A DNA stretch of 64,000 nucleotides, from contig NZ_JAUKPO010000002.1 of NCBI RefSeq assembly GCF_030503435.1, forward strand, positions 496,001-560,000, written 5' to 3'. A model generated the notes under the pieces. The model did no database searches and was not told the origin of the DNA. It worked only from the letters and a program-made list of their open reading frames with translations. How positions within the stretch are numbered: position 1 is the first letter of the stretch; every line of letters begins with the position of its first letter. Both the position numbers and the translations under genes were made by a program. This document shows positions 1 through 64,000 of this stretch, one piece after another. Origin of the DNA: Rhodocytophaga aerolata (GTDB lineage: Bacteria > Bacteroidota > Bacteroidia > Cytophagales > 172606-1).

Positions 1-1313
1 GCCTGGCGAAGAGATGTGCCTTCTTTATGAGCTTTCTTAGCTATTTTAGCAGCATTCTCATAACCGATATGCGGATTAAGCGCCGTTACCAGCATCAGTG
101 AATTCTCCAGATTTTTCTCAATCACCGGATAGTTTGGCTCAATACCTACTACACAATTTTTATCGAACGAATCGCTGGCATCGCCAATCAGGCGGGCAGC
201 CATTAAGAGATTGAAGATAATAACCGGCTTAAATACATTCAATTCAAAATGGCCGTTCATCGCACCTACCGTAATAGCTGCATCGTTGCCAATTACCTGG
301 GCACACACCATCGTTAAGGCTTCTACCTGTGTAGGATTTACTTTCCCTGGCATAATAGAGGAACCTGGCTCATTTTCAGGAATGAGTATTTCTGCAATCC
401 CGGAACGTGGACCAGAAGAGAGCATCCGGATATCGTTGGCTATTTTCATCAGGCTTACGGCCAGGCCTTTTAATGCACCAGAAGTAGCTACAGCTGCATC
501 GTGAGCAGCCAAAGCTTCAAATTTATTAGGAGCCGTTTTAAAGGGATGACCTGCAAATTCAGAAATTTTCCGGGCCACTAGTTCGGAATAGCCTTTTGGG
601 GTATTTAATCCGGTTCCAACAGCCGTACCACCCAGGGCCAGTTCAGATAAGTGTGTTAACGTATTTTTCAGTGCCTGAATACCGTTTTCCAGTTGGGCCA
701 CATAGCCGGAGAACTCTTGCCCTAAGGTGAGTGGCGTAGCATCCATAAAGTGGGTACGGCCAATTTTCACCACATCTTTAAATGCTTCTGATTTCTGCTT
801 TAAAGAATTTTTTAGCTTCTCTACCATTGGAATTGTGTGCTCTACTACTATTTTGTAAGCAGCAATACTCATAGCCGTTGGGAATGTATCGTTCGACGAC
901 TGCGATTTGTTTACATCGTCGTTGGGGTGGATCTTCTTTTTATCGTCCATCAAATTTCCGCCAAGCAGCACATGCGCCCGGTTGGCTACTACCTCATTCA
1001 CATTCATATTTGACTGTGTACCCGAACCAGTCTGCCATACAACCAGTGGGAACTGGTCGTCTAACTTACCCTCCAGCACTTCATCACAGACCTGCGCTAT
1101 GATATCTGCTTTGTCAGCGGCTAAAACACCTAATTCCTGGTTGGTGCGGGCAGCCGCTTTTTTCAGAATGGCAAAGGCGCGTATAATTTCAAGGGGCATC
1201 TGATGGCCGCCAATAGTAAAGTTTTCTTTGGAACGCTGGGTTTGTGCACCCCAATACTTGTCGGCAGGTACTTTTACCTCGCCCATGGTGTCTTTTTCTA
1301 TACGGAATTCCAT
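1..1313 (-). CDS. fumC: Fumarate hydratase class II (partial, 3' end outside window)
   Basis: Reading the minus strand from an ATG at 1313 gives about 437 residues, open to the window edge. The frame begins [20 protein letters not shown] and carries the fumarase/aspartase signature [11 protein letters not shown] and the substrate-site stretch [13 protein letters not shown]. Class II fumarases run about 460-467 residues, so roughly 25-30 C-terminal residues are missing. The enzyme interconverts fumarate and malate in the TCA cycle, in the cytoplasm, as an iron-independent homotetramer. It is transcribed away from the BlaI-type repressor gene, with a 182-bp spacer between them. Argininosuccinate lyase and aspartase share the fold, but the N-terminal and signature sequences fit FumC best. 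Confidence 0.95.
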
Positions 1314-1438
1314 AACGCTTTCAGATTTTTGTCTGCGAATTAACGAAGAAAAGTTGAGGAAGCGTAGGGAAAAATCGGAAAATACACAGCAAGCCCACTT
1401 CATCCATCCTACAACTTAAACTCTAACTAAAATTTTTC

Positions 1439-1483
1439 GTTATATAACTATACATTATAGTTGCATAACTAATTTCTATAGTT
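1439..1483. promoter_or_regulatory. Tandem dyads, candidate BlaI-type operators
   Basis: Two 17-bp dyads of the form AACTA-N7-TAGTT lie just upstream of the BlaI-type gene. The first, at 1446-1462, has perfect 7-bp arms (AACTATA/TATAGTT). The second, at 1467-1483, has 5-bp arms. Their centres (1454 and 1475) are 21 bp apart, two helical turns. A 10-bp palindrome, GTTATATAAC, abuts at 1439-1448. BlaI/MecI repressors bind such short dyads as dimers and usually regulate their own operon, so autoregulation is inferred. Confidence 0.55.
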
Positions 1484-1495
1484 TATATTTATTGT

Positions 1496-1861
1496 ATGGA
1501 AAAGCTAACACCAAAAGAAGAGGAAGTACTGCAATTATTGTGGGAAGTAAAAAAGGGCTTTGTAAAAGAACTGCTTGCCCGGATGCCAGAACCAAAACCC
1601 CACTACAACACCCTCTCTACTATTATCCGCAATCTGGAAGAGAAAGGCTATGTAGGCTATACGGCCTATGGAACTACCTACGAATATTATCCGCTGATCA
1701 GCCAGGAGCAATACAAGGAAAACTCTATAGCTAAAATTCTTTCCCGCTACTTTGATAATTCTTATAAGAACCTGGTAGCTTTTTTTGCCCAGGAAGAAAA
1801 AATCAGTGCCGAGGAGTTAAAGGAGATTATGGAGATTATTAACAAACAAAAGAATACATAA
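1496..1861 (+). CDS. BlaI/MecI/CopY family transcriptional repressor
   Basis: A 121-residue protein with the family's typical length and layout. The N-terminal winged helix starts MEKLTPKEEEVLQLLWEVKK, with a recognition region near PHYNTLSTIIRNLEEKGYV. The C-terminal helical dimerisation segment is residues 80-121. Family members repress beta-lactamase, copper or stress operons and are inactivated when a partner M56 membrane peptidase cleaves them. That partner begins one base after this stop codon. The dyads at 1446-1483 probably bind this protein. The signal sensed cannot be read from sequence; no beta-lactamase is adjacent. Confidence 0.92.
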   Translation: MEKLTPKEEEVLQLLWEVKKGFVKELLARMPEPKPHYNTLSTIIRNLEEKGYVGYTAYGTTYEYYPLISQEQYKENSIAKILSRYFDNSYKNLVAFFAQEEKISAEELKEIMEIINKQKNT

Positions 1862-1862
1862 G

Positions 1863-3380
1863 ATGAATGCTTTGTTCCTATACTTGTTAAAAGTCAGTCT
1901 TGCCCAGTGTATGTTATTCGGAGTGTACTGGCTGTTTCTCCGGAAGGAAACATTTCACCAGGCTAACCGGTTTTTTTTGCTGGGAATTCTGGCTAGCTCG
2001 CTGGTTTTGCCTTTGCTTCCCTTCCCTGATTTTGTGCCGGATAAGGCTGTTCATTCAAGTACACCAGTTTCTTCGGTACAAACTGCCTATTATACATTGA
2101 TTTCGCAGCCATTACCTGCCTCATCCAGCATGCCGGTAGAATTGGCAGCATCTATGGAAGTAAGTACGCTTATTTACTGGAGTGTAGTCAGCATGCTCAT
2201 TATGTATTTTGTCGTGCAAGTACTGGCGTTGTATCGCATTATCCGCCGGTCTGTTATTCAAACCCACCGGCAGTACATTCTGGCAACTTCCCGGGCAGTC
2301 GGCAACCCTTTTTCTTTCTTCCGGTACATTGTTGTGCCTGCGCAGTCTGTTCACGAACCCTCTTTTGAGCAGGTTCTCCGGCATGAGCAAGTGCACGTAC
2401 AGCAATGGCATACCTTAGATATTTTACTGGCCGAAGTGTACACCGTATTCTTCTGGTTTAATCCGTTTGCCTGGTGGCACAAGAAGATGATCCGGCTTAA
2501 CCTGGAATACCTGGCAGATAAAGGCGTACTGGCAGCTGGCATACACAGCCAACAATATCAACTCAACCTCTTGAAAATAACACTGGAACAAGCCAACCTA
2601 TCCCTTGCCAACAACTTTAACCGCTCGTCTGTCCGGAAACGTATTTTGATGATGAACAGCCCCTATTCTTCTCAAATGGCCAGATTAAAATATTTACTAT
2701 GTATTCCTCTTTTATGTGGGCTATGTATGCTATTTGGCCTGACTAAAGCCGAGGAAGTAGAAAGCAACCTTACTGCCTTTTCCAGCAACTTATCAACGGT
2801 TGTACAAAAATCCACCTGGAAGGCAACAAAGCAAGGAAATACAAGAATAATTAATGGAATAGTGAAGGATGCAGACACCGACAGGCCTATACACAGAGCA
2901 CACATTAAAGTAAAAGGTCAGTCGACGGATGTCATAACAGATGCATTGGGCAGATTCTCTATTGATGTGGATCAAAAAGATAAGGTATTAGTTGTTGAAA
3001 CATTTCCTTATCAAGGCATAGAAATGGCGCTTACTCCATTGAACGAAATGACGATTCTCCTGAGATTAAGTGACAGAGCCAGATACGAGGGCAACAGATT
3101 TGGCCCCAATGGAATCTTTGTTGGCGGCAGCTCAGTTTTTCGTTCAAGCTTTAACGAAATTATTACGCTATATAAACCAGTAGCCATTATGGAGTCTCCT
3201 AAACCTTTACCAGACTCGGTAATGTATATTATTGACGGAAAAAAGGTAGATAAAACGGCTATACAAGCACTCAATCCGGAAATGATAGAGAAGGTAATTA
3301 TTTATAAGCGGTACGAAGCTGAGCAGCGGTTTGGCAAAGGAGCAGGCCCGGGTGTAGTGGATGTGTATACAAAAAAGTAA
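1863..3380 (+). CDS. BlaR1-like M56 membrane metallopeptidase with C-terminal regulatory and plug-like domains
   Basis: A 505-residue protein. The N-terminal half is an M56 peptidase: transmembrane segments around residues 5-25, 33-52 and 101-125, then the zinc motif HEQVH at 174-178 and a downstream LEYLADKGV helix carrying the likely third ligand. A further membrane segment follows at about 275-293. The C-terminal half is exported in style: a carboxypeptidase-regulatory-like domain (from about INGIVKDADTDRPIHRAHIK) and an end resembling a TonB-receptor plug (VMYIIDGKKVDKTAIQ, then GKGAGPGVVDVYTKK). It presumably senses an envelope signal and cleaves the BlaI-type repressor encoded one base upstream. 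No penicillin-binding sensor domain is present, so beta-lactam sensing is unlikely. Confidence 0.88.
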   Translation: MNALFLYLLKVSLAQCMLFGVYWLFLRKETFHQANRFFLLGILASSLVLPLLPFPDFVPDKAVHSSTPVSSVQTAYYTLISQPLPASSSMPVELAASMEVSTLIYWSVVSMLIMYFVVQVLALYRIIRRSVIQTHRQYILATSRAVGNPFSFFRYIVVPAQSVHEPSFEQVLRHEQVHVQQWHTLDILLAEVYTVFFWFNPFAWWHKKMIRLNLEYLADKGVLAAGIHSQQYQLNLLKITLEQANLSLANNFNRSSVRKRILMMNSPYSSQMARLKYLLCIPLLCGLCMLFGLTKAEEVESNLTAFSSNLSTVVQKSTWKATKQGNTRIINGIVKDADTDRPIHRAHIKVKGQSTDVITDALGRFSIDVDQKDKVLVVETFPYQGIEMALTPLNEMTILLRLSDRARYEGNRFGPNGIFVGGSSVFRSSFNEIITLYKPVAIMESPKPLPDSVMYIIDGKKVDKTAIQALNPEMIEKVIIYKRYEAEQRFGKGAGPGVVDVYTKK

Positions 3381-3415
3381 AGTTATTTTCCTTCATATAT
3401 CCCTATACAGCGCAG

Positions 3416-4624
3416 ATGGCCATTATAAAGTATACCTTATTCGTAATCTTACTATGGGTAAGCTTTTCTGCGCAGGCACAAGGGCCATTAAAAGGCAGAG
3501 TGGTAGATGGAGAAACCAATGAGGCTTTGCCTTTTGTATCTGTTTTTGTAAATACCACCACTATTGGTACCACTACCAACGAAAAAGGAGAATTTACCCT
3601 TAGCTTACAACCTGGTACCTATGAAATAGTAGTATCCTATATTGGGTACGAACCTATTATTTACCAGGTGGATATGAACCAGCCGCCACCTTCTATTTTA
3701 TTCAAGCTTACCCCCAAAGAATTTACCCTTTCGGAAGTGGAAGTAACTGCCCAGCGGGATAGTTCCTGGTATGTAAATCTGGAAGTATTTAAGGAGAATT
3801 TTTTGGGTAAAAGCCAGCTAGCCCGCCAATGCAAGTTGCTGAATCCGGAAGTGTTGATCATTTCCTTCAATCCGCAAACAGGTGTACTGGATGTAAAAGC
3901 TAGGGACATGCTTCAGATAGAAAACCCGGAACTAGGGTACCGGATAAAATATGTGTTAGTAGAATTCAAATACTTTACCCAAGAAAACTATGTAACGTAC
4001 CTGGGTTATCCGAGGTATGAACCTATGCTGGGAAAGAAAGCAAAGGATAAACGATGGAGCAAAAACCGCCAAAAAGCCTACAATGGTTCTGTGATGCATT
4101 TTGTACGGGTGTTACGTAAACAGCAACTTCAGGAAGAAGGTTTTAATTTACGGCGGCTTATCCGTACGCCCAACCCCAACCGGCCAAGTGAAGAAGAACT
4201 GGAAGCTGCCCGCGAACAACTCCGGCAACGGGGAGGCGATAGCAACTTATCTAAAAATGATCCTATTTCTATTACTTTATCCAAAGCCAGTTTACCTAAA
4301 ATTCTAGAACAGCTGGATACAGCTAAGGTGCCCTACCAGACCTACCTCTGCCCGACAGATAAAGGAGTTACTATGGCTTTTGAAGGATATTTCCAGGTAG
4401 TGTATACGGGCGAAAAGGAGGAATCAGGGTATGTACAAGCCAGCAGCCAGTTTCAGCGTAGAGGACCCACCTATCAAACATCAGTTATTTCTCTAAATGT
4501 AGACGCTGTACTGCTGGAAGAAACAGGCAATATTGTAGAACCTTTGGACGTCTTGTTTGAAGGGTATTGGAGCTGGGAAAAAATAGGCGATATGCTCCCT
4601 CAAGATTATGGTTTAGGTAAGTAA
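3416..4624 (+). CDS. Secreted carboxypeptidase-regulatory-like domain protein
   Basis: A 402-residue protein with a signal peptide (residues 1-21, ending SFSAQAQ) followed by a CarboxypepD_reg-like beta-sandwich at about 24-110 (GRVVDGETNEALPFVSVFVN). The remaining 290 residues match no family I recognise. They contain a basic, charged middle and a beta-rich end. The gene starts 35 bp after the M56 peptidase gene on the same strand and is likely in the same operon, so it may be an effector or target of that repressor/peptidase pair. Location is probably periplasm or outer membrane. Confidence 0.75.
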   Translation: MAIIKYTLFVILLWVSFSAQAQGPLKGRVVDGETNEALPFVSVFVNTTTIGTTTNEKGEFTLSLQPGTYEIVVSYIGYEPIIYQVDMNQPPPSILFKLTPKEFTLSEVEVTAQRDSSWYVNLEVFKENFLGKSQLARQCKLLNPEVLIISFNPQTGVLDVKARDMLQIENPELGYRIKYVLVEFKYFTQENYVTYLGYPRYEPMLGKKAKDKRWSKNRQKAYNGSVMHFVRVLRKQQLQEEGFNLRRLIRTPNPNRPSEEELEAAREQLRQRGGDSNLSKNDPISITLSKASLPKILEQLDTAKVPYQTYLCPTDKGVTMAFEGYFQVVYTGEKEESGYVQASSQFQRRGPTYQTSVISLNVDAVLLEETGNIVEPLDVLFEGYWSWEKIGDMLPQDYGLGK

Positions 4625-4762
4625 CCCTGATTAAGAGTATGGACCTGGTTTATCCCGGCGTTATAAATGCGCGACATCCCTGGCCATGAAGGCACACCTA
4701 TCAGCGAGGTTGCAGTCAAGACTGGCTACATCTGTTAGTAGTTTGAATAAACTATTTTTCTT

Positions 4763-4942
4763 TTACTCCGCTTTTTTCTTTTTAGCCACTATTTCATCCA
4801 TCACTTTTTCTGCTTCCGCCGTTTTCAGGGCAAATGCCCGCATATCGCCGGCTCGCTGAATATCTCTGGCTTCCTGCATCAGTTGTTCATATTTCTTTTG
4901 CAATAGGGCAGTTTCATCTTTTTTCTTGAATAATCCGAACAT
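4763..4942 (-). CDS. Lacal_2735 / DUF6435 family small protein
   Basis: A 59-residue cytoplasmic protein starting MFGLFKKKDETALLQKKYEQ. It is charged and almost all helical, and ends in a lysine-rich tail (IVAKKKKAE). The layout, MF-x-LFKKK followed by LQKKYE and a short coiled helix, matches the small Lacal_2735 proteins of Bacteroidota, whose function is unknown. I chose the internal ATG at 4942: a longer reading from a non-ATG start would run antisense into the DNA ligase gene and adds no family-like sequence. It is divergent from the ligase, with 151 bp between. Confidence 0.78.
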   Translation of the reverse strand: MFGLFKKKDETALLQKKYEQLMQEARDIQRAGDMRAFALKTAEAEKVMDEIVAKKKKAE

Positions 4943-5093
4943 GAGTTTCTGAGAGTAGTTATATGGTAAGAAGTCTATAGAATCTACAACTCCAAAAGCA
5001 GCCGTATGTTTAGCAAACATCCTAATTAGCTGGCTTTCGTATAGAAACAAATCCTGTAACTCTCTAAATCCCGTAACTCGTGGTTCAGCGTAT

Positions 5094-6686
5094 ATGAAAA
5101 ACTTTGCCAGCCTGTTTACCGAACTCGACCAGACCAACAAAACCAACGACAAAATTGCCATTCTCACCAGATATTTCGGCCAGGTAGATGATGCAGATAA
5201 AGTATGGGCATTGGCATTGCTTTCCGGTAAACGGCCAAAGCGCCAGGTAAACACCACCCTGCTCCGCACCTGGGCCATGGAAGTAAGCGGCATTCCGCCC
5301 TGGCTTTTCGAAGAATCGTATCATGTAGTAGGCGACCTGGCAGAAACGATTTCTTTGTTGCTGCCTCCTCCTCAAAAAACCTCGGATAAAAGTTTAACCG
5401 AATGGGTAGCTTTTTTGCAGACTTTACCAGCCATGGATGAAACAGATCTCAAGGAAAGTGTAATTGCCGCCTGGGAAGAATTAACTACCCAGGAACGCCT
5501 GGTATTTATTAAACTCATGACTGGCGAATTCCGGATAGGTGTATCGCAGAACCTTGTCGTCAAAGCCTTGTCTGTCTTAACTGGCAAAGAAACCTCTGTC
5601 ATTGCTCACCAGCTAATGGGGAAGTGGAATCCGGTGGAAACCAGTTTTGAAACCCTGATGTCGGATGAAGAAGATGCCAGCAGTGTTTCCCGCCCCTATC
5701 CTTTTTTTCTGGCCTATGCTATAGAAGACACGCCCGATTTTTTGGGCAACCCGGAAGACTGGCAAGCTGAATGGAAGTGGGATGGTATCCGGTCGCAAAC
5801 CATAAAGCGGCAAGGGGAATTATTCGTCTGGTCAAGAGGGGAAGATCTGGTAACAGATAAATTTCCGGAGTTGCAGGCACTCAAGCATGAATTGCCAGAC
5901 GGCACCGTCATAGACGGAGAGATATTGCCTTTTCTGGAAGGAAAAATTATGCCTTTTAGTGTGTTGCAAACCCGTATTGGCCGCAAAAACATCACCCCAA
6001 AATATTTAAAAGAAGCCCCCATTATTATTGTAGCCTATGATCTGCTGGAATGGGAGGGCAAAGATATCCGGTCGGAACCTCTGGCCTATCGGAGAAAACT
6101 GCTGGAGCAAGTAATTGATACACTTACTACCGAAGTTATTACCTACTCTGATCCGGTCCGCTTCAGCAGCTGGGAAGAATTAACCAAGATCCGCACCAAG
6201 TCCAGGGAAAATTTTGCGGAAGGATTAATGTTAAAACGCCTGGCCTCTTCTTATCAGACTGGCCGCAAACGTGGCGATTGGTGGAAGTGGAAAATAGAAC
6301 CCCTGACTGTAGATGGCGTACTTATTTATGCGCAGAAAGGCCATGGCCGCCGGGCAGACTTATTCACCGATTATACCTTCGGCGTATGGCAGGGCGATAC
6401 CTTAGTTCCTTTTGCCAAAGCATATTCAGGCCTTACTGACAAAGAAATTAAACAGGTAGATACATTTGTCAGGAAAAACACCTTTGAAAAATTTGGCCCG
6501 GTCCGTACAGTAAAACCTGAACTGGTGTTTGAAATAGCATTTGAAGGCATACAAGCCTCTAACCGGCATAAATCTGGGGTGGCCGTACGTTTCCCGCGCA
6601 TACTCCGCTGGCGGCATGACAAGCCTGCTTCTGAGGCTGACAGTATACAGCAACTTCAGGCCCTATTAAAGGTTTATTTGGAATAA
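5094..6686 (+). CDS. ATP-dependent DNA ligase
   Basis: A 530-residue ligase of the archaeal/eukaryal-like type found in many bacteria. The N-terminal DNA-binding domain covers about 1-200. The nucleotidyltransferase core carries the adenylation motif EWKWDGIR, with the active lysine near residue 228. Further motifs include VIDGEIL, AEGLMLKRL and WWKWKIEP, and an OB-fold follows from about 410. It seals nicks using ATP. In bacteria this type is usually encoded beside a ligase-associated exonuclease, an Lhr-like helicase and a metallophosphoesterase for DNA repair. None of these is within this window, so it appears to stand alone. Confidence 0.93.
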   Translation: MKNFASLFTELDQTNKTNDKIAILTRYFGQVDDADKVWALALLSGKRPKRQVNTTLLRTWAMEVSGIPPWLFEESYHVVGDLAETISLLLPPPQKTSDKSLTEWVAFLQTLPAMDETDLKESVIAAWEELTTQERLVFIKLMTGEFRIGVSQNLVVKALSVLTGKETSVIAHQLMGKWNPVETSFETLMSDEEDASSVSRPYPFFLAYAIEDTPDFLGNPEDWQAEWKWDGIRSQTIKRQGELFVWSRGEDLVTDKFPELQALKHELPDGTVIDGEILPFLEGKIMPFSVLQTRIGRKNITPKYLKEAPIIIVAYDLLEWEGKDIRSEPLAYRRKLLEQVIDTLTTEVITYSDPVRFSSWEELTKIRTKSRENFAEGLMLKRLASSYQTGRKRGDWWKWKIEPLTVDGVLIYAQKGHGRRADLFTDYTFGVWQGDTLVPFAKAYSGLTDKEIKQVDTFVRKNTFEKFGPVRTVKPELVFEIAFEGIQASNRHKSGVAVRFPRILRWRHDKPASEADSIQQLQALLKVYLE

Positions 6687-6756
6687 ATCGTATAACCTAT
6701 TCAACTTGACACCGTATTGAAAAAAAGAATGAATTACCAATCAATTGTCACCAGTT

Positions 6757-7986
6757 ATGAGAATATGTAAACCGTTTATTGCTGCAAGCCTGTTCAGCGC
6801 TTGCCTTTTTTTTCCAAATTTATACCTATCTGCCCAGGATGCGAATACTATGGACGATGCCTCCAAAGCAGAAGGCGACCTGATTACTTCTAAGGTAGAA
6901 GGCAATATATTTAAACCTGCCTTGGTAGATGCCACCGACGAGCGCATAAAACAACTGAAAGTTCCGGCAGGATTTACTGTAACAAAGTTTGCCGGAAACT
7001 TGGGCAAACCCCGCATGCTTGCTGTCAGCGACAAGGGGCATGTTTATGTAACCAACCGCGATGAAGGTACGGTTACCTTGCTACGCGATACCAACAATGA
7101 TGGAAAAGCAGATGAAAACAAGGTAGTAGCCAAACGGGAGAAGATGCACGGTATTACTATCCACCAGAATAAAATGTATCTGATTACAGTAGAAGATGTA
7201 TTTACCACCGATATAAAAGAAGATGGCACCTTAGGGGAACTGAAAATGATTATGGAAGGCTTACCGGATGGCGGACAGCATGCGAACCGTACCATTGCCG
7301 TTGGGCCAGATAATATGCTCTATATTTCTGTAGGCAGTACATGCAATGCCTGTGAAGAAACCAGTGAAGAAAGTGCTACCATGATCCAAGCAAAATTAGA
7401 CGGATCAGATAAAAAGATATTTGCCAAAGGTTTACGGAACACCATCGGTTTCGACTGGCATCCACAAACCAAGGAACTCTATGGCATGGACCACGGCATT
7501 GACTGGCTGGGTGATGAATCCCAGAAAGAAGAATTAAATAAGCTGGTAAAAGATGGAAATTATGGATGGCCGTATGTGTATGAAGATGGTAAACCCAATT
7601 TAGCAGATACTCCTCCCCAAGGCCAGACGTTTGAAGAATATGCCAAAAAAACCAAATTTCCAGAACTTACTTATACTGCTCACAGTGCGCCTTTAGCGAT
7701 GAAGTTTTACACAGGTGCGCAATTTCCTGCGGAATATAAAAACAGTGCGTTTATAACCCTGCGTGGTTCCTGGAACCGGGCCGAGCCTTCGGGTTACAAA
7801 GTAATACGGCTGAAATTTGAAAATGGCAAACCGGCCGGCTTTGAAGATTTCTTATCCGGCTTTTTAATTGATAATAACAAAAGCCAGTTTGGCCGGGTGG
7901 TAGGCCTTACGCAACACACAGATGGCTCACTGTTAATTACGGATGATAACAATGGGGTCGTATACCGGGTAGCGTATAAGCAATAA
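6757..7986 (+). CDS. PQQ-dependent sugar dehydrogenase-like (sorbosone dehydrogenase family) protein
   Basis: About 409 residues from the ATG at 6757. Starting there puts a clean signal peptide first (MRICKPFIAASLFSACLFFP, ending YLSAQ); a TTG 12 bases upstream is less likely. The mature part is a six-bladed beta-propeller of the glucose/sorbosone dehydrogenase type: GFTVTKFAGNLGKPRMLAVS at the start, GGQHANRTIAVGPDNMLYIS in the middle, and FITLRGSWNRAEPSGYKV with GRVVGLTQHTDGSLLITDDN at the end. Members are periplasmic and oxidise sugars or aldoses using PQQ. The substrate is not predictable. Downstream is a strong terminator. Confidence 0.88.
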   Translation: MRICKPFIAASLFSACLFFPNLYLSAQDANTMDDASKAEGDLITSKVEGNIFKPALVDATDERIKQLKVPAGFTVTKFAGNLGKPRMLAVSDKGHVYVTNRDEGTVTLLRDTNNDGKADENKVVAKREKMHGITIHQNKMYLITVEDVFTTDIKEDGTLGELKMIMEGLPDGGQHANRTIAVGPDNMLYISVGSTCNACEETSEESATMIQAKLDGSDKKIFAKGLRNTIGFDWHPQTKELYGMDHGIDWLGDESQKEELNKLVKDGNYGWPYVYEDGKPNLADTPPQGQTFEEYAKKTKFPELTYTAHSAPLAMKFYTGAQFPAEYKNSAFITLRGSWNRAEPSGYKVIRLKFENGKPAGFEDFLSGFLIDNNKSQFGRVVGLTQHTDGSLLITDDNNGVVYRVAYKQ

Positions 7987-8033
7987 TTCTTTATAAATAA
8001 AAGACGTGCTACTTATTTGGTAGTATATACTAG

Positions 8034-8070
8034 AAAACCTGTTAGGTTTCCAACACCTAACAGGTTTTTT
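8034..8070 (+). terminator. Rho-independent terminator after the sugar dehydrogenase
   Basis: A perfect 14-bp inverted repeat, AAAACCTGTTAGGT at 8034-8047 and ACCTAACAGGTTTT at 8055-8068, with a 7-nt loop and a run of T on the 3' side. It lies 48 bp after the sugar dehydrogenase stop. It could also act for the AraC gene on the other strand, because the A-rich left flank gives a T-run there. Confidence 0.88.
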
Positions 8071-8210
8071 AAGCTTTGTATGTTTGCAAGACGTCAGTAG
8101 TTACTGACAACTATTCCCGTAAACGGGTACCATTGCGGTGAAGCCTTCTGGCAAGACAAGGCCGCTTGACGGTGAATAGAGTGTTAAGAACCGTATTTAA
8201 TCCAATTTAT

Positions 8211-9158
8211 TTATAAGGATTTAACTGATATACACATATCAAAAATATGTAATCCTTCCGGATGAGTTTTTGCGTCGTTCAAATGATTCAAATATACGCC
8301 TCTACTATCTGGTTGGTATCCACTACTTGGAAACCATTCATTATACAAATAGTCCCAGGCAGTAAAACAATCCTCTAGGGTGCCCTCTTTGTGAAGAACA
8401 ACATACTTTCCTCCAGGTATGATGGATTTACCAATAATGCCTTCTCCGTCAATTTCTTTCGGAACTGATAAGCAAACATCCGCTTGAACCTTACCATTAG
8501 CATCTGGCATGCTTCGATAGACCGTTAATGCTTTTGTAGTAGGAAAATTCACTAGTCCTCTTGCCGCTGCCCATTTCATCAAGGTGGAGAACATACTCCC
8601 AAAGCCCTCTGAATCGTGCACATGTATGGAATGGTTTCTCACATACACTACAGGAAGGAGAGCCAATTCTTTGACCTCAATGTTGACTACTTTGTTTTGT
8701 TCCATAGATTTTTGTATTTGGTTATTTTCTATGGGTGCAAAGTAGCCGTCCTTTGCTTTTAACAGTTGTCCTAACTTGCTATTGTATTGTCCGATCTTGC
8801 TATTTTTATTTAAGTGATGTTCTCTCCATTGCGTAGGGCTTTGCTTGTTGATTCTTTTAAAGCTTTTGGAAAAAGACGCCACATCTGAATAGCCTACATA
8901 ATAAGCCAGTTCTGTAATAGGAATTACTGAACTATTGAGTAGCCTAAATTGTGCTCTACCTATTCGTAACTGCATTTTATATTCATTGGGAGGTATGCCA
9001 GTAACTGCTTTAAATAGTCGATGGAAATGAAACTTTGAAAAATTGGCATTCTCCGCTAACTCCTCCAGAGAAACTTCTCTATCTAAGTGAAGTCTCATAT
9101 AATCAATAGCTTTATTGATTCTGAAAATATACTCTTGCAATGATTTTTCTTGCACCAA
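8211..9158 (-). CDS. AraC family regulator with C-terminal GyrI-like effector domain
   Basis: A 315-residue protein. Residues 1-115 form a two-helix-turn-helix AraC DNA-binding domain (SLEELAENANFSKFHFHRLF, then ITELAYYVGYSDVASFSKSF). Residues about 155-313 form a GyrI-like small-molecule-binding domain (NIEVKELALLPVVYVRNHSI, GGKYVVLHKEGTLEDCFTAW). This order, HTH first, is typical of the Rob/MarA-like GyrI subgroup. It is the last gene of a minus-strand run of sugar-acid genes, 49 bp after the lipoprotein oxidoreductase, and could regulate it or be an unrelated multidrug-type sensor. Confidence 0.9.
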   Translation of the reverse strand: MVQEKSLQEYIFRINKAIDYMRLHLDREVSLEELAENANFSKFHFHRLFKAVTGIPPNEYKMQLRIGRAQFRLLNSSVIPITELAYYVGYSDVASFSKSFKRINKQSPTQWREHHLNKNSKIGQYNSKLGQLLKAKDGYFAPIENNQIQKSMEQNKVVNIEVKELALLPVVYVRNHSIHVHDSEGFGSMFSTLMKWAAARGLVNFPTTKALTVYRSMPDANGKVQADVCLSVPKEIDGEGIIGKSIIPGGKYVVLHKEGTLEDCFTAWDYLYNEWFPSSGYQPDSRGVYLNHLNDAKTHPEGLHIFDMCISVKSL

Positions 9159-9207
9159 ACTACTTATTGACTTTTTGATTTGCCCCTTATTTTTATGATT
9201 GCTAACA

Positions 9208-10635
9208 CTATCGTGCCGACAAATTGGAAGAAGCTTTGGCTTTGCTTAACGCCTGAGTAGTAGTATAATATTTCGCCAGCATATTGGGCACTTCCCAATC
9301 AGGTAGTTTCCCGGCTTCCAGGTATTGCAAAAAACGCTGCGCTACTTCTCCAAAATGTGCCTCATGGCCGGTGCGGTACTTTTCCGGAATTACTATTTGC
9401 CATTTCTCAGCAGATAGCTTCTTCAACTCTACGCCGGCATACTTGCTTTTAATTTTTTCAAACGCCTGTACCAGGGCTTTTTCATCTATTTTTGTTTTAG
9501 GAGCAGGTTCCAGATACAGCTCTGGTACATATTTTTGCTCAGCTCCCTGCCGGATTACCAGGTTAGCTTTGGAACCTTTCATAATGGAATAATGGGTATC
9601 GCCTGCCCCTTCCGGCGCTTTATAGTTCCAGATAACGGAAACTTTGGCGTGTATTCCTTTCAAGGTATAATTAATTTCTCCATTCGAATATACATTCAGG
9701 TTAGTATCCTTTACTACATCTTTACGCAGGTATTCCGGAAAATCGGGCTGCCCGGTGATTAAGGCAAACTGGCTGCGGGTCATGGGAGTGGGCCAACGTT
9801 TTACCTGTAAAATTTCAATATCTTTCTGGTAATCTATGGTTTGTTCCGGAAAGCACTCCCATTGTACTAAGTCTACCAGGTGGGTAGTTACATCTACAAT
9901 CCCTTCGCCTTGCTGGGCTACATCCATAAACCAGGCCGGACGCTTCAACGGACTGCCGGAAACATACTTATAAAAATGATGTACACTTTCTTTGGTTACT
10001 GCCGGATCTTTTACCGTGCCTTTTTGTAGTTCGCCGAATATCTCCGGTAGTTGTGCCAGTTCTTTCTGTAAGACAGTGGTAATCTCCGACCGTTCCGTCA
10101 TAATATCATAGAGAAGTACCTTGTTTTTTTCAGCTGCCTCGAATGAAGCTTTTAATAGTTCAAACCCCTCTGTATCTATACACATGGGTTTATCGGCGAG
10201 TACATGCAGCCCAGCATCTATCGATTCTTTAATGTATTCTGTCTTTTTCAGATTGTTTCCTGAAATTACTACTACATTACCTTTTTTCTGCTCAACCATC
10301 TTTTGCAGAAAATCCGGTCCGGTATACACTTCTTCTTTCCAGTGGGTTGGGTTTTCCTGCCGGCTGTTGTAGCCTTCTATCCTTTTAAGGTGGTCCTGCA
10401 CATCACTTCCTTCGGGCGCATACACATGTACTGTAGAATCTACCTTATCGAACATAGTTTTCTGCACCAGTGCCGCATGAAAATGCCCAGGGTCTAAGGT
10501 AATAAGTCTGACCATGTTGGAATTAGTCGTAGTTGCTTTGTCTGTTGTTTCTTCGGTCTTTTTTTCTTCCGGAGCACAAGCCATCAGTAAACTTCCCATC
10601 AGCACTGCTCCGGCCAGGTTTTGAATATGTTTCAT
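9208..10635 (-). CDS. Lipoprotein Gfo/Idh/MocA-type oxidoreductase
   Basis: A 475-residue protein starting with a lipoprotein signal peptide (MKHIQNLAGAVLMGSLLMAC, lipobox LMAC with Cys20). An NAD(P)-binding Rossmann domain follows (VRLITLDPGHFHAALVQKTM, GNVVVISGNNLKKTEYIKES, VLADKPMCIDTEGF). The long C-terminal domain fits the putative-oxidoreductase C-terminal family common in Bacteroidota. Gfo/Idh/MocA enzymes oxidise or epimerise sugars with a bound dinucleotide. A lipoprotein version suggests periplasmic location. It follows the mannonate-dehydratase-like gene by 84 bp on the same strand. Confidence 0.85.
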   Translation of the reverse strand: MKHIQNLAGAVLMGSLLMACAPEEKKTEETTDKATTTNSNMVRLITLDPGHFHAALVQKTMFDKVDSTVHVYAPEGSDVQDHLKRIEGYNSRQENPTHWKEEVYTGPDFLQKMVEQKKGNVVVISGNNLKKTEYIKESIDAGLHVLADKPMCIDTEGFELLKASFEAAEKNKVLLYDIMTERSEITTVLQKELAQLPEIFGELQKGTVKDPAVTKESVHHFYKYVSGSPLKRPAWFMDVAQQGEGIVDVTTHLVDLVQWECFPEQTIDYQKDIEILQVKRWPTPMTRSQFALITGQPDFPEYLRKDVVKDTNLNVYSNGEINYTLKGIHAKVSVIWNYKAPEGAGDTHYSIMKGSKANLVIRQGAEQKYVPELYLEPAPKTKIDEKALVQAFEKIKSKYAGVELKKLSAEKWQIVIPEKYRTGHEAHFGEVAQRFLQYLEAGKLPDWEVPNMLAKYYTTTQALSKAKASSNLSAR

Positions 10636-10719
10636 AAATATTGATTTAGGTATTCTAACTTTACGCGGCTCTACCCTTTATTTTCAAATGTTAAATTTCC
10701 ACATTTTCAACTTGTTTTC

Positions 10720-11925
10720 CTACCAATCAAACAAGGTCCCATCTTCTTTACGGTTTACAGGCAGGTAGGCCCGCTGATACGGATAGGTAGCGGCTAGTTC
10801 CTCATTGAAATCTACCCCAAGACCTGGTTCATCCCCCGGATACATATAGCCTTTTTCAAATGCATAGGCATGCGGAAAAACATCATTAGCTTCTGCCGGA
10901 TGTTTCATGTATTCCTGAATGCCGAAATTATTTACGGCTAGGTTAAAGTGCAGGGCAGCTGCCATAGTAATAGGAGACAAATCCGAAGCGCCATGAAAGC
11001 CGGTTCGCACCTGATAGATGGAAGCCAGTGCCGCTACTTTCTGCATAGAGGTAATGCCGCCACCCCGCAAAATAGACATGCGGATATAATCTATCAGTTG
11101 CTCGGTAATAAGCGTCGTGTAATCATAAACCGTATTGAATACTTCGCCTACAGCCAGTGGTGTAGTCGTATGTTTACGGATCAGCCGGAAGCTTTCTTGT
11201 AACTCTGCCGGTGTGGTATCTTCCAGCCAAAATAAATGATAAGGTTCCAACTCTTTACCTAATCGGCCCGCTTCAATAGGTGTAAGCCGGTGATGGCAGT
11301 CGTGCAGCAAGTGAATATCATCTCCTATGGCATCGCGTACTTTCTGGAAAAGTTTCGGTGTAAAATTCAGGTATTTCTCTGTAGACCATTCATACTCGGT
11401 AGGCATCCCACGTTGGGCAGGTTCATAGGTTTTCCCCTTTGCCACCCCATAGGTACTTTTTAAACCTGGAATGCCACTCTGGGCACGCACGGCTACATAG
11501 CCTTCGTCCACATATTTTTGCACATTTTCAATGGTAGCTTCTATTGTTTCTCCATACGCGTGCGGATATACCATTACTCCTTGCCGGCTTTTGCCACCCA
11601 ACAGGTTATACACTGGTGTTTTCAGGGCTTTTCCTTTAATATCCCACAGGGCCATATCTATCGCTGCCACCGCCGACATGGTAACCGGGCCTCTGCGCCA
11701 GTAGGCTCCTTTGTAGAAATAATGCCAGATGTCTTCAATCTGGAATGGATCGCGGCCAAGCAGGCAGGGTATACAGTAATCTTCCAGATAGGACACTACA
11801 GATTTTTCCCGTCCATTCAAGGTACCATCGCCAATTCCATAAATTCCTTCGTCGGTATAAATTTTAAGCGTTACAAAGTTTCTGCCGGGTGAGCAGACAA
11901 ATACTTTGGCATCAGTTATTTTCAT
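10720..11925 (-). CDS. manD: D-mannonate dehydratase-like enolase superfamily enzyme (ManD/RspA)
   Basis: A 401-residue enolase-superfamily protein. The N-terminal capping domain begins [20 protein letters not shown], and a TIM barrel follows. Metal ligands expected for the ManD subgroup are visible as Asp in LLHDCHHRL, Glu in [11 protein letters not shown] and Glu in [13 protein letters not shown]. The stretch [20 protein letters not shown] and the closing barrel motif [20 protein letters not shown] are characteristic. Known members dehydrate D-mannonate and/or D-gluconate to 2-keto-3-deoxygluconate; some have low activity. Neighbouring dehydrogenases and a ThuA protein support sugar-acid catabolism. 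Which acid is used is uncertain. Confidence 0.87.
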
Positions 11926-12022
11926 ATAGTGAAAGTCAAAGAGGAGTTTAGTACGTAGACATTAAAAGTTAGAAAACAGAAGAGGCTAACTCCTCTGGCC
12001 TTTACCTACTATGTACACCCAA

Positions 12023-12826
12023 TTATTTATAGGCAGAAGCTTTGGTATAATTCAGTTCATAATTATTGCCAATAGCGTATTGAATGCCTCCCAGGATGTG
12101 TTTCATAAAAGCGGGATCTGCATAATCTTCGGGACTATGGCCGCCAGCGGTGTAAAATGACCGGCCACCTTCAAATTCATGATACCAGGCAAATGGATAA
12201 TTAGCTGTATGCCGCTCGCTTTTGAAGGTAGTAGTATCTAGTGTAGCCAGCACTTTAATATCCGGATTGATGTCCCGGAAAAAATACCACTCGTCGTACC
12301 GCTGCCAGCGTTTAGGCAGGTGTTTCGTGGAAAGATGCGTTTGGTCCGTTACCTCAATAGTACCATTCTGAATTGGTGGATGCCATACAAATACGGCTCC
12401 TACCAGTTTACCATACCAGGGCCATTCCCGTTCGGTTCCAGTTGCTGCATGTACGCCTACAAAACCTCCGCCAGCCCGGATATACCGCTGAAAGGCTTCT
12501 TTTTGTTCAGGTGTAAACACATCCTTGTTGGAACTTATAAAAATAAGGGCACTGTATTGCTTTAACTTTTCATCCGTAAAATATTCCGAGCTTTCGGTAG
12601 TATCTGCCAGAAATCCATTTTCTTCACAGAGTTTTTTCACAGCGATTTTAGCAGGTTCAATAGAAGCATGCCGGTAGCTATCTGGGGCAGTTTTAGTAAA
12701 AATAAGTACCCGTTTTTCTTGCCGCACTTTTGCTGAAGAAGCACTTGATGATTTGCTACAGGAAAAAGCAACAAAAGCAGAAAACAGCAGAAAAAAGGCT
12801 GCGTAGTAAAAAGATCTATAGTTCAT
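12023..12826 (-). CDS. ThuA domain-containing protein
   Basis: A 267-residue protein with an N-terminal lipoprotein-like signal (lipobox FVAFSC, Cys23) followed by a ThuA/glutamine-amidotransferase-like fold: VLIFTKTAPDSYRHASIEPA, YSALIFISSNKDVFTPEQKE, GGGFVGVHAATGTEREWPWY and the end GRSFYTAGGHSPEDYADP. ThuA proteins occur with trehalose- and other sugar-utilisation genes and with Gfo/Idh/MocA oxidoreductases; their reaction is still poorly defined. The gene begins 17 bp after the stop of the upstream oxidoreductase gene, so co-transcription is likely. Confidence 0.88.
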   Translation of the reverse strand: MNYRSFYYAAFFLLFSAFVAFSCSKSSSASSAKVRQEKRVLIFTKTAPDSYRHASIEPAKIAVKKLCEENGFLADTTESSEYFTDEKLKQYSALIFISSNKDVFTPEQKEAFQRYIRAGGGFVGVHAATGTEREWPWYGKLVGAVFVWHPPIQNGTIEVTDQTHLSTKHLPKRWQRYDEWYFFRDINPDIKVLATLDTTTFKSERHTANYPFAWYHEFEGGRSFYTAGGHSPEDYADPAFMKHILGGIQYAIGNNYELNYTKASAYK

Positions 12827-12843
12827 TCTGTCTAAATAGCTAA

Positions 12844-14244
12844 TTATACCTTTATCTGGTAAGGGGCACGCATTGGTCTGGAGAGCATACTGTTAGCTTC
12901 TTCATCATTTTTGAAGCGTTCCTTCTCTGGGTCCCAGTATACTTTCCGCTTTAATTTCATAGCTATGTGGTGCACCAGGCAGGCAGAACATGAACGGTGA
13001 GCTACCTCTACGGGAGCTATATTCGGCTTACGCGACTTAATACTATCCAGCCAGTTGCCGTGCTGTTCCGGGCTTTCGTACAGGTGTATTTCATTGGGGC
13101 CAATTTCAGAAGTTAGGATTTTAGGGTCGTTTGCATCCAGTACCTTACTGTTTTTCTCCCGTACGCCGGGGTCACTGGCGGTAACGGCATAATCTCCCCG
13201 GGTAACAAATATCCACCCCTCTGTTCCTTCAAACTTTACTCCATTCGGCAATTCATTGGATACAATCATTTTTACCCCGTTGGCATACATAGCTTCCGTT
13301 TTAAAAATACCATGTACATTCCATAAACCACTAGTGGGAAATTCTGCCCATCCGGATACTTCTATGGGACCTGTAAGTTCGGTATCCATTGCCCAGTGAG
13401 CTGTATCTATGTGATGTGCCCCCCATCCAGTGATCATCCCGGCTCCGAACTGCTCGCAACGCAGCCAGCCTGGCCTGTCATAATCTGCCTGCGGATGTAC
13501 CCTTTTTTCGGTGTAATAAACCTCAGGTGTAGAGCCCAGCCACATATCGTAATTCAGATTTTTTGGTACTGGCATTTCCGGTTCATCTTGTCCGGAAGGA
13601 TCTCCGGGTAAACCGACATATACAGTTTTCAGGTCCCCTATGCGGCCATTTCGTACAAGTTCACAGGCTTTCTTGAACTGAGGCCATGGATCAATGGACC
13701 GCTGCTGGCTGCCGATCTGAAAAATGCGGTTATGTTTGGTAACAATATCACTCAATAAACGGCCTTCGGCTATGGTGAGCGAAGTAGGTTTTTGTAAATA
13801 AATATCTTTTCCGGCTATGGCTGCATCTATGGCTGGCAAGGCGTGCCAGTGATCTGGCGTACTGATCACTACCGCATCTACATCTTTATTGCTCAACAAA
13901 TCGCGGTAATCTTCATAGGTTTTTACGCCTTTGTACCGTTTATTAGCTTGCTTGGTGTAATAGTCTTCTACCAGTTTTTTGGCATCCTGCACCCGTTTAC
14001 TATCCACATCGCATACAGCCATAATGCGGGCATGATTGTATTTCAGCACTTCTGGCATATCATGCCCTCTAGAGATACGGCCAGTACCAATACATCCTAT
14101 ATTAATGCGGTTACTGGGAGAATAAGGTCCTAAAACAGAAGCAGGTACAATAGTAGGGGCAAAAAATACCGCACTGGCTGCCGCCACACTCTTCTTCAGA
14201 AAATCTCGCCTGCTATTTAACAATTGGTTATCTGTATTTTCCAT
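12844..14244 (-). CDS. Gfo/Idh/MocA family oxidoreductase with Tat-type signal
   Basis: A 466-residue protein. The N-terminus carries a twin-arginine export motif (SRRDFLKKSVAAASAVFFAP), so it is probably exported folded with its cofactor. The Rossmann domain follows (INIGCIGTGRISRGHDMPEV, DAVVISTPDHWHALPAIDAA, KDIYLQKPTSLTIAEG, where the lysine in EKP-like context is the usual catalytic site). The C-terminal half is the alpha/beta substrate domain (MITGWGAHHIDTAHWAM). It oxidises or epimerises a sugar; which one is not clear. It sits between the SDR and ThuA genes in the same run. Confidence 0.9.
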   Translation of the reverse strand: MENTDNQLLNSRRDFLKKSVAAASAVFFAPTIVPASVLGPYSPSNRINIGCIGTGRISRGHDMPEVLKYNHARIMAVCDVDSKRVQDAKKLVEDYYTKQANKRYKGVKTYEDYRDLLSNKDVDAVVISTPDHWHALPAIDAAIAGKDIYLQKPTSLTIAEGRLLSDIVTKHNRIFQIGSQQRSIDPWPQFKKACELVRNGRIGDLKTVYVGLPGDPSGQDEPEMPVPKNLNYDMWLGSTPEVYYTEKRVHPQADYDRPGWLRCEQFGAGMITGWGAHHIDTAHWAMDTELTGPIEVSGWAEFPTSGLWNVHGIFKTEAMYANGVKMIVSNELPNGVKFEGTEGWIFVTRGDYAVTASDPGVREKNSKVLDANDPKILTSEIGPNEIHLYESPEQHGNWLDSIKSRKPNIAPVEVAHRSCSACLVHHIAMKLKRKVYWDPEKERFKNDEEANSMLSRPMRAPYQIKV

Positions 14245-14309
14245 AAGCTCAGGAAGGGTTTGTTCTCATACATATAAGGAGGAAGCTGGCATTTTGTACT
14301 ATAGGATTT

Positions 14310-15071
14310 CTAAAATCCTATAGAATTTCCACCATCTACACACAACTGGGTACCATTAACAAATTTGGCAGCATCTGAAGCCAGGTAAACTGCCGCATAG
14401 CCAATGTCTTCAGGCTTTCCAAATGTGCCCATTGGCGTACGGCTTAATACTTTGTTTTTCCGGTTTTCATCATTTTGCATGGCTTTCGTTAACATGGGGG
14501 TTTCTATAAACCCGGGAGCTATGGCATTGATGCGGATGCCATGCGGCGAAAGATCACAGGCCAGTGTACGGGTAAGACCCAGAACAGCCGATTTTGAAGC
14601 TGTATACGCTGGTACCCCGGGAATACCATACACCGCTGCCATAGATGTAATCATAATGATACTGCCTTTTTTGCGGGTAACCATTTTCTTACTTACTTCT
14701 CTGGTCAGCGTAAATACCGCCTGCAGATTGGTTTGTATAATGGTGGAAAACTCTTCGTCGCTTACCTCCAATGCAAATTTCTTCATATTAATACCTGCAT
14801 TATTCACCAGAATATCCAGAGGGCCATAGCGGTCTTCCAGGTCAGTTACCAAAGTGGCGGCTCCTGTTAGTTGAGTAACATCATGTATGGCATAATGGCA
14901 TTTTCCGCCAATTGTTGCAGTAGCTTCCTTTAGGGGCTCTTCTCTTCTTCCGGTAATAATTACTTCGGCGCCGGCATCCGTCATTGCTTTGGCGATGGCT
15001 AAGCCCAACCCCGTACCTCCACCAGTGATCAAAGCTAGTTTGCCTTTTAAGGAAAAAGGATTTTGTGACAT
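14310..15071 (-). CDS. SDR family oxidoreductase (gluconate 5-dehydrogenase-like)
   Basis: A 253-residue short-chain dehydrogenase. Cofactor motif TGGGTGLGLAIA sits near the start, then NNAGIN, catalytic Ser in IIMITSMAAVYG, the YTASKSA active-site Tyr-Lys, and the end APGFIETPMLTKAMQ with VNGTQLCVDGGNSIGF. I place the start at 15071 (MSQNPFSLKGKLALITGG), which has an AGGAAG ribosome-binding site six bases upstream; a longer frame to 15119 adds a non-family tail. It is the first gene of the sugar-acid run and probably interconverts a keto sugar acid and its alcohol form. Confidence 0.9.
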   Translation of the reverse strand: MSQNPFSLKGKLALITGGGTGLGLAIAKAMTDAGAEVIITGRREEPLKEATATIGGKCHYAIHDVTQLTGAATLVTDLEDRYGPLDILVNNAGINMKKFALEVSDEEFSTIIQTNLQAVFTLTREVSKKMVTRKKGSIIMITSMAAVYGIPGVPAYTASKSAVLGLTRTLACDLSPHGIRINAIAPGFIETPMLTKAMQNDENRKNKVLSRTPMGTFGKPEDIGYAAVYLASDAAKFVNGTQLCVDGGNSIGF

Positions 15072-15123
15072 ACTTCCTTTATTTTGTTCAATATAATAAA
15101 GGTATAAGTAAATTATCATTAAT

Positions 15124-15135
15124 GCAATCGGTTGC
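15124..15135. promoter_or_regulatory. LacI-type operator-like dyad upstream of the sugar-acid genes
   Basis: GCAATCGGTTGC is a 12-bp near-perfect palindrome (one mismatch) with a central CG, the form typical of LacI/GalR-family operators. It lies 53 bp upstream of the chosen SDR start, the head of the minus-strand sugar-acid run. No LacI-family gene is in the window, so a regulator elsewhere in the genome is inferred. Confidence 0.4.
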
Positions 15136-15202
15136 GTAAATTTTTATTCTTCTCTGATGCCAATTGGTAGATAGGATTACTTAGCTGTGAGGTAGGGCGT
15201 AG

Positions 15203-16432
15203 TTATTGCGGATTAGCGGTAGCAAATACATGACAACCTCTTGCTTTTAAGCAGTTTACTCCTTCCTCATAAGAGTTGGTAAGCAGATTACCGCTTTTTT
15301 TCTGGCAGAAAGGGCAGGCATGTAAGTCGCCGTCGGTGTCTATGTATAAGAACCGGTTGCCGGCTCCGGTGCAGCCGGCTTTCCGCTGATGGTAGCCATG
15401 AAATACCACAATAGGCCAGTCGGCATAGGCTGGGTCCAGGTTTAATTTTTCATAGAAGCTCGTAAGCAGTTGGATCTGGTCTGGATTGAGTTCAACCTCT
15501 TTTCCAATATAATGCCCTACGGCTCGAGGTTCTAATAGTTGAACAAAAGCTACACCCAGTCTCTTGGCAAGTCTGGCATACTGCATCAGGTTTTCCTCAG
15601 TTACAAAGGCTTTCGTGGCACAAAGTGCCAGGCTTACGACTAATCCAGCTTTATGGGCCTCAACCACAGCATTGATAGCCAGCTGGTAGGCATTAGCCAA
15701 GTTGCGGAATGTATTATGCTCTTGCTCCAGGTAGTGATCCAGGCTTACAGACACGCCGGTAAGTCCGGCTTCTTTAAGCAGGCGGGCATTTTGAGCCGTA
15801 AAATTATAGCCAGAGGTAAATACCCAGAAATCTGTAACTGGCCGTGCCATTTTAAGCACCTCCACTATATCGTGTACCCGGAGCATAGGTTCGCCACCAC
15901 TGAACAGAACCTGGGTTATGCCTTTATCTTGCAAGGTATGTACAATCTGCATAATAGCAGATAGGGAAAGTTTTTCGCGTTTATTGAGGTTGTCCCATTC
16001 AAAACAATGCTCACAGCCTAGGGGGCACTTCTTGGTAATAGCAAAAAAAGCAATATAGGGGTGAATGGGCACTTGCGGGTGAGTGACCAAGCGATTTATT
16101 TCATTGTGCATAAAATCTTTGTAAGCCACAGAAGGCCATCCGGGGCAATGATGCGTCCAGTAATACCGGCCATCTACCTGGGCTACTTTTCTGATAGACT
16201 TTGTGCCATAAAACAGTTGCCGTAAAGCACGGGCTTTTTTTATAAGTTTCGGAAGAGAGTCTGCTTTGGAAACATGCTTCATGAGCAACGAAATATCTTG
16301 TATACGAAACCTGGTGGCCAGTAGCTTCCGCCTAATGGAAGAGACCACGATAGTAGAAGGAAGGTATGGAATATGGGTAGTGGCCGGATAGCCCTCATTT
16401 GCCGGCGTATGCTTAGTCAAGGTGCTTTCCAT
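15203..16432 (-). CDS. Radical SAM protein with cysteine-rich C-terminus
   Basis: A 409-residue radical SAM enzyme. The [4Fe-4S] motif is C136-x3-C140-x2-C143 (ITKKCPLGCEHCFEW), followed by the SAM-binding segment VLFSGGEPMLRVHDIVEV. The first 125 residues are an N-terminal extension I do not recognise. The C-terminus carries five cysteines (about 354, 373, 376, 394, 400), including CPFC, consistent with an auxiliary-cluster domain of the SPASM/twitch type used by peptide-modifying enzymes. It begins 3 bp after the stop of the large lipoprotein gene, implying translational coupling. Its substrate is unknown; no small precursor peptide gene is obvious nearby. Confidence 0.85.
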   Translation of the reverse strand: MESTLTKHTPANEGYPATTHIPYLPSTIVVSSIRRKLLATRFRIQDISLLMKHVSKADSLPKLIKKARALRQLFYGTKSIRKVAQVDGRYYWTHHCPGWPSVAYKDFMHNEINRLVTHPQVPIHPYIAFFAITKKCPLGCEHCFEWDNLNKREKLSLSAIMQIVHTLQDKGITQVLFSGGEPMLRVHDIVEVLKMARPVTDFWVFTSGYNFTAQNARLLKEAGLTGVSVSLDHYLEQEHNTFRNLANAYQLAINAVVEAHKAGLVVSLALCATKAFVTEENLMQYARLAKRLGVAFVQLLEPRAVGHYIGKEVELNPDQIQLLTSFYEKLNLDPAYADWPIVVFHGYHQRKAGCTGAGNRFLYIDTDGDLHACPFCQKKSGNLLTNSYEEGVNCLKARGCHVFATANPQ

Positions 16433-16435
16433 AGA

Positions 16436-18139
16436 TTATTTAGTGGTAGCTGTTAAACCCATTTGTTTATTTATTTCAAGGTATTTTTCTTTAGAAAATT
16501 CAACAAACCGGCCTTCTTTACGGAACGATAGTAATTCGGGTATATCTGGAGTACCCTTATATTCACGTACATGTTCATAATACCCTTTTGTATGCAGAAA
16601 GGTACTTACCTTTGTACCCTCTATGGGTTGCATTGGATTCATATACGTAAGGGTAACGGCTGTTCCGGGTTGTAATTGTTGTGCGTATACCGTATCGTCT
16701 TCAGAAAGCATGGCACGCATATCCTCATTTTTCTCATTTATGGCCGAATATGGCTTACATTTCTCCAGCTTCACAGGTAAATTAGTGCTGTAATCTATGC
16801 CAGCATAGTCTATTTCCCAGAACATAAAACCTGCAGCCAGTTTAACACGGATGGTATCTTTTGTTTTCACGGCTGCCAGGTTTAGCGGTATTACTAAATT
16901 ACGGGAAGCCAATGGGCCAACTGATTCTATTCTGTCTACCAGTTGCCAGCCGGCGGATGTTTCCAGATATACACTTAAGGGGATACCCTGGTCTATCTGC
17001 CATTGGGAAAGCTTTTGAAACGGTTCTTTTTTCTGGCTGGCGGCCCATGTAGGATACAAGCTGCCAAACTGCTGGGTAAACTCTCCGAAAAGATAATCTA
17101 GCCAGAGGGAATTTTGTGCCCGGAGCACCAGCTTTCCACTGGAGATTTGTGCAGGTTTGTCAAATGTTAAAACAACTTCATTGAGCGAACCGGCAGGTAC
17201 GGTTTCATTAAATAAGTAATTGGTTGAATCTTTCCGGAATAGTTGATCCAGGCAAGATTCACCAGCACTTGTTTGAGCCTGTATAGGTGCCTCTACCTGA
17301 GATAAGGTATGTATGTTACCTTTGTTATCGAGTAATACAGTTACTTCTGCCGGATGCTGTACTACCCAAAGCTCCGCCAAGTTAGTATACTGCCGTTCTT
17401 TTAACTCATTGGTAATACGAATGCGGTATTGGTCCTCTACTGGAACACTAGTGGGTAGAGGCATAAAGTCGTGGCGTTCGAGTGGGGCAAATATGGCTCC
17501 TCCATACGTTTCTCCGGTAAATTCATATCCTTCCCCGGTATCTGTATAGACAAAAGGGCATGAACTTTTAGTCAGTACAATGATAATACTAATCAGTACC
17601 AGTACGCCAATAGTTACTCCTACGGCCGTTAGCACATGAGAGGCAACTGTACGGCCGGTATCCTGTTCAACAATATCTATCCGCTTGATGGAAGAAACCG
17701 GGATAGCTATTTGATTTCCTTCCTCCTGCCTATACTCATTGATATACAGATGCACCCGGTTGAGGGCATTGTATTTATCGGTAGACCGGTATCGGTGAGA
17801 CTTATTGGGATCTGCCGTAGCATAGTTTGTTTGGGAGACAGGCACTTCATTCAAGGTTCCTTCCAGCTCTTCTCCAGTCAGCACTACATTTGTTAACGAC
17901 CAGGTTTTCGGACCTTGGTGCAGTATAAATATTTTTCTTTTGCTTAATGAATAAACAGTATTTAGAGCATCGGGAGCTTCGGTACGGGTACGGTAATAAT
18001 TACAAGCAATGAGTTGAAACAGAAAACAGAATAGCGTAATGCGAGCCAGGTATCGGTTTAAGCAACTCTTTGCCAAGTTCTTAAAAATACCGCACTGGCT
18101 ATGTTTACCAGCCGCTGAAGAAGTACTCTTTTTTCTCAT
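16436..18139 (-). CDS. Unknown large lipoprotein with internal membrane segment
   Basis: A 567-residue protein I do not recognise by name. A basic N-terminus leads to a lipobox (FQLIAC, Cys46), so it is probably lipid-anchored. A second strongly hydrophobic stretch lies at about 168-189 (VLTAVGVTIGVLVLISIIIV), directly followed by the conspicuous aromatic motif SSCPFVYTDTGEGYEF and then GGAIFAPLERHDFMPLP. The remaining 330 residues are beta-rich. It is the middle gene of a three-gene run: 11 bp after the barrel-like protein gene and 3 bp before the radical SAM gene. The cell location is unclear because a lipid anchor and an internal helix rarely coexist. Confidence 0.7.
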   Translation of the reverse strand: MRKKSTSSAAGKHSQCGIFKNLAKSCLNRYLARITLFCFLFQLIACNYYRTRTEAPDALNTVYSLSKRKIFILHQGPKTWSLTNVVLTGEELEGTLNEVPVSQTNYATADPNKSHRYRSTDKYNALNRVHLYINEYRQEEGNQIAIPVSSIKRIDIVEQDTGRTVASHVLTAVGVTIGVLVLISIIIVLTKSSCPFVYTDTGEGYEFTGETYGGAIFAPLERHDFMPLPTSVPVEDQYRIRITNELKERQYTNLAELWVVQHPAEVTVLLDNKGNIHTLSQVEAPIQAQTSAGESCLDQLFRKDSTNYLFNETVPAGSLNEVVLTFDKPAQISSGKLVLRAQNSLWLDYLFGEFTQQFGSLYPTWAASQKKEPFQKLSQWQIDQGIPLSVYLETSAGWQLVDRIESVGPLASRNLVIPLNLAAVKTKDTIRVKLAAGFMFWEIDYAGIDYSTNLPVKLEKCKPYSAINEKNEDMRAMLSEDDTVYAQQLQPGTAVTLTYMNPMQPIEGTKVSTFLHTKGYYEHVREYKGTPDIPELLSFRKEGRFVEFSKEKYLEINKQMGLTATTK

Positions 18140-18150
18140 ATAGTCAACTC

Positions 18151-18936
18151 TTAAAACTGGAAGCCAATACTTATATTCCCCGATACTTTTGCGGAAGTGG
18201 GCGGATCAGAATAGTATCTTCTACTCATTGTTCTTCGCTGAAAACCCAACCCGAAGTCCATACCCAGCAAAATTGTTTTATCTAGCTGATACCATATACC
18301 ATTGTTCAGTAAAAAGGCATATTGGGTTCCTATGCTGGTAGGTAAAGATGTTCCGGGAGAAGGATAATAATAATCTGTTATGTATCTAAAAAACCCCAGT
18401 TGGAAAGAAGGGCCAATATAATACCGGAATCTATCGGGCTTGCCCACATAAAAATTTAGGTCCAGGCCAGTGCTGAATGTCCGGTTGCGGAGCATCGAAA
18501 AATTGTTATATACATCGCCTTTGATCTCTTTATGGCTAATCCCTATGGATATGGGTAGCCGTATACCTACCTTCTGATTGGCAGAGAGATGTTCGTAAAG
18601 CAAACTTAAATTGGTAAAGGCAAAATCTATGGGCCTGAAGCCTATTATGTTTCTGCCCTTGTTATACACCACTGATGGTTTGGGCACAATGGGAGCAGAG
18701 ACAGGAGGAAACTGCTGAACAGAGCCATCCTGATAAGTGATGGACACTACATCTTCTTTGCTGATAACATATAGTTTTCCATTATTTTCGGCATTCTTCG
18801 TAAAATGAATTTCTGATCCTTTTACTTCCACTACTTTAACGTCCAGCTTTACTCCATCAGTTCGCACAATACTATTTTGAGCAGCAGCAGCAAGTACACT
18901 AAAGCATAAAAATAGAGTAGTAAAGAACCGGTACAT
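18151..18936 (-). CDS. Unknown exported protein, probable outer-membrane beta-barrel
   Basis: A 261-residue protein with a signal peptide (MYRFFTTLFLCFSVLAAAAQ). The first mature part is a small beta domain (DGVKLDVKVVEVKGSEIHFT, then DVVSITYQDGSVQQF). From about residue 95 the alternating hydrophobic/aromatic pattern (FRYYIGPSFQLGFFRYITDY, ILLGMDFGLGFQRR) and the terminal phenylalanine (GNISIGFQF) suggest an outer-membrane barrel. It is the first gene of the run with the large lipoprotein and radical SAM enzyme. Confidence 0.7.
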   Translation of the reverse strand: MYRFFTTLFLCFSVLAAAAQNSIVRTDGVKLDVKVVEVKGSEIHFTKNAENNGKLYVISKEDVVSITYQDGSVQQFPPVSAPIVPKPSVVYNKGRNIIGFRPIDFAFTNLSLLYEHLSANQKVGIRLPISIGISHKEIKGDVYNNFSMLRNRTFSTGLDLNFYVGKPDRFRYYIGPSFQLGFFRYITDYYYPSPGTSLPTSIGTQYAFLLNNGIWYQLDKTILLGMDFGLGFQRRTMSRRYYSDPPTSAKVSGNISIGFQF

Positions 18937-19562
18937 ATATGTGCTTTTGTATGTATTAACTAGCCGATAAACCTTCTGCCATACTCGTAATAGCAGGTGT
19001 GATCTATTGATGCAATCTTTTTAAGGGATAAAGGAATACCCGTGTGTATATTAGTTATTACCTAATTATACCCAAAAGTCCGCTTCATTCGCTTTTACCT
19101 GTTTTAGTAGCAGATGATTATAATTCAAAGTACTTATAACCACTTAATTGTTGCTTCGCGGCTATAAGGCCAACAAACGTTTTAATTGAAAAAAAATTAA
19201 TGGGGCTTTACAGGTAATGCTGAAATTGCAATAAAAGCTATTACTTACTGGTAATACTTATGTGTAGTTGAAAATTCACCCGAAGGACAACGGGTCTGTG
19301 CTGGTTATTAAAGAAATGAATATACTACAATTATTAATTGCTTGGTTGAAGAATCTAATAATTATTTCACCAGTAATCTATTCTATAAATAGCTTTTACA
19401 TTCTTAGGAGACAGCCATTCACTTAAATTAGGCTCATTGGCTTAGCATACTTATAAAGGCCCACTTGTTAGTGAGAGTTCTTCAGGTGTTTTCATCTTTA
19501 TGCTTCCAGGCTTCATTTAAAACCAGATAAGCACAGGAGCAATAGTTCCATACCAGCTTACT
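18937..19562. other. 626-bp intergenic region with no recognised gene
   Basis: An AT-rich spacer between two minus-strand exported-protein genes. I see no open frame with family-like sequence, no tRNA-like element, no exact TAnnTTTG promoter in a useful position and no strong hairpin. It probably holds the promoter of the 18936-15203 unit. Confidence 0.5.
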
Positions 19563-20351
19563 CTACTTGGATATCCTGTATACAAAGCCTAATTTGAACT
19601 CCATCATCCGGATATAGGAACTATACACATCGCCTACATGGTGTTCGTGTACTACCTGATTGACTGGGTTGATGAATCTGGTACTATATGAAAATACATC
19701 TCCGGACGCAGGCACCGGGTGATGATGCGTAGCTGGGGTGGCCGGAATATTTACATTCATATAACTGACTTTACCTCCCTGTGTATACAAAGCAGAAATA
19801 TCCGCAAAGAAACGTTGCTTACTAGCTTTCTTAATTATGCTGCTTAAATCCCAGCGCAGCCCGCCGCCTCCACTTACTGAAAATGCCCCATCTGTTTGTA
19901 AAGCCTTATTTTCTAAAGGTTTGCATCCATCCGGATCATCTGGGTTTTCTATATAGAGCGAAGTGCGGTACAAACTATAGCCTGCTTGCCCGGTCAGGTA
20001 GGGAGTAACTATTGAAGCAGGCAGCAAGTCTAATCTGCCAATTAAAGCAAAGGTGGAAAATGCATTATCTACGCTTACATCTGTTTCGGTAGTAGAGCCA
20101 TCACCGAAACGGTAGGTCTGTCTGGAAGTTTCGCTGCCATAGCCATTGAATCCTATGCCAGCACCAAACGCCAAGCGGCTATTGGGGAGCCGGTACAAAG
20201 CCTGAAACTGCAAACCATGAGCATGTTTAATATAATCTCCCATCTGTTGTTGCGGACGGGAATATACATACCCGGTGGATAGATCATATTGTGCCATAGT
20301 AGCTGTACTAACACAAAGTAGCAACAGCAGGGAAAGTAAAATATTTTTCAT
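19563..20351 (-). CDS. Unknown exported protein, probable outer-membrane beta-barrel
   Basis: A 262-residue protein with a classical signal peptide (MKNILLSLLLLLCVSTATMA, then QYDLSTGYVY). The mature part has repeated amphipathic strands (LQFQALYRLPNSRLAFGAGI, LIGRLDLLPASIVTPYLTGQ, SVSGGGGLRWDLSS) and ends MEFKLGFVYRISK, as expected for a small outer-membrane barrel. The loop region near residue 210 is histidine-rich (ATHHHPVPAS, then VVHEHHVGDVYSS), which could bind metal. No function is assigned. It is divergent from the amidohydrolase gene. Confidence 0.7.
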   Translation of the reverse strand: MKNILLSLLLLLCVSTATMAQYDLSTGYVYSRPQQQMGDYIKHAHGLQFQALYRLPNSRLAFGAGIGFNGYGSETSRQTYRFGDGSTTETDVSVDNAFSTFALIGRLDLLPASIVTPYLTGQAGYSLYRTSLYIENPDDPDGCKPLENKALQTDGAFSVSGGGGLRWDLSSIIKKASKQRFFADISALYTQGGKVSYMNVNIPATPATHHHPVPASGDVFSYSTRFINPVNQVVHEHHVGDVYSSYIRMMEFKLGFVYRISK

Positions 20352-20518
20352 AACCGGTTTTATTTGAGTGGATTGTATAGTAATTACTTAATTTTTTTGC
20401 AAGAAATCAACAAAATAATCCAATAAATTATATTACTTAGTAGATAGGGTTCGTTTGCAGGTACACCACCCATCATGCGTTAAACTTGACCATACTCCAC
20501 ACTAATACTGATAAACCT

Positions 20519-21883
20519 ATGAAGTCCTTCCTACTGTTTTTATGCATCCTTACCACTCATCTCTCGCATGCCCAGAAACTGATTAATGCGGCTCAGAAAG
20601 AAGTGGTTTTTAATCATGTACATGTTATTCCTATGGACCGGGAACGGGTACTGGAAAACCAGGCGGTGGTAGTGAAAGGTGGCAAAATTGTATCGGTGAC
20701 AGATGCCAGCAAAGCCAAATATGCCAGTAATGCTATTGTCATTGAAGCCAGAGGCAAATACCTGATTCCTGGCTTAGCGGAGATGCATGCGCATGTGCCG
20801 CCTATAGACGACATAGAGCCCATGAAAGAAGTGCTTATGTTGTTTGCCGCCAATGGCATTACCACTATCCGGGGTATGCTGGGCCATCCACGCCACCTGG
20901 AACTAAGAAGCAAAGTACAAAGTGGTGAGATTCTTGGTCCCCGGTTCTATACTACCGGCCCTTCCTTTAGTGGGCAGAGTGCAAAAACTCCTGAACAAAC
21001 TTCACAGATGGTACGCCAGCAAAAACAAGCCGGCTATGATTACCTGAAAATACATCCCGGCCTTACCAGAGAAACTTTTGCTGCTATGGAAAAAACAGCG
21101 AAAGAAGTAGGTATTCCTTTTGTAGGCCATGTACCGTTTGAGGTAGGCATCTGGCGGGCCATAGAGGCAGGGTATTCTTCTATAGATCACCTGGATGGAT
21201 TTATTGAAGGTATGGTACCTGGTATGGAAAACATGACTGAGCAGCAAGTAGGTTTATTCGGTATGTTTGTAGCCGACAAGGCAGATATTAGTCAACTCCC
21301 TAAACTAATGAAAGGATTGAAGGATAAAAACATATGGGTAGTTCCTACGCAAGCCTTAGCAGAGCGGTGGTTTGCCCCGGTAGATCCACAGCAACTCCAA
21401 AATGCCCCTGAAATGAAATATATGCCAGTAGAAACCAGTAATAACTGGGTAAATAGCAAGAAAAACCTCCAATCTAACCCGCAGTATGATAAGGTAAAAA
21501 TGGAGAAGTATATTCAACTCCGCAGGCAGCTAATTCTGGAATGCCAGAAAAATGGCGTGGGTTTGCTGCTAGGCTGTGATGCTCCACAAATATTCAATGT
21601 TCCTGGCTTCTCTACACATCATGAGTTAGCGTATATGGTAGCCGCCGGGCTTTCTCCTTATGAAGCACTGCGTACTGGTACAGTAAATGTGGCAAAATAT
21701 CTAAACAAGGCCGAGCAGACCGGGGTAATCAAAGCAGGAGCCGTATCGGATCTGGTGTTGCTGAATGGAAATCCTTTGGCGGATATCAACCAATCGGCGA
21801 GTATTGAAGGTGTGATGATAGGGGCTCAATATATGGATAAAGCTTACCGGGAAGCCGCCTTACAAAAGTTAGTTAAGCAATAA
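20519..21883 (+). CDS. Exported amidohydrolase family protein
   Basis: About 454 residues from the ATG at 20519, chosen because it starts directly at a signal peptide (MKSFLLFLCILTTHLSHAQ); a TTG 33 bases upstream is less likely. The composite amidohydrolase domain carries the metal motif HAH in GLAEMHAHVPP, later ligands in GHVPFEVG and SIDHLDGF, and the catalytic Asp in LLLGCDAPQ. The end, GVIKAGAVSDLVLLNGNPLA, is the standard beta-sandwich closure of imidazolonepropionase-like enzymes. It hydrolyses a cyclic or peptide-type amide in the periplasm; the substrate is unknown. The small membrane protein and ABC ATPase follow 11 bp downstream. Confidence 0.88.
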   Translation: MKSFLLFLCILTTHLSHAQKLINAAQKEVVFNHVHVIPMDRERVLENQAVVVKGGKIVSVTDASKAKYASNAIVIEARGKYLIPGLAEMHAHVPPIDDIEPMKEVLMLFAANGITTIRGMLGHPRHLELRSKVQSGEILGPRFYTTGPSFSGQSAKTPEQTSQMVRQQKQAGYDYLKIHPGLTRETFAAMEKTAKEVGIPFVGHVPFEVGIWRAIEAGYSSIDHLDGFIEGMVPGMENMTEQQVGLFGMFVADKADISQLPKLMKGLKDKNIWVVPTQALAERWFAPVDPQQLQNAPEMKYMPVETSNNWVNSKKNLQSNPQYDKVKMEKYIQLRRQLILECQKNGVGLLLGCDAPQIFNVPGFSTHHELAYMVAAGLSPYEALRTGTVNVAKYLNKAEQTGVIKAGAVSDLVLLNGNPLADINQSASIEGVMIGAQYMDKAYREAALQKLVKQ

Positions 21884-21894
21884 ACAGCTATAAA

Positions 21895-22176
21895 ATGAGC
21901 CATGCTTTCTGGAAATATTATATGGACGTAACCAGGTATAATATAGCCATTTCAGTTATCCTTGCTCTCATTACTTTAAACCCGTTGAATGGCATTGTTT
22001 GCCTGGCAACCGGTGGAATGGTGATTGGCTTATATTGTTACAAACAGTTCCAACAGTCGCAGTATTATTTTTATTACAACATAGGCATCACTAAAAGGAA
22101 ATTAATCACTTTCACATGGCTAATTAATATAGCCCTTTCACTGGTAGCTGCTTTAGTTTTTCTGACCCTCGCCTGA
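21895..22176 (+). CDS. Small three-helix membrane protein next to an ABC ATPase
   Basis: A 93-residue protein with three predicted membrane helices at about 14-32, 34-53 and 69-92, separated by a short aromatic cytoplasmic stretch (QQSQYYFYYNIGITKRKL). I do not recognise the family. Its stop codon is immediately followed by the ATG of an ABC ATPase, so the two are almost certainly made together. The layout suggests a minimal membrane partner or half-permease subunit, much smaller than normal ABC-2 permeases. Confidence 0.72.
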   Translation: MSHAFWKYYMDVTRYNIAISVILALITLNPLNGIVCLATGGMVIGLYCYKQFQQSQYYFYYNIGITKRKLITFTWLINIALSLVAALVFLTLA

Positions 22177-22839
22177 ATGCATAGCCTGTCGGTTCATCAT
22201 GTAACAAAAAATTTTAGAAACAGACCTGTGCTAACTCATGTCAAGTTTAGCTGCCAGACCGGGGAAATGGTTGGCATATTTGGCAGAAACGGAAGCGGAA
22301 AATCCACTTTATTGAAAATTTTGTTTGGTACCTTACCAGCCGATTCTATTGAAGTATGGTTAGATGCAACTATAATAGAGCCAACCCAGGTTATTCCTAA
22401 CCAATATATAGCCTATTTACCTCAGGAAGGGTTTCTGCCAAAAGATATGAAGGTAAGAGACGTTATTCCGCTGTATTTTCGGGATGGAGAAAAGCAGAAC
22501 CAATTATTCTATGCACCTAAGATTGCCAGCGTAGCTAACAAAAGAGTAAGCACTCTTTCCCATGGTGAATTAAGGTACGTTGAGATATTGCTGATTGCTC
22601 ACCTGGAACACCCTTTTCTGCTGCTGGATGAGCCTTTTTCCATGATTGAACCTTTATACAAGGATAGTATCAAAGAATTGCTTAGCAGCCTGAAAGCGAA
22701 AAAAGGAATTATTCTTACGGACCATTATTATAGGGATGTGCTGCAAATAACAGATAAGAACCTACTAATGATCAATGGCACATTGCATGAAATAAAAGGT
22801 AAAGAAGATCTAGCTGCACATGGCTATATTTCTTCATAA
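22177..22839 (+). CDS. ABC transporter ATP-binding protein with atypical signature
   Basis: A 220-residue ABC ATPase. Walker A is GIFGRNGSGKSTLL near residue 35, Q-loop YLPQEGFLP, signature LSHGELRYVEI (LSHGE replaces LSGGQ), and Walker B FLLLDEPFSMIEP. The H-loop region reads ILTDHYYRDV. The usual order and short length fit an ABC-2-type exporter subunit. It starts at the base after the stop of the 93-residue membrane protein, and no other permease is in the window. The substrate is unknown. Confidence 0.88.
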   Translation: MHSLSVHHVTKNFRNRPVLTHVKFSCQTGEMVGIFGRNGSGKSTLLKILFGTLPADSIEVWLDATIIEPTQVIPNQYIAYLPQEGFLPKDMKVRDVIPLYFRDGEKQNQLFYAPKIASVANKRVSTLSHGELRYVEILLIAHLEHPFLLLDEPFSMIEPLYKDSIKELLSSLKAKKGIILTDHYYRDVLQITDKNLLMINGTLHEIKGKEDLAAHGYISS

Positions 22840-22858
22840 AAAGATTTTACTGTTTCTG

Positions 22859-23551
22859 CTACAGCTCAAAATTATACCCTTTAGACTTTAAAGCTTCATA
22901 TTTCTGTTTGTCGAACTGGTAGAGCTGGGCCGCCCGGTGCGCTACACCTGCCTGCCGTTCATTCAATGGAATCAGCAGATCCATTTTAAGTATTTTTTTT
23001 CGGAAGTTACGTTTATCCAGAGGGGTTTCCAGTACGGTTTCATACAAGTGCTGGAGTTGAGAAAGCGTAAATTTTTTCGGAAGCAATTCAAATCCGATAG
23101 GCTGGTAACGTACCTTACCTTTTAGTCTTTCCAGGGCTGTTTGCAGAATTTTTGCATGATCGAAAGCCAGGGGCGGTACTTCCGAAATATTGAACCACTG
23201 GGCATTATCGGCATCCGAACCTGCCTGTAGCAGATAATCTGATAATTTAATTAAAGCATAATAGGCTACTGAAACAGTACGTCCCCTGGGATCGCGGCCT
23301 ACGTCGCCAAACGTATATAACTGCTCCATAAACACATTTTTCAATCCGGTTTCCTCTTCCAGCTCACGTTTGGCAGCAAACTCAATAGTAGGATCTTCCA
23401 TATCCAGAAAACCACCTGGAAATGCCCACAACCCTTTGAATGGATCAGAAGCCCGTTGAATGAGCAGTACTTTTAGTTCTCCATCGTCGAACCCAAATAA
23501 GATACAATCTACTGTTACAGACGGCCGCGGATATTCGTAGGTATAGGACAT
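22859..23551 (-). CDS. NrtR-like Nudix domain transcriptional regulator
   Basis: A 230-residue protein with an N-terminal Nudix fold ([20 protein letters not shown], then [19 protein letters not shown] with ELEEETGL) and a C-terminal winged helix ([32 protein letters not shown]). This is the NrtR/AraR architecture, whose Nudix part is usually a ligand sensor rather than a hydrolase. The Nudix box has one extra residue between its first half and REL, which argues against strong hydrolase activity. Known members control NAD, xylose or arabinose genes. The target here is not evident. Confidence 0.85.
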
Positions 23552-23654
23552 GAGGTTAGTTAATTTGCAGGAATGGTTTCTATGCGTTTACTGATATGTA
23601 AAGTAAAAAGATTTTCCTACATTAAAATATACAGCATTCGCCTTTCTGAAGAAG

Positions 23655-23688
23655 CAATAAAAAAACTGGCTTATTTACTTGCCAGTTT
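23655..23688 (-). terminator. Terminator after the fused E1 gene
   Basis: On the minus strand, AAACTGGC and GCCAGTTT (plus-strand 23663-23670 and 23681-23688) form an 8-bp stem with a 10-nt loop followed by a T-run. It lies 24 bp after the stop of the dehydrogenase E1 gene. Confidence 0.8.
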
Positions 23689-23711
23689 CTTGATGTTGCC
23701 TAGGATTTGTG

Positions 23712-26117
23712 TTAATAAATAGACGGAAATTTATCCGGGTCGGCTTCGTGCATCATTTCATACACTGTGTCAAACACATCTTCGACATTAGGCTTAGAGA
23801 AGTAATCGCCATCGGAAGCATAAGCCGGGCGGTGTTCTTTGGCAGGAAGCGTGCGGGGCTTTGAATCCAGCCATAGGTAGGCATTCTGCTCTTCTACTAC
23901 CTGCTGCATCATGAAGGCAGTAGCTCCGCCCGGTACATCTTCATCCGTAAACAATACCCGGTTGGTACGCTTTACTGAATCGGCAATAACATGGTGTATA
24001 TCAAAAGGCAGCAGTGTTTGCACATCAATCACCTCACAGGAAATTCCGATTTCGGCTAGTTGCTGAGCAGCATCCACTACAATGCGGCACATGGAGCCAT
24101 ACGTAACAACAGTTATGTCTGAGCCTTCGCGCAATATTTCCGGAACACCCACAGGCACACAAAATTCAGCAATGTTGGCAGGTAGTTTTTCCTTTAACCG
24201 GTAACCGTTCAGGGTTTCAATAATTAATGCAGGCTCATCCGACTGAAGCATGGTATTGTAAAACCCTGCCGCCTGGGTCATGTTACGAGGCACTAATACT
24301 AGTACTCCCCGCAAACTATTCAGAATCATGCCCAGGGGTGAACCGGCATGCCATACACCCTCCAGGCGGTGCCCTCTTGTACGGATAATAACTGGTGCTT
24401 TTTGCCCGCCTTTGGTGCGGTATTGCAGATTGGCCAGATCGTCAGAGAGAATTTGAATGGCATAGAGCAGGTAATCCAGGTACTGAATTTCGGCAATAGG
24501 CCGTAAGCCCCGCATGGCCAAACCAATTCCCTGGCCGGCAATAGTGCATTCCCGTATGCCAGTATCTGTTACGCGTAGTTCACCATATTTATCCTGCAAA
24601 CCGGCAAAAGCCTGGTTTACATCGCCTATTTTACCTACGTCTTCCCCAAAGGCTACTACTCTCGGGTCTCTGGCTAACATCGCATCAAAGCAGGTGCGAA
24701 GCACTTCCCGGCCATCCATTACTGGACTGGATTCAGTATAAACTGGTTTTACACCTTCTACATGCACCGCGGCTTCTGCCGACTGGCTGTATAAGTGAGA
24801 GCTGAACCTGTCAACATTTTCGGTTTTAACCCGATTTACCCAGGCTAGCAAGTTTTCTTTAGCCGGGATATCTTCTGAACGAAGATGCCGCAATGTTTTC
24901 TTAACTGCGCTTATGGCATCCGCCCGTATAGGATTAATCGTACGGACCAGCGTTTCGCGAATAAGTTTTATTTTTTCTCCAGCTTTGCTTTCTTTTACCG
25001 TTTGCTCCAGCAGTTTTAAGGCTTCTTCATAATCTGGCTGCATGGAATCCATAAACTCTTTCCAGGCGGTATTTTTAGCGATTCTGGCTGTTTCTTTTGC
25101 TTTTGCTTCTATTTCATTTAATTCGTCGGCTGTAGCAAACTCATTACTGATCAGCCATTCACGCATCTTTTTAATACAATCGTGCTCTGCTTCCCAGGCC
25201 AGGCGTTCTTTAGACTTGTAGCGTTCATGCGAACCAGAGGTTGAATGGCCCTGGGGTTGGGTCATTTCCACTACATGCACCAGTGCTGGCACATGCTCTT
25301 TGCGGCAAACCTGCTCGGCCTGTGAAAATACTTCACACAAAGCTGGAAAATCCCATCCTTTTACCCGGTAAATTTCATAGCCTTGTTCGTCTTCTGTCCG
25401 CTGGAAGCCAGAGAGTATTTTGGAAATATCACCTTTGGTTGTCTGGTAAGCAGCCGGTACCGAAATGCCATACTCATCATCCCATACAGCTACCAGCATA
25501 GGTACTTGAAGTACGCCGCCAGCATTGATGGTTTCAAAAAACAATCCTTCGGAAGTAGAGGCATTGCCAATGGTCCCAAATGCCACTTCGTTACCTTGCC
25601 TGGAAAATGTAGTCAGGTGTTGTAAGCCAGGGTTGTTCCTATATAATTTAGATGCATAGGCCAGGCCCAAAAGCCGGGGCATTTGTGCAGCTGTAGGAGA
25701 AATATCAGCAGAAGAATTTTTTATCTGCATAAGGTCTTTCCAGTTCCCATTATTGTCCAGACTACGCGTAGAAAAATGCCCATTCATCAACCGGCCTGCT
25801 GTAGCCGGATCTGCTTCTATATCTGTATGTGCGTATAACTGGGCAAAGTATTGCTGCAAGGTAAGTTCGCCAATAGCGAGCATAAAGGTTTGGTCGCGGT
25901 AGTAGCCAGACCGGAAATCTCCCTTTCTGAACACTTTTGCCATGGCTAGCTGCGCTACTTCTTTTCCGTCTCCAAATATGCCAAACTTTGCTTTCCCCAT
26001 GAACACCTCTTTGCGCCCCATCAAACTTGCCTGCCTGCTTTCACAGGCGATGCGGTAGTCCCGGAGAACCTCCTCTTTAGTAAAGCTGAGTTGAGTTTGT
26101 ATATCGTGTGTTATCAC
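23712..26117 (-). CDS. Fused alpha/beta 2-oxoacid dehydrogenase E1 (branched-chain type)
   Basis: An 801-residue fusion. Residues about 1-400 are the thiamine-diphosphate alpha part (MGRKEVFMGKAKFGIFGDGK, FGTIGNASTSEGLFFETINA, MTQPQGHSTSGSHERYKSKE). Residues about 460-801 are the beta part (RVVAFGEDVGKIGDVNQAFA, RGLRPIAEIQYLDYLLYAIQ, DVPGGATAFMMQQVVEEQNA). It decarboxylates branched-chain 2-oxoacids as the E1 of a lipoamide complex. No E2 acyltransferase is in the window, but dihydrolipoyl dehydrogenase is encoded 2.8 kb away. Alpha-beta fusion of this enzyme is common in Bacteroidota. The best alternative is a pyruvate or acetoin dehydrogenase E1. Confidence 0.9.
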   Translation of the reverse strand: MITHDIQTQLSFTKEEVLRDYRIACESRQASLMGRKEVFMGKAKFGIFGDGKEVAQLAMAKVFRKGDFRSGYYRDQTFMLAIGELTLQQYFAQLYAHTDIEADPATAGRLMNGHFSTRSLDNNGNWKDLMQIKNSSADISPTAAQMPRLLGLAYASKLYRNNPGLQHLTTFSRQGNEVAFGTIGNASTSEGLFFETINAGGVLQVPMLVAVWDDEYGISVPAAYQTTKGDISKILSGFQRTEDEQGYEIYRVKGWDFPALCEVFSQAEQVCRKEHVPALVHVVEMTQPQGHSTSGSHERYKSKERLAWEAEHDCIKKMREWLISNEFATADELNEIEAKAKETARIAKNTAWKEFMDSMQPDYEEALKLLEQTVKESKAGEKIKLIRETLVRTINPIRADAISAVKKTLRHLRSEDIPAKENLLAWVNRVKTENVDRFSSHLYSQSAEAAVHVEGVKPVYTESSPVMDGREVLRTCFDAMLARDPRVVAFGEDVGKIGDVNQAFAGLQDKYGELRVTDTGIRECTIAGQGIGLAMRGLRPIAEIQYLDYLLYAIQILSDDLANLQYRTKGGQKAPVIIRTRGHRLEGVWHAGSPLGMILNSLRGVLVLVPRNMTQAAGFYNTMLQSDEPALIIETLNGYRLKEKLPANIAEFCVPVGVPEILREGSDITVVTYGSMCRIVVDAAQQLAEIGISCEVIDVQTLLPFDIHHVIADSVKRTNRVLFTDEDVPGGATAFMMQQVVEEQNAYLWLDSKPRTLPAKEHRPAYASDGDYFSKPNVEDVFDTVYEMMHEADPDKFPSIY

Positions 26118-26279
26118 TATAATTTATCTTAGGTTAAATATGATATTTTACGGAAAACCTAAAGGGATTGTAACAAAAATATATAAAAAGTTGTAGCTTT
26201 CAAACCTATTTATTACATACTAGCACACCTCATACTTTTTCAGCACAAAACGATTCTGGCATAATCCTTCTTATTTCCA

Positions 26280-26287
26280 TATATTTG
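26280..26287 (+). promoter_or_regulatory. Bacteroidota -7 promoter motif for the DUF1573 gene
   Basis: TATATTTG matches the Bacteroidota -7 consensus TAnnTTTG exactly and lies 44 bp upstream of the chosen start at 26332. No clear TTTG -33 box is present. Confidence 0.5.
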
Positions 26288-26331
26288 TGTATACCCCGTT
26301 GAGAACAAACTATTTTCTATTTTATATTCTT

Positions 26332-27108
26332 ATGAAACTGAAATTTTCATTTTTTTCCGTACTTATGGCTTTACTAGCGCAGGTCAGTTTAGCCCAAGGC
26401 ATTATTACGTTCACTAAAGACACCCATGAGTTTGGCAATGTAGAAGAAGGCAAGCTGGCCACTTACGAATTTGAATTTACGAACACAGGCAAATCGCCGG
26501 TTGTTATCTCTAATGTAAGTGCTTCATGCGGTTGTACTACCCCTTTCTGGACTAAAGACCCAGTATTACCAGGTAAAAAAGGTAAGATAACGGCTTCGTA
26601 TAATAGTGCCGGCCGTCCAGGGGCATTTCACAAAACGATTACTGTTACCAGCAATGCTGAACCTGCTACCAAAATGCTCACTATTAAAGGCGCCGTAGTA
26701 CCCAAAACAGACAAAGCCGTAACACCAGAGGAAATAGCTACTTCGCCTACCTTGCAATTAGATAAAACGCTGCACAATTTTGGTAAACTGGAAAAAGGAC
26801 AGCTAGTGAGCCAGCTATTTACAGTAACCAATATAGGTAAAAGCGAATTACAGATTCAACAGATTCAGAGTGCCTGCGGCTGTGTGAGCTACTCAGTAAC
26901 TAAATCTACTTTGGTGCCAGGTGAAAAAACCACCTTGGAGCTTAAATATAGTCCCAGAGCTTTACAGCAGCAGAATGAAGTAGTTACACTATACTCTAAT
27001 GATCTAAAAAATCCTGGCACTAAAATTACGTTACAAGCGAACGTGGTGGAAAGCCTTTCTTCACAGAATATGCTGAAAGAGCAAAAATCAGTGGTACCCT
27101 TCAAATAA
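26332..27108 (+). CDS. Exported DUF1573 protein with two repeats
   Basis: 258 residues from the ATG at 26332, which begins a clean signal peptide (MKLKFSFFSVLMALLAQVSL, then AQG). Two DUF1573 beta-sandwich repeats follow. The first is at about 25-115 (DTHEFGNVEEGKLATYEFEF, with CGCTTPFW); the second at about 135-230 (LHNFGKLEKGQLVSQLFTVT, with ACGCVSYS). Paired Cys-Gly-Cys motifs are typical. The family is abundant in Bacteroidota and is of unknown role, probably periplasmic or surface scaffolding. A hairpin terminator follows. Confidence 0.87.
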   Translation: MKLKFSFFSVLMALLAQVSLAQGIITFTKDTHEFGNVEEGKLATYEFEFTNTGKSPVVISNVSASCGCTTPFWTKDPVLPGKKGKITASYNSAGRPGAFHKTITVTSNAEPATKMLTIKGAVVPKTDKAVTPEEIATSPTLQLDKTLHNFGKLEKGQLVSQLFTVTNIGKSELQIQQIQSACGCVSYSVTKSTLVPGEKTTLELKYSPRALQQQNEVVTLYSNDLKNPGTKITLQANVVESLSSQNMLKEQKSVVPFK

Positions 27109-27134
27109 ATATATTACTACTCTACTCTATAAAC

Positions 27135-27160
27135 TAAGGGAAGTCTAACGGCTTCCCTTA
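27135..27160. terminator. Bidirectional terminator between convergent genes
   Basis: A 9-bp inverted repeat (TAAGGGAAG at 27135-27143, CTTCCCTTA at 27152-27160) with an 8-nt loop. It separates the convergent DUF1573 and nucleotidase genes; the nucleotidase stop codon (27158-27160) is itself part of the stem. Confidence 0.65.
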
Positions 27161-28708
27161 CTTGTTTAAACTCTTTAGATAGCTAGTAACTGCCATTCGT
27201 ATATCATTCCGCACGTCTTCCTTATTGGTTACATCAGGCTCATAGATTTTTAGCAGCCCTTGTGCTCCAGGTTTTAAATACCCAAAATTAGTTTCTAAGC
27301 CAGTCAACAGGTAATCAGATAGGGCTACCCGGTAGGTTTTAGTTTTATTTAATGGTTGGCCATTTACTAACCAGGATTGGGTGTCTGCGTTATAAATAAC
27401 CTTATCCAGTTGCAGGAACCCACCTTTCCCTTTGTTGCTCCGGCCAGTAGTTAATACTTTTTCTAGTAGTTCTCCCGTCATATCAGCCTCCAGGATTTTT
27501 CCGCCAAAAGGCATTGTACGCAGAATATCATACTGGGAAATGTTGCCAGTGAGCTGATCGTCCAGGCGAAGAGAGCCGCTGTTTACCATAGCCACTTCTG
27601 CTTGCGGTGCAGCAGCAGACATAGCTTTAGCAATAATATCTCCCATATTGGTCTGCTGGTGCCGGATGTGGCTTTCGCGGGCCTCCAGAGGTTCGTGAGC
27701 TATATATACAATTTCATCTGGGTTAAAGCCCTGTTCTGTAAAACTATTCTGGGCAATACTCGTCCACTTAGATACTACAAGGGCTGTAGAAGAATCAGCA
27801 GGAATAGACGTATCAACGTTAATTAAGGAGGAATTTATTGTTAGCTGCTTAGTTGTTTTATTGTATAGCAGTTTATGAACATATACTGTTTTGGCATTGG
27901 CATCGGCTTTGGCCACATAGGAGCCGCCTACTTTATCATAACTATTGGTGTGATCGTGGCCTCCCATAATCAGCCGGATGCCCGGATTCTGTTTACTTAA
28001 CTTTATATCATCTTCCAGATCAATATGTGTAATAGCCACTACCACATCTGCTTGGCTTTCTAGATTTTTATATGCTACCGCAGCAGTTTCGTTGAAGTCC
28101 GAATACGCAACCCAGTCTACCTGGTTGGAAGGCAGGGTTACACCGAGTATGCCTAATTTTATAGAAGTGCCATCTGTATCCTGTACATCCAGTACCAGCG
28201 TTTTAGGAATAGGTTTTGCCTGATCTCCGGAACCGGCTACAAAAGGCTGCATGCCAGTTGAATTTTTATGCAATACATTCGCTGACACCCATTTAAATTT
28301 TGATTCCTGCAAGCGGCTTAGCAATTCTGCTTCTTTAATATCAAACTCATGGTTACCGAAGGTAGCTATATCTAGGCCTGTTTCATTCAATACATCTATC
28401 ATTTGTTTACCGCTAATGCGGCTACCATCGTATTTCAATGTATTTATCAAAGAAGGATTAAGGAAATCGCCGGCTATCACAGCAAACGTATTGGGGTTTT
28501 CCTGTACTAACCTTTTTTTGATCGTAGCTACTCTGGCTAGCCCGCCTACTCTGCCTCCATCCAGGGGAGCAATTTCGTACACATCGTTCATTTGCAAAAA
28601 CACTACCTCTATTTGTCCGTCATCCGCTTGGGTGGTTGTAGGGCGAACAGTTTTGCAAGAACTGTAGAAAATGAGGAAAGAGACTATTAGTAATCGTGCA
28701 TGATTCAT
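27158..28708 (-). CDS. Lipoprotein bifunctional metallophosphatase/5'-nucleotidase
   Basis: A 516-residue protein with a lipoprotein signal (lipobox YSSC, Cys18). The N-terminal metallophosphoesterase domain has GDFLNPS, GNHEFD and MGGHDHTNSYD; the C-terminal 5_nucleotid_C domain has NSGSLRLDDQLTGNISQYDI and the closing ALSDYLLTGLETNFG. Members dephosphorylate nucleotides or UDP-sugars in the periplasm. The length fits the UshA-like family. It is convergent with the DUF1573 gene and divergent from lpdA. Confidence 0.9.
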   Translation of the reverse strand: MNHARLLIVSFLIFYSSCKTVRPTTTQADDGQIEVVFLQMNDVYEIAPLDGGRVGGLARVATIKKRLVQENPNTFAVIAGDFLNPSLINTLKYDGSRISGKQMIDVLNETGLDIATFGNHEFDIKEAELLSRLQESKFKWVSANVLHKNSTGMQPFVAGSGDQAKPIPKTLVLDVQDTDGTSIKLGILGVTLPSNQVDWVAYSDFNETAAVAYKNLESQADVVVAITHIDLEDDIKLSKQNPGIRLIMGGHDHTNSYDKVGGSYVAKADANAKTVYVHKLLYNKTTKQLTINSSLINVDTSIPADSSTALVVSKWTSIAQNSFTEQGFNPDEIVYIAHEPLEARESHIRHQQTNMGDIIAKAMSAAAPQAEVAMVNSGSLRLDDQLTGNISQYDILRTMPFGGKILEADMTGELLEKVLTTGRSNKGKGGFLQLDKVIYNADTQSWLVNGQPLNKTKTYRVALSDYLLTGLETNFGYLKPGAQGLLKIYEPDVTNKEDVRNDIRMAVTSYLKSLNK

Positions 28709-28883
28709 TGGCCAGGTATTTTACCGCTTCAAATAACTCAATTTTTATAAAAACTTACCAGCAACTTATAAGGTTTATCTGTAAAAGAGTTTACCAGAAT
28801 AGTAAACCCAACCCAATAAAACGGCTACTCTCTTACCAAGAGGCAGGCATAGATTAAATATAAGAAACTATAATTTTTTATTA

Positions 28884-28891
28884 TAAATTTG
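28884..28891 (+). promoter_or_regulatory. -7 promoter motif for lpdA
   Basis: TAAATTTG is an exact match to TAnnTTTG, 30 bp upstream of the lpdA start, in the spacing expected for a short leader. No TTTG -33 box is evident. Confidence 0.55.
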
Positions 28892-28921
28892 CGTCGAAAT
28901 CACTAAACCCATAGAAAAAAT

Positions 28922-30316
28922 ATGTCTGCACAATATGATTTGATAGTAATAGGAAGCGGTCCGGGTGGCTATGTGGCTGCCATCAGAGCATCTCAGTTAG
29001 GGCTGAAAGTTGGCGTAGTAGAAGTAGCGGAACTGGGAGGCATCTGTTTGAACTGGGGCTGTATTCCTACCAAAGCATTGCTGAAAAGTGCCCAGGTTTT
29101 TGAATATATAGAACATGCAAAAGATTATGGTATTGATGTAAAAGATGCCACTGCCGATTTTGGTTCTATGATTAAGCGGAGCCGCGATGTAGCTGCCGGT
29201 ATGAGCAAAGGGGTTCAGTTTCTTTTCAGAAAAAATAAAATAGATATTATTGAAGGGTTTGGTAAGCTGTTGAAAGGCAAGAAAGTAGAAGTAACCAACA
29301 GCAAAAAAGAAAAGACTACCTATGAGGCTAAACATATTATTATAGCCACTGGTGGACGTGCCCGTGAATTGCCTAACTTGAAAATAGACGATAAAAAAAT
29401 AATTGGCTACCGCAAAGCCATGGTGCTAGAAAAGCAGCCAGCTTCTATGGTAGTTGTGGGTTCTGGAGCTATTGGGGTGGAATTTGCGTATTTCTACAGT
29501 TCTATCGGTACCAAAGTAACCATTGTGGAGTTTCTGCCCCGTATTGTTCCCAATGAAGACGAAGAAATCTCTAAGCAACTGGAGCGAAACTACAAGAAAG
29601 CAGGCATCAACATTATGGTTAACTCTTCAGTAGAATCGGTAGATACCTCTGGCAATGGCTGTAAGGTAAAGGTAAAAACGGCTGCTGGTATGGAAACGCT
29701 GGAGTGTGACATTGTGCTTTCAGCGGTAGGCTATTCACCTAACCTGGAAAATATTGGCCTGGAAGAAGTAGGTGTAAAAGTAGATAAGAACCGTGTGATG
29801 GTGGATGAATTTTACCGCACTAATGTAGAAGGTGTATATGCCATTGGCGATATTGTAAGCGGTCCTGCTCTGGCCCACGTTGCTTCGGCGGAAGGCATTA
29901 TCTGCGTGGAAAAAATAGCCGGGCATCATCCGGAACCATTAAACTATAATAATATTCCCGGATGTACCTACTGCCAGCCAGAAATTGCTTCGGTAGGGTA
30001 TACCGAAAAACAGGCAAAAGATGCAGGCTATGAAGTAAAAGTAGGGAAATTCCCTTTTACGGCTTCTGGTAAAGCGAAAGCTGCCGGTGCGTCGGATGGA
30101 TTCGTAAAGGTGATTTTTGATGCTAAATATGGTGAGTGGCTAGGTGCCCATATGATTGGCTCTAATGTAACAGAAATGATTGCGGAAGTAGTGGTGGCAC
30201 GCAAACTGGAAACCACCGGGCATGAAATTATCAAATCTGTTCACCCTCACCCAACTATGTCTGAGGCTATTATGGAAGCAGCCGCCGCTGCGTATAATGA
30301 AGTAATTCATTTGTAA
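28922..30316 (+). CDS. lpdA: Dihydrolipoyl dehydrogenase
   Basis: A 464-residue flavoprotein of standard length. FAD motif GSGPGGYVAAIRASQLG is at the N-terminus; the redox-active disulfide is in GGICLNWGCIPTKA. The NAD motif is VVGSGAIGVEFAYFYSSIG, and the dimerisation domain ends with the catalytic His-Glu region HPHPTMSEAIMEAA. It reoxidises the lipoyl group of 2-oxoacid dehydrogenase complexes, forming NADH in the cytoplasm. The nearest complex gene is the fused E1 at 23712-26117. Confidence 0.96.
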   Translation: MSAQYDLIVIGSGPGGYVAAIRASQLGLKVGVVEVAELGGICLNWGCIPTKALLKSAQVFEYIEHAKDYGIDVKDATADFGSMIKRSRDVAAGMSKGVQFLFRKNKIDIIEGFGKLLKGKKVEVTNSKKEKTTYEAKHIIIATGGRARELPNLKIDDKKIIGYRKAMVLEKQPASMVVVGSGAIGVEFAYFYSSIGTKVTIVEFLPRIVPNEDEEISKQLERNYKKAGINIMVNSSVESVDTSGNGCKVKVKTAAGMETLECDIVLSAVGYSPNLENIGLEEVGVKVDKNRVMVDEFYRTNVEGVYAIGDIVSGPALAHVASAEGIICVEKIAGHHPEPLNYNNIPGCTYCQPEIASVGYTEKQAKDAGYEVKVGKFPFTASGKAKAAGASDGFVKVIFDAKYGEWLGAHMIGSNVTEMIAEVVVARKLETTGHEIIKSVHPHPTMSEAIMEAAAAAYNEVIHL

Positions 30317-30323
30317 GTATATC

Positions 30324-30394
30324 TTGTCATTTTGGTAAAGGGAGCATTTCTGTAGACTTCTGTCAGCAATAAACTTCCTTTACCAAAATGACAA
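30324..30394. repeat. 18-bp intergenic inverted repeat between lpdA and the RidA gene
   Basis: TTGTCATTTTGGTAAAGG at 30324-30341 is matched perfectly by CCTTTACCAAAATGACAA at 30377-30394. The central segment is 35 bp, and three more weak pairs extend the stem inward. There is no T-run, so it is not a standard terminator. It could be a small dispersed palindromic element. Confidence 0.6.
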
Positions 30395-30449
30395 ATGTAT
30401 TGCTCGTCATCAGCACAGTAACTTATCAACCCATCAGCCTATAAAACTT

Positions 30450-30833
30450 ATGTCTAAAAAAATAATTAACAGCCCGAAAGCTCCGGCTCCCATTGGTCCG
30501 TATAGCCAGGCAGTATTAGCAGGTAATACCTTATATGTTTCCGGGCAAATTGCCCTGGATGCTTCCAGTGGTGCACTTATTACAGCTGATATTGTAAGCG
30601 AAACTAACCAGGTGATGCAAAATCTAAAGCACATTCTGGCTGAAGCTGGCGCCGGGTTTTCAAACATTGTTAAGTGTACTATTTTTGTAAAAGACCTGAA
30701 TAACTTCGGCAAAATTAATGAAACGTATGGCAGCTACTTTGACCACCAGCCGCCTGCCCGCGAAACAGTAGAAGTAAGCCGCTTGCCAAAGGATGTAAAT
30801 GTGGAAATTTCCTGCATAGCCGTGTTATCATAA
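30450..30833 (+). CDS. RidA family deaminase
   Basis: A 127-residue protein of the RidA/YjgF/UK114 family, of standard length. Seen are the N-terminal KAPAPIGPYSQAVLAGNTLY, the central VSGQIALD, KHILAEAGAGFSNIVKCTIF and the closing RETVEVSRLPKDVNVEISCI, whose Arg binds the carboxylate of the substrate. Family members hydrolyse reactive 2-aminoacrylate or similar enamines and protect pyridoxal enzymes. It is downstream of lpdA with an inverted repeat between, and probably has its own promoter. Confidence 0.93.
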   Translation: MSKKIINSPKAPAPIGPYSQAVLAGNTLYVSGQIALDASSGALITADIVSETNQVMQNLKHILAEAGAGFSNIVKCTIFVKDLNNFGKINETYGSYFDHQPPARETVEVSRLPKDVNVEISCIAVLS

Positions 30834-30846
30834 AAAATTGAGACTT

Positions 30847-30900
30847 ACGTAAGGAATACATTTCTCCTCCGGGTATCTTTACTTACGTTTAGTATTTTTT
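30847..30900 (+). terminator. Possible terminator after the RidA gene
   Basis: ACGTAAG at 30847-30853 pairs with CTTACGT at 30882-30888 around an internal loop and a short ATAC/GTAT stem, followed by a T-rich tail. The stem is imperfect, so confidence is low. Confidence 0.35.
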
Positions 30901-30916
30901 GTAATTGAGCTGATCC

Positions 30917-31393
30917 ATGAACCTGCTTCCCTATAAAAACTCTATTTTAATTTTGCCTTTTAAAGCAAATGAAGTAGAGTATAAGCTGAGGAAGCGGATA
31001 AAACCCTTGCAAGACGACCTGCCTGAGTCTCCTTTTGAGCCTACTAAGTATTTGTTTAACGGATGGATTAAAAATTATAAGTTCCGTATTTCTAAGCGGA
31101 TACAGCATGCCGACAATTTTCTTCCCTTGATAGTAGGCAAAATAGAAGCTACCTCTAAAGGAAGTATTTTGTTTGTTACCTACCGCATGTTTCCTTCTAC
31201 GTTATTTTATTTAAGCTTTTTCTCCCTGATGCTGCTCCTTTCATTTCTATTTTTCCTGCTGATAGAAAAAAACTGGCTAACCTCGGGAAGCTTGCTGTTA
31301 TTGCTACTGGGAATTTATCTGATTTCCATTCTGGATTTTAATCAGAAAGTTAGGATCAGCAGGCGTCTGTTAGAAAAAACAGTAAGTGAATAA
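30917..31393 (+). CDS. Unknown membrane protein
   Basis: A 158-residue protein. The first 90 residues are basic and soluble-like (NEVEYKLRKRIKPLQDDLPE, GWIKNYKFRISKRIQHADNF). Two adjacent membrane helices lie at about 95-117 (FYLSFFSLMLLLSFLFFLLI) and 123-142 (SGSLLLLLLGIYLISILDFN), followed by a short basic tail. No family is recognised. It lies between the RidA gene and gltX, on the same strand as both. Confidence 0.65.
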   Translation: MNLLPYKNSILILPFKANEVEYKLRKRIKPLQDDLPESPFEPTKYLFNGWIKNYKFRISKRIQHADNFLPLIVGKIEATSKGSILFVTYRMFPSTLFYLSFFSLMLLLSFLFFLLIEKNWLTSGSLLLLLLGIYLISILDFNQKVRISRRLLEKTVSE

Positions 31394-31446
31394 TGAAAGA
31401 CCTGTAAGCTTTTGAAAACCCTTGGGTCTGTAATGGGGTTATTTTG

Positions 31447-31454
31447 TAGTTTTG
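31447..31454 (+). promoter_or_regulatory. -7 promoter motif for gltX
   Basis: TAGTTTTG matches TAnnTTTG exactly, 37 bp upstream of gltX. A TTGG about 21 bp further upstream (31422-31425) is a partial -33 match. Confidence 0.55.
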
Positions 31455-31491
31455 CACCAGTAAAATTTAATTGTATTTAATATAAGAGATA

Positions 31492-33048
31492 ATGGATAGA
31501 GAAGTACGTGTACGTTTTGCTCCCAGCCCAACCGGAGCTTTACACATTGGCGGCGTGAGAACGGCATTATATAATTACTTGCTGGCAAAAAAACTAGGCG
31601 GAAAAATGTTGTTACGCATAGAAGATACTGACCAGAACCGCTTTGTACCCGGAGCCGAAGAATATATTATTGAATCATTGAAATGGGTAGGAATTGGCAT
31701 AGATGAAGGCATAGAACAAGGAGGCCCGCATGCGCCTTACCGCCAGTCGGAACGTAAAGATATTTACCGCGAGCATGCCCTAAGGTTACTAAATGAAGGC
31801 AAAGCCTACTATGCGTTTGATACACCTGAGGAGCTGGAGGCTATGCGTGAACGGTTAAAGGCAGCAAAAGTAGATAATCCTCAATATAATTCTATCACGC
31901 GTCTTCAGATGAAGAACTCCCTTACCTTGCCAGAAGCTGAGGTAAACGAACGGATAAACGCTGGGGAGCCCTATGTAATCCGCCTGAAAGTGCCCCGCAA
32001 AGAGGAGGTCCGGCTAAATGATCTGATCCGGGGCTGGGTAATGGTACACTCTTCTACTATTGATGATAAAGTGCTGATGAAATCTGACGGAATGCCTACC
32101 TACCACCTGGCAAACGTAGTAGACGACCACCTGATGGAGATTACGCATGTAATCCGTGGAGAAGAATGGTTGCCTTCGGCCCCTTTGCATGTGCTGTTGT
32201 ACCGGTTTTTAGGATGGGAAGATACTATGCCACAATTTGCTCATTTACCTCTACTACTTAAGCCGGATGGCAATGGCAAGCTGAGCAAACGGGAGGCAGA
32301 TACGTTAGGCTTTCCTATATTTCCACTGAACTGGAATGGAATTGACCATAAAACTGGCGAACAGGTGTTTTCGCAAGGGTACCGGGAAGCAGGCTATTTA
32401 CCGGAAGCATTAATTAATTTTCTGGCGTTTCTGGGCTGGAATCCTGGTACACAACAAGAATTGTTTACTATGAACGAATTGGTTGAGGCGTTCACCATTG
32501 AGAAAGTAGGTAAAGCTGGGGTGAAGTTTGATATTAACAAAGCAAAATGGTATAATCAGCAATATATCCGGATAAAAACGGATGAAGAGCTGGCAACGAA
32601 TTACTTGTTACCTATCCTGAAAGAAAAAAACATAGATTGCTCGCCGGAAAAAGCCGCTAAGATCAGCAGCATTATGAAAGAACGGATTACTTTTCCAAGT
32701 GAACTATGGTCGGAAGTAACGTATTTGTTTGACAGACCAGAGTCGTATGATGAAACCGTTGTACAAGCTAAATGGACTTCCGAGGCCGTTCGTGTAATAG
32801 CTGATTTTAAACAGGCTTTGCAGGGTTTGAGCAGCATCTTAAAAGCCGATACGGCAAAGGATACGTTGCATACCGTATTAGAAAAGCAGGGAGTAAAAAT
32901 AGGAAAAGTGATGCAAGCCTTACGTCTGGCTATTACTGGGGTAGGCGCTGGCCCTGATTTGATGCAAATAATGGAGATTTTAGGCAAAGAAGAAACAACT
33001 ACCCGATTAGGTAATGCGTTAGACAAACTGCAGGACAGAGCAAAATAA
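31492..33048 (+). CDS. gltX: Glutamyl-tRNA synthetase
   Basis: A 518-residue class I aminoacyl-tRNA synthetase. The HIGH-type motif is in RFAPSPTGALHIGGVRTALY near the N-terminus, and the KMSKS equivalent is GKLSKREADTLG near residue 262. The anticodon-binding helical domain fills the C-terminal third. It charges tRNA-Glu in the cytoplasm. Length is within the family range. The small acidic protein gene starts 71 bp downstream on the same strand. Confidence 0.97.
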   Translation: MDREVRVRFAPSPTGALHIGGVRTALYNYLLAKKLGGKMLLRIEDTDQNRFVPGAEEYIIESLKWVGIGIDEGIEQGGPHAPYRQSERKDIYREHALRLLNEGKAYYAFDTPEELEAMRERLKAAKVDNPQYNSITRLQMKNSLTLPEAEVNERINAGEPYVIRLKVPRKEEVRLNDLIRGWVMVHSSTIDDKVLMKSDGMPTYHLANVVDDHLMEITHVIRGEEWLPSAPLHVLLYRFLGWEDTMPQFAHLPLLLKPDGNGKLSKREADTLGFPIFPLNWNGIDHKTGEQVFSQGYREAGYLPEALINFLAFLGWNPGTQQELFTMNELVEAFTIEKVGKAGVKFDINKAKWYNQQYIRIKTDEELATNYLLPILKEKNIDCSPEKAAKISSIMKERITFPSELWSEVTYLFDRPESYDETVVQAKWTSEAVRVIADFKQALQGLSSILKADTAKDTLHTVLEKQGVKIGKVMQALRLAITGVGAGPDLMQIMEILGKEETTTRLGNALDKLQDRAK

Positions 33049-33119
33049 AGGAAATAAATAGGTGGATTTAAAGCTCAATATTTTATTAGATTCATCTAGC
33101 TGTATAAACTCCTACAAAC

Positions 33120-33410
33120 ATGGCTAAAAAGAAAATATCCAAAAATGAAAAACCCAGAGTAAATCCTGAATTGGAAGGATTTGAAATTAAAGTAAATACA
33201 TTCGGGGAAATCATTACCAATTACGACATCAATAAAATCAATGAGTTTCTAAACAAGAATGTAGACGATAAAAAACTACGCGACCGGGATGATTTATTAG
33301 AGGAACCCGAAGAAGGAAAGCCCCGTGGTAAATTTATTAAGAAGGAAAAGGTAAAAAAATCAACTGATGAGCAGGATGAAGAAGAGAAAGCAGAGGATGA
33401 AGAAGAATAA
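33120..33410 (+). CDS. Small highly charged protein downstream of gltX
   Basis: A 96-residue protein with no signal or membrane helix. The core is GFEIKVNTFGEIITNYDINK, followed by INEFLNKNVDDKKLRDRDD, then a long lysine/glutamate tail ending in a run of acidic residues. The core resembles a short conserved Bacteroidota protein of unknown function; the tail looks disordered. Its position after gltX suggests a housekeeping role. Confidence 0.7.
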   Translation: MAKKKISKNEKPRVNPELEGFEIKVNTFGEIITNYDINKINEFLNKNVDDKKLRDRDDLLEEPEEGKPRGKFIKKEKVKKSTDEQDEEEKAEDEEE

Positions 33411-33421
33411 AACAAGCTAAC

Positions 33422-33473
33422 GCATACATAGGTTGATGCACTAATATCAGGCAGCGCATCAACCTATGTATGC
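33422..33473. terminator. Strong hairpin between convergent genes
   Basis: A perfect 18-bp inverted repeat: GCATACATAGGTTGATGC at 33422-33439 and GCATCAACCTATGTATGC at 33456-33473, with a 16-nt loop. It sits between convergent genes. The T-rich flank is better on the minus side, so it mainly serves the creatininase-family gene. Confidence 0.72.
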
Positions 33474-33477
33474 TTAA

Positions 33478-34245
33478 TTATTCATATAAATCTTCTATGG
33501 GGCAACGGGCTAATTCTGTGTAAAACTTAGCAATATTGGCTGTAATAGCATCCAGATAAATCTTCCCCTTTTCTGCAGTAGACTCTGCCGGATTACCCAC
33601 ACCGGTATCTTTAGTTACCTTGCTCCATTCGCGTTGTGCCCATACCCATCCTTCCTTAAATCCACTTAATTTAAATTTTTTATCTTTCCCATCGCCAGCT
33701 TCTGATAAGTCCAGAACTAGATCCGGGGCAATATGCATCATGGCACTGGTTTCCATAGCACCTGCGTGGTCTCCAGGTTCTACAAAATAGTTATTCCAGT
33801 TTACAGCTTTGTACCAATTCATCGTGCAGATGAAGGTAGTAGGGTATTGTGCCTGAATCTCCCGGATCATCTGCCGGAAATCATTGCCCCCATGGCCATT
33901 CATTACTACAATCTTATTGATTTTTTGCCTGGCAAGTACATCAACTATATCGCGTAGTACAGCCATCTGGGTACTGGGATTCATATTGATGTCCAGTGTA
34001 ATATCTAACTGGCCAGTATTTACACCAAAAGGAATAGTGGGTAACACAATTACTTTGGTGCCATTTTCCCAGGCCATACGGGCAGACTCAGCCGCTACAT
34101 AATCGCATTGCATGGTATCCGTAGCATACGGCAGATGATAATTATGCGCCTCAGTAGCTCCCCAAGGAAGTACAGCTACATCATAGGTCTGATCTTTTAC
34201 AGCTTTCCAATTGGTTTCTGCTAATATATAGGGTCTAGGTGGCAT
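33478..34245 (-). CDS. Creatininase family hydrolase
   Basis: About 255 residues from the ATG at 34245 (MPPRPYILAETNWKAVKDQT). A longer frame to 34299 adds a leader without family similarity and would overlap the terminator upstream. Metal-binding motifs of the creatininase fold are present: PWGATEAHNYHLPYATDTMQ, NGHGGNDFRQMI and EPGDHAGAMETSAMMH. The family includes creatinine and formamidopyrimidine amide hydrolases and the MftE peptidase. The substrate cannot be read here. A -7 motif lies 31 bp upstream. Confidence 0.88.
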   Translation of the reverse strand: MPPRPYILAETNWKAVKDQTYDVAVLPWGATEAHNYHLPYATDTMQCDYVAAESARMAWENGTKVIVLPTIPFGVNTGQLDITLDINMNPSTQMAVLRDIVDVLARQKINKIVVMNGHGGNDFRQMIREIQAQYPTTFICTMNWYKAVNWNNYFVEPGDHAGAMETSAMMHIAPDLVLDLSEAGDGKDKKFKLSGFKEGWVWAQREWSKVTKDTGVGNPAESTAEKGKIYLDAITANIAKFYTELARCPIEDLYE

Positions 34246-34275
34246 AAGACGATTGTAAATTCGAATAAAATGTAA

Positions 34276-34283
34276 CAAACATA
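34276..34283 (-). promoter_or_regulatory. -7 promoter motif for the creatininase gene
   Basis: Plus-strand CAAACATA reads TATGTTTG on the minus strand, an exact TAnnTTTG, 31 bp upstream of the chosen start. It abuts the ettA terminator. Confidence 0.5.
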
Positions 34284-34322
34284 AAAAAGAACACCTCACA
34301 GATTTCCAGAATCTATGAGGTG
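34283..34322 (-). terminator. Terminator after ettA
   Basis: CACCTCA (34292-34298) pairs with TGAGGTG (34316-34322), then AGATT with AATCT after one mismatch, around a 5-nt loop. On the minus strand the stem is followed by a run of T at 34290-34283. Confidence 0.75.
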
Positions 34323-34333
34323 CTGCTTAATTC

Positions 34334-35998
34334 TTAGGCTAATTTTTTGTACCGGATTCGTTTAGGTTCAGCATCGCCCAGCCGTTTCTTTTTATTGTCT
34401 TCGTATTCCGAATAGTTACCCTCAAAGAAAACCACCTGCGAATCGCCTTCAAATGCTAGGATATGCGTAGCTATTCTGTCTAGGAACCAGCGGTCGTGGG
34501 AGATCACTACTGCACAGCCTGCAAAATTCTCCAGGGCATCTTCCAGAGCACGCATGGTGTTTACATCCAGATCGTTGGTAGGCTCATCAAGCAGCAATAA
34601 ATTAGCCCCTTGTTTCAAAGTCATGGCCAGGTGCACCCGGTTGCGTTCTCCACCCGATAAGTTGCCTACCTTTTTCTCCTGGTCGGCACCACTAAAGTTA
34701 AATTTACTTACATAGGCTCTGGAGTTTACCTGCCGGCCGGCCAGTAGCATTTGCTCTGTTCCTCCAGAAATGGTTTCAAATACTGATTTATTCGGTATTA
34801 GATTATCGTGTTCCTGATCTACATAAGCTACTTGTACAGTATCTCCTACATCAAATGTTCCAGCATCAGGTTTATCACGTCCGGTAATGAGCTTAAACAA
34901 AGTCGTTTTACCAGCACCGTTAGGCCCTATAATTCCAACAATTCCACCTTGTGGCAAGGAGAAGCTAAGGTTCTCGAATAGAAGTTTATCGCCAAATGCT
35001 TTTGATACACCTTTTGCTTCTATTACTTTACTACCCAAACGTGGACCTGCGGGAATAAATAGCTCCAATTTATCTTCTTTCTGTTTAGTTTCTTCACTCA
35101 ACAGCTTATCGTAAGCACCTAAACGGGCTTTAGACTTAGCATGGCGGGCCTTTGGAGCCATACGAACCCATTCTAATTCACGCTGCAACGTTCTCTGGCG
35201 TTTAGATTCTGTTTTCTCTTCCTGGGATAACCTTTTTTGTTTCTGCTCTAACCATGACGTATAATTACCTTTCCACGGAATACCCTCTCCCCTATCCAGC
35301 TCCAGAATCCATCCGGCTACATTATCCAGGAAATAACGGTCGTGGGTTACGGCAATAACAGTACCTTTGTATTGTTGTAAATGCTGCTCCAGCCATTGCA
35401 CCGATTCCGCATCTAGGTGGTTGGTTGGCTCATCTAGCAATAGTACATCCGGCTCTTTCAATAATAACCGGCAAAGGGCGACCCGGCGTTTTTCACCACC
35501 AGAGAGATTCGCAATTAAGGCATCCGGTGGTGGCGTACGAAGAGCATCCATGGCTTTTTCCAGCCTGGTATCCAGTTCCCAGGCATTGTAGTGATCCAGT
35601 TTCTCTTGTACTTCTGCTTGCCTAGCTATTAATTTATCGAAGTCCGCATCAGGGTCTGCAAATTTTTCGTTGATCTGGTCAAACTCTTTCAATAGGTCTA
35701 CAATTTCCTGCACCCCTTCTTCGACTACTTCTTTTACTGTTTTGTTCGGGTCCAGTTGAGGCTCTTGCTCTAATATGCCTACAGTATATCCAGGTGAAAA
35801 AACTACTTCTCCTTGAAAATTTTTATCTACTCCGGCAATTATTCTTAATAGGGAAGATTTACCGGAACCATTCAGACCGAGCACACCTATTTTGGCACCA
35901 TAAAAAAAAGACAGGTAAATATTTTTTAATACTTGTTTCTGAGGCGGGTATATTTTACTTACCCCCGCCATCGAAAATATGATGGTTTCGTTACTCAT
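34334..35998 (-). CDS. ettA: Energy-dependent translational throttle protein EttA (ABC-F)
   Basis: A 554-residue ABC-F protein with two ATPase cassettes. The first has GLNGSGKSSLL, signature LSGGEKRRVAL and LLLDEPTNHLD; the second has GPNGAGKTTLF, LSGGERNRVHL and LLLDEPTNDLD. The linker between them is charged (KRQRTLQRELEWVRMAPKAR), as in EttA. No membrane domain is present. EttA binds the ribosomal E site and gates entry into elongation according to ATP level. The length matches E. coli EttA. A one-mismatch -7 motif lies at 36025-36032. Confidence 0.93.
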   Translation of the reverse strand: MSNETIIFSMAGVSKIYPPQKQVLKNIYLSFFYGAKIGVLGLNGSGKSSLLRIIAGVDKNFQGEVVFSPGYTVGILEQEPQLDPNKTVKEVVEEGVQEIVDLLKEFDQINEKFADPDADFDKLIARQAEVQEKLDHYNAWELDTRLEKAMDALRTPPPDALIANLSGGEKRRVALCRLLLKEPDVLLLDEPTNHLDAESVQWLEQHLQQYKGTVIAVTHDRYFLDNVAGWILELDRGEGIPWKGNYTSWLEQKQKRLSQEEKTESKRQRTLQRELEWVRMAPKARHAKSKARLGAYDKLLSEETKQKEDKLELFIPAGPRLGSKVIEAKGVSKAFGDKLLFENLSFSLPQGGIVGIIGPNGAGKTTLFKLITGRDKPDAGTFDVGDTVQVAYVDQEHDNLIPNKSVFETISGGTEQMLLAGRQVNSRAYVSKFNFSGADQEKKVGNLSGGERNRVHLAMTLKQGANLLLLDEPTNDLDVNTMRALEDALENFAGCAVVISHDRWFLDRIATHILAFEGDSQVVFFEGNYSEYEDNKKKRLGDAEPKRIRYKKLA

Positions 35999-36401
35999 CG
36001 GCTTAAGTTGTTGATATATTGCTACAAATATGGGAAAAAATATGCTTAGGGCGTTTTTTTTAAAAAGTAATTAATTAAAATTGTAACTGAAACACATACC
36101 GTTTTATACAATAAAGATATAGGATTATTTATAAAAAAGTTTAGTCCGCTTTTCTTAAGAAGCCAGGCAATGGTTGATCCATTTAGATTGATCAACTTTA
36201 GAGTCGCCAAACAGATAGTAAAAGGTACAGGTTTAGTAAAAAAATAAAATAGTATACATCCTGATTTTATAATATTTATTGAAAATTTTATTTTACCATT
36301 GCTTTTTATATTTTAAATTTAGCATATAAGCGCAAATAAAAATAACCTGGTAATTAGAATAGAGATATCAGTATATTTAAGTAAAACAAACAACCTGCAA
36401 A
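35999..36401. other. 403-bp AT-rich intergenic region
   Basis: A spacer between divergent ettA and the DUF349 gene. The only structure I see is a 7-bp inverted repeat (GTTGATC at 36173-36179 and GATCAAC at 36190-36196) and the near-consensus -7 motif for ettA at 36025-36032. No gene is evident. Confidence 0.5.
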
Positions 36402-37697
36402 ATGATGGAAGAAATTCAGTGGTCGGATGAATATGGATATGTCCGTGATAATAAAGTCTACCTACGGGGCTTTTTGGGCTATCCTGACCGGCAAATAGGA
36501 GAGGTAAAACAAAGTGTAGAAGCAAGTGTAAAATATTTCAGAGACCGGTTTGAAACTGCGACACAAAAAGTAAATGAACTACATGAACTCGTAAATGAGG
36601 CTCAAAATAAAGGTTCATATCTGATGAAACTGCTGCACCTGCGTCAGTACCTAATAGAATTTGATGGATTAGGCGATTATCCGGCCTTGCTTGACAGATT
36701 AGACAAACTGGAAGCCGAACTCCGGACAACGATTGTACATAACAGAGGACGTAACCTGGAAATTAAGCGGGCATTGTTGCAGGAAGCTGAAGCGCTTGCC
36801 GATAGCACAGACTGGAAAGAAACCTCCGAAAAGTTTAAGGAACTTAAAGCCAAGTGGATAAAAACTGGTGCTGTAGACAAAGAACACGAAGAAATTGAAA
36901 GCCAGTTTGATGCCATAGTTAACGGGTTTTTCGACAGACGTAAAGCTTACTTTGAACAAAAGAATGAAATATCCCGCAGAAGAGTGTCTCGGTATGAAGA
37001 TCTGGTAAAACAGGCAATGTACCTGAAAGATTCTACCGATCTGGATGTAACAGCTTCCAAATTCAAGCGACTGCAGGAGCAGTGGAAAAAGGTAGGAAAA
37101 GTACCAAAAGCCATGGCAGGTACTACCTGGGAAGACTTTAAAAAAGCTAACGATGTATTTTTTGAGCGGTATAAAAAAGCAAAAGGACAATCAGGTACAT
37201 ATGTAAAACGGGTTGATCCAAAAAAACTTGCGCAGGAGAAACTCACCAAAGAAGCAGAAGAATTGCTGCAAAGCAGCGATATTACGCATGCTTCGGAAAG
37301 AGCCAAACAATTACTGATGGAATGGAAAAATGTAGGGGTTAACCCCAAATTCCAGGACAGGCAGTTATCTGACCGGTTCAGAGCAGCGTGTGATAAGATT
37401 TTTGAAATGAATTATTTGATGCGGGTAGTAAAGAGGAAAAACTTCTTTTTTGATAAAAAACCATTGGTAGATCAGCTTCAAATAAAAATATCCGTTATGT
37501 CAGATCTGATCAGAAAAGATAAAATGGAACTGGATACCTATGAGGGCAATGTAGATGGCATGAATATGTTGAATAAAAGCCAGACAATGGACAAAATGGT
37601 AGTATCTAAATTGAATGTACAGAAAAGAAAGATTAGTGTAAAAGAATTGCTGCTGAACCAGTTTAAAGCAGAACTTGCTGCCATTAAATCCAGATAA
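36402..37697 (+). CDS. DUF349 domain protein
   Basis: A 431-residue, soluble, almost wholly helical protein. DUF349 repeats of about 75 residues show as successive W-K-x-x-G motifs: KAKWIKTGAVDKEHEEIESQ, QEQWKKVGKVPKAMAGTTWE and LMEWKNVGVNPKFQDRQLSD, each preceding a bent helix. Such repeats form long coiled helices; the family's role is not established, and some members are linked to nucleic acid or ribosome stress functions. The start is ATG-ATG at 36402; either ATG could be used. Confidence 0.85.
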   Translation: MMEEIQWSDEYGYVRDNKVYLRGFLGYPDRQIGEVKQSVEASVKYFRDRFETATQKVNELHELVNEAQNKGSYLMKLLHLRQYLIEFDGLGDYPALLDRLDKLEAELRTTIVHNRGRNLEIKRALLQEAEALADSTDWKETSEKFKELKAKWIKTGAVDKEHEEIESQFDAIVNGFFDRRKAYFEQKNEISRRRVSRYEDLVKQAMYLKDSTDLDVTASKFKRLQEQWKKVGKVPKAMAGTTWEDFKKANDVFFERYKKAKGQSGTYVKRVDPKKLAQEKLTKEAEELLQSSDITHASERAKQLLMEWKNVGVNPKFQDRQLSDRFRAACDKIFEMNYLMRVVKRKNFFFDKKPLVDQLQIKISVMSDLIRKDKMELDTYEGNVDGMNMLNKSQTMDKMVVSKLNVQKRKISVKELLLNQFKAELAAIKSR

Positions 37698-37839
37698 TAC
37701 GTATCAAGTGCTGGTAGTAGATACAATAAACGCCACTTGACAAATAAAACCAGAGATAATTCAAACAATTTTGTAGGTTTTCGTTTATAAGATCTGAACA
37801 AACCAAAACACAAGTAGTTGATTAATCCGATTTACTTTT

Positions 37840-37847
37840 TATTTTCG
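37840..37847 (+). promoter_or_regulatory. -7-like motif for the DUF2795 gene
   Basis: TATTTTCG differs at one base from TAnnTTTG, 30 bp upstream of the start, with GTTG 19 bp further upstream as a -33-like box. Confidence 0.42.
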
Positions 37848-37877
37848 CACACTATTTAAATTTAAAAGGAAAAGACT

Positions 37878-38099
37878 ATGTATTGGACCTTAGAGTTAGC
37901 CTCTTACTTAGAAGACGCCCCATGGCCTGCCACAAAAGATGAATTAATTGATTATTCTATCCGCTCCGGTGCACCATTGGAGGTCGTGGAAAATCTGCAG
38001 GAATTAGAAGACGATGGTCAACCCTATGAGAGCATAGAAGAAATATGGCCTGATTATCCAACAAAAGATGATTTCTTTTTTAATGAAGACGAATACTAA
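37878..38099 (+). CDS. DUF2795 family small acidic protein
   Basis: A 73-residue protein (MYWTLELASYLEDAPWPATK, then DELIDYSIRSGAPLEVVENL) matching the DUF2795 layout: a W-T-L-E-L start, an APWPATKDEL turn, and an acidic tail ending DDFFFNEDEY. No signal or membrane helix. The function is unknown. It is followed by the FecE-like ATPase gene after 76 bp. Confidence 0.85.
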   Translation: MYWTLELASYLEDAPWPATKDELIDYSIRSGAPLEVVENLQELEDDGQPYESIEEIWPDYPTKDDFFFNEDEY

Positions 38100-38175
38100 G
38101 CAAGCAAAGGGGCAAAAGGATTTATAAAAATATATTCTTACACCCCATTTAGCTTGTTGAGGTACAAATAATAAA

Positions 38176-38895
38176 GTGTCAATAGTATTTGAAGTAAAAA
38201 ATTTAATTGCGGATTATGGTGCAAAAACTATAATCCGCAATTTATCTTTTAAAATATCCCATCCTGCTTTTGTAGCAATTGTCGGCCATAATGGCTCTGG
38301 AAAAACTACGTTGTTTAAAGCACTTTCAGGCCAGTTACCCTATCAGGGAGAAATTATTATTAACAACCAATTATTAAAGCATACCAGCAATCCCTTTACT
38401 TTGGGAGAACTAGCACTACTAGCTCAAAAAAACAATGTGGGTTTTTCTATACCTGTAGAAGAATTGGTAGTAATGGGAAGGTTCCGGATGAAAAAGTTTT
38501 TCCAGGCATATAACCAAGCGGATTATATGGCCACACATCAAGCTTTGGCTTTGCTCAAGTTATTACCCCTTGCACAACATAATTTTGTAGACTTATCCGG
38601 AGGCGAACAGCAGTTAGTATGGCTGGCACAGTTGATGGTGCAGGATACACCAGTGTATTTGTTGGATGAACCTACACAGCAGTTAGATTTATATAATAAA
38701 AAGCAGGTTTTTACGCTGATGATGGAATGGGTAAAACATTATCAGAAAACAGTATTTTGCATTACACACGATCTGCATAATTTGTTTACTATGGAAGGCT
38801 ATTTGCTTAATCTTTCTGTAGACCGGCCTATGTTAGAGCCATTGCATCCGGAGGTAATACAGCGGCATATTACTTTACTGGAATCTGGCAGATAG
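38176..38895 (+). CDS. ABC transporter ATP-binding protein (FecE-like)
   Basis: A 239-residue ATPase with a GTG start. Walker A is VGHNGSGKTTLF, Q-loop LLAQKNNVGF, signature LSGGEQQLVWL, Walker B VYLLDEPTQQLD and H-loop CITHDLHN. The Q-loop-to-signature spacing and the segment ELVVMGRFRMKKFF resemble iron-siderophore/haem/B12 importers (FecE/HmuV-type). No permease or binding protein is adjacent, so its partners must be elsewhere. It is followed closely by ispD on the opposite strand. Confidence 0.87.
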   Translation: MSIVFEVKNLIADYGAKTIIRNLSFKISHPAFVAIVGHNGSGKTTLFKALSGQLPYQGEIIINNQLLKHTSNPFTLGELALLAQKNNVGFSIPVEELVVMGRFRMKKFFQAYNQADYMATHQALALLKLLPLAQHNFVDLSGGEQQLVWLAQLMVQDTPVYLLDEPTQQLDLYNKKQVFTLMMEWVKHYQKTVFCITHDLHNLFTMEGYLLNLSVDRPMLEPLHPEVIQRHITLLESGR

Positions 38896-38904
38896 GTAAT
38901 TGCG

Positions 38905-39582
38905 TTATGCTTTCTTCTTCAGAAAAGCCTCTGCCCACAATAAATCCTCAGGTGTAGTAATTTTAATATTCTCATAAGAGCCATCTATCAGGCTTAGCTG
39001 AAAACCGGCTGCTTCCGCTACACTGGCATCGTCGGTAAAATGGGTATGAACAGCCTGTAAAAAACTTTGTCTGATAACAGGTAGCTGAAAAGTTTGAGGG
39101 GTTTGTACAAGTCTGAAATGTGTGCGGTCTACTGTCTGGCTAGTTCCATCCACACTAACTTTTCTGATTGAATCCTTCAGCGGAATTACTGTAATCGCAC
39201 ACCCTTTTTCTCTGGCTACATCAAAACTATGCTTAATAGTCGCTACAGGAACAAATGGCCTTACACCATCGTGAATTGCTACTAATCCATCCGTTGCTGT
39301 AATAGCTTGTAAACCATTTTTTACAGAATGAAACCTGGTTTCTCCACCGGGCACTTGTAAATGGGGCACAGTAAAAGTATACTGCTTACACAGTGTATTC
39401 CATGTAGAGATGTCTTTTTCTGGTAATACAAGAATGATTTGTATACTTGGAAACGCCTGATAAAAGCGAGTAAGCGTATGCATTAAAACAGGCAGGCGGC
39501 CTACAGGTATAAACTGCTTTGGTACCTCAGATTGCATTCGGCTACCAGTACCACCTGCTACAATAATTGCATATAAGGACAA
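38905..39582 (-). CDS. ispD: 2-C-methyl-D-erythritol 4-phosphate cytidylyltransferase
   Basis: A 225-residue protein with the IspD signature motifs: AIIVAGGTGSRMQSEVPKQF near the N-terminus (CTP-binding), VAIHDGVRPFVPVATI in the middle and TDDASVAEAAGFQLSLIDGS near the C-terminus. It activates methylerythritol phosphate with CTP, the third step of the non-mevalonate isoprenoid pathway. The length is standard. It lies downstream of queA on the same strand, with a terminator between. Confidence 0.95.
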   Translation of the reverse strand: MSLYAIIVAGGTGSRMQSEVPKQFIPVGRLPVLMHTLTRFYQAFPSIQIILVLPEKDISTWNTLCKQYTFTVPHLQVPGGETRFHSVKNGLQAITATDGLVAIHDGVRPFVPVATIKHSFDVAREKGCAITVIPLKDSIRKVSVDGTSQTVDRTHFRLVQTPQTFQLPVIRQSFLQAVHTHFTDDASVAEAAGFQLSLIDGSYENIKITTPEDLLWAEAFLKKKA

Positions 39583-39603
39583 GAGAGTGAGTAGAATAGT
39601 ATA

Positions 39604-39640
39604 AGAGCCGGAGCTACGTTTATAGGTTAGCTCCGGCTCT
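39604..39640 (-). terminator. Hairpin after queA
   Basis: A perfect 13-bp GC-rich inverted repeat, AGAGCCGGAGCTA at 39604-39616 and TAGCTCCGGCTCT at 39628-39640, with an 11-nt loop. It lies 10 bp after the queA stop. The T-run is weak, so termination into ispD may be only partial. Confidence 0.7.
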
Positions 39641-39649
39641 AAAAGTATA

Positions 39650-40696
39650 TCAGATAATAAGCATTACATCTCCATAACTGAAGAAACGGTATTTCTCCTT
39701 TACGGCTGTATTATATGCTTGCATAATTAAGTCGTACCCGCCAAAAGCACACGTCATCATCAGCAAGGTAGACTCTGGCATATGAAAGTTGGTAACCAGC
39801 GCATTAGAGATTTTAAAGTCGTAGGGCGGGAAAATAAATTTATCTGTCCAGCCCTGGTTTGCTTTTAAACGTCCGTTGGCAGATACAGAAGACTCTAACG
39901 CACGCATGGTAGTGGTACCAATGGCACAAACCCGCTTACGGGCATCCAACGCATCATTTACTCTGTCTACGGTTGGCTGAGGCACTATAAAATTCTCAGA
40001 ATCCATTTTGTGCTTAGTTAAATCTTCCACATCTACCGGGCGGAAGGTACCTAAGCCAATATGAAGGGTGATGGGAGAAATTTGTACACCTTTAATCTCC
40101 AGGCGTTTCATTACCTGTTTGGTAAAGTGCAACCCTGCTGTAGGAGCTGCCACAGCACCAGTATGCTCTGCATAAATGGTTTGATAGCGTTCCCTGTCAG
40201 CGGGCTCTGCTTTTCTTTTTATATATTTAGGTAGTGGTGTTTCCCCTAGTTCATCTATTGTTTTGTAAAATTCTTCATCTGAGCCATCATACAGAAAACG
40301 GATGGTACGCCCGCGGGAAGTAGTATTATCTATTACCTCAGCCACCAAGTCACCGTCGCCAAAATATAGTTTATTTCCAACGCGAATCTTTCTGGCCGGA
40401 TCTACCAATACATCCCATAAATGCGCTTCTTTATTCAGCTCACGTAGCAGGAATACTTCAATCTTAGCACCAGTTTTTTCCTTATTGCCATACAAGCGGG
40501 CAGGAAATACTTTTGTATTATTGATTACCATTACATCTCCATCATCAAAGTAATCAATAATATCTTTAAAAATTTTATGTTCAATAGTTTTAGCCTTCCG
40601 GTTTACTACCATCATTCTGGCTTCATCACGGTTTTCGGAAGGATATAAGGCTAGTAGATTGGCGGGTAGATCGAATTTAAATTCTGACAGCTTCAT
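39650..40696 (-). CDS. queA: S-adenosylmethionine:tRNA ribosyltransferase-isomerase
   Basis: About 348 residues from ATG at 40696 ([20 protein letters not shown]). Family motifs include [40 protein letters not shown], and [20 protein letters not shown] near the end. It transfers ribose from SAM to preQ1 in tRNA, making epoxyqueuosine. The length is standard. A promoter-like motif and a hairpin lie in the leader. Other queuosine genes are not in the window. Confidence 0.95.
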
Positions 40697-40783
40697 ATAT
40701 ATGTGCAAGTATAAGAATATGCTAACGAATGGGTATTTTTAAACTTTCTGCAGAAAAGATTAATCCCACCACTTAGTCAACAA

Positions 40784-40821
40784 CTAAAAAGGAAGCATCC
40801 AGAAACATATCTGGGCTGCTT
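40784..40821 (-). terminator. Terminator-like hairpin in the queA leader
   Basis: AAGCA plus CCAGA (40793-40803) pairs with TCTGG plus TGCTT (40810-40821) with a small bulge and a 6-nt loop. On the minus strand it is followed by CC and a run of five T. It lies downstream of the queA -7 motif and upstream of the start codon, so it could act as an attenuator. Confidence 0.45.
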
Positions 40822-40833
40822 GCCATTGGGGTG

Positions 40834-40841
40834 CAAAGGTA
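40834..40841 (-). promoter_or_regulatory. -7 promoter motif for queA
   Basis: Plus-strand CAAAGGTA reads TACCTTTG on the minus strand, an exact match to TAnnTTTG, and is followed by CA as in many Bacteroidota promoters. It predicts a leader of about 130 nt before queA. Confidence 0.55.
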
Positions 40842-41042
40842 ACATAATACTATTAAACCTGGAACAAATTTACCAAAAACTAATTTTTGTCTTTTTAAGA
40901 GCTCTCCTGCCAATTTGTGCGCCATCTTTTATAGAATCTAACCAAGGTCAATACATTTACAGGCAAGTCTGGATTGAACATTCCAAAATATTTTGCCTTT
41001 ACGTATATTACAGCAAATTTTAAAGAAGCCCCTGATAAGTAG

Positions 41043-42512
41043 ATGAGAAAGCATTACTTACTTATTTTTTCTTTTTTTATAGTTGTTCTCACAGCTTATT
41101 ATACAGCTGAAGAGCAGCCTAATGCTGTTTTTCAAAAAATTAATGAAGAAGTACTTAATCACTCTAAAGCATACTCCTCTCTGCAACAAGCTACTTCGAC
41201 CATTGGTCACCGGTTGACAGGAAGTCCCAATGGTAAAAAAGCGGAAGAATATGCCCACCAATTGCTGGAACAATACGGATACAAAGGAGTAAAATATCAG
41301 CCATTTGAGTTAGAAGCATGGATCAGAGACACCGTTTCTCTAGAGATTGTGCCTAAAAACAGTGATAACTTCCGGGAGATTAAAGCTGTAGCGTTGGCTC
41401 ATTCACCTGTTCAGTCGCAGATGAAAGGGCTGATTGTGGATGTGGGCAATGGACTGGAAAATGACTTTGAAAACTCAAAAGATGAAGTAAAAGGCAAAGT
41501 TGTATTGATGAACATAGGCATACTGCCTCCCGATAAAACTCTTAAAAATTTGCACCGGTCTGAAAAAACAGCGCTGGCTATAAAATATGGTGCAACCGGA
41601 GTAATTATGGTAAACGGGGTAAAGGGCGGAGTATTACTCACTGGCACTGCTTCTGTTACAGGGCAACTTATACCTATTCCTGCTATATGCGTTTCTCTGG
41701 AAGGGGGAGAGATAATCCGGGAATGGATGCAGGAAGAACCTAATCTGGAAGCTCATATTTCGATGCATAACATTAGTAATAGAGTAACTGCCCGGAATGT
41801 AATTGCTACGTTGAGAGGCTCTAAATTACCAAGAGAAAAAATTATCATTGGTGCCCACCTGGATTCCTGGGATTTGGCTACCGGAGCAATTGATAATGGC
41901 ATAGGTTCGTTTACCGTGCTTGAGATTGCCAGAGTATTTAAAGCTTTGAAACTTAAACCCAAACGTACTATTGAATTTGTCATGTTTATGGGCGAAGAAC
42001 AAGGGTTAGTTGGCTCCAAAGCCTATATTCATACGATGCTGAAAGATAAATCCATCAGGCAGCTCAGGTATATGGTTAATCTGGATATGGCCGGAAATCC
42101 TATCGGGTTTAATGCTTTCGGCCGCGAAGAAATGGTATCCTTCTTTACAGAAATTGGCAGCACAATAAGAGCCATAGATACTACTTTCCGCAATTCCGTT
42201 ACCAATACTGCTGGTTTACATAGCGACCACCAGCCATTTCTTTTACAGGGAATACCCGTTACAGCCCCGGTAAGTAACTTGGACCGACGAGTTTACCAAT
42301 GCTATCATTCCAGTTGCGATAATTTTAAGCTAATCAACAAAAAGCATCTCGACAATTCTGTCCGCTTTACTGCTATGATGCTGTATGCGTTAGCTAATGC
42401 AGACCAACTACCAGCCAACAAATATGCTGATGAACAAACGAAAGAGTTTTTAATAAAGCAGGGGTTGAAAAATGAATTGGTTCTGGGAAATGAATGGAGA
42501 TGGAATGAATAA
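41043..42512 (+). CDS. M28 family exported aminopeptidase with PA-like insert
   Basis: A 489-residue protein. An N-terminal hydrophobic segment (LLIFSFFIVVLTAYYTAEE) acts as a signal peptide or anchor. A protease-associated domain lies at about 120-240 (VKGKVVLMNIGI, KYGATGVIMVNGV). The M28 catalytic domain follows, with metal ligands in GAHLDSWDLATGAIDNGIGS, the catalytic Glu pair in FVMFMGEEQGLVGSKAY, Asp in MVNLDMAGNPIGF and His in the final YQCYHSSCDNF. It removes N-terminal residues from peptides in the periplasm. A bidirectional terminator follows. Confidence 0.92.
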   Translation: MRKHYLLIFSFFIVVLTAYYTAEEQPNAVFQKINEEVLNHSKAYSSLQQATSTIGHRLTGSPNGKKAEEYAHQLLEQYGYKGVKYQPFELEAWIRDTVSLEIVPKNSDNFREIKAVALAHSPVQSQMKGLIVDVGNGLENDFENSKDEVKGKVVLMNIGILPPDKTLKNLHRSEKTALAIKYGATGVIMVNGVKGGVLLTGTASVTGQLIPIPAICVSLEGGEIIREWMQEEPNLEAHISMHNISNRVTARNVIATLRGSKLPREKIIIGAHLDSWDLATGAIDNGIGSFTVLEIARVFKALKLKPKRTIEFVMFMGEEQGLVGSKAYIHTMLKDKSIRQLRYMVNLDMAGNPIGFNAFGREEMVSFFTEIGSTIRAIDTTFRNSVTNTAGLHSDHQPFLLQGIPVTAPVSNLDRRVYQCYHSSCDNFKLINKKHLDNSVRFTAMMLYALANADQLPANKYADEQTKEFLIKQGLKNELVLGNEWRWNE

Positions 42513-42546
42513 AAAAGCGAAAGCAGATGTATCTGCTTTCGCTTTT
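42513..42546. terminator. Bidirectional terminator
   Basis: A perfect 16-bp inverted repeat, AAAAGCGAAAGCAGAT at 42513-42528 and ATCTGCTTTCGCTTTT at 42531-42546, ending in T-runs on both strands. It separates the convergent M28 peptidase and small lipoprotein genes. Confidence 0.88.
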
Positions 42547-42565
42547 CAACGTATTTGGCTTCTGA

Positions 42566-43012
42566 TTACTGAGCCGGAATTAATATTATTCTGTATTCTG
42601 TATCGCCTGTTTTTGTACTTTGTACAACATAGCTGATTTCCAGGCTATTTTCAGCGAGTGATTCTAATTCTACCTCTAACGGGTTACCTGTGCTAAAAAT
42701 AATCTTTTGTGGGTTTTCATTGTTATCAAACTGCCAGGTACCAGTGGTTACTGTGCCACTTACATCTGTACGTGAAAAGCCAGTAGCGCTTGTAAAATTT
42801 AATCGGTAATTCGCATAGTTCTGAGAGTTAGGAGTAGACACAGGAGGATCTGTATAAACAGGACTATCATTAGCTGTTACCTGCCTTACTTTCCAGTTCT
42901 TTTGTATTAATTCTGTTTTGCTAGCAGGATTGGGTTCTTTCCCCGGACATGCATATAATAATGGCACCATCAGGCAAAAAACCAGCAGATAAAAGGTATT
43001 TATATTTTTCAT
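42566..43012 (-). CDS. Small lipoprotein, lipocalin-like
   Basis: About 148 residues from ATG at 43012 (MKNINTFYLLVFCLMVPLLY, lipobox LLYAC). The mature part is beta-rich, with SKTELIQKNWKVRQVTANDS and TVTTGTWQFDNNENPQKIIF, resembling the lipocalin-like domain of many Bacteroidota lipoproteins that begin with a W-K/R segment. The function is unknown; probably outer-membrane anchored. An exact -7 motif (TATATTTG on the minus strand) lies at 43114-43121, 102 bp upstream. Confidence 0.72.
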   Translation of the reverse strand: MKNINTFYLLVFCLMVPLLYACPGKEPNPASKTELIQKNWKVRQVTANDSPVYTDPPVSTPNSQNYANYRLNFTSATGFSRTDVSGTVTTGTWQFDNNENPQKIIFSTGNPLEVELESLAENSLEISYVVQSTKTGDTEYRIILIPAQ

Positions 43013-43733
43013 AAAGTTCAATTTCAACCTCAAAATAGATCCTTAAATGTGTTGAGTAAACAGCTAAAAGAAAAAATAAAATTCAATGTGTAGTTGCTTC
43101 TTATGCGAATATACAAATATAATTCGATTCCTTTAAATGGTTAAAAGGCTTTGTAATATACAGTGAAACCTTATAAGAAGGCGCTTAAAAACCAGGTAAT
43201 CATACATATGTAGGTAATGCTTTTTTCTAAAATGTTTTTAATTATTAATGCTGCGGCCGTTTACCTTTTATCTTAAAAAATATTTATCCCAGAGGTATCA
43301 TTATTCTAATTCTTTCCCTGAACGGTATTTCCCTACATAGGCTGGCTATGTTTAAAGCTACGCTTAGAGAAAAGTTACCCCATTCTACAGATTACTTACA
43401 ACGTACAAGTTGTTAGAACAATACTTTCTCCACACTGATGTCAAACAGTTCTGTGAAGCTTATTATTGGTAGTATAATAAGCTATTTATCAATATTTTAC
43501 AAATAATCTATTTATATAGAGCAAATTTACAGAAGGTATATCTTATCCTAATATTCCCCCTAAACTGATTCAAAAATTGCTTCGCTTGAGAAGTTTCTGC
43601 CATTTAGACTTCCCAAACATACATTTTCCGTTCTTTTATAGGCTTTATCTTTTTCCCCAAACCAGTATTCAGAAGCAACTCTGCTAAAGTAGCAGCAATA
43701 ATTGAATGAACGCTCAATAAACAGAGTATTGCT
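43013..43733. other. 721-bp intergenic region before the giant gene
   Basis: An AT-rich spacer with no recognised gene. It contains a minus-strand -7 motif (43114-43121), a second exact minus-strand match (CAAATTTA at 43522-43529) and a 10-bp inverted repeat (AGCTTATTAT at 43457-43466, ATAATAAGCT at 43474-43483) whose role is unclear. Confidence 0.5.
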
Positions 43734-46700
43734 ATGGGAGAAATTTTACCACAAGAGACACCTATCAGAATGACTACATATCGGAGTTCTGATGCCTATG
43801 ATCCAGCTCGCAAAAACCTGAGGTTTATAAGTTACCAAGCAATAGTAACTATTGCTTTACTCTTTATTAGCCTTACAGGCTGGGGACAATCTTATTGGGT
43901 AGGTCCAGCCGGAGGCGACTGGAATACGGCTGCTCACTGGGTACCTGCAGGGGTACCTACTGCCAATACCAATGTTATTATACCTTCTGGCTTTACGCCC
44001 AATATAACAGGCACAGCATCAGTCTGCAGAAATATTTCTCTGAGCGGTATATTAAATATAGATGCAGGAGCTATGCTAACCGTAAATGGAGACTGGGAAG
44101 TAGACCAGTCAGTAGGGGGTGATTTAACAGGTACCGGAACCGTAATATTTGCTAATAACTCAGATGTTGCTGATGCTACTATATCTTTGGTATTTACATC
44201 TACAACTCATAAAGCTAATTTCTATAATATCTCAGTGGATAGAATAGGAGGTAGCCTATCTACAACTGCATTTTGGTTAAATGTTACCAATAATTTAACA
44301 CTTACCAATGGCACTGTAAATGCAAACACCTCCCGCATAGATGTCGGGCGTGCTTTTACAGATGGGCCTTTAGCCACTTTCAATGCAAATACCTCCACGG
44401 TACAGTTTGTCGGTTCTTCCTTAGCAGCGCCTGTGTCCGCTGATCAGCCATTTTATAATGTTGAGGTAAGAAAAACGAATGGGAGCATAGCTATTACAAG
44501 TAATTTGATTATAAGAAGTTTATTGGTACAAGGCACTGCAACTACAGCTTCTAGTGCTGTTTTTTCAGTAGCAGGTATAACAGTGGATGTGCAAGGCACC
44601 CTAATGGTTGAAATAGGTGGGAATATAAACTTATCGGCTACCGGTAATACGAATCTGATGGTATCTGGTGCTACAACGGTTAGAAGTGGTGGCAGAATAG
44701 TTACAAATCTCCTCTCTAACACATCTGAAATAACATTTAATGGTGGCTTAGATTTATCCTCAAATATTCCATTGGTTAGTAGTGTAGAGATTGGCCCAAC
44801 TATTGGAGCGCCAGTATTATCCAAATTAACAGTAACAGGTTCGACAAGAATCTGGGGAACTGCAAAACTTATTACTAACACTACTGCAACAGTAAATTTT
44901 AATGGCAATGTTGATCTGCAGCCAACAGGTGCAGGTTCAAGATTTGATGCCTTTAACAGTAAAATTGAAGTGACAGGCAACTGGCTGAGCAACCGTCCGG
45001 AATATTTTAATGCAGGAACATCTACTGTAAAATTTATTGGAAACATCTCCACCTTAATTCGGGAAAACTGTACGTTTGCTAACTTAATCGTTGAAAAAAG
45101 TGCGGGTGCAACGGTAACATACACCAATCTGAGCGCTATCAGCAATCTTTTAATTAATCAAAACTTACTGATTCAGAGCGGAAGCCTTATCTTGAGTGAT
45201 GTACCACTGACAGTGGATATGAGTTTAAAAGGCGATTTGACTATTATCAAAGATGCATCTGTTGATATATCTATCCCATCTTTAGTTATAGAAATTGGGG
45301 GGAACCTGGAAGATCAGAATGTGGCCGAACCCACTAATATACCTCCAAGAAGAGGTTTATTTATAGGAATGGACCCTATTAATCCGATGGGTGTGCGGCC
45401 TTGTACCCCAGGTATCTATTCAGTTCAGCCAAAACAAGATCTTCCAACCATCCGCTTTAATGGAAATACAGAGCAACGGATTACAGGATATGTACCCTTA
45501 CGTACATACTGTGGAGGTCTTTATCCAAAGAACGGAATTGCTTTACCTAATATAGAAATTTACAAAACAGACACAGTTCGTTTGAACTCTGATGTAAATG
45601 TACGTATCCACGGAAATTTAAATATTATACAAGGCGGCTTCAACCTGAGTTCACAAATATTGTATTTCGGCGATAACGAGAACGACGAAATCAATATTCA
45701 AAGTCTTGGTACTTTTACTGCGCCTGAAGGCTCACAAATATTTATGAATACCGGTACTACAGCCAATGGTACTTTTTTAAAAGTAAATGGAGGAGCCCTC
45801 AAACTACTAGGTAAAGCAAGCAATCCAGTGGTTATTACCCGCGAAGGAACAGTAAATCAGTATTTCCGTATGGCGGCTTTTAGCGGGACAGTAGAAGCTA
45901 TTTACACTACCATTAGTTATCAAGGAAGTTCTAATGTTGGGTTTTATCCAGATGGTGGGTATGGTTTAGCACCAGATGCTATTACTTACCAAAGTGCCGG
46001 TGGTTTTAAAATTTACAGTTCTGCTGTTATTGATCCCGATAACCTGGGCTATAATTTTAGTTATTGTGTATTAGGAGCAAATGCCGCTTCTGGAACTACT
46101 TCTCTTACCATTAATACAGGACAGGACCTAAATATAAGAGGAACCATTTTTAATACATCTGGTACTGGAGGGATAAATGTAGTTAAGAATAATGCAGATG
46201 GCATCATTACATTTGTCCGTAGTTCTGGTGAATTAGGTGGAGTAAATGGCGAATTCTATGATGGAGGATATTATGCTGACCCAGTTCCAGGATATGACGA
46301 AGGCATTGTCTGGGAAACCTTTACCCGTATGTATTGGGTAGGTAATACCTACGATGGCCGTCTAACAACAGATGTTACTACAACTAGATGGAGCGATGCC
46401 CGAAACTGGTCATTGTCTGCCAGTAGCTGGGATAATCCAGATAACATTTACCCGGGTCAATATCCGGCTCCATCCCCATTGAGCGGAAAAACAGTTGCTC
46501 CGGACTATCTTCAGCAGTTTGAAGTGTTTATTAGTGCTTCTGCGAGAACGTCTCCTATTGTAGATGGAAACTATGTTATTCAGGGTACTGTAATAAATAA
46601 TGCTGTCGGACGCTATGATAGCTTTGATCTGAATCCGGTTTTAATAAGAAATGGCAAAACGTTAGATCTGAATGGACATACCCTGACTGTCTGGGGCGAT

Positions 46701-49700
46701 TTTGTAAATAACAACCGGGATGCTAACGGAAATAACCTTGCTGGTAGCAATGCGATTATAAGAGCAAATCCTGGTGGCACCGTACGATTCAGAGCTAATT
46801 TAGCCAGCTTTCATGGTAATTCTACTATTGATGCCGGAGCAGGATTTATTGTAGAAGCTTTTGATAACAATCCGCTACAGGAAATAAAGATTGCCGCGAA
46901 CGACTTACAAGAATTTACTATTAACAAGCCAGAAGGCCGGGTGGTAGTACAAGGCTTTGGCAGTGACCGTTTAGATGTTCGCAGAAATCTGAATATTTTG
47001 TCTGGCGGTATGGAAATGCTTACGAATACTCCTTTATTAGTAGACGGCAACTTCAATATTTCTGGCGGATTCTTCACTTTCAATAGTAGTATTGCCATTG
47101 TGAGAGGTAACTGGAACAATACCGGCGGAACGATCAATACAGGTGGGGGTATAGTATATTTTTATCCTTCAGACAATGCCACCAAAATAGTCCGGAGCAA
47201 CGGCCAGAGTTTCAACCAGGTAAATTTTGGTATGATCAATAATAGCACAGGAGCTTTATCCACACCTCTTGCACCTGCCTCTCCCGGTTTAACTACCTAC
47301 AGAATTGTTGACCATTTTACTGCTACTAATCTAGTTACTATTGCGGCAAGAGGACAAATAAGCGGAACTATTTATACTGATGACCCTGCCGTAAATACAA
47401 GTACCCATCCTGCACAGCCTAGAATCGTGGTTGTAGAGGCGAATGTAACTGTACGGGTGAACGGGATGCGTGTACGTGAAAATGGCGAGTTGATATTAAA
47501 AGAAGGAGCTACCCTGCTGATAAGCAATAACACCAAAGATTTTACAGTGGATAACTATAATCCTTTCCCTGCTGCATTGAATCCATTGGGATTACGTATT
47601 GAAGGAGCAGCTTCATCTTTCCCTAATGGTAAATTAACGGCTATAGGTACAGCAGAAAACTATGTAAAAATCAGCCGCAATGGTATATCCGGCGTGTATA
47701 ACTTCAAAGTAAATGGTACCTTAAGCAACCGGTATTATTTGTTTGAATTTATGGATACAAATGGAGTAGATCTGACAGCCTCTACTTCAACTACTATTAG
47801 CCCAGGTACTGCCGTAATTCCTGCCAATGGTGTTCCTGGTACACAAATGGTAAACGTAGCCAGCTTTAGCGACGGTATCTTAACTAATGGTACCATAGGT
47901 GGTGTATACATTAAATATACAGATAATGCATCCATTTTTGGTGCAGCGCCTGATACGATATATAACGTTAACTTTCCAGTGCCTTTGATAGATGGATTAG
48001 GCAATGGGGCCAACATCAGGCGCACAAGCCTTGTATGTGCTGCAGTTGCTACTGGTGTTGTATGGTTCAGAAATGCAACCGGCTCTTTTGCAGGTGAAGC
48101 TTTTGATGACGATGGCTCTGCTTGTGGCTTAGACCAGATACAGTGGAGACAGCCCCAGATAAGAAAGTGGGATGGAGGTGCAGGTAATTCATTCTGGCAT
48201 GCAGCCAATAACTGGATACCCGACGGAGTACCCTTACCTGATGAAGACGTTGTGTTAGATCATACCTATGTTCCGGGAGTTTACACAGTAAATATTACCA
48301 ATATTACCGGGGATGTAATCGCTAACAACTTAAGTATTATCAATAACACAAATTCTAATCAGATCACCTTGCAAGTATCAGATGCAAGAAACTTAAAGAT
48401 AAATAAAGGCTTTACTATTGATGTGCCAATTGGTACAGCATTTGGGAAACTGGTACTAGATAATGGCACTTCGATGGAAGTGGGTGAAAACTGGAGTAAT
48501 AAAGGAAGTTTTGTGGTAAATACAGCACCTGTCGCTTTTGGGGCAGGGTATAAAGGAAGCCGGGTAATTTTTAATGCCAAACCTACTTCTCCTGCTGCTT
48601 ACAATGCGGCCACGAATCTGGAACCTTCAAAATACACAGATAACGTATTTCATAAAATCATTATGAAATCCGGAAGAACGGAATTGAATAGTGATTTAAT
48701 GGTAAAAGACAGCCTGATTGTTAACACAGGAGCCAGACTCGATAACTCTTCCAGCTCTGACCCACAGTCTATATTAAAAGGTCCGAATGGAATCCATCCG
48801 AATACAATATTAATTGAAGGTAACTGGGTTAACAATGGTCGCTTTTATCCGACAGATGGTACAGTAAATTTTGTTGGTCTAAATGAACAAATTCTGGTAC
48901 AACAGGATACTGTCACTGAAAACTTTTATACACTGAAAATAGAGAAACTATTTAATGCAAGTAATTTAGCTGATCACCGCAATGTTACGCTGTGGAGCAA
49001 AGCAACTGTATCCAATGAATTGAATTTACAACGAGGCCGCTTTATTACTAGACAGGGAAGGGAGTTGATTTTATTAACTGATAATATTATCCGTAACTCT
49101 GCAGCAGCTAATACAACGGCTTATGTAAAAGGTCCATTGGGTCAATTGTATAAAGGTATTGGTGAGATAAAACATAAATTTGCGGTAGGCGACCAATTAT
49201 GGCCTGGCGACTTTGCTTACTTAACTATTAAGTTAACTTCTACCAGCACAGATAAAGGTACAGTATTCATTATGGAGCAGAAAGACAGTGATCCTGATCC
49301 AAGTTTTAATCCACTGTATCCTAATGACCCGGCACCTTATGGAGAAGACAGAGTATTACCAAGGCCATTGAACTTTTTGAGCCGGAGCCGCTACTGGAAT
49401 GTAAAAAATATTATGTTTCCAATTACCAAGCCTACTGCAGGATTAAACGCTGACTTACAGAGAGGCAGAATTGAACTTCCCCTGGCTGTACAAGATGAAG
49501 ATGCAACGGTTACCACCTCCAATGGTTGGGTAAGTACTCCAGATCAAACGTTAGCCGATGTATTAAGCGAATTGCAAGAACTAAGCATTGTTCAGGACTC
49601 TCTAAATATGGATTCTAACCCTGACTATGCGCCTGCCTCACTTACTACACAAGTAAATAGAGGATGGGCCGAACAGGGAGAAAAATGGGGTGATTTAGGA

Positions 49701-50375
49701 GGCGAATTAAATGTTAAAGAATCAGGAGGAGCTATCAAGGCAACGTATACATCTAATCCTTTTTACAAATTGGGAAATGGAGACTTTGCTTTTGCGTGGA
49801 ATTACATACCCTTACCAGTTGAATTCTTAAGCTTAGAAGCAAGTAAAAAAGAGGGGGTAGTACCAGTAAAATGGATAATTGCCAGCGAACGCAACATTAT
49901 ACAATATGTGGTAGAAAGAAGCAGTAATGGAAAAGATTTTGTAAAAATAGGCGAGGTTCCTGCAAAAGGAAGCGAATCGTTAGCAACAACTTATCATCTT
50001 ACGGATGCTTCACCCCTTTCAAGTACAGCTTATTACCGGATTTATTCAGTAGATATGTTTGGAGTAGCTCAATACTCTAAAACTGTGGTGGTAAATACTA
50101 CTCATAAATCAACTTTATCTACTAATGATGCATTGCTTGTTTATCCTAACCCATTCAATGGCCGAAACCTCAATCTATCACTAGAAAATAATGAAGGTGA
50201 CATACAAATAGCTATCTATGATATGATGGGTAAACAAGTATATACGGCTGCTATTCAACAGTATACTAAGTCAGCGATATCTATCAATATGGATACACCG
50301 CTAACACAAGGAATGTATATAATGCAAATAATTACAGAAAAAGGGGTATATAAAAAGAAAATACTAGTTAAATAA
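43734..50375 (+). CDS. Giant T9SS-secreted modular surface protein
   Basis: A 2213-residue protein. A signal peptide ends near residue 52 (VTIALLFISLTGWGQ). Three W-G-type modules begin at about 54 (YWVGPAGGDWNTAAHW), 867 (YWVGNTYDGRLTTDVTTTRW, then NWS) and 1478 (KWDGGAGNSFWHAANNW). Between them are long beta-helix-like stretches rich in Asn, Thr, Gly and Val. A linker starting PLPVEFLSLEASKKEG (about 2025-2120) is typical just before T9SS tails, and the C-terminal sorting domain is at 2134-2213 (LLVYPNPFNGRNL, ending GVYKKKILVK). It is probably exported by type IX secretion and attached at the surface, perhaps as an adhesin. Confidence 0.9.
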   Translation: MGEILPQETPIRMTTYRSSDAYDPARKNLRFISYQAIVTIALLFISLTGWGQSYWVGPAGGDWNTAAHWVPAGVPTANTNVIIPSGFTPNITGTASVCRNISLSGILNIDAGAMLTVNGDWEVDQSVGGDLTGTGTVIFANNSDVADATISLVFTSTTHKANFYNISVDRIGGSLSTTAFWLNVTNNLTLTNGTVNANTSRIDVGRAFTDGPLATFNANTSTVQFVGSSLAAPVSADQPFYNVEVRKTNGSIAITSNLIIRSLLVQGTATTASSAVFSVAGITVDVQGTLMVEIGGNINLSATGNTNLMVSGATTVRSGGRIVTNLLSNTSEITFNGGLDLSSNIPLVSSVEIGPTIGAPVLSKLTVTGSTRIWGTAKLITNTTATVNFNGNVDLQPTGAGSRFDAFNSKIEVTGNWLSNRPEYFNAGTSTVKFIGNISTLIRENCTFANLIVEKSAGATVTYTNLSAISNLLINQNLLIQSGSLILSDVPLTVDMSLKGDLTIIKDASVDISIPSLVIEIGGNLEDQNVAEPTNIPPRRGLFIGMDPINPMGVRPCTPGIYSVQPKQDLPTIRFNGNTEQRITGYVPLRTYCGGLYPKNGIALPNIEIYKTDTVRLNSDVNVRIHGNLNIIQGGFNLSSQILYFGDNENDEINIQSLGTFTAPEGSQIFMNTGTTANGTFLKVNGGALKLLGKASNPVVITREGTVNQYFRMAAFSGTVEAIYTTISYQGSSNVGFYPDGGYGLAPDAITYQSAGGFKIYSSAVIDPDNLGYNFSYCVLGANAASGTTSLTINTGQDLNIRGTIFNTSGTGGINVVKNNADGIITFVRSSGELGGVNGEFYDGGYYADPVPGYDEGIVWETFTRMYWVGNTYDGRLTTDVTTTRWSDARNWSLSASSWDNPDNIYPGQYPAPSPLSGKTVAPDYLQQFEVFISASARTSPIVDGNYVIQGTVINNAVGRYDSFDLNPVLIRNGKTLDLNGHTLTVWGDFVNNNRDANGNNLAGSNAIIRANPGGTVRFRANLASFHGNSTIDAGAGFIVEAFDNNPLQEIKIAANDLQEFTINKPEGRVVVQGFGSDRLDVRRNLNILSGGMEMLTNTPLLVDGNFNISGGFFTFNSSIAIVRGNWNNTGGTINTGGGIVYFYPSDNATKIVRSNGQSFNQVNFGMINNSTGALSTPLAPASPGLTTYRIVDHFTATNLVTIAARGQISGTIYTDDPAVNTSTHPAQPRIVVVEANVTVRVNGMRVRENGELILKEGATLLISNNTKDFTVDNYNPFPAALNPLGLRIEGAASSFPNGKLTAIGTAENYVKISRNGISGVYNFKVNGTLSNRYYLFEFMDTNGVDLTASTSTTISPGTAVIPANGVPGTQMVNVASFSDGILTNGTIGGVYIKYTDNASIFGAAPDTIYNVNFPVPLIDGLGNGANIRRTSLVCAAVATGVVWFRNATGSFAGEAFDDDGSACGLDQIQWRQPQIRKWDGGAGNSFWHAANNWIPDGVPLPDEDVVLDHTYVPGVYTVNITNITGDVIANNLSIINNTNSNQITLQVSDARNLKINKGFTIDVPIGTAFGKLVLDNGTSMEVGENWSNKGSFVVNTAPVAFGAGYKGSRVIFNAKPTSPAAYNAATNLEPSKYTDNVFHKIIMKSGRTELNSDLMVKDSLIVNTGARLDNSSSSDPQSILKGPNGIHPNTILIEGNWVNNGRFYPTDGTVNFVGLNEQILVQQDTVTENFYTLKIEKLFNASNLADHRNVTLWSKATVSNELNLQRGRFITRQGRELILLTDNIIRNSAAANTTAYVKGPLGQLYKGIGEIKHKFAVGDQLWPGDFAYLTIKLTSTSTDKGTVFIMEQKDSDPDPSFNPLYPNDPAPYGEDRVLPRPLNFLSRSRYWNVKNIMFPITKPTAGLNADLQRGRIELPLAVQDEDATVTTSNGWVSTPDQTLADVLSELQELSIVQDSLNMDSNPDYAPASLTTQVNRGWAEQGEKWGDLGGELNVKESGGAIKATYTSNPFYKLGNGDFAFAWNYIPLPVEFLSLEASKKEGVVPVKWIIASERNIIQYVVERSSNGKDFVKIGEVPAKGSESLATTYHLTDASPLSSTAYYRIYSVDMFGVAQYSKTVVVNTTHKSTLSTNDALLVYPNPFNGRNLNLSLENNEGDIQIAIYDMMGKQVYTAAIQQYTKSAISINMDTPLTQGMYIMQIITEKGVYKKKILVK

Positions 50376-50397
50376 CTGAGTATTTTTTAAAGAGAGT

Positions 50398-50440
50398 AAA
50401 AGCACGTAACTTTTCCATTGTTACGTGCTTTTGTTATTTA
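50398..50440 (+). terminator. Terminator after the giant gene
   Basis: A perfect 13-bp inverted repeat, AAAAGCACGTAAC at 50398-50410 and GTTACGTGCTTTT at 50420-50432, with a 9-nt loop and a T-rich tail. It lies 23 bp after the stop codon. Confidence 0.9.
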
Positions 50441-50482
50441 TATATAATCACTTAACCCTCACAAAATTTATATTCTTATTAA

Positions 50483-51079
50483 TTAAAAATATAAGATAAG
50501 GCCCATTGAATTATTACTGATAGCCACTTTGTTCACTATATTATGTAAGTTTTTCACATGGCTATGATGAATAAAATACAGGGCAGTATCAAATAATAAC
50601 AAAAACCCTCCTTGTAATAAGATTGATTGCCCAAAACCTTTAAGTCGTTCTGCCTGTGCAGTAGAATTTTTTGCACGTTCTGTTAAATACAAACCTGTAG
50701 CCATATACGCTACATCCAACCCGGCATTAAACAATAATATTTTCTCCATACCATATTGTTCTTTTATAGAAGAAAACAACGTGAAGGAAGCCGGATCAGC
50801 TGTAGCAGAACCATAATATCCAAAACCCGCTAGTGCAAGGTTTACTACATTCCAGTAAGCATTCATTTGATGAAAATATTTATTGCTGCCCACAGCTTGC
50901 CGGGCAGCAATCGCCCCTGAGCCTATATTCACTAGCGCCCAGCTACCCAGAGTAATCATTCCAATTTTATTGGTTTGCAGCCGATGTTGATTAAAGTCGA
51001 GAAGTTCTGTGCTTTGCTGGGCAAACACATTAACTGAACAGCAAAGCAGAATAAATAGCAAGATATATTTGAATGGCAT
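50483..51079 (-). CDS. DUF6992-like exported membrane protein
   Basis: A 198-residue protein with a signal peptide (MPFKYILLFILLCCSVNVFA, then QQSTELLDFNQHRLQTNKIG). Three or four further hydrophobic segments lie at about 38-60, 80-92, 115-135 and 150-172 (QSILLQGGFLLLFDTALYFI). The spacing fits the DUF6992 family of Bacteroidota, of unknown function; I am moderately sure of this match. It is convergent with the giant T9SS gene across a terminator. Confidence 0.7.
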   Translation of the reverse strand: MPFKYILLFILLCCSVNVFAQQSTELLDFNQHRLQTNKIGMITLGSWALVNIGSGAIAARQAVGSNKYFHQMNAYWNVVNLALAGFGYYGSATADPASFTLFSSIKEQYGMEKILLFNAGLDVAYMATGLYLTERAKNSTAQAERLKGFGQSILLQGGFLLLFDTALYFIHHSHVKNLHNIVNKVAISNNSMGLILYF

Positions 51080-51201
51080 AACAGCAGAGGATTTTATAAA
51101 TAACCATACTTACGCCAAATTGTTAGATCCGCCTAGTTTACTCTAAAGTAAAGATGTTTATTAGCTATATATAAAAGTAAGTAAGGGCATTTACTTATGT
51201 A

Positions 51202-51822
51202 TCATAATCCTTCAAATGCATAATAAATCAGCCGGCAACCAAAACCAACTAAAGCCATGCCTACAGCACGGTTCATCCATATAAGAAAGGTTTGCGTCAG
51301 GTATTTACTTAACTTATGAGCTACATAAGCTTTACTGATATCTGTACAAAATACAGTGAGTATGGTACCTAAAAAAAATAAAAAGATATGAATTCCTTCC
51401 AATTTCTCCTGTACAGTAACCATACTCATAACGCCTACCCAGAATAAGATTACAAAAGGATTAATAGCATTTAAAGCAAAACCTTTAAATACATACCTGA
51501 AAGTGCCGGGTTTTTTGGGCTCAATTAATATATCCGCTTTGCTGCTTATTGGCTTCAAAATGGCAGAAATTCCAAACATAAACATAATAAGTCCACCGAT
51601 CATCGCCAGGCTTTCTTTAAACTGCTCATGCTCAAATAACTGTGTAAAACCAATATAGCAAATAAGTATATATAGTGTATCGCTTAAGGAAATTCCCAGC
51701 GACAACAATACACCCGACCGGAATCCTTTCCGGATGCTTGTTTGAATAAGTGCAAAAAAAACTGGCCCTATTAAAATAGCCAGCAGTAGTCCAAAAAGTA
51801 TCCCTTTGAATAATGCGTGCAT
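51202..51822 (-). CDS. LysE family translocator
   Basis: A 206-residue membrane protein with about six helices. The N-terminal LysE motif GLLLAILIGPVFFALIQTSI is followed by KGFRSGVLLSLGISLSDTLY and, after a charged loop, FALNAINPFVILFWVGVMS. Members export amino acids such as lysine, arginine or threonine across the inner membrane. The substrate is not predictable. It lies between the DUF6992-like and GH3 genes on the same strand. Confidence 0.9.
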   Translation of the reverse strand: MHALFKGILFGLLLAILIGPVFFALIQTSIRKGFRSGVLLSLGISLSDTLYILICYIGFTQLFEHEQFKESLAMIGGLIMFMFGISAILKPISSKADILIEPKKPGTFRYVFKGFALNAINPFVILFWVGVMSMVTVQEKLEGIHIFLFFLGTILTVFCTDISKAYVAHKLSKYLTQTFLIWMNRAVGMALVGFGCRLIYYAFEGL

Positions 51823-51913
51823 GAATCACTTGTACGAAAACCTCCTCTACATTTTTCAGCTAAGCAACTAACCTGCATAAAAGACTATACGATGGATAGC
51901 GCTTACTAATATA

Positions 51914-53467
51914 TCATATACCGGATTGTTCATATTGCTTAATAAATTCTTCCCACTCAGTAAAGAGAGCCTTCTTCATCACCCTTGGAAACTTATTCTG
52001 GCCGCCTTCTTTTCCTTTCACCTTCATCCATTTATAAAAAGCTTCCGTTGGAAGCAGCTTTACATATACATCCTTCAAAGCTGCACTGCGTTCTACCCGG
52101 TAATCGTCATTAAGTACACACAATTTTTCATCGATTTTATTGCGAAGCAGTTCCGGGTCTACCATATTATCTGTACCAATATACCATTTATGTGCAAAAA
52201 GTGTGTCGTGCGGTATACCTGCTACAGTAAACTCCTTAATATTGATATTTAACTCATCCGACACCAGCTCAACGGCTTTATTCATATTATCAACAGAGAG
52301 ATGTTCGCCACATAAGCTCAGAAAATGCTTGGTACGCCCGGTAATTACTATTTCTGATTCCTTTTTTGAAACAAACTTAATCACATCGCCGATTAGGTAT
52401 CGCCAGGTGCCCGCACAGGTAGAAAGCAACAAGGCGTATTCTTTGCCTTCTTCTACCTGGTCTATCATCAATGTTTCCGGATGTTGAATCATCTCTCCAT
52501 CGGCATCAAAATTTTTGTCATTGAAAGGAATAAACTCGTAGAAGATGCCATTATTCACTACCATCCGCATAGACCGGCGATTGGGTAATGCTTGAAAGGC
52601 AATAAAGCCTTCTGAAGCAAGGTACGTTTCAATATAAATTATTGGGTGTGCCAGCAGTTTTTCGAAGCCTTTGCGGTAAGGGTCAAAGGATACGCCACCA
52701 TGTGTATACACCATTAAATTTGGCCATATGTCATGTATAGTTTTAACCTTGTAGTGTGCTATAATTTTTTCCATCAATATTTGAATCCAGGCAGGCACAC
52801 CCACAATAAAGCCAATATCCCAGCTGGCGGCTTTTTCAGTAATTTCATCCAGCTTACTATTCCAGTCAGAAATTTTAGCTATTTCTTTTCCGGGTTTGTA
52901 AAAGTGCTGAAACCAGAAAGGAATCTGACTGGCACTTATTCCACTTAGATCTCCCTCAAAATACGAACCGTTAAAATTTAAATGGGTGCTGCCTCCCAGC
53001 ATCAGAATACCAGTTTCGAATAGTTTACTAGGAAGTTCCTTATAGTTAGATAGAGACAGAATCTGGCGGATACTGGTTTTCTGTATCGCCTTTATCATAG
53101 ATTTGGTAATGGGGATGTGTTTAGTAGAAGCTTCAGAAGTACCAGAACTTAAGGCAAAATACTTTACCCGGCCAGGCCAGCAGATGTTTTTTTCGCCTGC
53201 CAACGAGCGGTTCCACCACCGGTTAAATATATCATTATAAGTATAGACTGGTACCTGTTCCCGGTATCGTTTATAAAAATCCTGATGATGGTTGATATCT
53301 TTTATTACTTCTTCAAACCCGTAGGCTTTACCAAATTCCGTACTCTTTGCTTTAGACAATAGCTTTTTAAGCTCTTCCCGCTGTAATTCGTAAGAATTTA
53401 TGCGCTCCTGCTCAATTATTTTCCTAATTTTTATTCCATTCTTTAAAAGTGTACCTAATATGGGCAT
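51914..53467 (-). CDS. GH3 family protein
   Basis: A 517-residue protein resembling plant GH3 acyl-acid-amido synthetases. ATP-binding motifs include YFALSSGTSEASTKHIPITK, YLASEGFIAFQALPNR and YALLLSTCAGTWRYLIGDVI, then the C-terminal SLCGEHLSVDNMNKAVELVS. Adenylating enzymes of this fold conjugate acyl acids to amino acids; the bacterial substrate is unknown. An exact -7 motif lies 30 bp upstream on the minus strand. It is divergent from the YggS-family gene. Confidence 0.9.
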   Translation of the reverse strand: MPILGTLLKNGIKIRKIIEQERINSYELQREELKKLLSKAKSTEFGKAYGFEEVIKDINHHQDFYKRYREQVPVYTYNDIFNRWWNRSLAGEKNICWPGRVKYFALSSGTSEASTKHIPITKSMIKAIQKTSIRQILSLSNYKELPSKLFETGILMLGGSTHLNFNGSYFEGDLSGISASQIPFWFQHFYKPGKEIAKISDWNSKLDEITEKAASWDIGFIVGVPAWIQILMEKIIAHYKVKTIHDIWPNLMVYTHGGVSFDPYRKGFEKLLAHPIIYIETYLASEGFIAFQALPNRRSMRMVVNNGIFYEFIPFNDKNFDADGEMIQHPETLMIDQVEEGKEYALLLSTCAGTWRYLIGDVIKFVSKKESEIVITGRTKHFLSLCGEHLSVDNMNKAVELVSDELNINIKEFTVAGIPHDTLFAHKWYIGTDNMVDPELLRNKIDEKLCVLNDDYRVERSAALKDVYVKLLPTEAFYKWMKVKGKEGGQNKFPRVMKKALFTEWEEFIKQYEQSGI

Positions 53468-53497
53468 TACTTACTGGGTTTTGTTGATGAATTATGG

Positions 53498-53505
53498 CAA
53501 AAATA
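53498..53505 (-). promoter_or_regulatory. -7 promoter motif for the GH3 gene
   Basis: Plus-strand CAAAAATA reads TATTTTTG on the minus strand, an exact TAnnTTTG, 30 bp upstream of the GH3 start. Confidence 0.5.
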
Positions 53506-53569
53506 CTGTTATTAATATTTATATGAAATAAATAAAAAGCTAAGTTGCTTTTTCACCAGATAAGGGATG

Positions 53570-53577
53570 TAATTTTG
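53570..53577 (+). promoter_or_regulatory. -7 promoter motif for the YggS gene
   Basis: TAATTTTG is an exact TAnnTTTG match 62 bp upstream of the YggS start, with GTTG 22 bp further upstream as a weak -33 box. Confidence 0.5.
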
Positions 53578-53639
53578 CAGCAGTCCTTTTAATTTTAGCA
53601 ATAAGAAAAAATCTAAAATACCCTTCCAACGCACTACTT

Positions 53640-54305
53640 ATGAGCATACGTACCCATATAGAAGCCATTACCAGTACTCTACAAAATACGCCTTGCCGGT
53701 TAATTGCTGTAACAAAAACTAAACCAGTAGATATGCTCATGGAAGCTTATCAGGCTGGGTGTAAAATGTTTGGCGAAAACAAAGTGCAGGAAATGGTAAG
53801 TAAATATGAAGTGTTGCCCAAAGATATAGAATGGCATTTAATTGGGCATCTGCAAACCAACAAAGTCAAGTATATTGCCCCTTTTGTAAGTATGATTCAT
53901 TCGATAGATAGCTTTAAGTTGCTACAAGAAGTAAACAAGCAGGCACAAAAAGTAAACCGGGTTATTCCTTGCTTACTGCAGATACATATTGCAGAGGAAG
54001 ATACTAAGTTTGGGTTGTCTGTTGAAGAAGCAGAAGCATTGCTGCACTTACCCGAACTTCCCATCTTACAGCATATAAAGATTTCCGGATTAATGGGCAT
54101 GGCTACTTTTACAGAAAATCTCACACAAATACGTAAGGAATTTAAGGGGTTGAAATTATTTTTTAATCAACTAAAATCCCAAAAGTTACCTGCTAATGTA
54201 GAGATGCAAGAACTTTCAATGGGTATGAGCGGAGATTACCACATTGCCATTGAAGAAGGCAGCACTCTTATAAGGGTAGGCAGTTCTATTTTTGGAGCCA
54301 GGTAA
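53640..54305 (+). CDS. YggS/PROSC family pyridoxal phosphate-binding protein
   Basis: A 221-residue single-domain alanine-racemase-like barrel. The PLP lysine is in LIAVTKTKPVDML. Other motifs are FGENKVQEMVSKYEV, WHLIGHLQTNKVKYIAP, LMGMATFTEN and the C-terminal LSMGMSGDYHIAIEEGSTLI, which binds the phosphate. Members maintain vitamin B6 and amino-acid homeostasis rather than acting as racemases. The length is standard. It is convergent with a small lipoprotein gene. Confidence 0.95.
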   Translation: MSIRTHIEAITSTLQNTPCRLIAVTKTKPVDMLMEAYQAGCKMFGENKVQEMVSKYEVLPKDIEWHLIGHLQTNKVKYIAPFVSMIHSIDSFKLLQEVNKQAQKVNRVIPCLLQIHIAEEDTKFGLSVEEAEALLHLPELPILQHIKISGLMGMATFTENLTQIRKEFKGLKLFFNQLKSQKLPANVEMQELSMGMSGDYHIAIEEGSTLIRVGSSIFGAR

Positions 54306-54349
54306 ATTTACTTTGGATTTCAAACAAAGCACTCACCTAACAACTTGCC

Positions 54350-54835
54350 TTACAGTATACGGCTAGAAAGCACTTTCCAGGAGATGCTCCCAGTATCAGT
54401 AAATGTATACTCCAGCAGTAGTTCTCCCGCACTATGGCCATCTTCGAAATATGCCATCACCCATTGTCGGTTCAGAATCTGAATCCGTTCTTTATAGAAT
54501 TGCATCGTCCCTCCTAAATTGCCTTTTACAGGAATCAGCTGGTTATTTTTCAGAAGATCTGCTTTGATAGTTTCTGCCGGATTGGTCAACCCTCTTCTTT
54601 TGAAAAAATCTAGGTCACTTTGGCTTAATAAGTCTTTTCCACTCCTGGCATCCTGCGTGTAAACTTGTTTATCCATTAATGAATCTATCTGTAGACGCAA
54701 GCTATCCAGCTGTAGCTGAAGCCTGGTATTTGCCTCGGTAAGTGAGGTAGCAGTAGGCTCAGTACTGTTCGAGCAACTATATGAAACAAACATTAGTACT
54801 CCGGCTACTAAGAGGCATCGTATGTAAATATGCAT
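54350..54835 (-). CDS. Unknown small lipoprotein with coiled coil
   Basis: A 161-residue protein with a lipoprotein signal (lipobox VSYSC near residue 21). A heptad-rich coiled-coil segment lies at about 34-58 (LTEANTRLQLQLDSLRLQID). The remainder is a small soluble domain (LDFFKRRGLTNPAETIKADL, then VPVKGNLGGTMQFY) with no recognised family. Probably anchored in the periplasm or outer membrane. Confidence 0.68.
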   Translation of the reverse strand: MHIYIRCLLVAGVLMFVSYSCSNSTEPTATSLTEANTRLQLQLDSLRLQIDSLMDKQVYTQDARSGKDLLSQSDLDFFKRRGLTNPAETIKADLLKNNQLIPVKGNLGGTMQFYKERIQILNRQWVMAYFEDGHSAGELLLEYTFTDTGSISWKVLSSRIL

Positions 54836-55121
54836 GACGATTGATAAGTATTTCTCACAAGTATACTAATCAATGACTAATAACTACGGTTATTTTTTTT
54901 GCTATTTAAAGTCAGCAGCCGTCAGCAAATGTAGCCTGTGGTAAGGAGGCATGCTGTAGCGTTTATAATAGCTTTTTCAAAGGTAATGGACTGTATTACA
55001 TTCCTTATCTAACAGACAGCAAAAGTTTTGTTTCTGAAAGGTTACCTCAACCAGACATACTCATTAACGTTTGTCTAAGGCTTTTTAAGCCGGATAAAGT
55101 AACAAACACTACCACCCAACC

Positions 55122-55946
55122 ATGAAAACAATTATTGCCACTTTTGCATTTGCTTTAACTAGCCTAGTAGTAACTGCCCAGAAAAGACTGGTAGCAGAGG
55201 TGTATCCCAGCGCTGTAATGATGCATGAATCAGACGAAGTAGTATTGACCAGAAACTCGGGATATAGCACGGCCAATGCAGAAGTTTACCTAGTAAAAGA
55301 TGACAAAGCCAAAGTGATGGCTTTTTATCATAAGAAGCACAAAAGATCAGAAAAGATACTTCCCTGCGAAAATGGTGATCAGTATCTGGAAGTACAAACC
55401 CAGCAAAACGATGACCATGGCTTATTATCAGCAGGAATAGTTATTAGTAGTAATCCTTATAAGAAAACAGATTACGAAGATATTGGCGGATTTGATGAAT
55501 TAAGAGAGTTAGTGAAGTTGGGATATCATTCGCAAGAAGAATTTGATAAAGTATATGACCGGTACAAGTATTTGAACCATGCTTTTTTCAACTCTACATC
55601 TGAAGAAGATAAAACTGAGGGTGGTTTACTTACCGTACAGGAACAGCTCTACAAAAAATACCTGGAAAAAGTGCTGCCTGTTGATATGGCTGCTCAATTA
55701 GAAGCAATGGTAGTTAGCATAGAAAAATTAACGGAAGAACGCAAGTATGAAGAGGCTCATACCTTAACTGGTAAACTTCAGGCTGAAATGGATAAGGCTG
55801 CTACTGGTTTTCATCAAACCGATACCTGGGCTACCTGGATGGAATATTTCGCTACATTAGAAAAAAATGCTTTCAAAACGATGGTTATTATTCATAAGCC
55901 GATAAGCCAGTGGCATATGGACGATGCTATAGTATTACAAAACTAA
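55122..55946 (+). CDS. Unknown exported protein
   Basis: A 274-residue protein with a signal peptide (MKTIIATFAFALTSLVVTAQ). The first half of the mature protein has strands similar to a sensor-type beta domain (VYPSAVMMHESDEVVLTRNS, KVMAFYHKKHKRSEKILP). The second half is helical and charged (EEQEFDKVY-like, then TVQEQLYKKYLEKVLPVDMA). No family is recognised. It stands alone, with 286 bp upstream and a terminator-like hairpin downstream. Confidence 0.7.
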   Translation: MKTIIATFAFALTSLVVTAQKRLVAEVYPSAVMMHESDEVVLTRNSGYSTANAEVYLVKDDKAKVMAFYHKKHKRSEKILPCENGDQYLEVQTQQNDDHGLLSAGIVISSNPYKKTDYEDIGGFDELRELVKLGYHSQEEFDKVYDRYKYLNHAFFNSTSEEDKTEGGLLTVQEQLYKKYLEKVLPVDMAAQLEAMVVSIEKLTEERKYEEAHTLTGKLQAEMDKAATGFHQTDTWATWMEYFATLEKNAFKTMVIIHKPISQWHMDDAIVLQN

Positions 55947-55988
55947 CATATACATATAGTTTAATTAACTTGAATATAATAATCACGT

Positions 55989-56027
55989 AAAAAACCTCTA
56001 TATTCTTGAATTATGGAGGTTTTTTTT
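55989..56027 (+). terminator. Terminator-like hairpin overlapping a start codon
   Basis: AAAAAACCTCTATA at 55989-56002 pairs with TATGGAGGTTTTTT at 56012-56025 (one G-T pair), with a 9-nt loop and eight T in a row at 56020-56027. It sits 43 bp after the unknown exported protein's stop. The ATG of the next gene (56013) is inside the right arm. Confidence 0.8.
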
Positions 56028-57101
56028 ACAGTATTAGTGTATACAGGGTTGCTTGTGGTTGTTACTCAAAGCTGGCCCTATTTTTCTCCCAAACCGCCTG
56101 CATCCAACATCTTTCCATTATCAGAGCCGCCTTTAGTATCTATTATTATTCCTGCCAGGAATGAAGCCAGAGCCTTGCCAAAACTTCTGGAGTCTCTTCT
56201 CAACTCAGCCTATACCAGCTATGAGATCCTGGTTATAGATGACCATTCAGAGGATCAGACCTACGAAGTAGCAAATAGGTATCCGGTTACAGTCATTAAA
56301 GCTCCACCGAAGCCCATTGGCTGGATAGGTAAAAGCTGGGCATGTTATATCGGGAGCTGCTTTGCTAAAGGCGACTTATTTTTATTTACTGATGCGGATA
56401 CCATACATACAACCAATGGGTTACAAGATGCAGTAACAGCTCTTAAAAATACCCATGCTGTATTGCTATCTGCACCTTCTTTTCATCAGAATAAATTTTG
56501 GTGGGAAAAACTATTAGGGCCGTTTCATTTCCTGATCACCGTAGCCGCTACACCATTTAACAAACCTAATTTGAAAAATCCGTATGCAATAGGGCAATAC
56601 TTACTCTTCGAAAAGGAGTTCTACCTGTCTATAGGTGGGCATACAGCTATCTGCAGTAGTTTAGCCGAAGATGCAGATCTGGCACGCATGACCTTGGCTA
56701 ATGGCGGACAATACCAGCTGTATACCGATACTAAATTATATGAAGTACAAATGTACAATAGCTTTGCTGAGTTTATATCCGGCTGGAGTCGTATCCTACG
56801 GGTAGGTATGCAGCACATGGAAATCTCCTCTATGATTATTTCTATGCTAGCAGTTTTTGCTTTGCTTTCTATATTTCATGAAAGTGGCAGTATCATCTAT
56901 TGGGTGCCTACTCTACTTACGCTTATTTGTATAGGGCAGGTACAGCAAACTACTGGTAACTATAGCTTATGGGGGATAGTATTTTTTCCAGTTGGGCTAG
57001 GGCTATTCATTTTACTAGGGGTGTGGGCTACTATTTCTCAACTTTTGCGTTTGCCATTGCAGTGGCGTGGGCGGATGTATCCACAGCCAAGTAATATTTA
57101 A
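56013..57101 (+). CDS. Family 2 glycosyltransferase, membrane-bound (CrtQ-like)
   Basis: A 362-residue protein with an N-terminal membrane helix (MEVFFTVLVYTGLLVVVTQ) and a GT-A domain: VSIIIPARNEARALPKLLES, ILVIDDHSEDQTYE, FTDADT (metal-binding), and later AEDADLARM. Two to three further membrane helices lie after about 265. The pattern fits the carotenoid-type glycosyltransferase/CrtQ-like subgroup, but the acceptor is uncertain. The start codon is inside a terminator-like hairpin, so its expression may be limited or regulated. Confidence 0.86.
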   Translation: MEVFFTVLVYTGLLVVVTQSWPYFSPKPPASNIFPLSEPPLVSIIIPARNEARALPKLLESLLNSAYTSYEILVIDDHSEDQTYEVANRYPVTVIKAPPKPIGWIGKSWACYIGSCFAKGDLFLFTDADTIHTTNGLQDAVTALKNTHAVLLSAPSFHQNKFWWEKLLGPFHFLITVAATPFNKPNLKNPYAIGQYLLFEKEFYLSIGGHTAICSSLAEDADLARMTLANGGQYQLYTDTKLYEVQMYNSFAEFISGWSRILRVGMQHMEISSMIISMLAVFALLSIFHESGSIIYWVPTLLTLICIGQVQQTTGNYSLWGIVFFPVGLGLFILLGVWATISQLLRLPLQWRGRMYPQPSNI

Positions 57102-57158
57102 TGAAAAAACACTGCCAACGGGAATTTTGATAGACTTGCATGGTGTTAAATGATTGTG

Positions 57159-57166
57159 TAAATTTG
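57159..57166 (+). promoter_or_regulatory. -7 promoter motif for the metal operon
   Basis: TAAATTTG is an exact TAnnTTTG match 7 bp before the chosen start at 57173, with CTTG 20 bp upstream as a -33-like box. The leader would be very short or absent. Confidence 0.5.
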
Positions 57167-57172
57167 CAGTAT

Positions 57173-57595
57173 ATGAAAGCAAGATTCAGGCAATTTTTGG
57201 CTATATTCCTTATGGGAGTGATATTTATCACAACCACAGGATTTGGCTTGCTTGAACATTCCTGCTTGATGAACAGCAAAAAATCTGCTTCTGTCTTTGA
57301 GAAACAGGCTTGCTGCCCGAAAAAGAAAAACACCGCTACTGATACAGCAGGTACAATTATTAAACCAGCCGTATGCTGTGAATCTCAGGCCCATGTAGCC
57401 AATATAGATTTAGCACCAGCAGTAGAAAAAGTAGCTACTTTCCTTGAAAAAGCTTTTTTTACTATAGTAGAAACAACTATCCGGATGTTTGTATCGGTTA
57501 TGCAAACTGCGGAAGCTGTACTTAATTCTTCTGACTCATCTCCCCCGCTGGCCGGAAAAGATATTTCTATCCGCCACCGTTCCCTATTGATATAA
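57173..57595 (+). CDS. HYC_CC_PP-type small protein
   Basis: About 140 residues from ATG at 57173 (MKARFRQFLAIFLMGVIFIT), which begins with a signal or membrane helix. The mature protein shows the family's conserved order: EHSC, then ACCPKKK, then AVCCESQ, and SPP near the end. These cysteine-rich Bacteroidota proteins are found next to TonB receptors and HMA proteins, and the Cys/His pattern suggests soft-metal binding. It is followed by a TonB receptor gene across a hairpin. Confidence 0.82.
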   Translation: MKARFRQFLAIFLMGVIFITTTGFGLLEHSCLMNSKKSASVFEKQACCPKKKNTATDTAGTIIKPAVCCESQAHVANIDLAPAVEKVATFLEKAFFTIVETTIRMFVSVMQTAEAVLNSSDSSPPLAGKDISIRHRSLLI

Positions 57596-57610
57596 AATTG
57601 AATAGACCTG

Positions 57611-57658
57611 AGAGGTATAGCTATACACAACCTGTGTAGCTATACCTCTTTGTTTTCC
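57611..57658 (+). terminator. Hairpin between the HYC_CC_PP and TonB receptor genes
   Basis: AGAGGTATAGCTA (57611-57623) pairs with TAGCTATACCTCT (57637-57649), and an inner CACA/TGTG stem continues after a 2-nt bulge, around a 3-nt loop. A T-rich stretch follows. It lies 15 bp after the first gene's stop and 45 bp before the second gene's start. Confidence 0.7.
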
Positions 57659-57694
57659 TTTCCAACTTCAAAAAGGTTACTATTCAATTTTACT

Positions 57695-60001
57695 ATGAAT
57701 TCTATTTATAAAAGCTATACTAAACTTATTCGCATTGCCGCTATATTTTTATTACTGCCCCAGCTTATTAATGCACAAACCATTAAAGGAACTGTACTGG
57801 ATGGTTCTGAACCAAATACGCAAATTCCACTGCCAGGCGCAAATGTTTATTGGCTGGGCACCACACAAGGCACCATTACCGATTCTCTAGGCAACTTTTC
57901 CCTAGAACAACGTGATGCCGCTTCCAACCTGGTAATCAGTTATGTAGGATTTACAGGCGATACCATTCAGGTGAATAACACCACACAATTTTACCGCATC
58001 AGTTTAGCCCCACAAGGCTCGCTAAATGAAGTAGTAGTAAAATCTTCGCCAACCTATATTTCCCGAACCGAAACAGCCAAGATAGAAACAATTACTACTA
58101 AAGAATTGCAAAAAGCTGCTTGTTGTAACCTATCCGAAAGTTTTGAAACCAATGCTTCCGTAGATGTATCGTATAGCGATGCAGTTACAGGTGCCAAACA
58201 GGTACAAATGCTTGGTCTGGATGGAACGTATGTGCAAATAAATTCTGAGAATATTCCCTCTATCCGGGGTTTGTCTACTACCTATGGGCTCAGCTTTGTT
58301 CCAGGCACCTGGATCTCAGCTATTGATGTAGGCAAAGGAGCTGGCTCTGTGGTGAATGGCTACGAATCCATTGCCGGACAAATCAATGTAGAATTGCAAA
58401 AACCTGAAACAAGTGACAGGCTATTGCTGAATACCTATATTAATGATATGGGCCGGACAGAATTGAATCTCACTTTAGCTCATCCATTCAATAAAAAATG
58501 GAGTACCGGTTTACTGTTACATGGCAGCCGCATGGGCGACGAACTAGAGAGCAAAATGGACAGAAACAAAGATGGTTTTCTGGATCTGCCTATGTCGAAA
58601 CAATATAATGTGGTGAACCGCTGGAAATATAACGGAGAACGGGTCCAGAGTCAGTTTGGCATAAAAGCCTTGTATGACAGCCGTAAAGGTGGGCAAATGA
58701 ACTATTACCAGCCAGAACATCAGGAAATGGATACTATTCCGGTAGATATGGATCATGGACCTGGACACGAAGATATGCCCAATTATTATCTGCAGAAAAA
58801 ACCTTACTATGGCACCAGTACCGAAACACGCAGAATAGAGGGATTTGCTAAAACAGCTTTGTTGTTTCCCGAAACACCTTATAAAGGCTTAGGCTTAATT
58901 TTATCTGGTATCAATCATGAACAAAACTCATTTTTCGGGTATAATACCTATAATGGAAAGCAGCAAACGGTATATGCTAACCTGATTTACCAGACGATTA
59001 TCAATAATACCAACCACGGATTAAAATTCGGGGCCAGCTATCTGCTGGATTCCTACAATGAACAGTACAGGGATTCTACCTTTGCCCGTACCGAATCAGT
59101 ACCTGGCGTATTTGGGGAATATACCTACACTATTCCAGAAAAATTTACGGCTGTAGTGGGTTTGCGTACGGATTTTCATAATATGTATGGCCCCATTGTT
59201 ACACCTCGGGTACATCTAAAATATAACTTAACACCACAAACCACGTTGCGGGCCTCTGCCGGCAGTGGATTCCGGGTAGCCAATCCTATTGCAGAAAATA
59301 CATCTGTCTTAATCAGTTCCAGGCAGTTGCTGGTAAAAGGCCAGTTAGAACCTGAAAAAGCCTGGAACTATGGAGTAAACCTAACGCATGAGTTTACCAT
59401 ACTCGGCAAAAATGGATTGCTGGGTGTAGATCTTTACCGGACAGATTTTATTAACCAGATTATTACCGATATGGATACCGACCCCAGGCAGATTGCTTTT
59501 TATAACCTGGACGGAAAGTCTTATGCCAATAGTGCACAGGTAGAATTGCAGTACGAGCCGCTAAAATCATTGGATGTGAAGATGGCCTACAAATATTATG
59601 ATGTAAAAAACACTATCAATGGAGAGTTGCTTGCGAGGCAGTTTGTTAGCCGCAACCGGTTTTTCCTGAACCTGGGCTATGCTACCAAATTTGATAAATG
59701 GAAGCTTGATTTCACTACCCAATGGCATGGAGCTAAACGGATTCCAAGTACTTCTGCTAACGAGGAAGTCTACAGAAGAGATAGTTATTCGCCGGCGTAC
59801 CTCTTATTTAATGCCCAGGTAACAAGGGCTTTCAAAAAGTGGGATATATACCTAGGAGGAGAGAATCTGGGTAATTTTAGACAATCAAATCCTATTATAG
59901 CTGCTGATCAGCCTTTTGGCCCGAATTTCGATGCTTCCCTAATTTGGGGACCCGTATATGGCCGGATGATTTACGCAGGTATGCGTTTTAAAATTAAGTA
60001 A
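57695..60001 (+). CDS. TonB-dependent receptor with His/Met-rich region
   Basis: 768 residues from the ATG at 57695, which begins a signal peptide (MNSIYKSYTKLIRIAAIFLL). A carboxypeptidase-regulatory-like domain follows at about 30-105, then the plug with the cysteine motif AACCNLSESFETNASVDVS and GLDGTYVQINSENIPSIRGL. The beta-barrel ends GRMIYAGMRFKIK. A His/Met-rich stretch near residue 345-360 (VDMDHGPGHEDMPNYY) fits metal binding. It imports a metal or metal complex across the outer membrane. The neighbours suggest copper-like soft metals; the exact ligand is unproven. Confidence 0.9.
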   Translation: MNSIYKSYTKLIRIAAIFLLLPQLINAQTIKGTVLDGSEPNTQIPLPGANVYWLGTTQGTITDSLGNFSLEQRDAASNLVISYVGFTGDTIQVNNTTQFYRISLAPQGSLNEVVVKSSPTYISRTETAKIETITTKELQKAACCNLSESFETNASVDVSYSDAVTGAKQVQMLGLDGTYVQINSENIPSIRGLSTTYGLSFVPGTWISAIDVGKGAGSVVNGYESIAGQINVELQKPETSDRLLLNTYINDMGRTELNLTLAHPFNKKWSTGLLLHGSRMGDELESKMDRNKDGFLDLPMSKQYNVVNRWKYNGERVQSQFGIKALYDSRKGGQMNYYQPEHQEMDTIPVDMDHGPGHEDMPNYYLQKKPYYGTSTETRRIEGFAKTALLFPETPYKGLGLILSGINHEQNSFFGYNTYNGKQQTVYANLIYQTIINNTNHGLKFGASYLLDSYNEQYRDSTFARTESVPGVFGEYTYTIPEKFTAVVGLRTDFHNMYGPIVTPRVHLKYNLTPQTTLRASAGSGFRVANPIAENTSVLISSRQLLVKGQLEPEKAWNYGVNLTHEFTILGKNGLLGVDLYRTDFINQIITDMDTDPRQIAFYNLDGKSYANSAQVELQYEPLKSLDVKMAYKYYDVKNTINGELLARQFVSRNRFFLNLGYATKFDKWKLDFTTQWHGAKRIPSTSANEEVYRRDSYSPAYLLFNAQVTRAFKKWDIYLGGENLGNFRQSNPIIAADQPFGPNFDASLIWGPVYGRMIYAGMRFKIK

Positions 60002-60023
60002 CTAAAAACTAATAATTAATACT

Positions 60024-60389
60024 ATGATTGCCATGAAAAAGAGAAAAAATGTATTAATGGCTTTTGCGCTGATGCTATTTGCTACCCTAAGTGCAGCTGC
60101 TCAAACCAAACAGGAGGAAGTAAAGATCAAGACATCGGCTGTATGTAAAATGTGTAAAGCCACCATAGAAAAAAGTTTGGCTTATGAAAAAGGAATAAAA
60201 GAGGCTACGTTGGATGTACCTTCTCAGATTGTAACAGTAACGTTTAATCCAACAAAGACAAATGCCGCCCGTATTAAGAAAGCTATTAACGAAACTGGAT
60301 ACGATGCCGACCAGTTACCTGCCGATGCCCGGGCCTATGACCGTCTGGATGATTGCTGCAAAAAAGATAAAGGTATACATGAGAATTAA
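60024..60389 (+). CDS. Heavy-metal-associated (HMA) domain exported protein
   Basis: A 121-residue protein with a signal peptide (KRKNVLMAFALMLFATLSAA) and one HMA domain: VKIKTSAVCKMCKATIEKSL carries the C-x-x-C metal site, then GIKEATLDVPSQIVTVTFNP and INETGYDADQLPADA. A later CC pair (LDDCCKKD) may add a ligand. Members are periplasmic metal-binding proteins. It starts 22 bp after the TonB receptor gene. An alternative ATG lies at 60033. Confidence 0.88.
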   Translation: MIAMKKRKNVLMAFALMLFATLSAAAQTKQEEVKIKTSAVCKMCKATIEKSLAYEKGIKEATLDVPSQIVTVTFNPTKTNAARIKKAINETGYDADQLPADARAYDRLDDCCKKDKGIHEN

Positions 60390-60400
60390 TGTAATCGTGC

Positions 60401-60441
60401 ATATAACAAAAGAGCTGTCACTGACGGCTCTTTTGTTATAT
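60401..60441. terminator. Bidirectional terminator after the metal operon
   Basis: A 15-bp perfect inverted repeat, ATATAACAAAAGAGC at 60401-60415 and GCTCTTTTGTTATAT at 60427-60441, extended inward by four more pairs (one G-T). It separates the HMA gene from the convergent HisA-like gene. Confidence 0.85.
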
Positions 60442-60467
60442 ATGGTAGCAACTTTTTGACTAGGGTT

Positions 60468-61193
60468 TTAAGCCACCATCATTTTTTCTAACTCTTCTAT
60501 TTTAATTTTGCCATCGTAGTACGCAGTACTGAACATTACTGCATGTACACCCATCTCTTCCAGCTTCATAATATCTTCAATAGAACTCACCCCCCCGCTG
60601 GCAATCAAATAAATATCCGGAAAGCGTTGCAATATTTCTTTATACAGATCAAAGGAAGGCCCTTGTAACCTGCCATGACGGCTAACATCTGTGCATTTTA
60701 CATATTTAATTCCGCGGTTAGCATAAAACTCTATATGCTCCATTACATCAATTTGAGTATTTTTTTGCCACCCTCTGGTCATAATTTTACCGTCCTGTGT
60801 ATCGGCAGCTAAAGCTATTTTTTCGCGGCCATAGCTTACAATCCAGGAGGAGAAAAAGTTTCTTTCTTTAGCTGCTACACTGGCCGCAGTAATATACCTA
60901 GCACCATTTTCAAACACAATCCGCACATCAGAGTCAGTATAGATGCCACCACTGAAGTCAATAGCTAAGCTGGTATAATTGGCAATCATGCGGAGTATAT
61001 TATAGTTTACTACTCTTCCCCGTTGGGCTCCATCCAGATCTATCAATTGTACCCGTTTAATTCCATGTCCTTCAAACGTTTGTGCAAGCTCTATGGGGTC
61101 CACAGAATATACCACTGGATGCTCAAAGTCACCGGGCGCCATTTTTACACATTTTCCATTATAAATGGTTATTGAAGGAATAATTTCTATCAT
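60468..61193 (-). CDS. HisA-like TIM-barrel protein with altered active site
   Basis: A 241-residue protein clearly related to HisA (phosphoribosyl-formimino isomerase), starting MIEIIPSITIYNGKCVKMAP. In HisA the motif is IPAID; here Thr9 replaces the catalytic Asp. Asp131 (LAADTQDGK) and T168/D169 (KCTDVSRHGR) are kept, but His173 replaces an Asp usual in that loop. The phosphate-binding loops are changed too: TAASVAAK where GS-x-AVK is usual, and MFSTAYYDGK where IIGKA is usual; Gly82-Gly83 and GG at 200-201 remain. It is isolated from other his genes. It is probably a paralogue with another role, not the true HisA. Confidence 0.85.
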   Translation of the reverse strand: MIEIIPSITIYNGKCVKMAPGDFEHPVVYSVDPIELAQTFEGHGIKRVQLIDLDGAQRGRVVNYNILRMIANYTSLAIDFSGGIYTDSDVRIVFENGARYITAASVAAKERNFFSSWIVSYGREKIALAADTQDGKIMTRGWQKNTQIDVMEHIEFYANRGIKYVKCTDVSRHGRLQGPSFDLYKEILQRFPDIYLIASGGVSSIEDIMKLEEMGVHAVMFSTAYYDGKIKIEELEKMMVA

Positions 61194-61502
61194 AGAACAA
61201 ATAGGTTAAGGCTGAGTGTATATTATATATTATAAAATTTACTGGAATAATACCAAAATATAGGCATTTTAGTATTATCTCCTTGCCATATAAATTGTAT
61301 GCTGAACGGGCAAAGAGTGCTCAAAGAAATTTAAAAGGTTCAATGTAATAAATTTTTCTTATAAAATATAGCCATTTGCAAAATTTCATTTGCCCTAGAC
61401 AAAGCAGAAATAATACAGTTTATTGGATAAATACTTTTTTGAAGTCTATTCGCCCTATATAACTATACATTCCTGTATATTTGCAGGCTCAAATCTACCC
61501 CT
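61194..61502. other. 309-bp AT-rich intergenic region
   Basis: A spacer between the divergent HisA-like and lysA genes. Apart from the lysA -7 motif I see no gene or structured element. Confidence 0.5.
61476..61483 (+). promoter_or_regulatory. -7 promoter motif for lysA
   Basis: TATATTTG is an exact TAnnTTTG match 19 bp upstream of the lysA ATG, implying a very short leader. No good -33 box is seen. Confidence 0.5.
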
Positions 61503-62735
61503 ATGCAGTTAAAAGAAAATCAGTATTATATTGGGAATGTACCTGTGCTGGATATTTGCCGGGAGTTTGGAACACCGGTATATGTATACGACGGAAATAC
61601 CATTGTTGAAAAACTACATATACTTCAGGAAGCTTTCTCCGGAGTTCCGGTAAAAATAAAGTACGCTGCTAAAGCACTTACCAATATCTCTGTGTTGAAA
61701 CTGTTAAAAAAAGAGGGTGCCGGACTAGATACCGTTTCTATACAGGAATCCCGTATCGGGTTAATGGCGGGTTTTGCTCCGGAAGATATTATGTATACGC
61801 CTAACTGTGTTTCTTTTGACGAAATAGAAGAAGCAGTTGAACTGGGATTAGGGATAAATCTGGATAATATTCCGATGCTGGAACATCTGGGCAAAAAATA
61901 TGGAAGCACAGTACCTTGTGCTATCCGCCTGAATCCACATATTGTTGCTGGGGGCAACACCAAAATTCAGGTAGGGCATAAATATTCTAAATTTGGTATT
62001 TCTGTGGAACAGATGCCGCAAGTGATGGAGGTGGTACATAAATATAAGCTTACCATTAATGGCCTGCATATTCACACAGGTTCAGATATTAAAGAGGCCG
62101 ATGTATTCCTGCAAACAGCCAGTATTTTATTCGATCTGGCCATGCAGTTTCCACACCTGAAATTTATCAATTTTGGTGGAGGCTTTAAAGTACCCTACAA
62201 ACCCGGCGACCACACCACAAATATGAAAGAGCTGGGCCGCAAACTGAGTGATGCTTTTCTGGGATTCTGCAAACGATATGGCAAAACGCTGGAAATGTGG
62301 TTTGAACCGGGCAAGTTTCTGGTAAGTGAGGCTGGCTATCTGCTGGTACAGACGAATGTAGTAAAGCAAACGCCTACTACCGTATTTGTTGGCGTAAACT
62401 CTGGCATGAATCACCTGATACGCCCTATGATGTACGATGCCTACCATGATATAGTAAATGTATCTAACCCGGACGGAGCGCCTAAAGAATATAATGTAGT
62501 GGGATATATCTGCGAAACGGATACCATAGGAGCCAACCGTACGCTGGATGAAGTGCGGGAAGGCGATATTCTGGCTATAAAAAATGCCGGTGCTTACGGG
62601 TTTAGTATGAGTTCTAACTATAATTCGCGTCTGCGTCCGGCGGAAGTGCTGGTGTACCAGGGACAGGCAAAACTTATCCGCCGCAGAGAAGTGCTCGACG
62701 ATTTGCTGAAAAATCAGGTAGAAGCCAATTTTTAA
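61503..62735 (+). CDS. lysA: Diaminopimelate decarboxylase
   Basis: A 410-residue fold-III PLP enzyme. The PLP lysine is in KIKYAAKALTNISVL. Further motifs are GAGLDTVSIQESRIGLMAG, HKYSKFGI, GLHIHTGSDI, KFINFGGGFKVPY, WFEPGKFLVSEAGYLLV and GYICETDTIGANRTL, the last providing the substrate-binding Cys-Glu. It converts meso-diaminopimelate to L-lysine. The length is standard. The DMT transporter gene starts 59 bp downstream. Confidence 0.93.
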   Translation: MQLKENQYYIGNVPVLDICREFGTPVYVYDGNTIVEKLHILQEAFSGVPVKIKYAAKALTNISVLKLLKKEGAGLDTVSIQESRIGLMAGFAPEDIMYTPNCVSFDEIEEAVELGLGINLDNIPMLEHLGKKYGSTVPCAIRLNPHIVAGGNTKIQVGHKYSKFGISVEQMPQVMEVVHKYKLTINGLHIHTGSDIKEADVFLQTASILFDLAMQFPHLKFINFGGGFKVPYKPGDHTTNMKELGRKLSDAFLGFCKRYGKTLEMWFEPGKFLVSEAGYLLVQTNVVKQTPTTVFVGVNSGMNHLIRPMMYDAYHDIVNVSNPDGAPKEYNVVGYICETDTIGANRTLDEVREGDILAIKNAGAYGFSMSSNYNSRLRPAEVLVYQGQAKLIRRREVLDDLLKNQVEANF

Positions 62736-62748
62736 TCTGATAGCAAAA

Positions 62749-62756
62749 TAATTTTG
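62749..62756 (+). promoter_or_regulatory. Possible -7 motif for the DMT transporter gene
   Basis: TAATTTTG matches TAnnTTTG exactly, 38 bp upstream of the start, but no -33 box is visible. Confidence 0.35.
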
Positions 62757-62794
62757 TCTTCAGCTGGCAAAGGCTACCTAGCTACTTTTTTTCT

Positions 62795-63682
62795 ATGCGT
62801 TCCACTTCAGTTGTAGGTTCTATACTGGTTTTTGTAGCGGCAATCTGTTTTTCTGCCAAAGCCATTATGATCAAGCTGGCATTCAATTACCAGATAGACC
62901 CGCTTTCGCTGTTGTTTTTGCGGATGGTATTTTCCTTGCCCTTTTTCATAGGTATTCCCCTGTTACTTCAAAAACAGAAGCCGCAAACGGCGCCTACCAC
63001 AGCTGATTATCTGAAACTGGGGATGTTGGGTATTTTGGGATATTATGCATCCAGTATGCTTGATTTTTTAGGTCTGCAATATGTAACTGCCGGCTTGGAG
63101 AGACTTATTTTGTTTGTATATCCAACTATTGTAGCCATCCTGCTATTTGTGTTTTTTAATAAATCTATTGGTAGAAAAGGAATAATTGCCCTTATACTAA
63201 CCTATGCAGGCATTTTGCTGGTGTTTCTGAATGGCCATAGCCCTCAGCAGCCACATATGTACAAAGGTGCCTTACTGATATTTGCCAGTGCTTGTACCTA
63301 TGCGCTCTACCTGGTTGGTAGCAGCCGGCTCATTCCAAAATTTGGCTCTGTCCGTTATACAGGCTATGTCATGATGGTTTCCTGCGCATCCGTAATTGTG
63401 CATTTTCTGTTCCTGCAAACTGGCTCTATTCTGCAATATCCTATGCCTGTGTATGTGCTCGGCATTTCCATTGCTTTAATTTCTACTGTATTTCCCACGT
63501 TCATGATTTCAGAGGGTATTAAAATGATAGGCGCTGGAAAAGCAGCTATTATTGGCAGTGTAGGTCCGGTAGCCACGATTATCCTTGGCTATCTGGTTTT
63601 ACATGAGCCTATTACATGGAATGAAATTTTTGGTACAGGCTTGGTTCTTACAGGAGTCTTACTGGTAAGTGCAGATAAGTAA
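62795..63682 (+). CDS. DMT family (EamA) transporter
   Basis: A 295-residue membrane protein with ten predicted helices in two EamA repeats. The first begins SVVGSILVFVAAICFSAKAI and the second near GALLIFASACTYALYLVGSS. The closing helix follows AIIGSVGPVATIILGYLVLH. These exporters move amino acids, nucleotides or other metabolites. It follows lysA, so lysine-related export is possible but speculative. Confidence 0.9.
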   Translation: MRSTSVVGSILVFVAAICFSAKAIMIKLAFNYQIDPLSLLFLRMVFSLPFFIGIPLLLQKQKPQTAPTTADYLKLGMLGILGYYASSMLDFLGLQYVTAGLERLILFVYPTIVAILLFVFFNKSIGRKGIIALILTYAGILLVFLNGHSPQQPHMYKGALLIFASACTYALYLVGSSRLIPKFGSVRYTGYVMMVSCASVIVHFLFLQTGSILQYPMPVYVLGISIALISTVFPTFMISEGIKMIGAGKAAIIGSVGPVATIILGYLVLHEPITWNEIFGTGLVLTGVLLVSADK

Positions 63683-64000
63683 TAAGGCTTTTCAGGCAAC
63701 AACATTCTCTCCGCTCCAGGTTGTTGTATAAAGCAGCCGGAATAAATCTTAGTTAAACCAAAAAGGGCAACATCATGTTAGCAATGGGTAACTTAGGTAT
63801 ACCATACGTAGGAAGATGCGCTATAAGAAGCAGCTACCGGCAAAACACAACCATCTATCAATATATTAAGTTAAAGGAGATACTTTTAGTGCCTTACTAA
63901 AGCCTGCCTGAATATACACGAACATGCTTCTCTACGTATATCTGCTGCAATAGCTTGGGATGTAAAATTTATGAAACTGCTGATTAAAATAGGGATATAT
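63683..64000. other. 318-bp region at the window end
   Basis: Mostly no recognised feature. A 41-codon frame at 63775-63900 lacks family similarity and is probably chance. At 63971 an ATG opens a frame (MKLLIKIGIY) to the window end, which may be the start of an exported protein, but ten codons are too few to judge. Confidence 0.4.

Follow-up and report, generated by a model that had tools for sequence, protein, structure and literature searches.

To our knowledge, the radical SAM enzymes that mature proteins have as their substrates small peptides or single catalytic residues of enzymes. The concept of a radical SAM protein paired with a lipoprotein is already known in Bacteroidota, where a SPASM-type radical SAM family and a lipoprotein family are named for this pairing (NCBIfam TIGR04133, rSAM_w_lipo, and TIGR04134, lipo_with_rSAM). 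Among solved structures, the nearest to the enzyme described here is SkfB (6efn), the maturase of the sporulation killing factor RiPP, whose substrate is a small peptide, whereas the neighbour of our enzyme is a lipoprotein of 567 aa.

We analyzed a gene unit of Rhodocytophaga aerolata that lies in a stretch of 64,000 nucleotides, referred to here as the window. A first-pass annotation had described three tightly packed genes on the minus strand, and the coordinates of the open reading frames and the intergenic gaps (11 bp between barrel and lipoprotein, 3 bp between lipoprotein and enzyme) match that description exactly. The genes are as follows.

18151..18936, minus strand: gene (ORF) for a barrel-like outer-membrane protein, 261 aa
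16436..18139, minus strand: gene (ORF) for the large lipoprotein, 567 aa, the hub of the unit and a new family without a Pfam or NCBIfam match
15203..16432, minus strand: gene (ORF) for the radical SAM enzyme, 409 aa, SPASM/twitch type, PF04055

The radical SAM enzyme is present as a single copy in the window's genome. We rejected the SDR gene downstream of it (14310-15119) as a member of the unit, since 83 bp separate the two genes and its presence beside the pair is not conserved. In scans for terminators and promoters, the sequence did not clearly exceed its shuffled counterpart.

When compared with the named families, the window enzyme scores 52 bits with TIGR04133 (E 5e-14) against a cut-off of 425, and the best member of its own family reaches E 3e-17. 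TIGR04134 is a family of 150 positions, whereas the lipoproteins studied here have 541-578 aa; 20 of them gave no match to TIGR04134 at E 10, and neither did the window's genome at E 0.001. As the enzyme is far below the defining cut-off and the lipoproteins are without a match, we rejected membership in TIGR04133/TIGR04134 and regard the pair as separate and unnamed. In the body of literature searched, we found no description of a pair of this lipoprotein and enzyme. The enzyme is also far below every cut-off for NirJ2, GeoRSP, MoaA, PqqE, mycofactocin and sactipeptide maturases, scores 49 bits with TIGR04403 (cut-off, 300), and has a weak match to the anti-phage viperin (pVip, 43 bits) that is explained by the common core.

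Conservation of the lipoprotein and enzyme pair

A lipoprotein profile was run against 84,980 species genomes, and 80 loci were kept. Of these, 78 carry the enzyme as the next gene downstream of the lipoprotein, on the same strand and usually at a spacing of -28 to +63 bases; the remaining two (L096 and L133) hold no trace of the enzyme within the locus. Mean identity between loci is 36-40% for lipoprotein and enzyme, and adjacency kept in so many loci at this divergence indicates that the packing is beyond chance. The proposal that these genes form one conserved unit thus holds for the lipoprotein and the enzyme. Unlinked homologues in other genomes had been named as the outcome that would overturn it; we examined this point, and the homologues proved to be linked.

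To guard against bias, the search was also run in reverse, starting from the enzyme. An order sample of 194 genomes, searched at a threshold of E 1e-40, contained the enzyme in seven, all with the lipoprotein adjacent; a phylum sample of 296 genomes likewise gave seven, each enzyme adjoining the lipoprotein (one in reversed order), and a class sample added two genomes, both paired. The lipoprotein is therefore adjacent in all 14 distinct genomes found in this direction, and none of the sampled genomes carries the enzyme alone. Viewed from the lipoprotein side, the order sample held 22 genomes with a strong match: the enzyme is adjacent in 18, 2.4 kb away in one, and absent genome-wide at E 1e-25 in three (L055, L056 and L058). 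An additional search with an enzyme-less lipoprotein returned 12 more genomes carrying 13 copies, all with the enzyme in the locus.

Pairwise distances of lipoprotein and enzyme are strongly correlated (Mantel r 0.88, with 0 of 1000 permutations as high), as expected if the two had been inherited together. The pair is patchily distributed in Bacteroidota, occurring in about 2% of the genomes of one sample from this phylum, and it is also found in metagenome-assembled genomes labelled Neomarinimicrobiota (L143), Cloacimonadota (L155) and Delongbacteria (L128). It survives rearrangement, with reversed order in L213 and genes between the partners in L057, L256, L260 and L261. Together, these data establish the lipoprotein and the radical SAM enzyme as a conserved pair.

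A stable operon whose two products have separate envelope jobs could explain why lipoproteins can occur without the enzyme and why distant relatives pair instead with a different small lipoprotein. We consider this highly improbable, given that the pairing is kept across genomes labelled as four phyla at the divergence described above, also in rearranged loci, and that the enzyme was never found alone in the samples searched.

The barrel protein is a looser associate. It carries a signal peptide, in line with the proposal that the first two genes encode exported proteins, followed by a small N-terminal beta domain (residues 5-70) resembling LA_0442/LA_0875 and by barrel-like strands ending in a phenylalanine that is invariant in six aligned homologues. 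These features suggest a protein of the outer-membrane beta-barrel type. No Pfam family matches it, barrel families included. Its likeness to the LA_0442/LA_0875 N-terminal domain (NF047433) covers the N-terminal 66 residues (E 1.7e-4), with a score of 21.3 bits that is below the cut-off of 43. Besides the window, 23 distinct loci have a member of the barrel family in their cassette. It mostly sits immediately upstream of the lipoprotein; the order is rearranged in L256 and L261, where the barrel lies between lipoprotein and enzyme. In other lineages (e.g. L136), a different small outer-membrane-like protein fills the slot upstream of the lipoprotein. The barrel stays with the lipoprotein in L096 and L133, where the enzyme is gone. 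Because barrel and lipoprotein can remain together without the enzyme and the barrel occurs in only part of the loci, we take the lipoprotein as the hub and the barrel as an optional partner. The role of the barrel as envelope partner, put forward in the first-pass annotation, is thus upheld for part of the lineages (about 24 loci, including the window) and not as a fixed component.

Predicted structures of the enzyme and the lipoprotein

The assignment of the third gene to the radical SAM superfamily is secure: the enzyme matches PF04055 with 70.5 bits (cut-off, 29.5; E 2.5e-19), and both the CxxxCxxC motif and GGEP are invariant in an alignment of 65 sequences. The same alignment defines an auxiliary-cluster motif.

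16004..16027, minus strand: CxxxCxxC radical SAM cluster motif, Cys136/Cys140/Cys143
15233..15373, minus strand: auxiliary-cluster motif CX13GX4CX2C-gap-C, Cys354/Gly368/Cys373/Cys376/Cys400

Gly368, Cys373, Cys376 and Cys400 are invariant and Cys354 is conserved in at least 90% of the sequences. The arrangement C354-X13-G368-X4-C373-X2-C376-gap-C400 agrees with the SPASM/twitch pattern (CX9-15GX4C) in its short, twitch-like form, and the Pfam SPASM match is below its cut-off (14.3 versus 21.5 bits).

The structural model of the enzyme (mean pLDDT 92.9) has N-terminal helices at residues 32-53 and 57-75 plus a hairpin, and these helices are hydrophobic in many homologues. Over residues 100-409, the closest solved structures are SkfB (Z 27.0 over 290 residues, rmsd 2.9, 18% identity), SuiB (Z 23.7) and viperin-like proteins (Z ~23); the small-molecule enzymes BlsE, MoaA and viperin rank close as well, and GDGT-MAS matches with a Z of 18.6. 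Judging the model by secondary structure only, we saw no PqqD-like winged helix that could serve as a RiPP recognition element, and there was no PqqD-type Pfam match; some RiPP maturases lack this element. In RiPP pairs the substrate gene adjoins that of the maturase, and the adjacency of lipoprotein and enzyme genes matches this arrangement if the enzyme has the lipoprotein as its substrate.

The lipoprotein belongs to no recognized family, as had been proposed: Pfam and NCBIfam gave nothing above noise for the window protein or for 19 homologues, and no solved relative was found by sequence. It has the features of a bacterial lipoprotein, with a signal peptide by inspection and a lipobox with its cysteine in 101 of 101 homologues.

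18002..18004, minus strand: lipobox Cys46 (LIAC), invariant in 84 enzyme-linked and 17 unlinked homologues
17573..17659, minus strand: membrane-type helix, residues 161-189, followed by a conserved SSCP motif (from model and hydropathy)

The AlphaFold2 model, built with 64 sequences, has a mean pLDDT of 90.0 and consists of an N-terminal beta domain, the 29-residue membrane-type helix and a mostly beta remainder that is interrupted by a three-helix insert (residues 345-383). Mean Kyte-Doolittle hydropathy of the helix over 19 residues is 2.8 in the window protein, with a median of 2.5 in 100 homologues. No convincing fold match was found for the whole protein. The jelly roll alone was matched: residues ~280-453 are predicted to share a fold with carbohydrate-binding modules (CBM35-type) and BcsB (Z about 10-11), a likeness of fold that covers one domain of the lipoprotein. 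By itself, the hydrophobic helix would act as a stop-transfer sequence and leave the C-terminal part in the cytoplasm; the carbohydrate-binding-like fold of the model argues for a periplasmic C-terminal part.

We looked for residues that could mark a modification site. No residue is invariant in the linked lipoproteins yet absent from all unlinked ones, so that no clear site emerges. Just two cysteines are invariant, Cys46 of the lipobox and Cys194, and both persist in the enzyme-less lipoproteins, which leaves a cysteine-based (sacti-type) thioether linkage without support. A C-terminal GYY..R motif was rejected as an enzyme-specific site because it also occurs in distant enzyme-free relatives.

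The helical insert and loss of the enzyme

The three enzyme-less lipoproteins L055, L056 and L058 form one clade nested among linked relatives. They are intact, so that folding of the lipoprotein does not strictly require the enzyme. The positions conserved in linked members and altered in all three are concentrated in one region.

16982..17122, minus strand: residues 340-386 of the lipoprotein, a helical insert and candidate enzyme contact or target site, changed in the enzyme-less lineage and kept in the linked sister

Six of eight such conserved positions inside the insert are altered, compared with 4 of 57 outside it (p 6e-5, which is not a fair test because the region had been noticed before testing). 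L250, the nearest linked sister, was fetched afterwards and has 0 of 7 conserved insert positions changed with 8 changes elsewhere, whereas the enzyme-less proteins have 5-6 of 7 changed with 9-12 elsewhere. Among linked lipoproteins with a total of 8 or more changes, of which 6-14 fall outside the insert, 0-3 of the 7 insert positions are altered. A lineage that lost the enzyme and kept the lipoprotein has also lost conserved residues of the insert; this single evolutionary event suggests, but does not prove, that the enzyme contacts or targets the lipoprotein there.

The strict pairing and the relaxation of the insert after enzyme loss would also be accounted for if the enzyme made a small cofactor bound at the insert, with the lipoprotein serving as a receptor, redox or sensor protein and not as a covalent substrate. 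The small-molecule enzymes among the close structures fit this idea. We nonetheless regard it as improbable, because the lipoprotein has no recognized cofactor-binding domain and the pair lacks a conserved neighbour encoding a transporter or another biosynthesis enzyme.

Neighbouring lipid-type genes and the role of the pair

A fatty acid hydroxylase gene (PF04116) is the first or second gene after the enzyme in 12 of the 80 loci, mostly in Flavobacteriaceae, and also accompanies the pair in L216; genomes with PF04116 at the locus hold 1-9 copies in all. Three genomes (L057, L215 and L260) share a five-gene arrangement of lipoprotein, desaturase (PF00487), hydroxylase, a protein of ~195 aa and the enzyme, and a KASIII-like gene joins the pair in L102 and L142. 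With hydroxylase or desaturase genes beside the pair in several lineages, the main rival explanation is a role in lipid or small-molecule metabolism. The enzyme would act at the inner membrane on a membrane lipid, a fatty-acyl group or another small molecule. Lipoprotein and barrel would bind, carry or display the product, which the accessory hydroxylases and desaturases would finish in some lineages. The hydrophobic N-terminal helices of the enzyme and the resemblance of the jelly roll to carbohydrate-binding modules agree with this role. We find it unlikely, as the lipid-type genes are missing from most loci, the window included, the nearest solved structure is a peptide maturase and not a lipid enzyme, and a metabolic enzyme need not be tied so strictly to one lipoprotein.

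Together, these data point to an undescribed envelope system whose enzyme probably either modifies the lipoprotein or supplies it with a product. Covalent modification of the lipoprotein is the reading that we favour, if tentatively, because lipoprotein and enzyme are paired strictly one to one, the enzyme resembles maturases and the insert changed where the enzyme was lost. The lipoprotein and its dedicated enzyme, with the barrel as an optional outer-membrane partner, would form a two-component envelope module. A cytoplasmic SPASM/twitch enzyme of RiPP maturase-like build would act on the neighbouring lipoprotein, most likely modifying it covalently ahead of its export or while export proceeds; the insert would serve as docking or target site. 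The lipoprotein would then be lipidated at Cys46, sit on the membrane and, in many lineages, work there with the barrel. We infer the status of the lipoprotein as substrate, the kind and timing of the modification and the final location alike. In a variant, the membrane-type helix would place the C-terminal jelly roll in the cytoplasm, within reach of the enzyme. Several points count against covalent modification: intact lipoproteins occur without the enzyme, no clear modification site emerges, the signal in the insert comes from one evolutionary event in a region noticed beforehand, a folded lipoprotein of 567 aa is an unusual radical SAM substrate, we saw no RiPP recognition element in the enzyme model, and peptide maturation leaves the hydroxylase and desaturase neighbours unexplained. 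A fuller scheme seems doubtful to us; it has an inner-membrane radical SAM enzyme covalently modifying the insert, and the mature lipoprotein and the barrel, joined in some lineages by the hydroxylase and desaturase, forming an undescribed envelope system of several phyla.

The gene pair is simple and testable, and it provides families for three hitherto unannotated proteins. If the modification of the lipoprotein is true, a large lipoprotein without a known family, served by a dedicated enzyme over several phyla, would extend radical SAM chemistry to the bacterial envelope.

Gene arrangements around the lipoprotein and the radical SAM enzyme

The same set of five genes, encoding the lipoprotein, a fatty acid desaturase, a fatty acid hydroxylase, a protein of ~195 amino acids, and the radical SAM enzyme, was found together in three genomes, at the following locus positions:

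L057:5882-11032, five-gene arrangement
L215:2393-7520, five-gene arrangement
L260:4276-9444, five-gene arrangement

The ~195-residue protein gave no match in Pfam. In a single genome (L253:3177-10895), the lipoprotein-enzyme pair occurs twice in tandem.

Apparently incomplete copies

In a genome from the window organism's own family, the lipoprotein is reduced to a 57-residue C-terminal piece (L065:4968-5138), with no radical SAM enzyme found nearby; this piece is probably a decayed copy. In Hymenobacter qilianensis (L107:4797-7799), the enzyme seems to be split into two frames and the lipoprotein also appears broken, reflecting either decay or a sequencing error.

Large proteins and distant relatives

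Proteins of ~1130-1230 amino acids from many Bacteroidota (L196-L205) have only the surroundings of the SSCPFVY motif in common with the lipoprotein, their lipoprotein-like part being confined to profile positions ~183-300. Separately, the window contains an open reading frame of 2213 amino acids (43734-50375, plus strand).

Remote relatives of the lipoprotein (L059-L064, with ~22-25% identity, and L219, L220, and L222) occur in loci where the radical SAM enzyme is absent, and most are followed by a small second lipoprotein of ~160-200 amino acids. These relatives represent a sister system with a partner other than the radical SAM enzyme.
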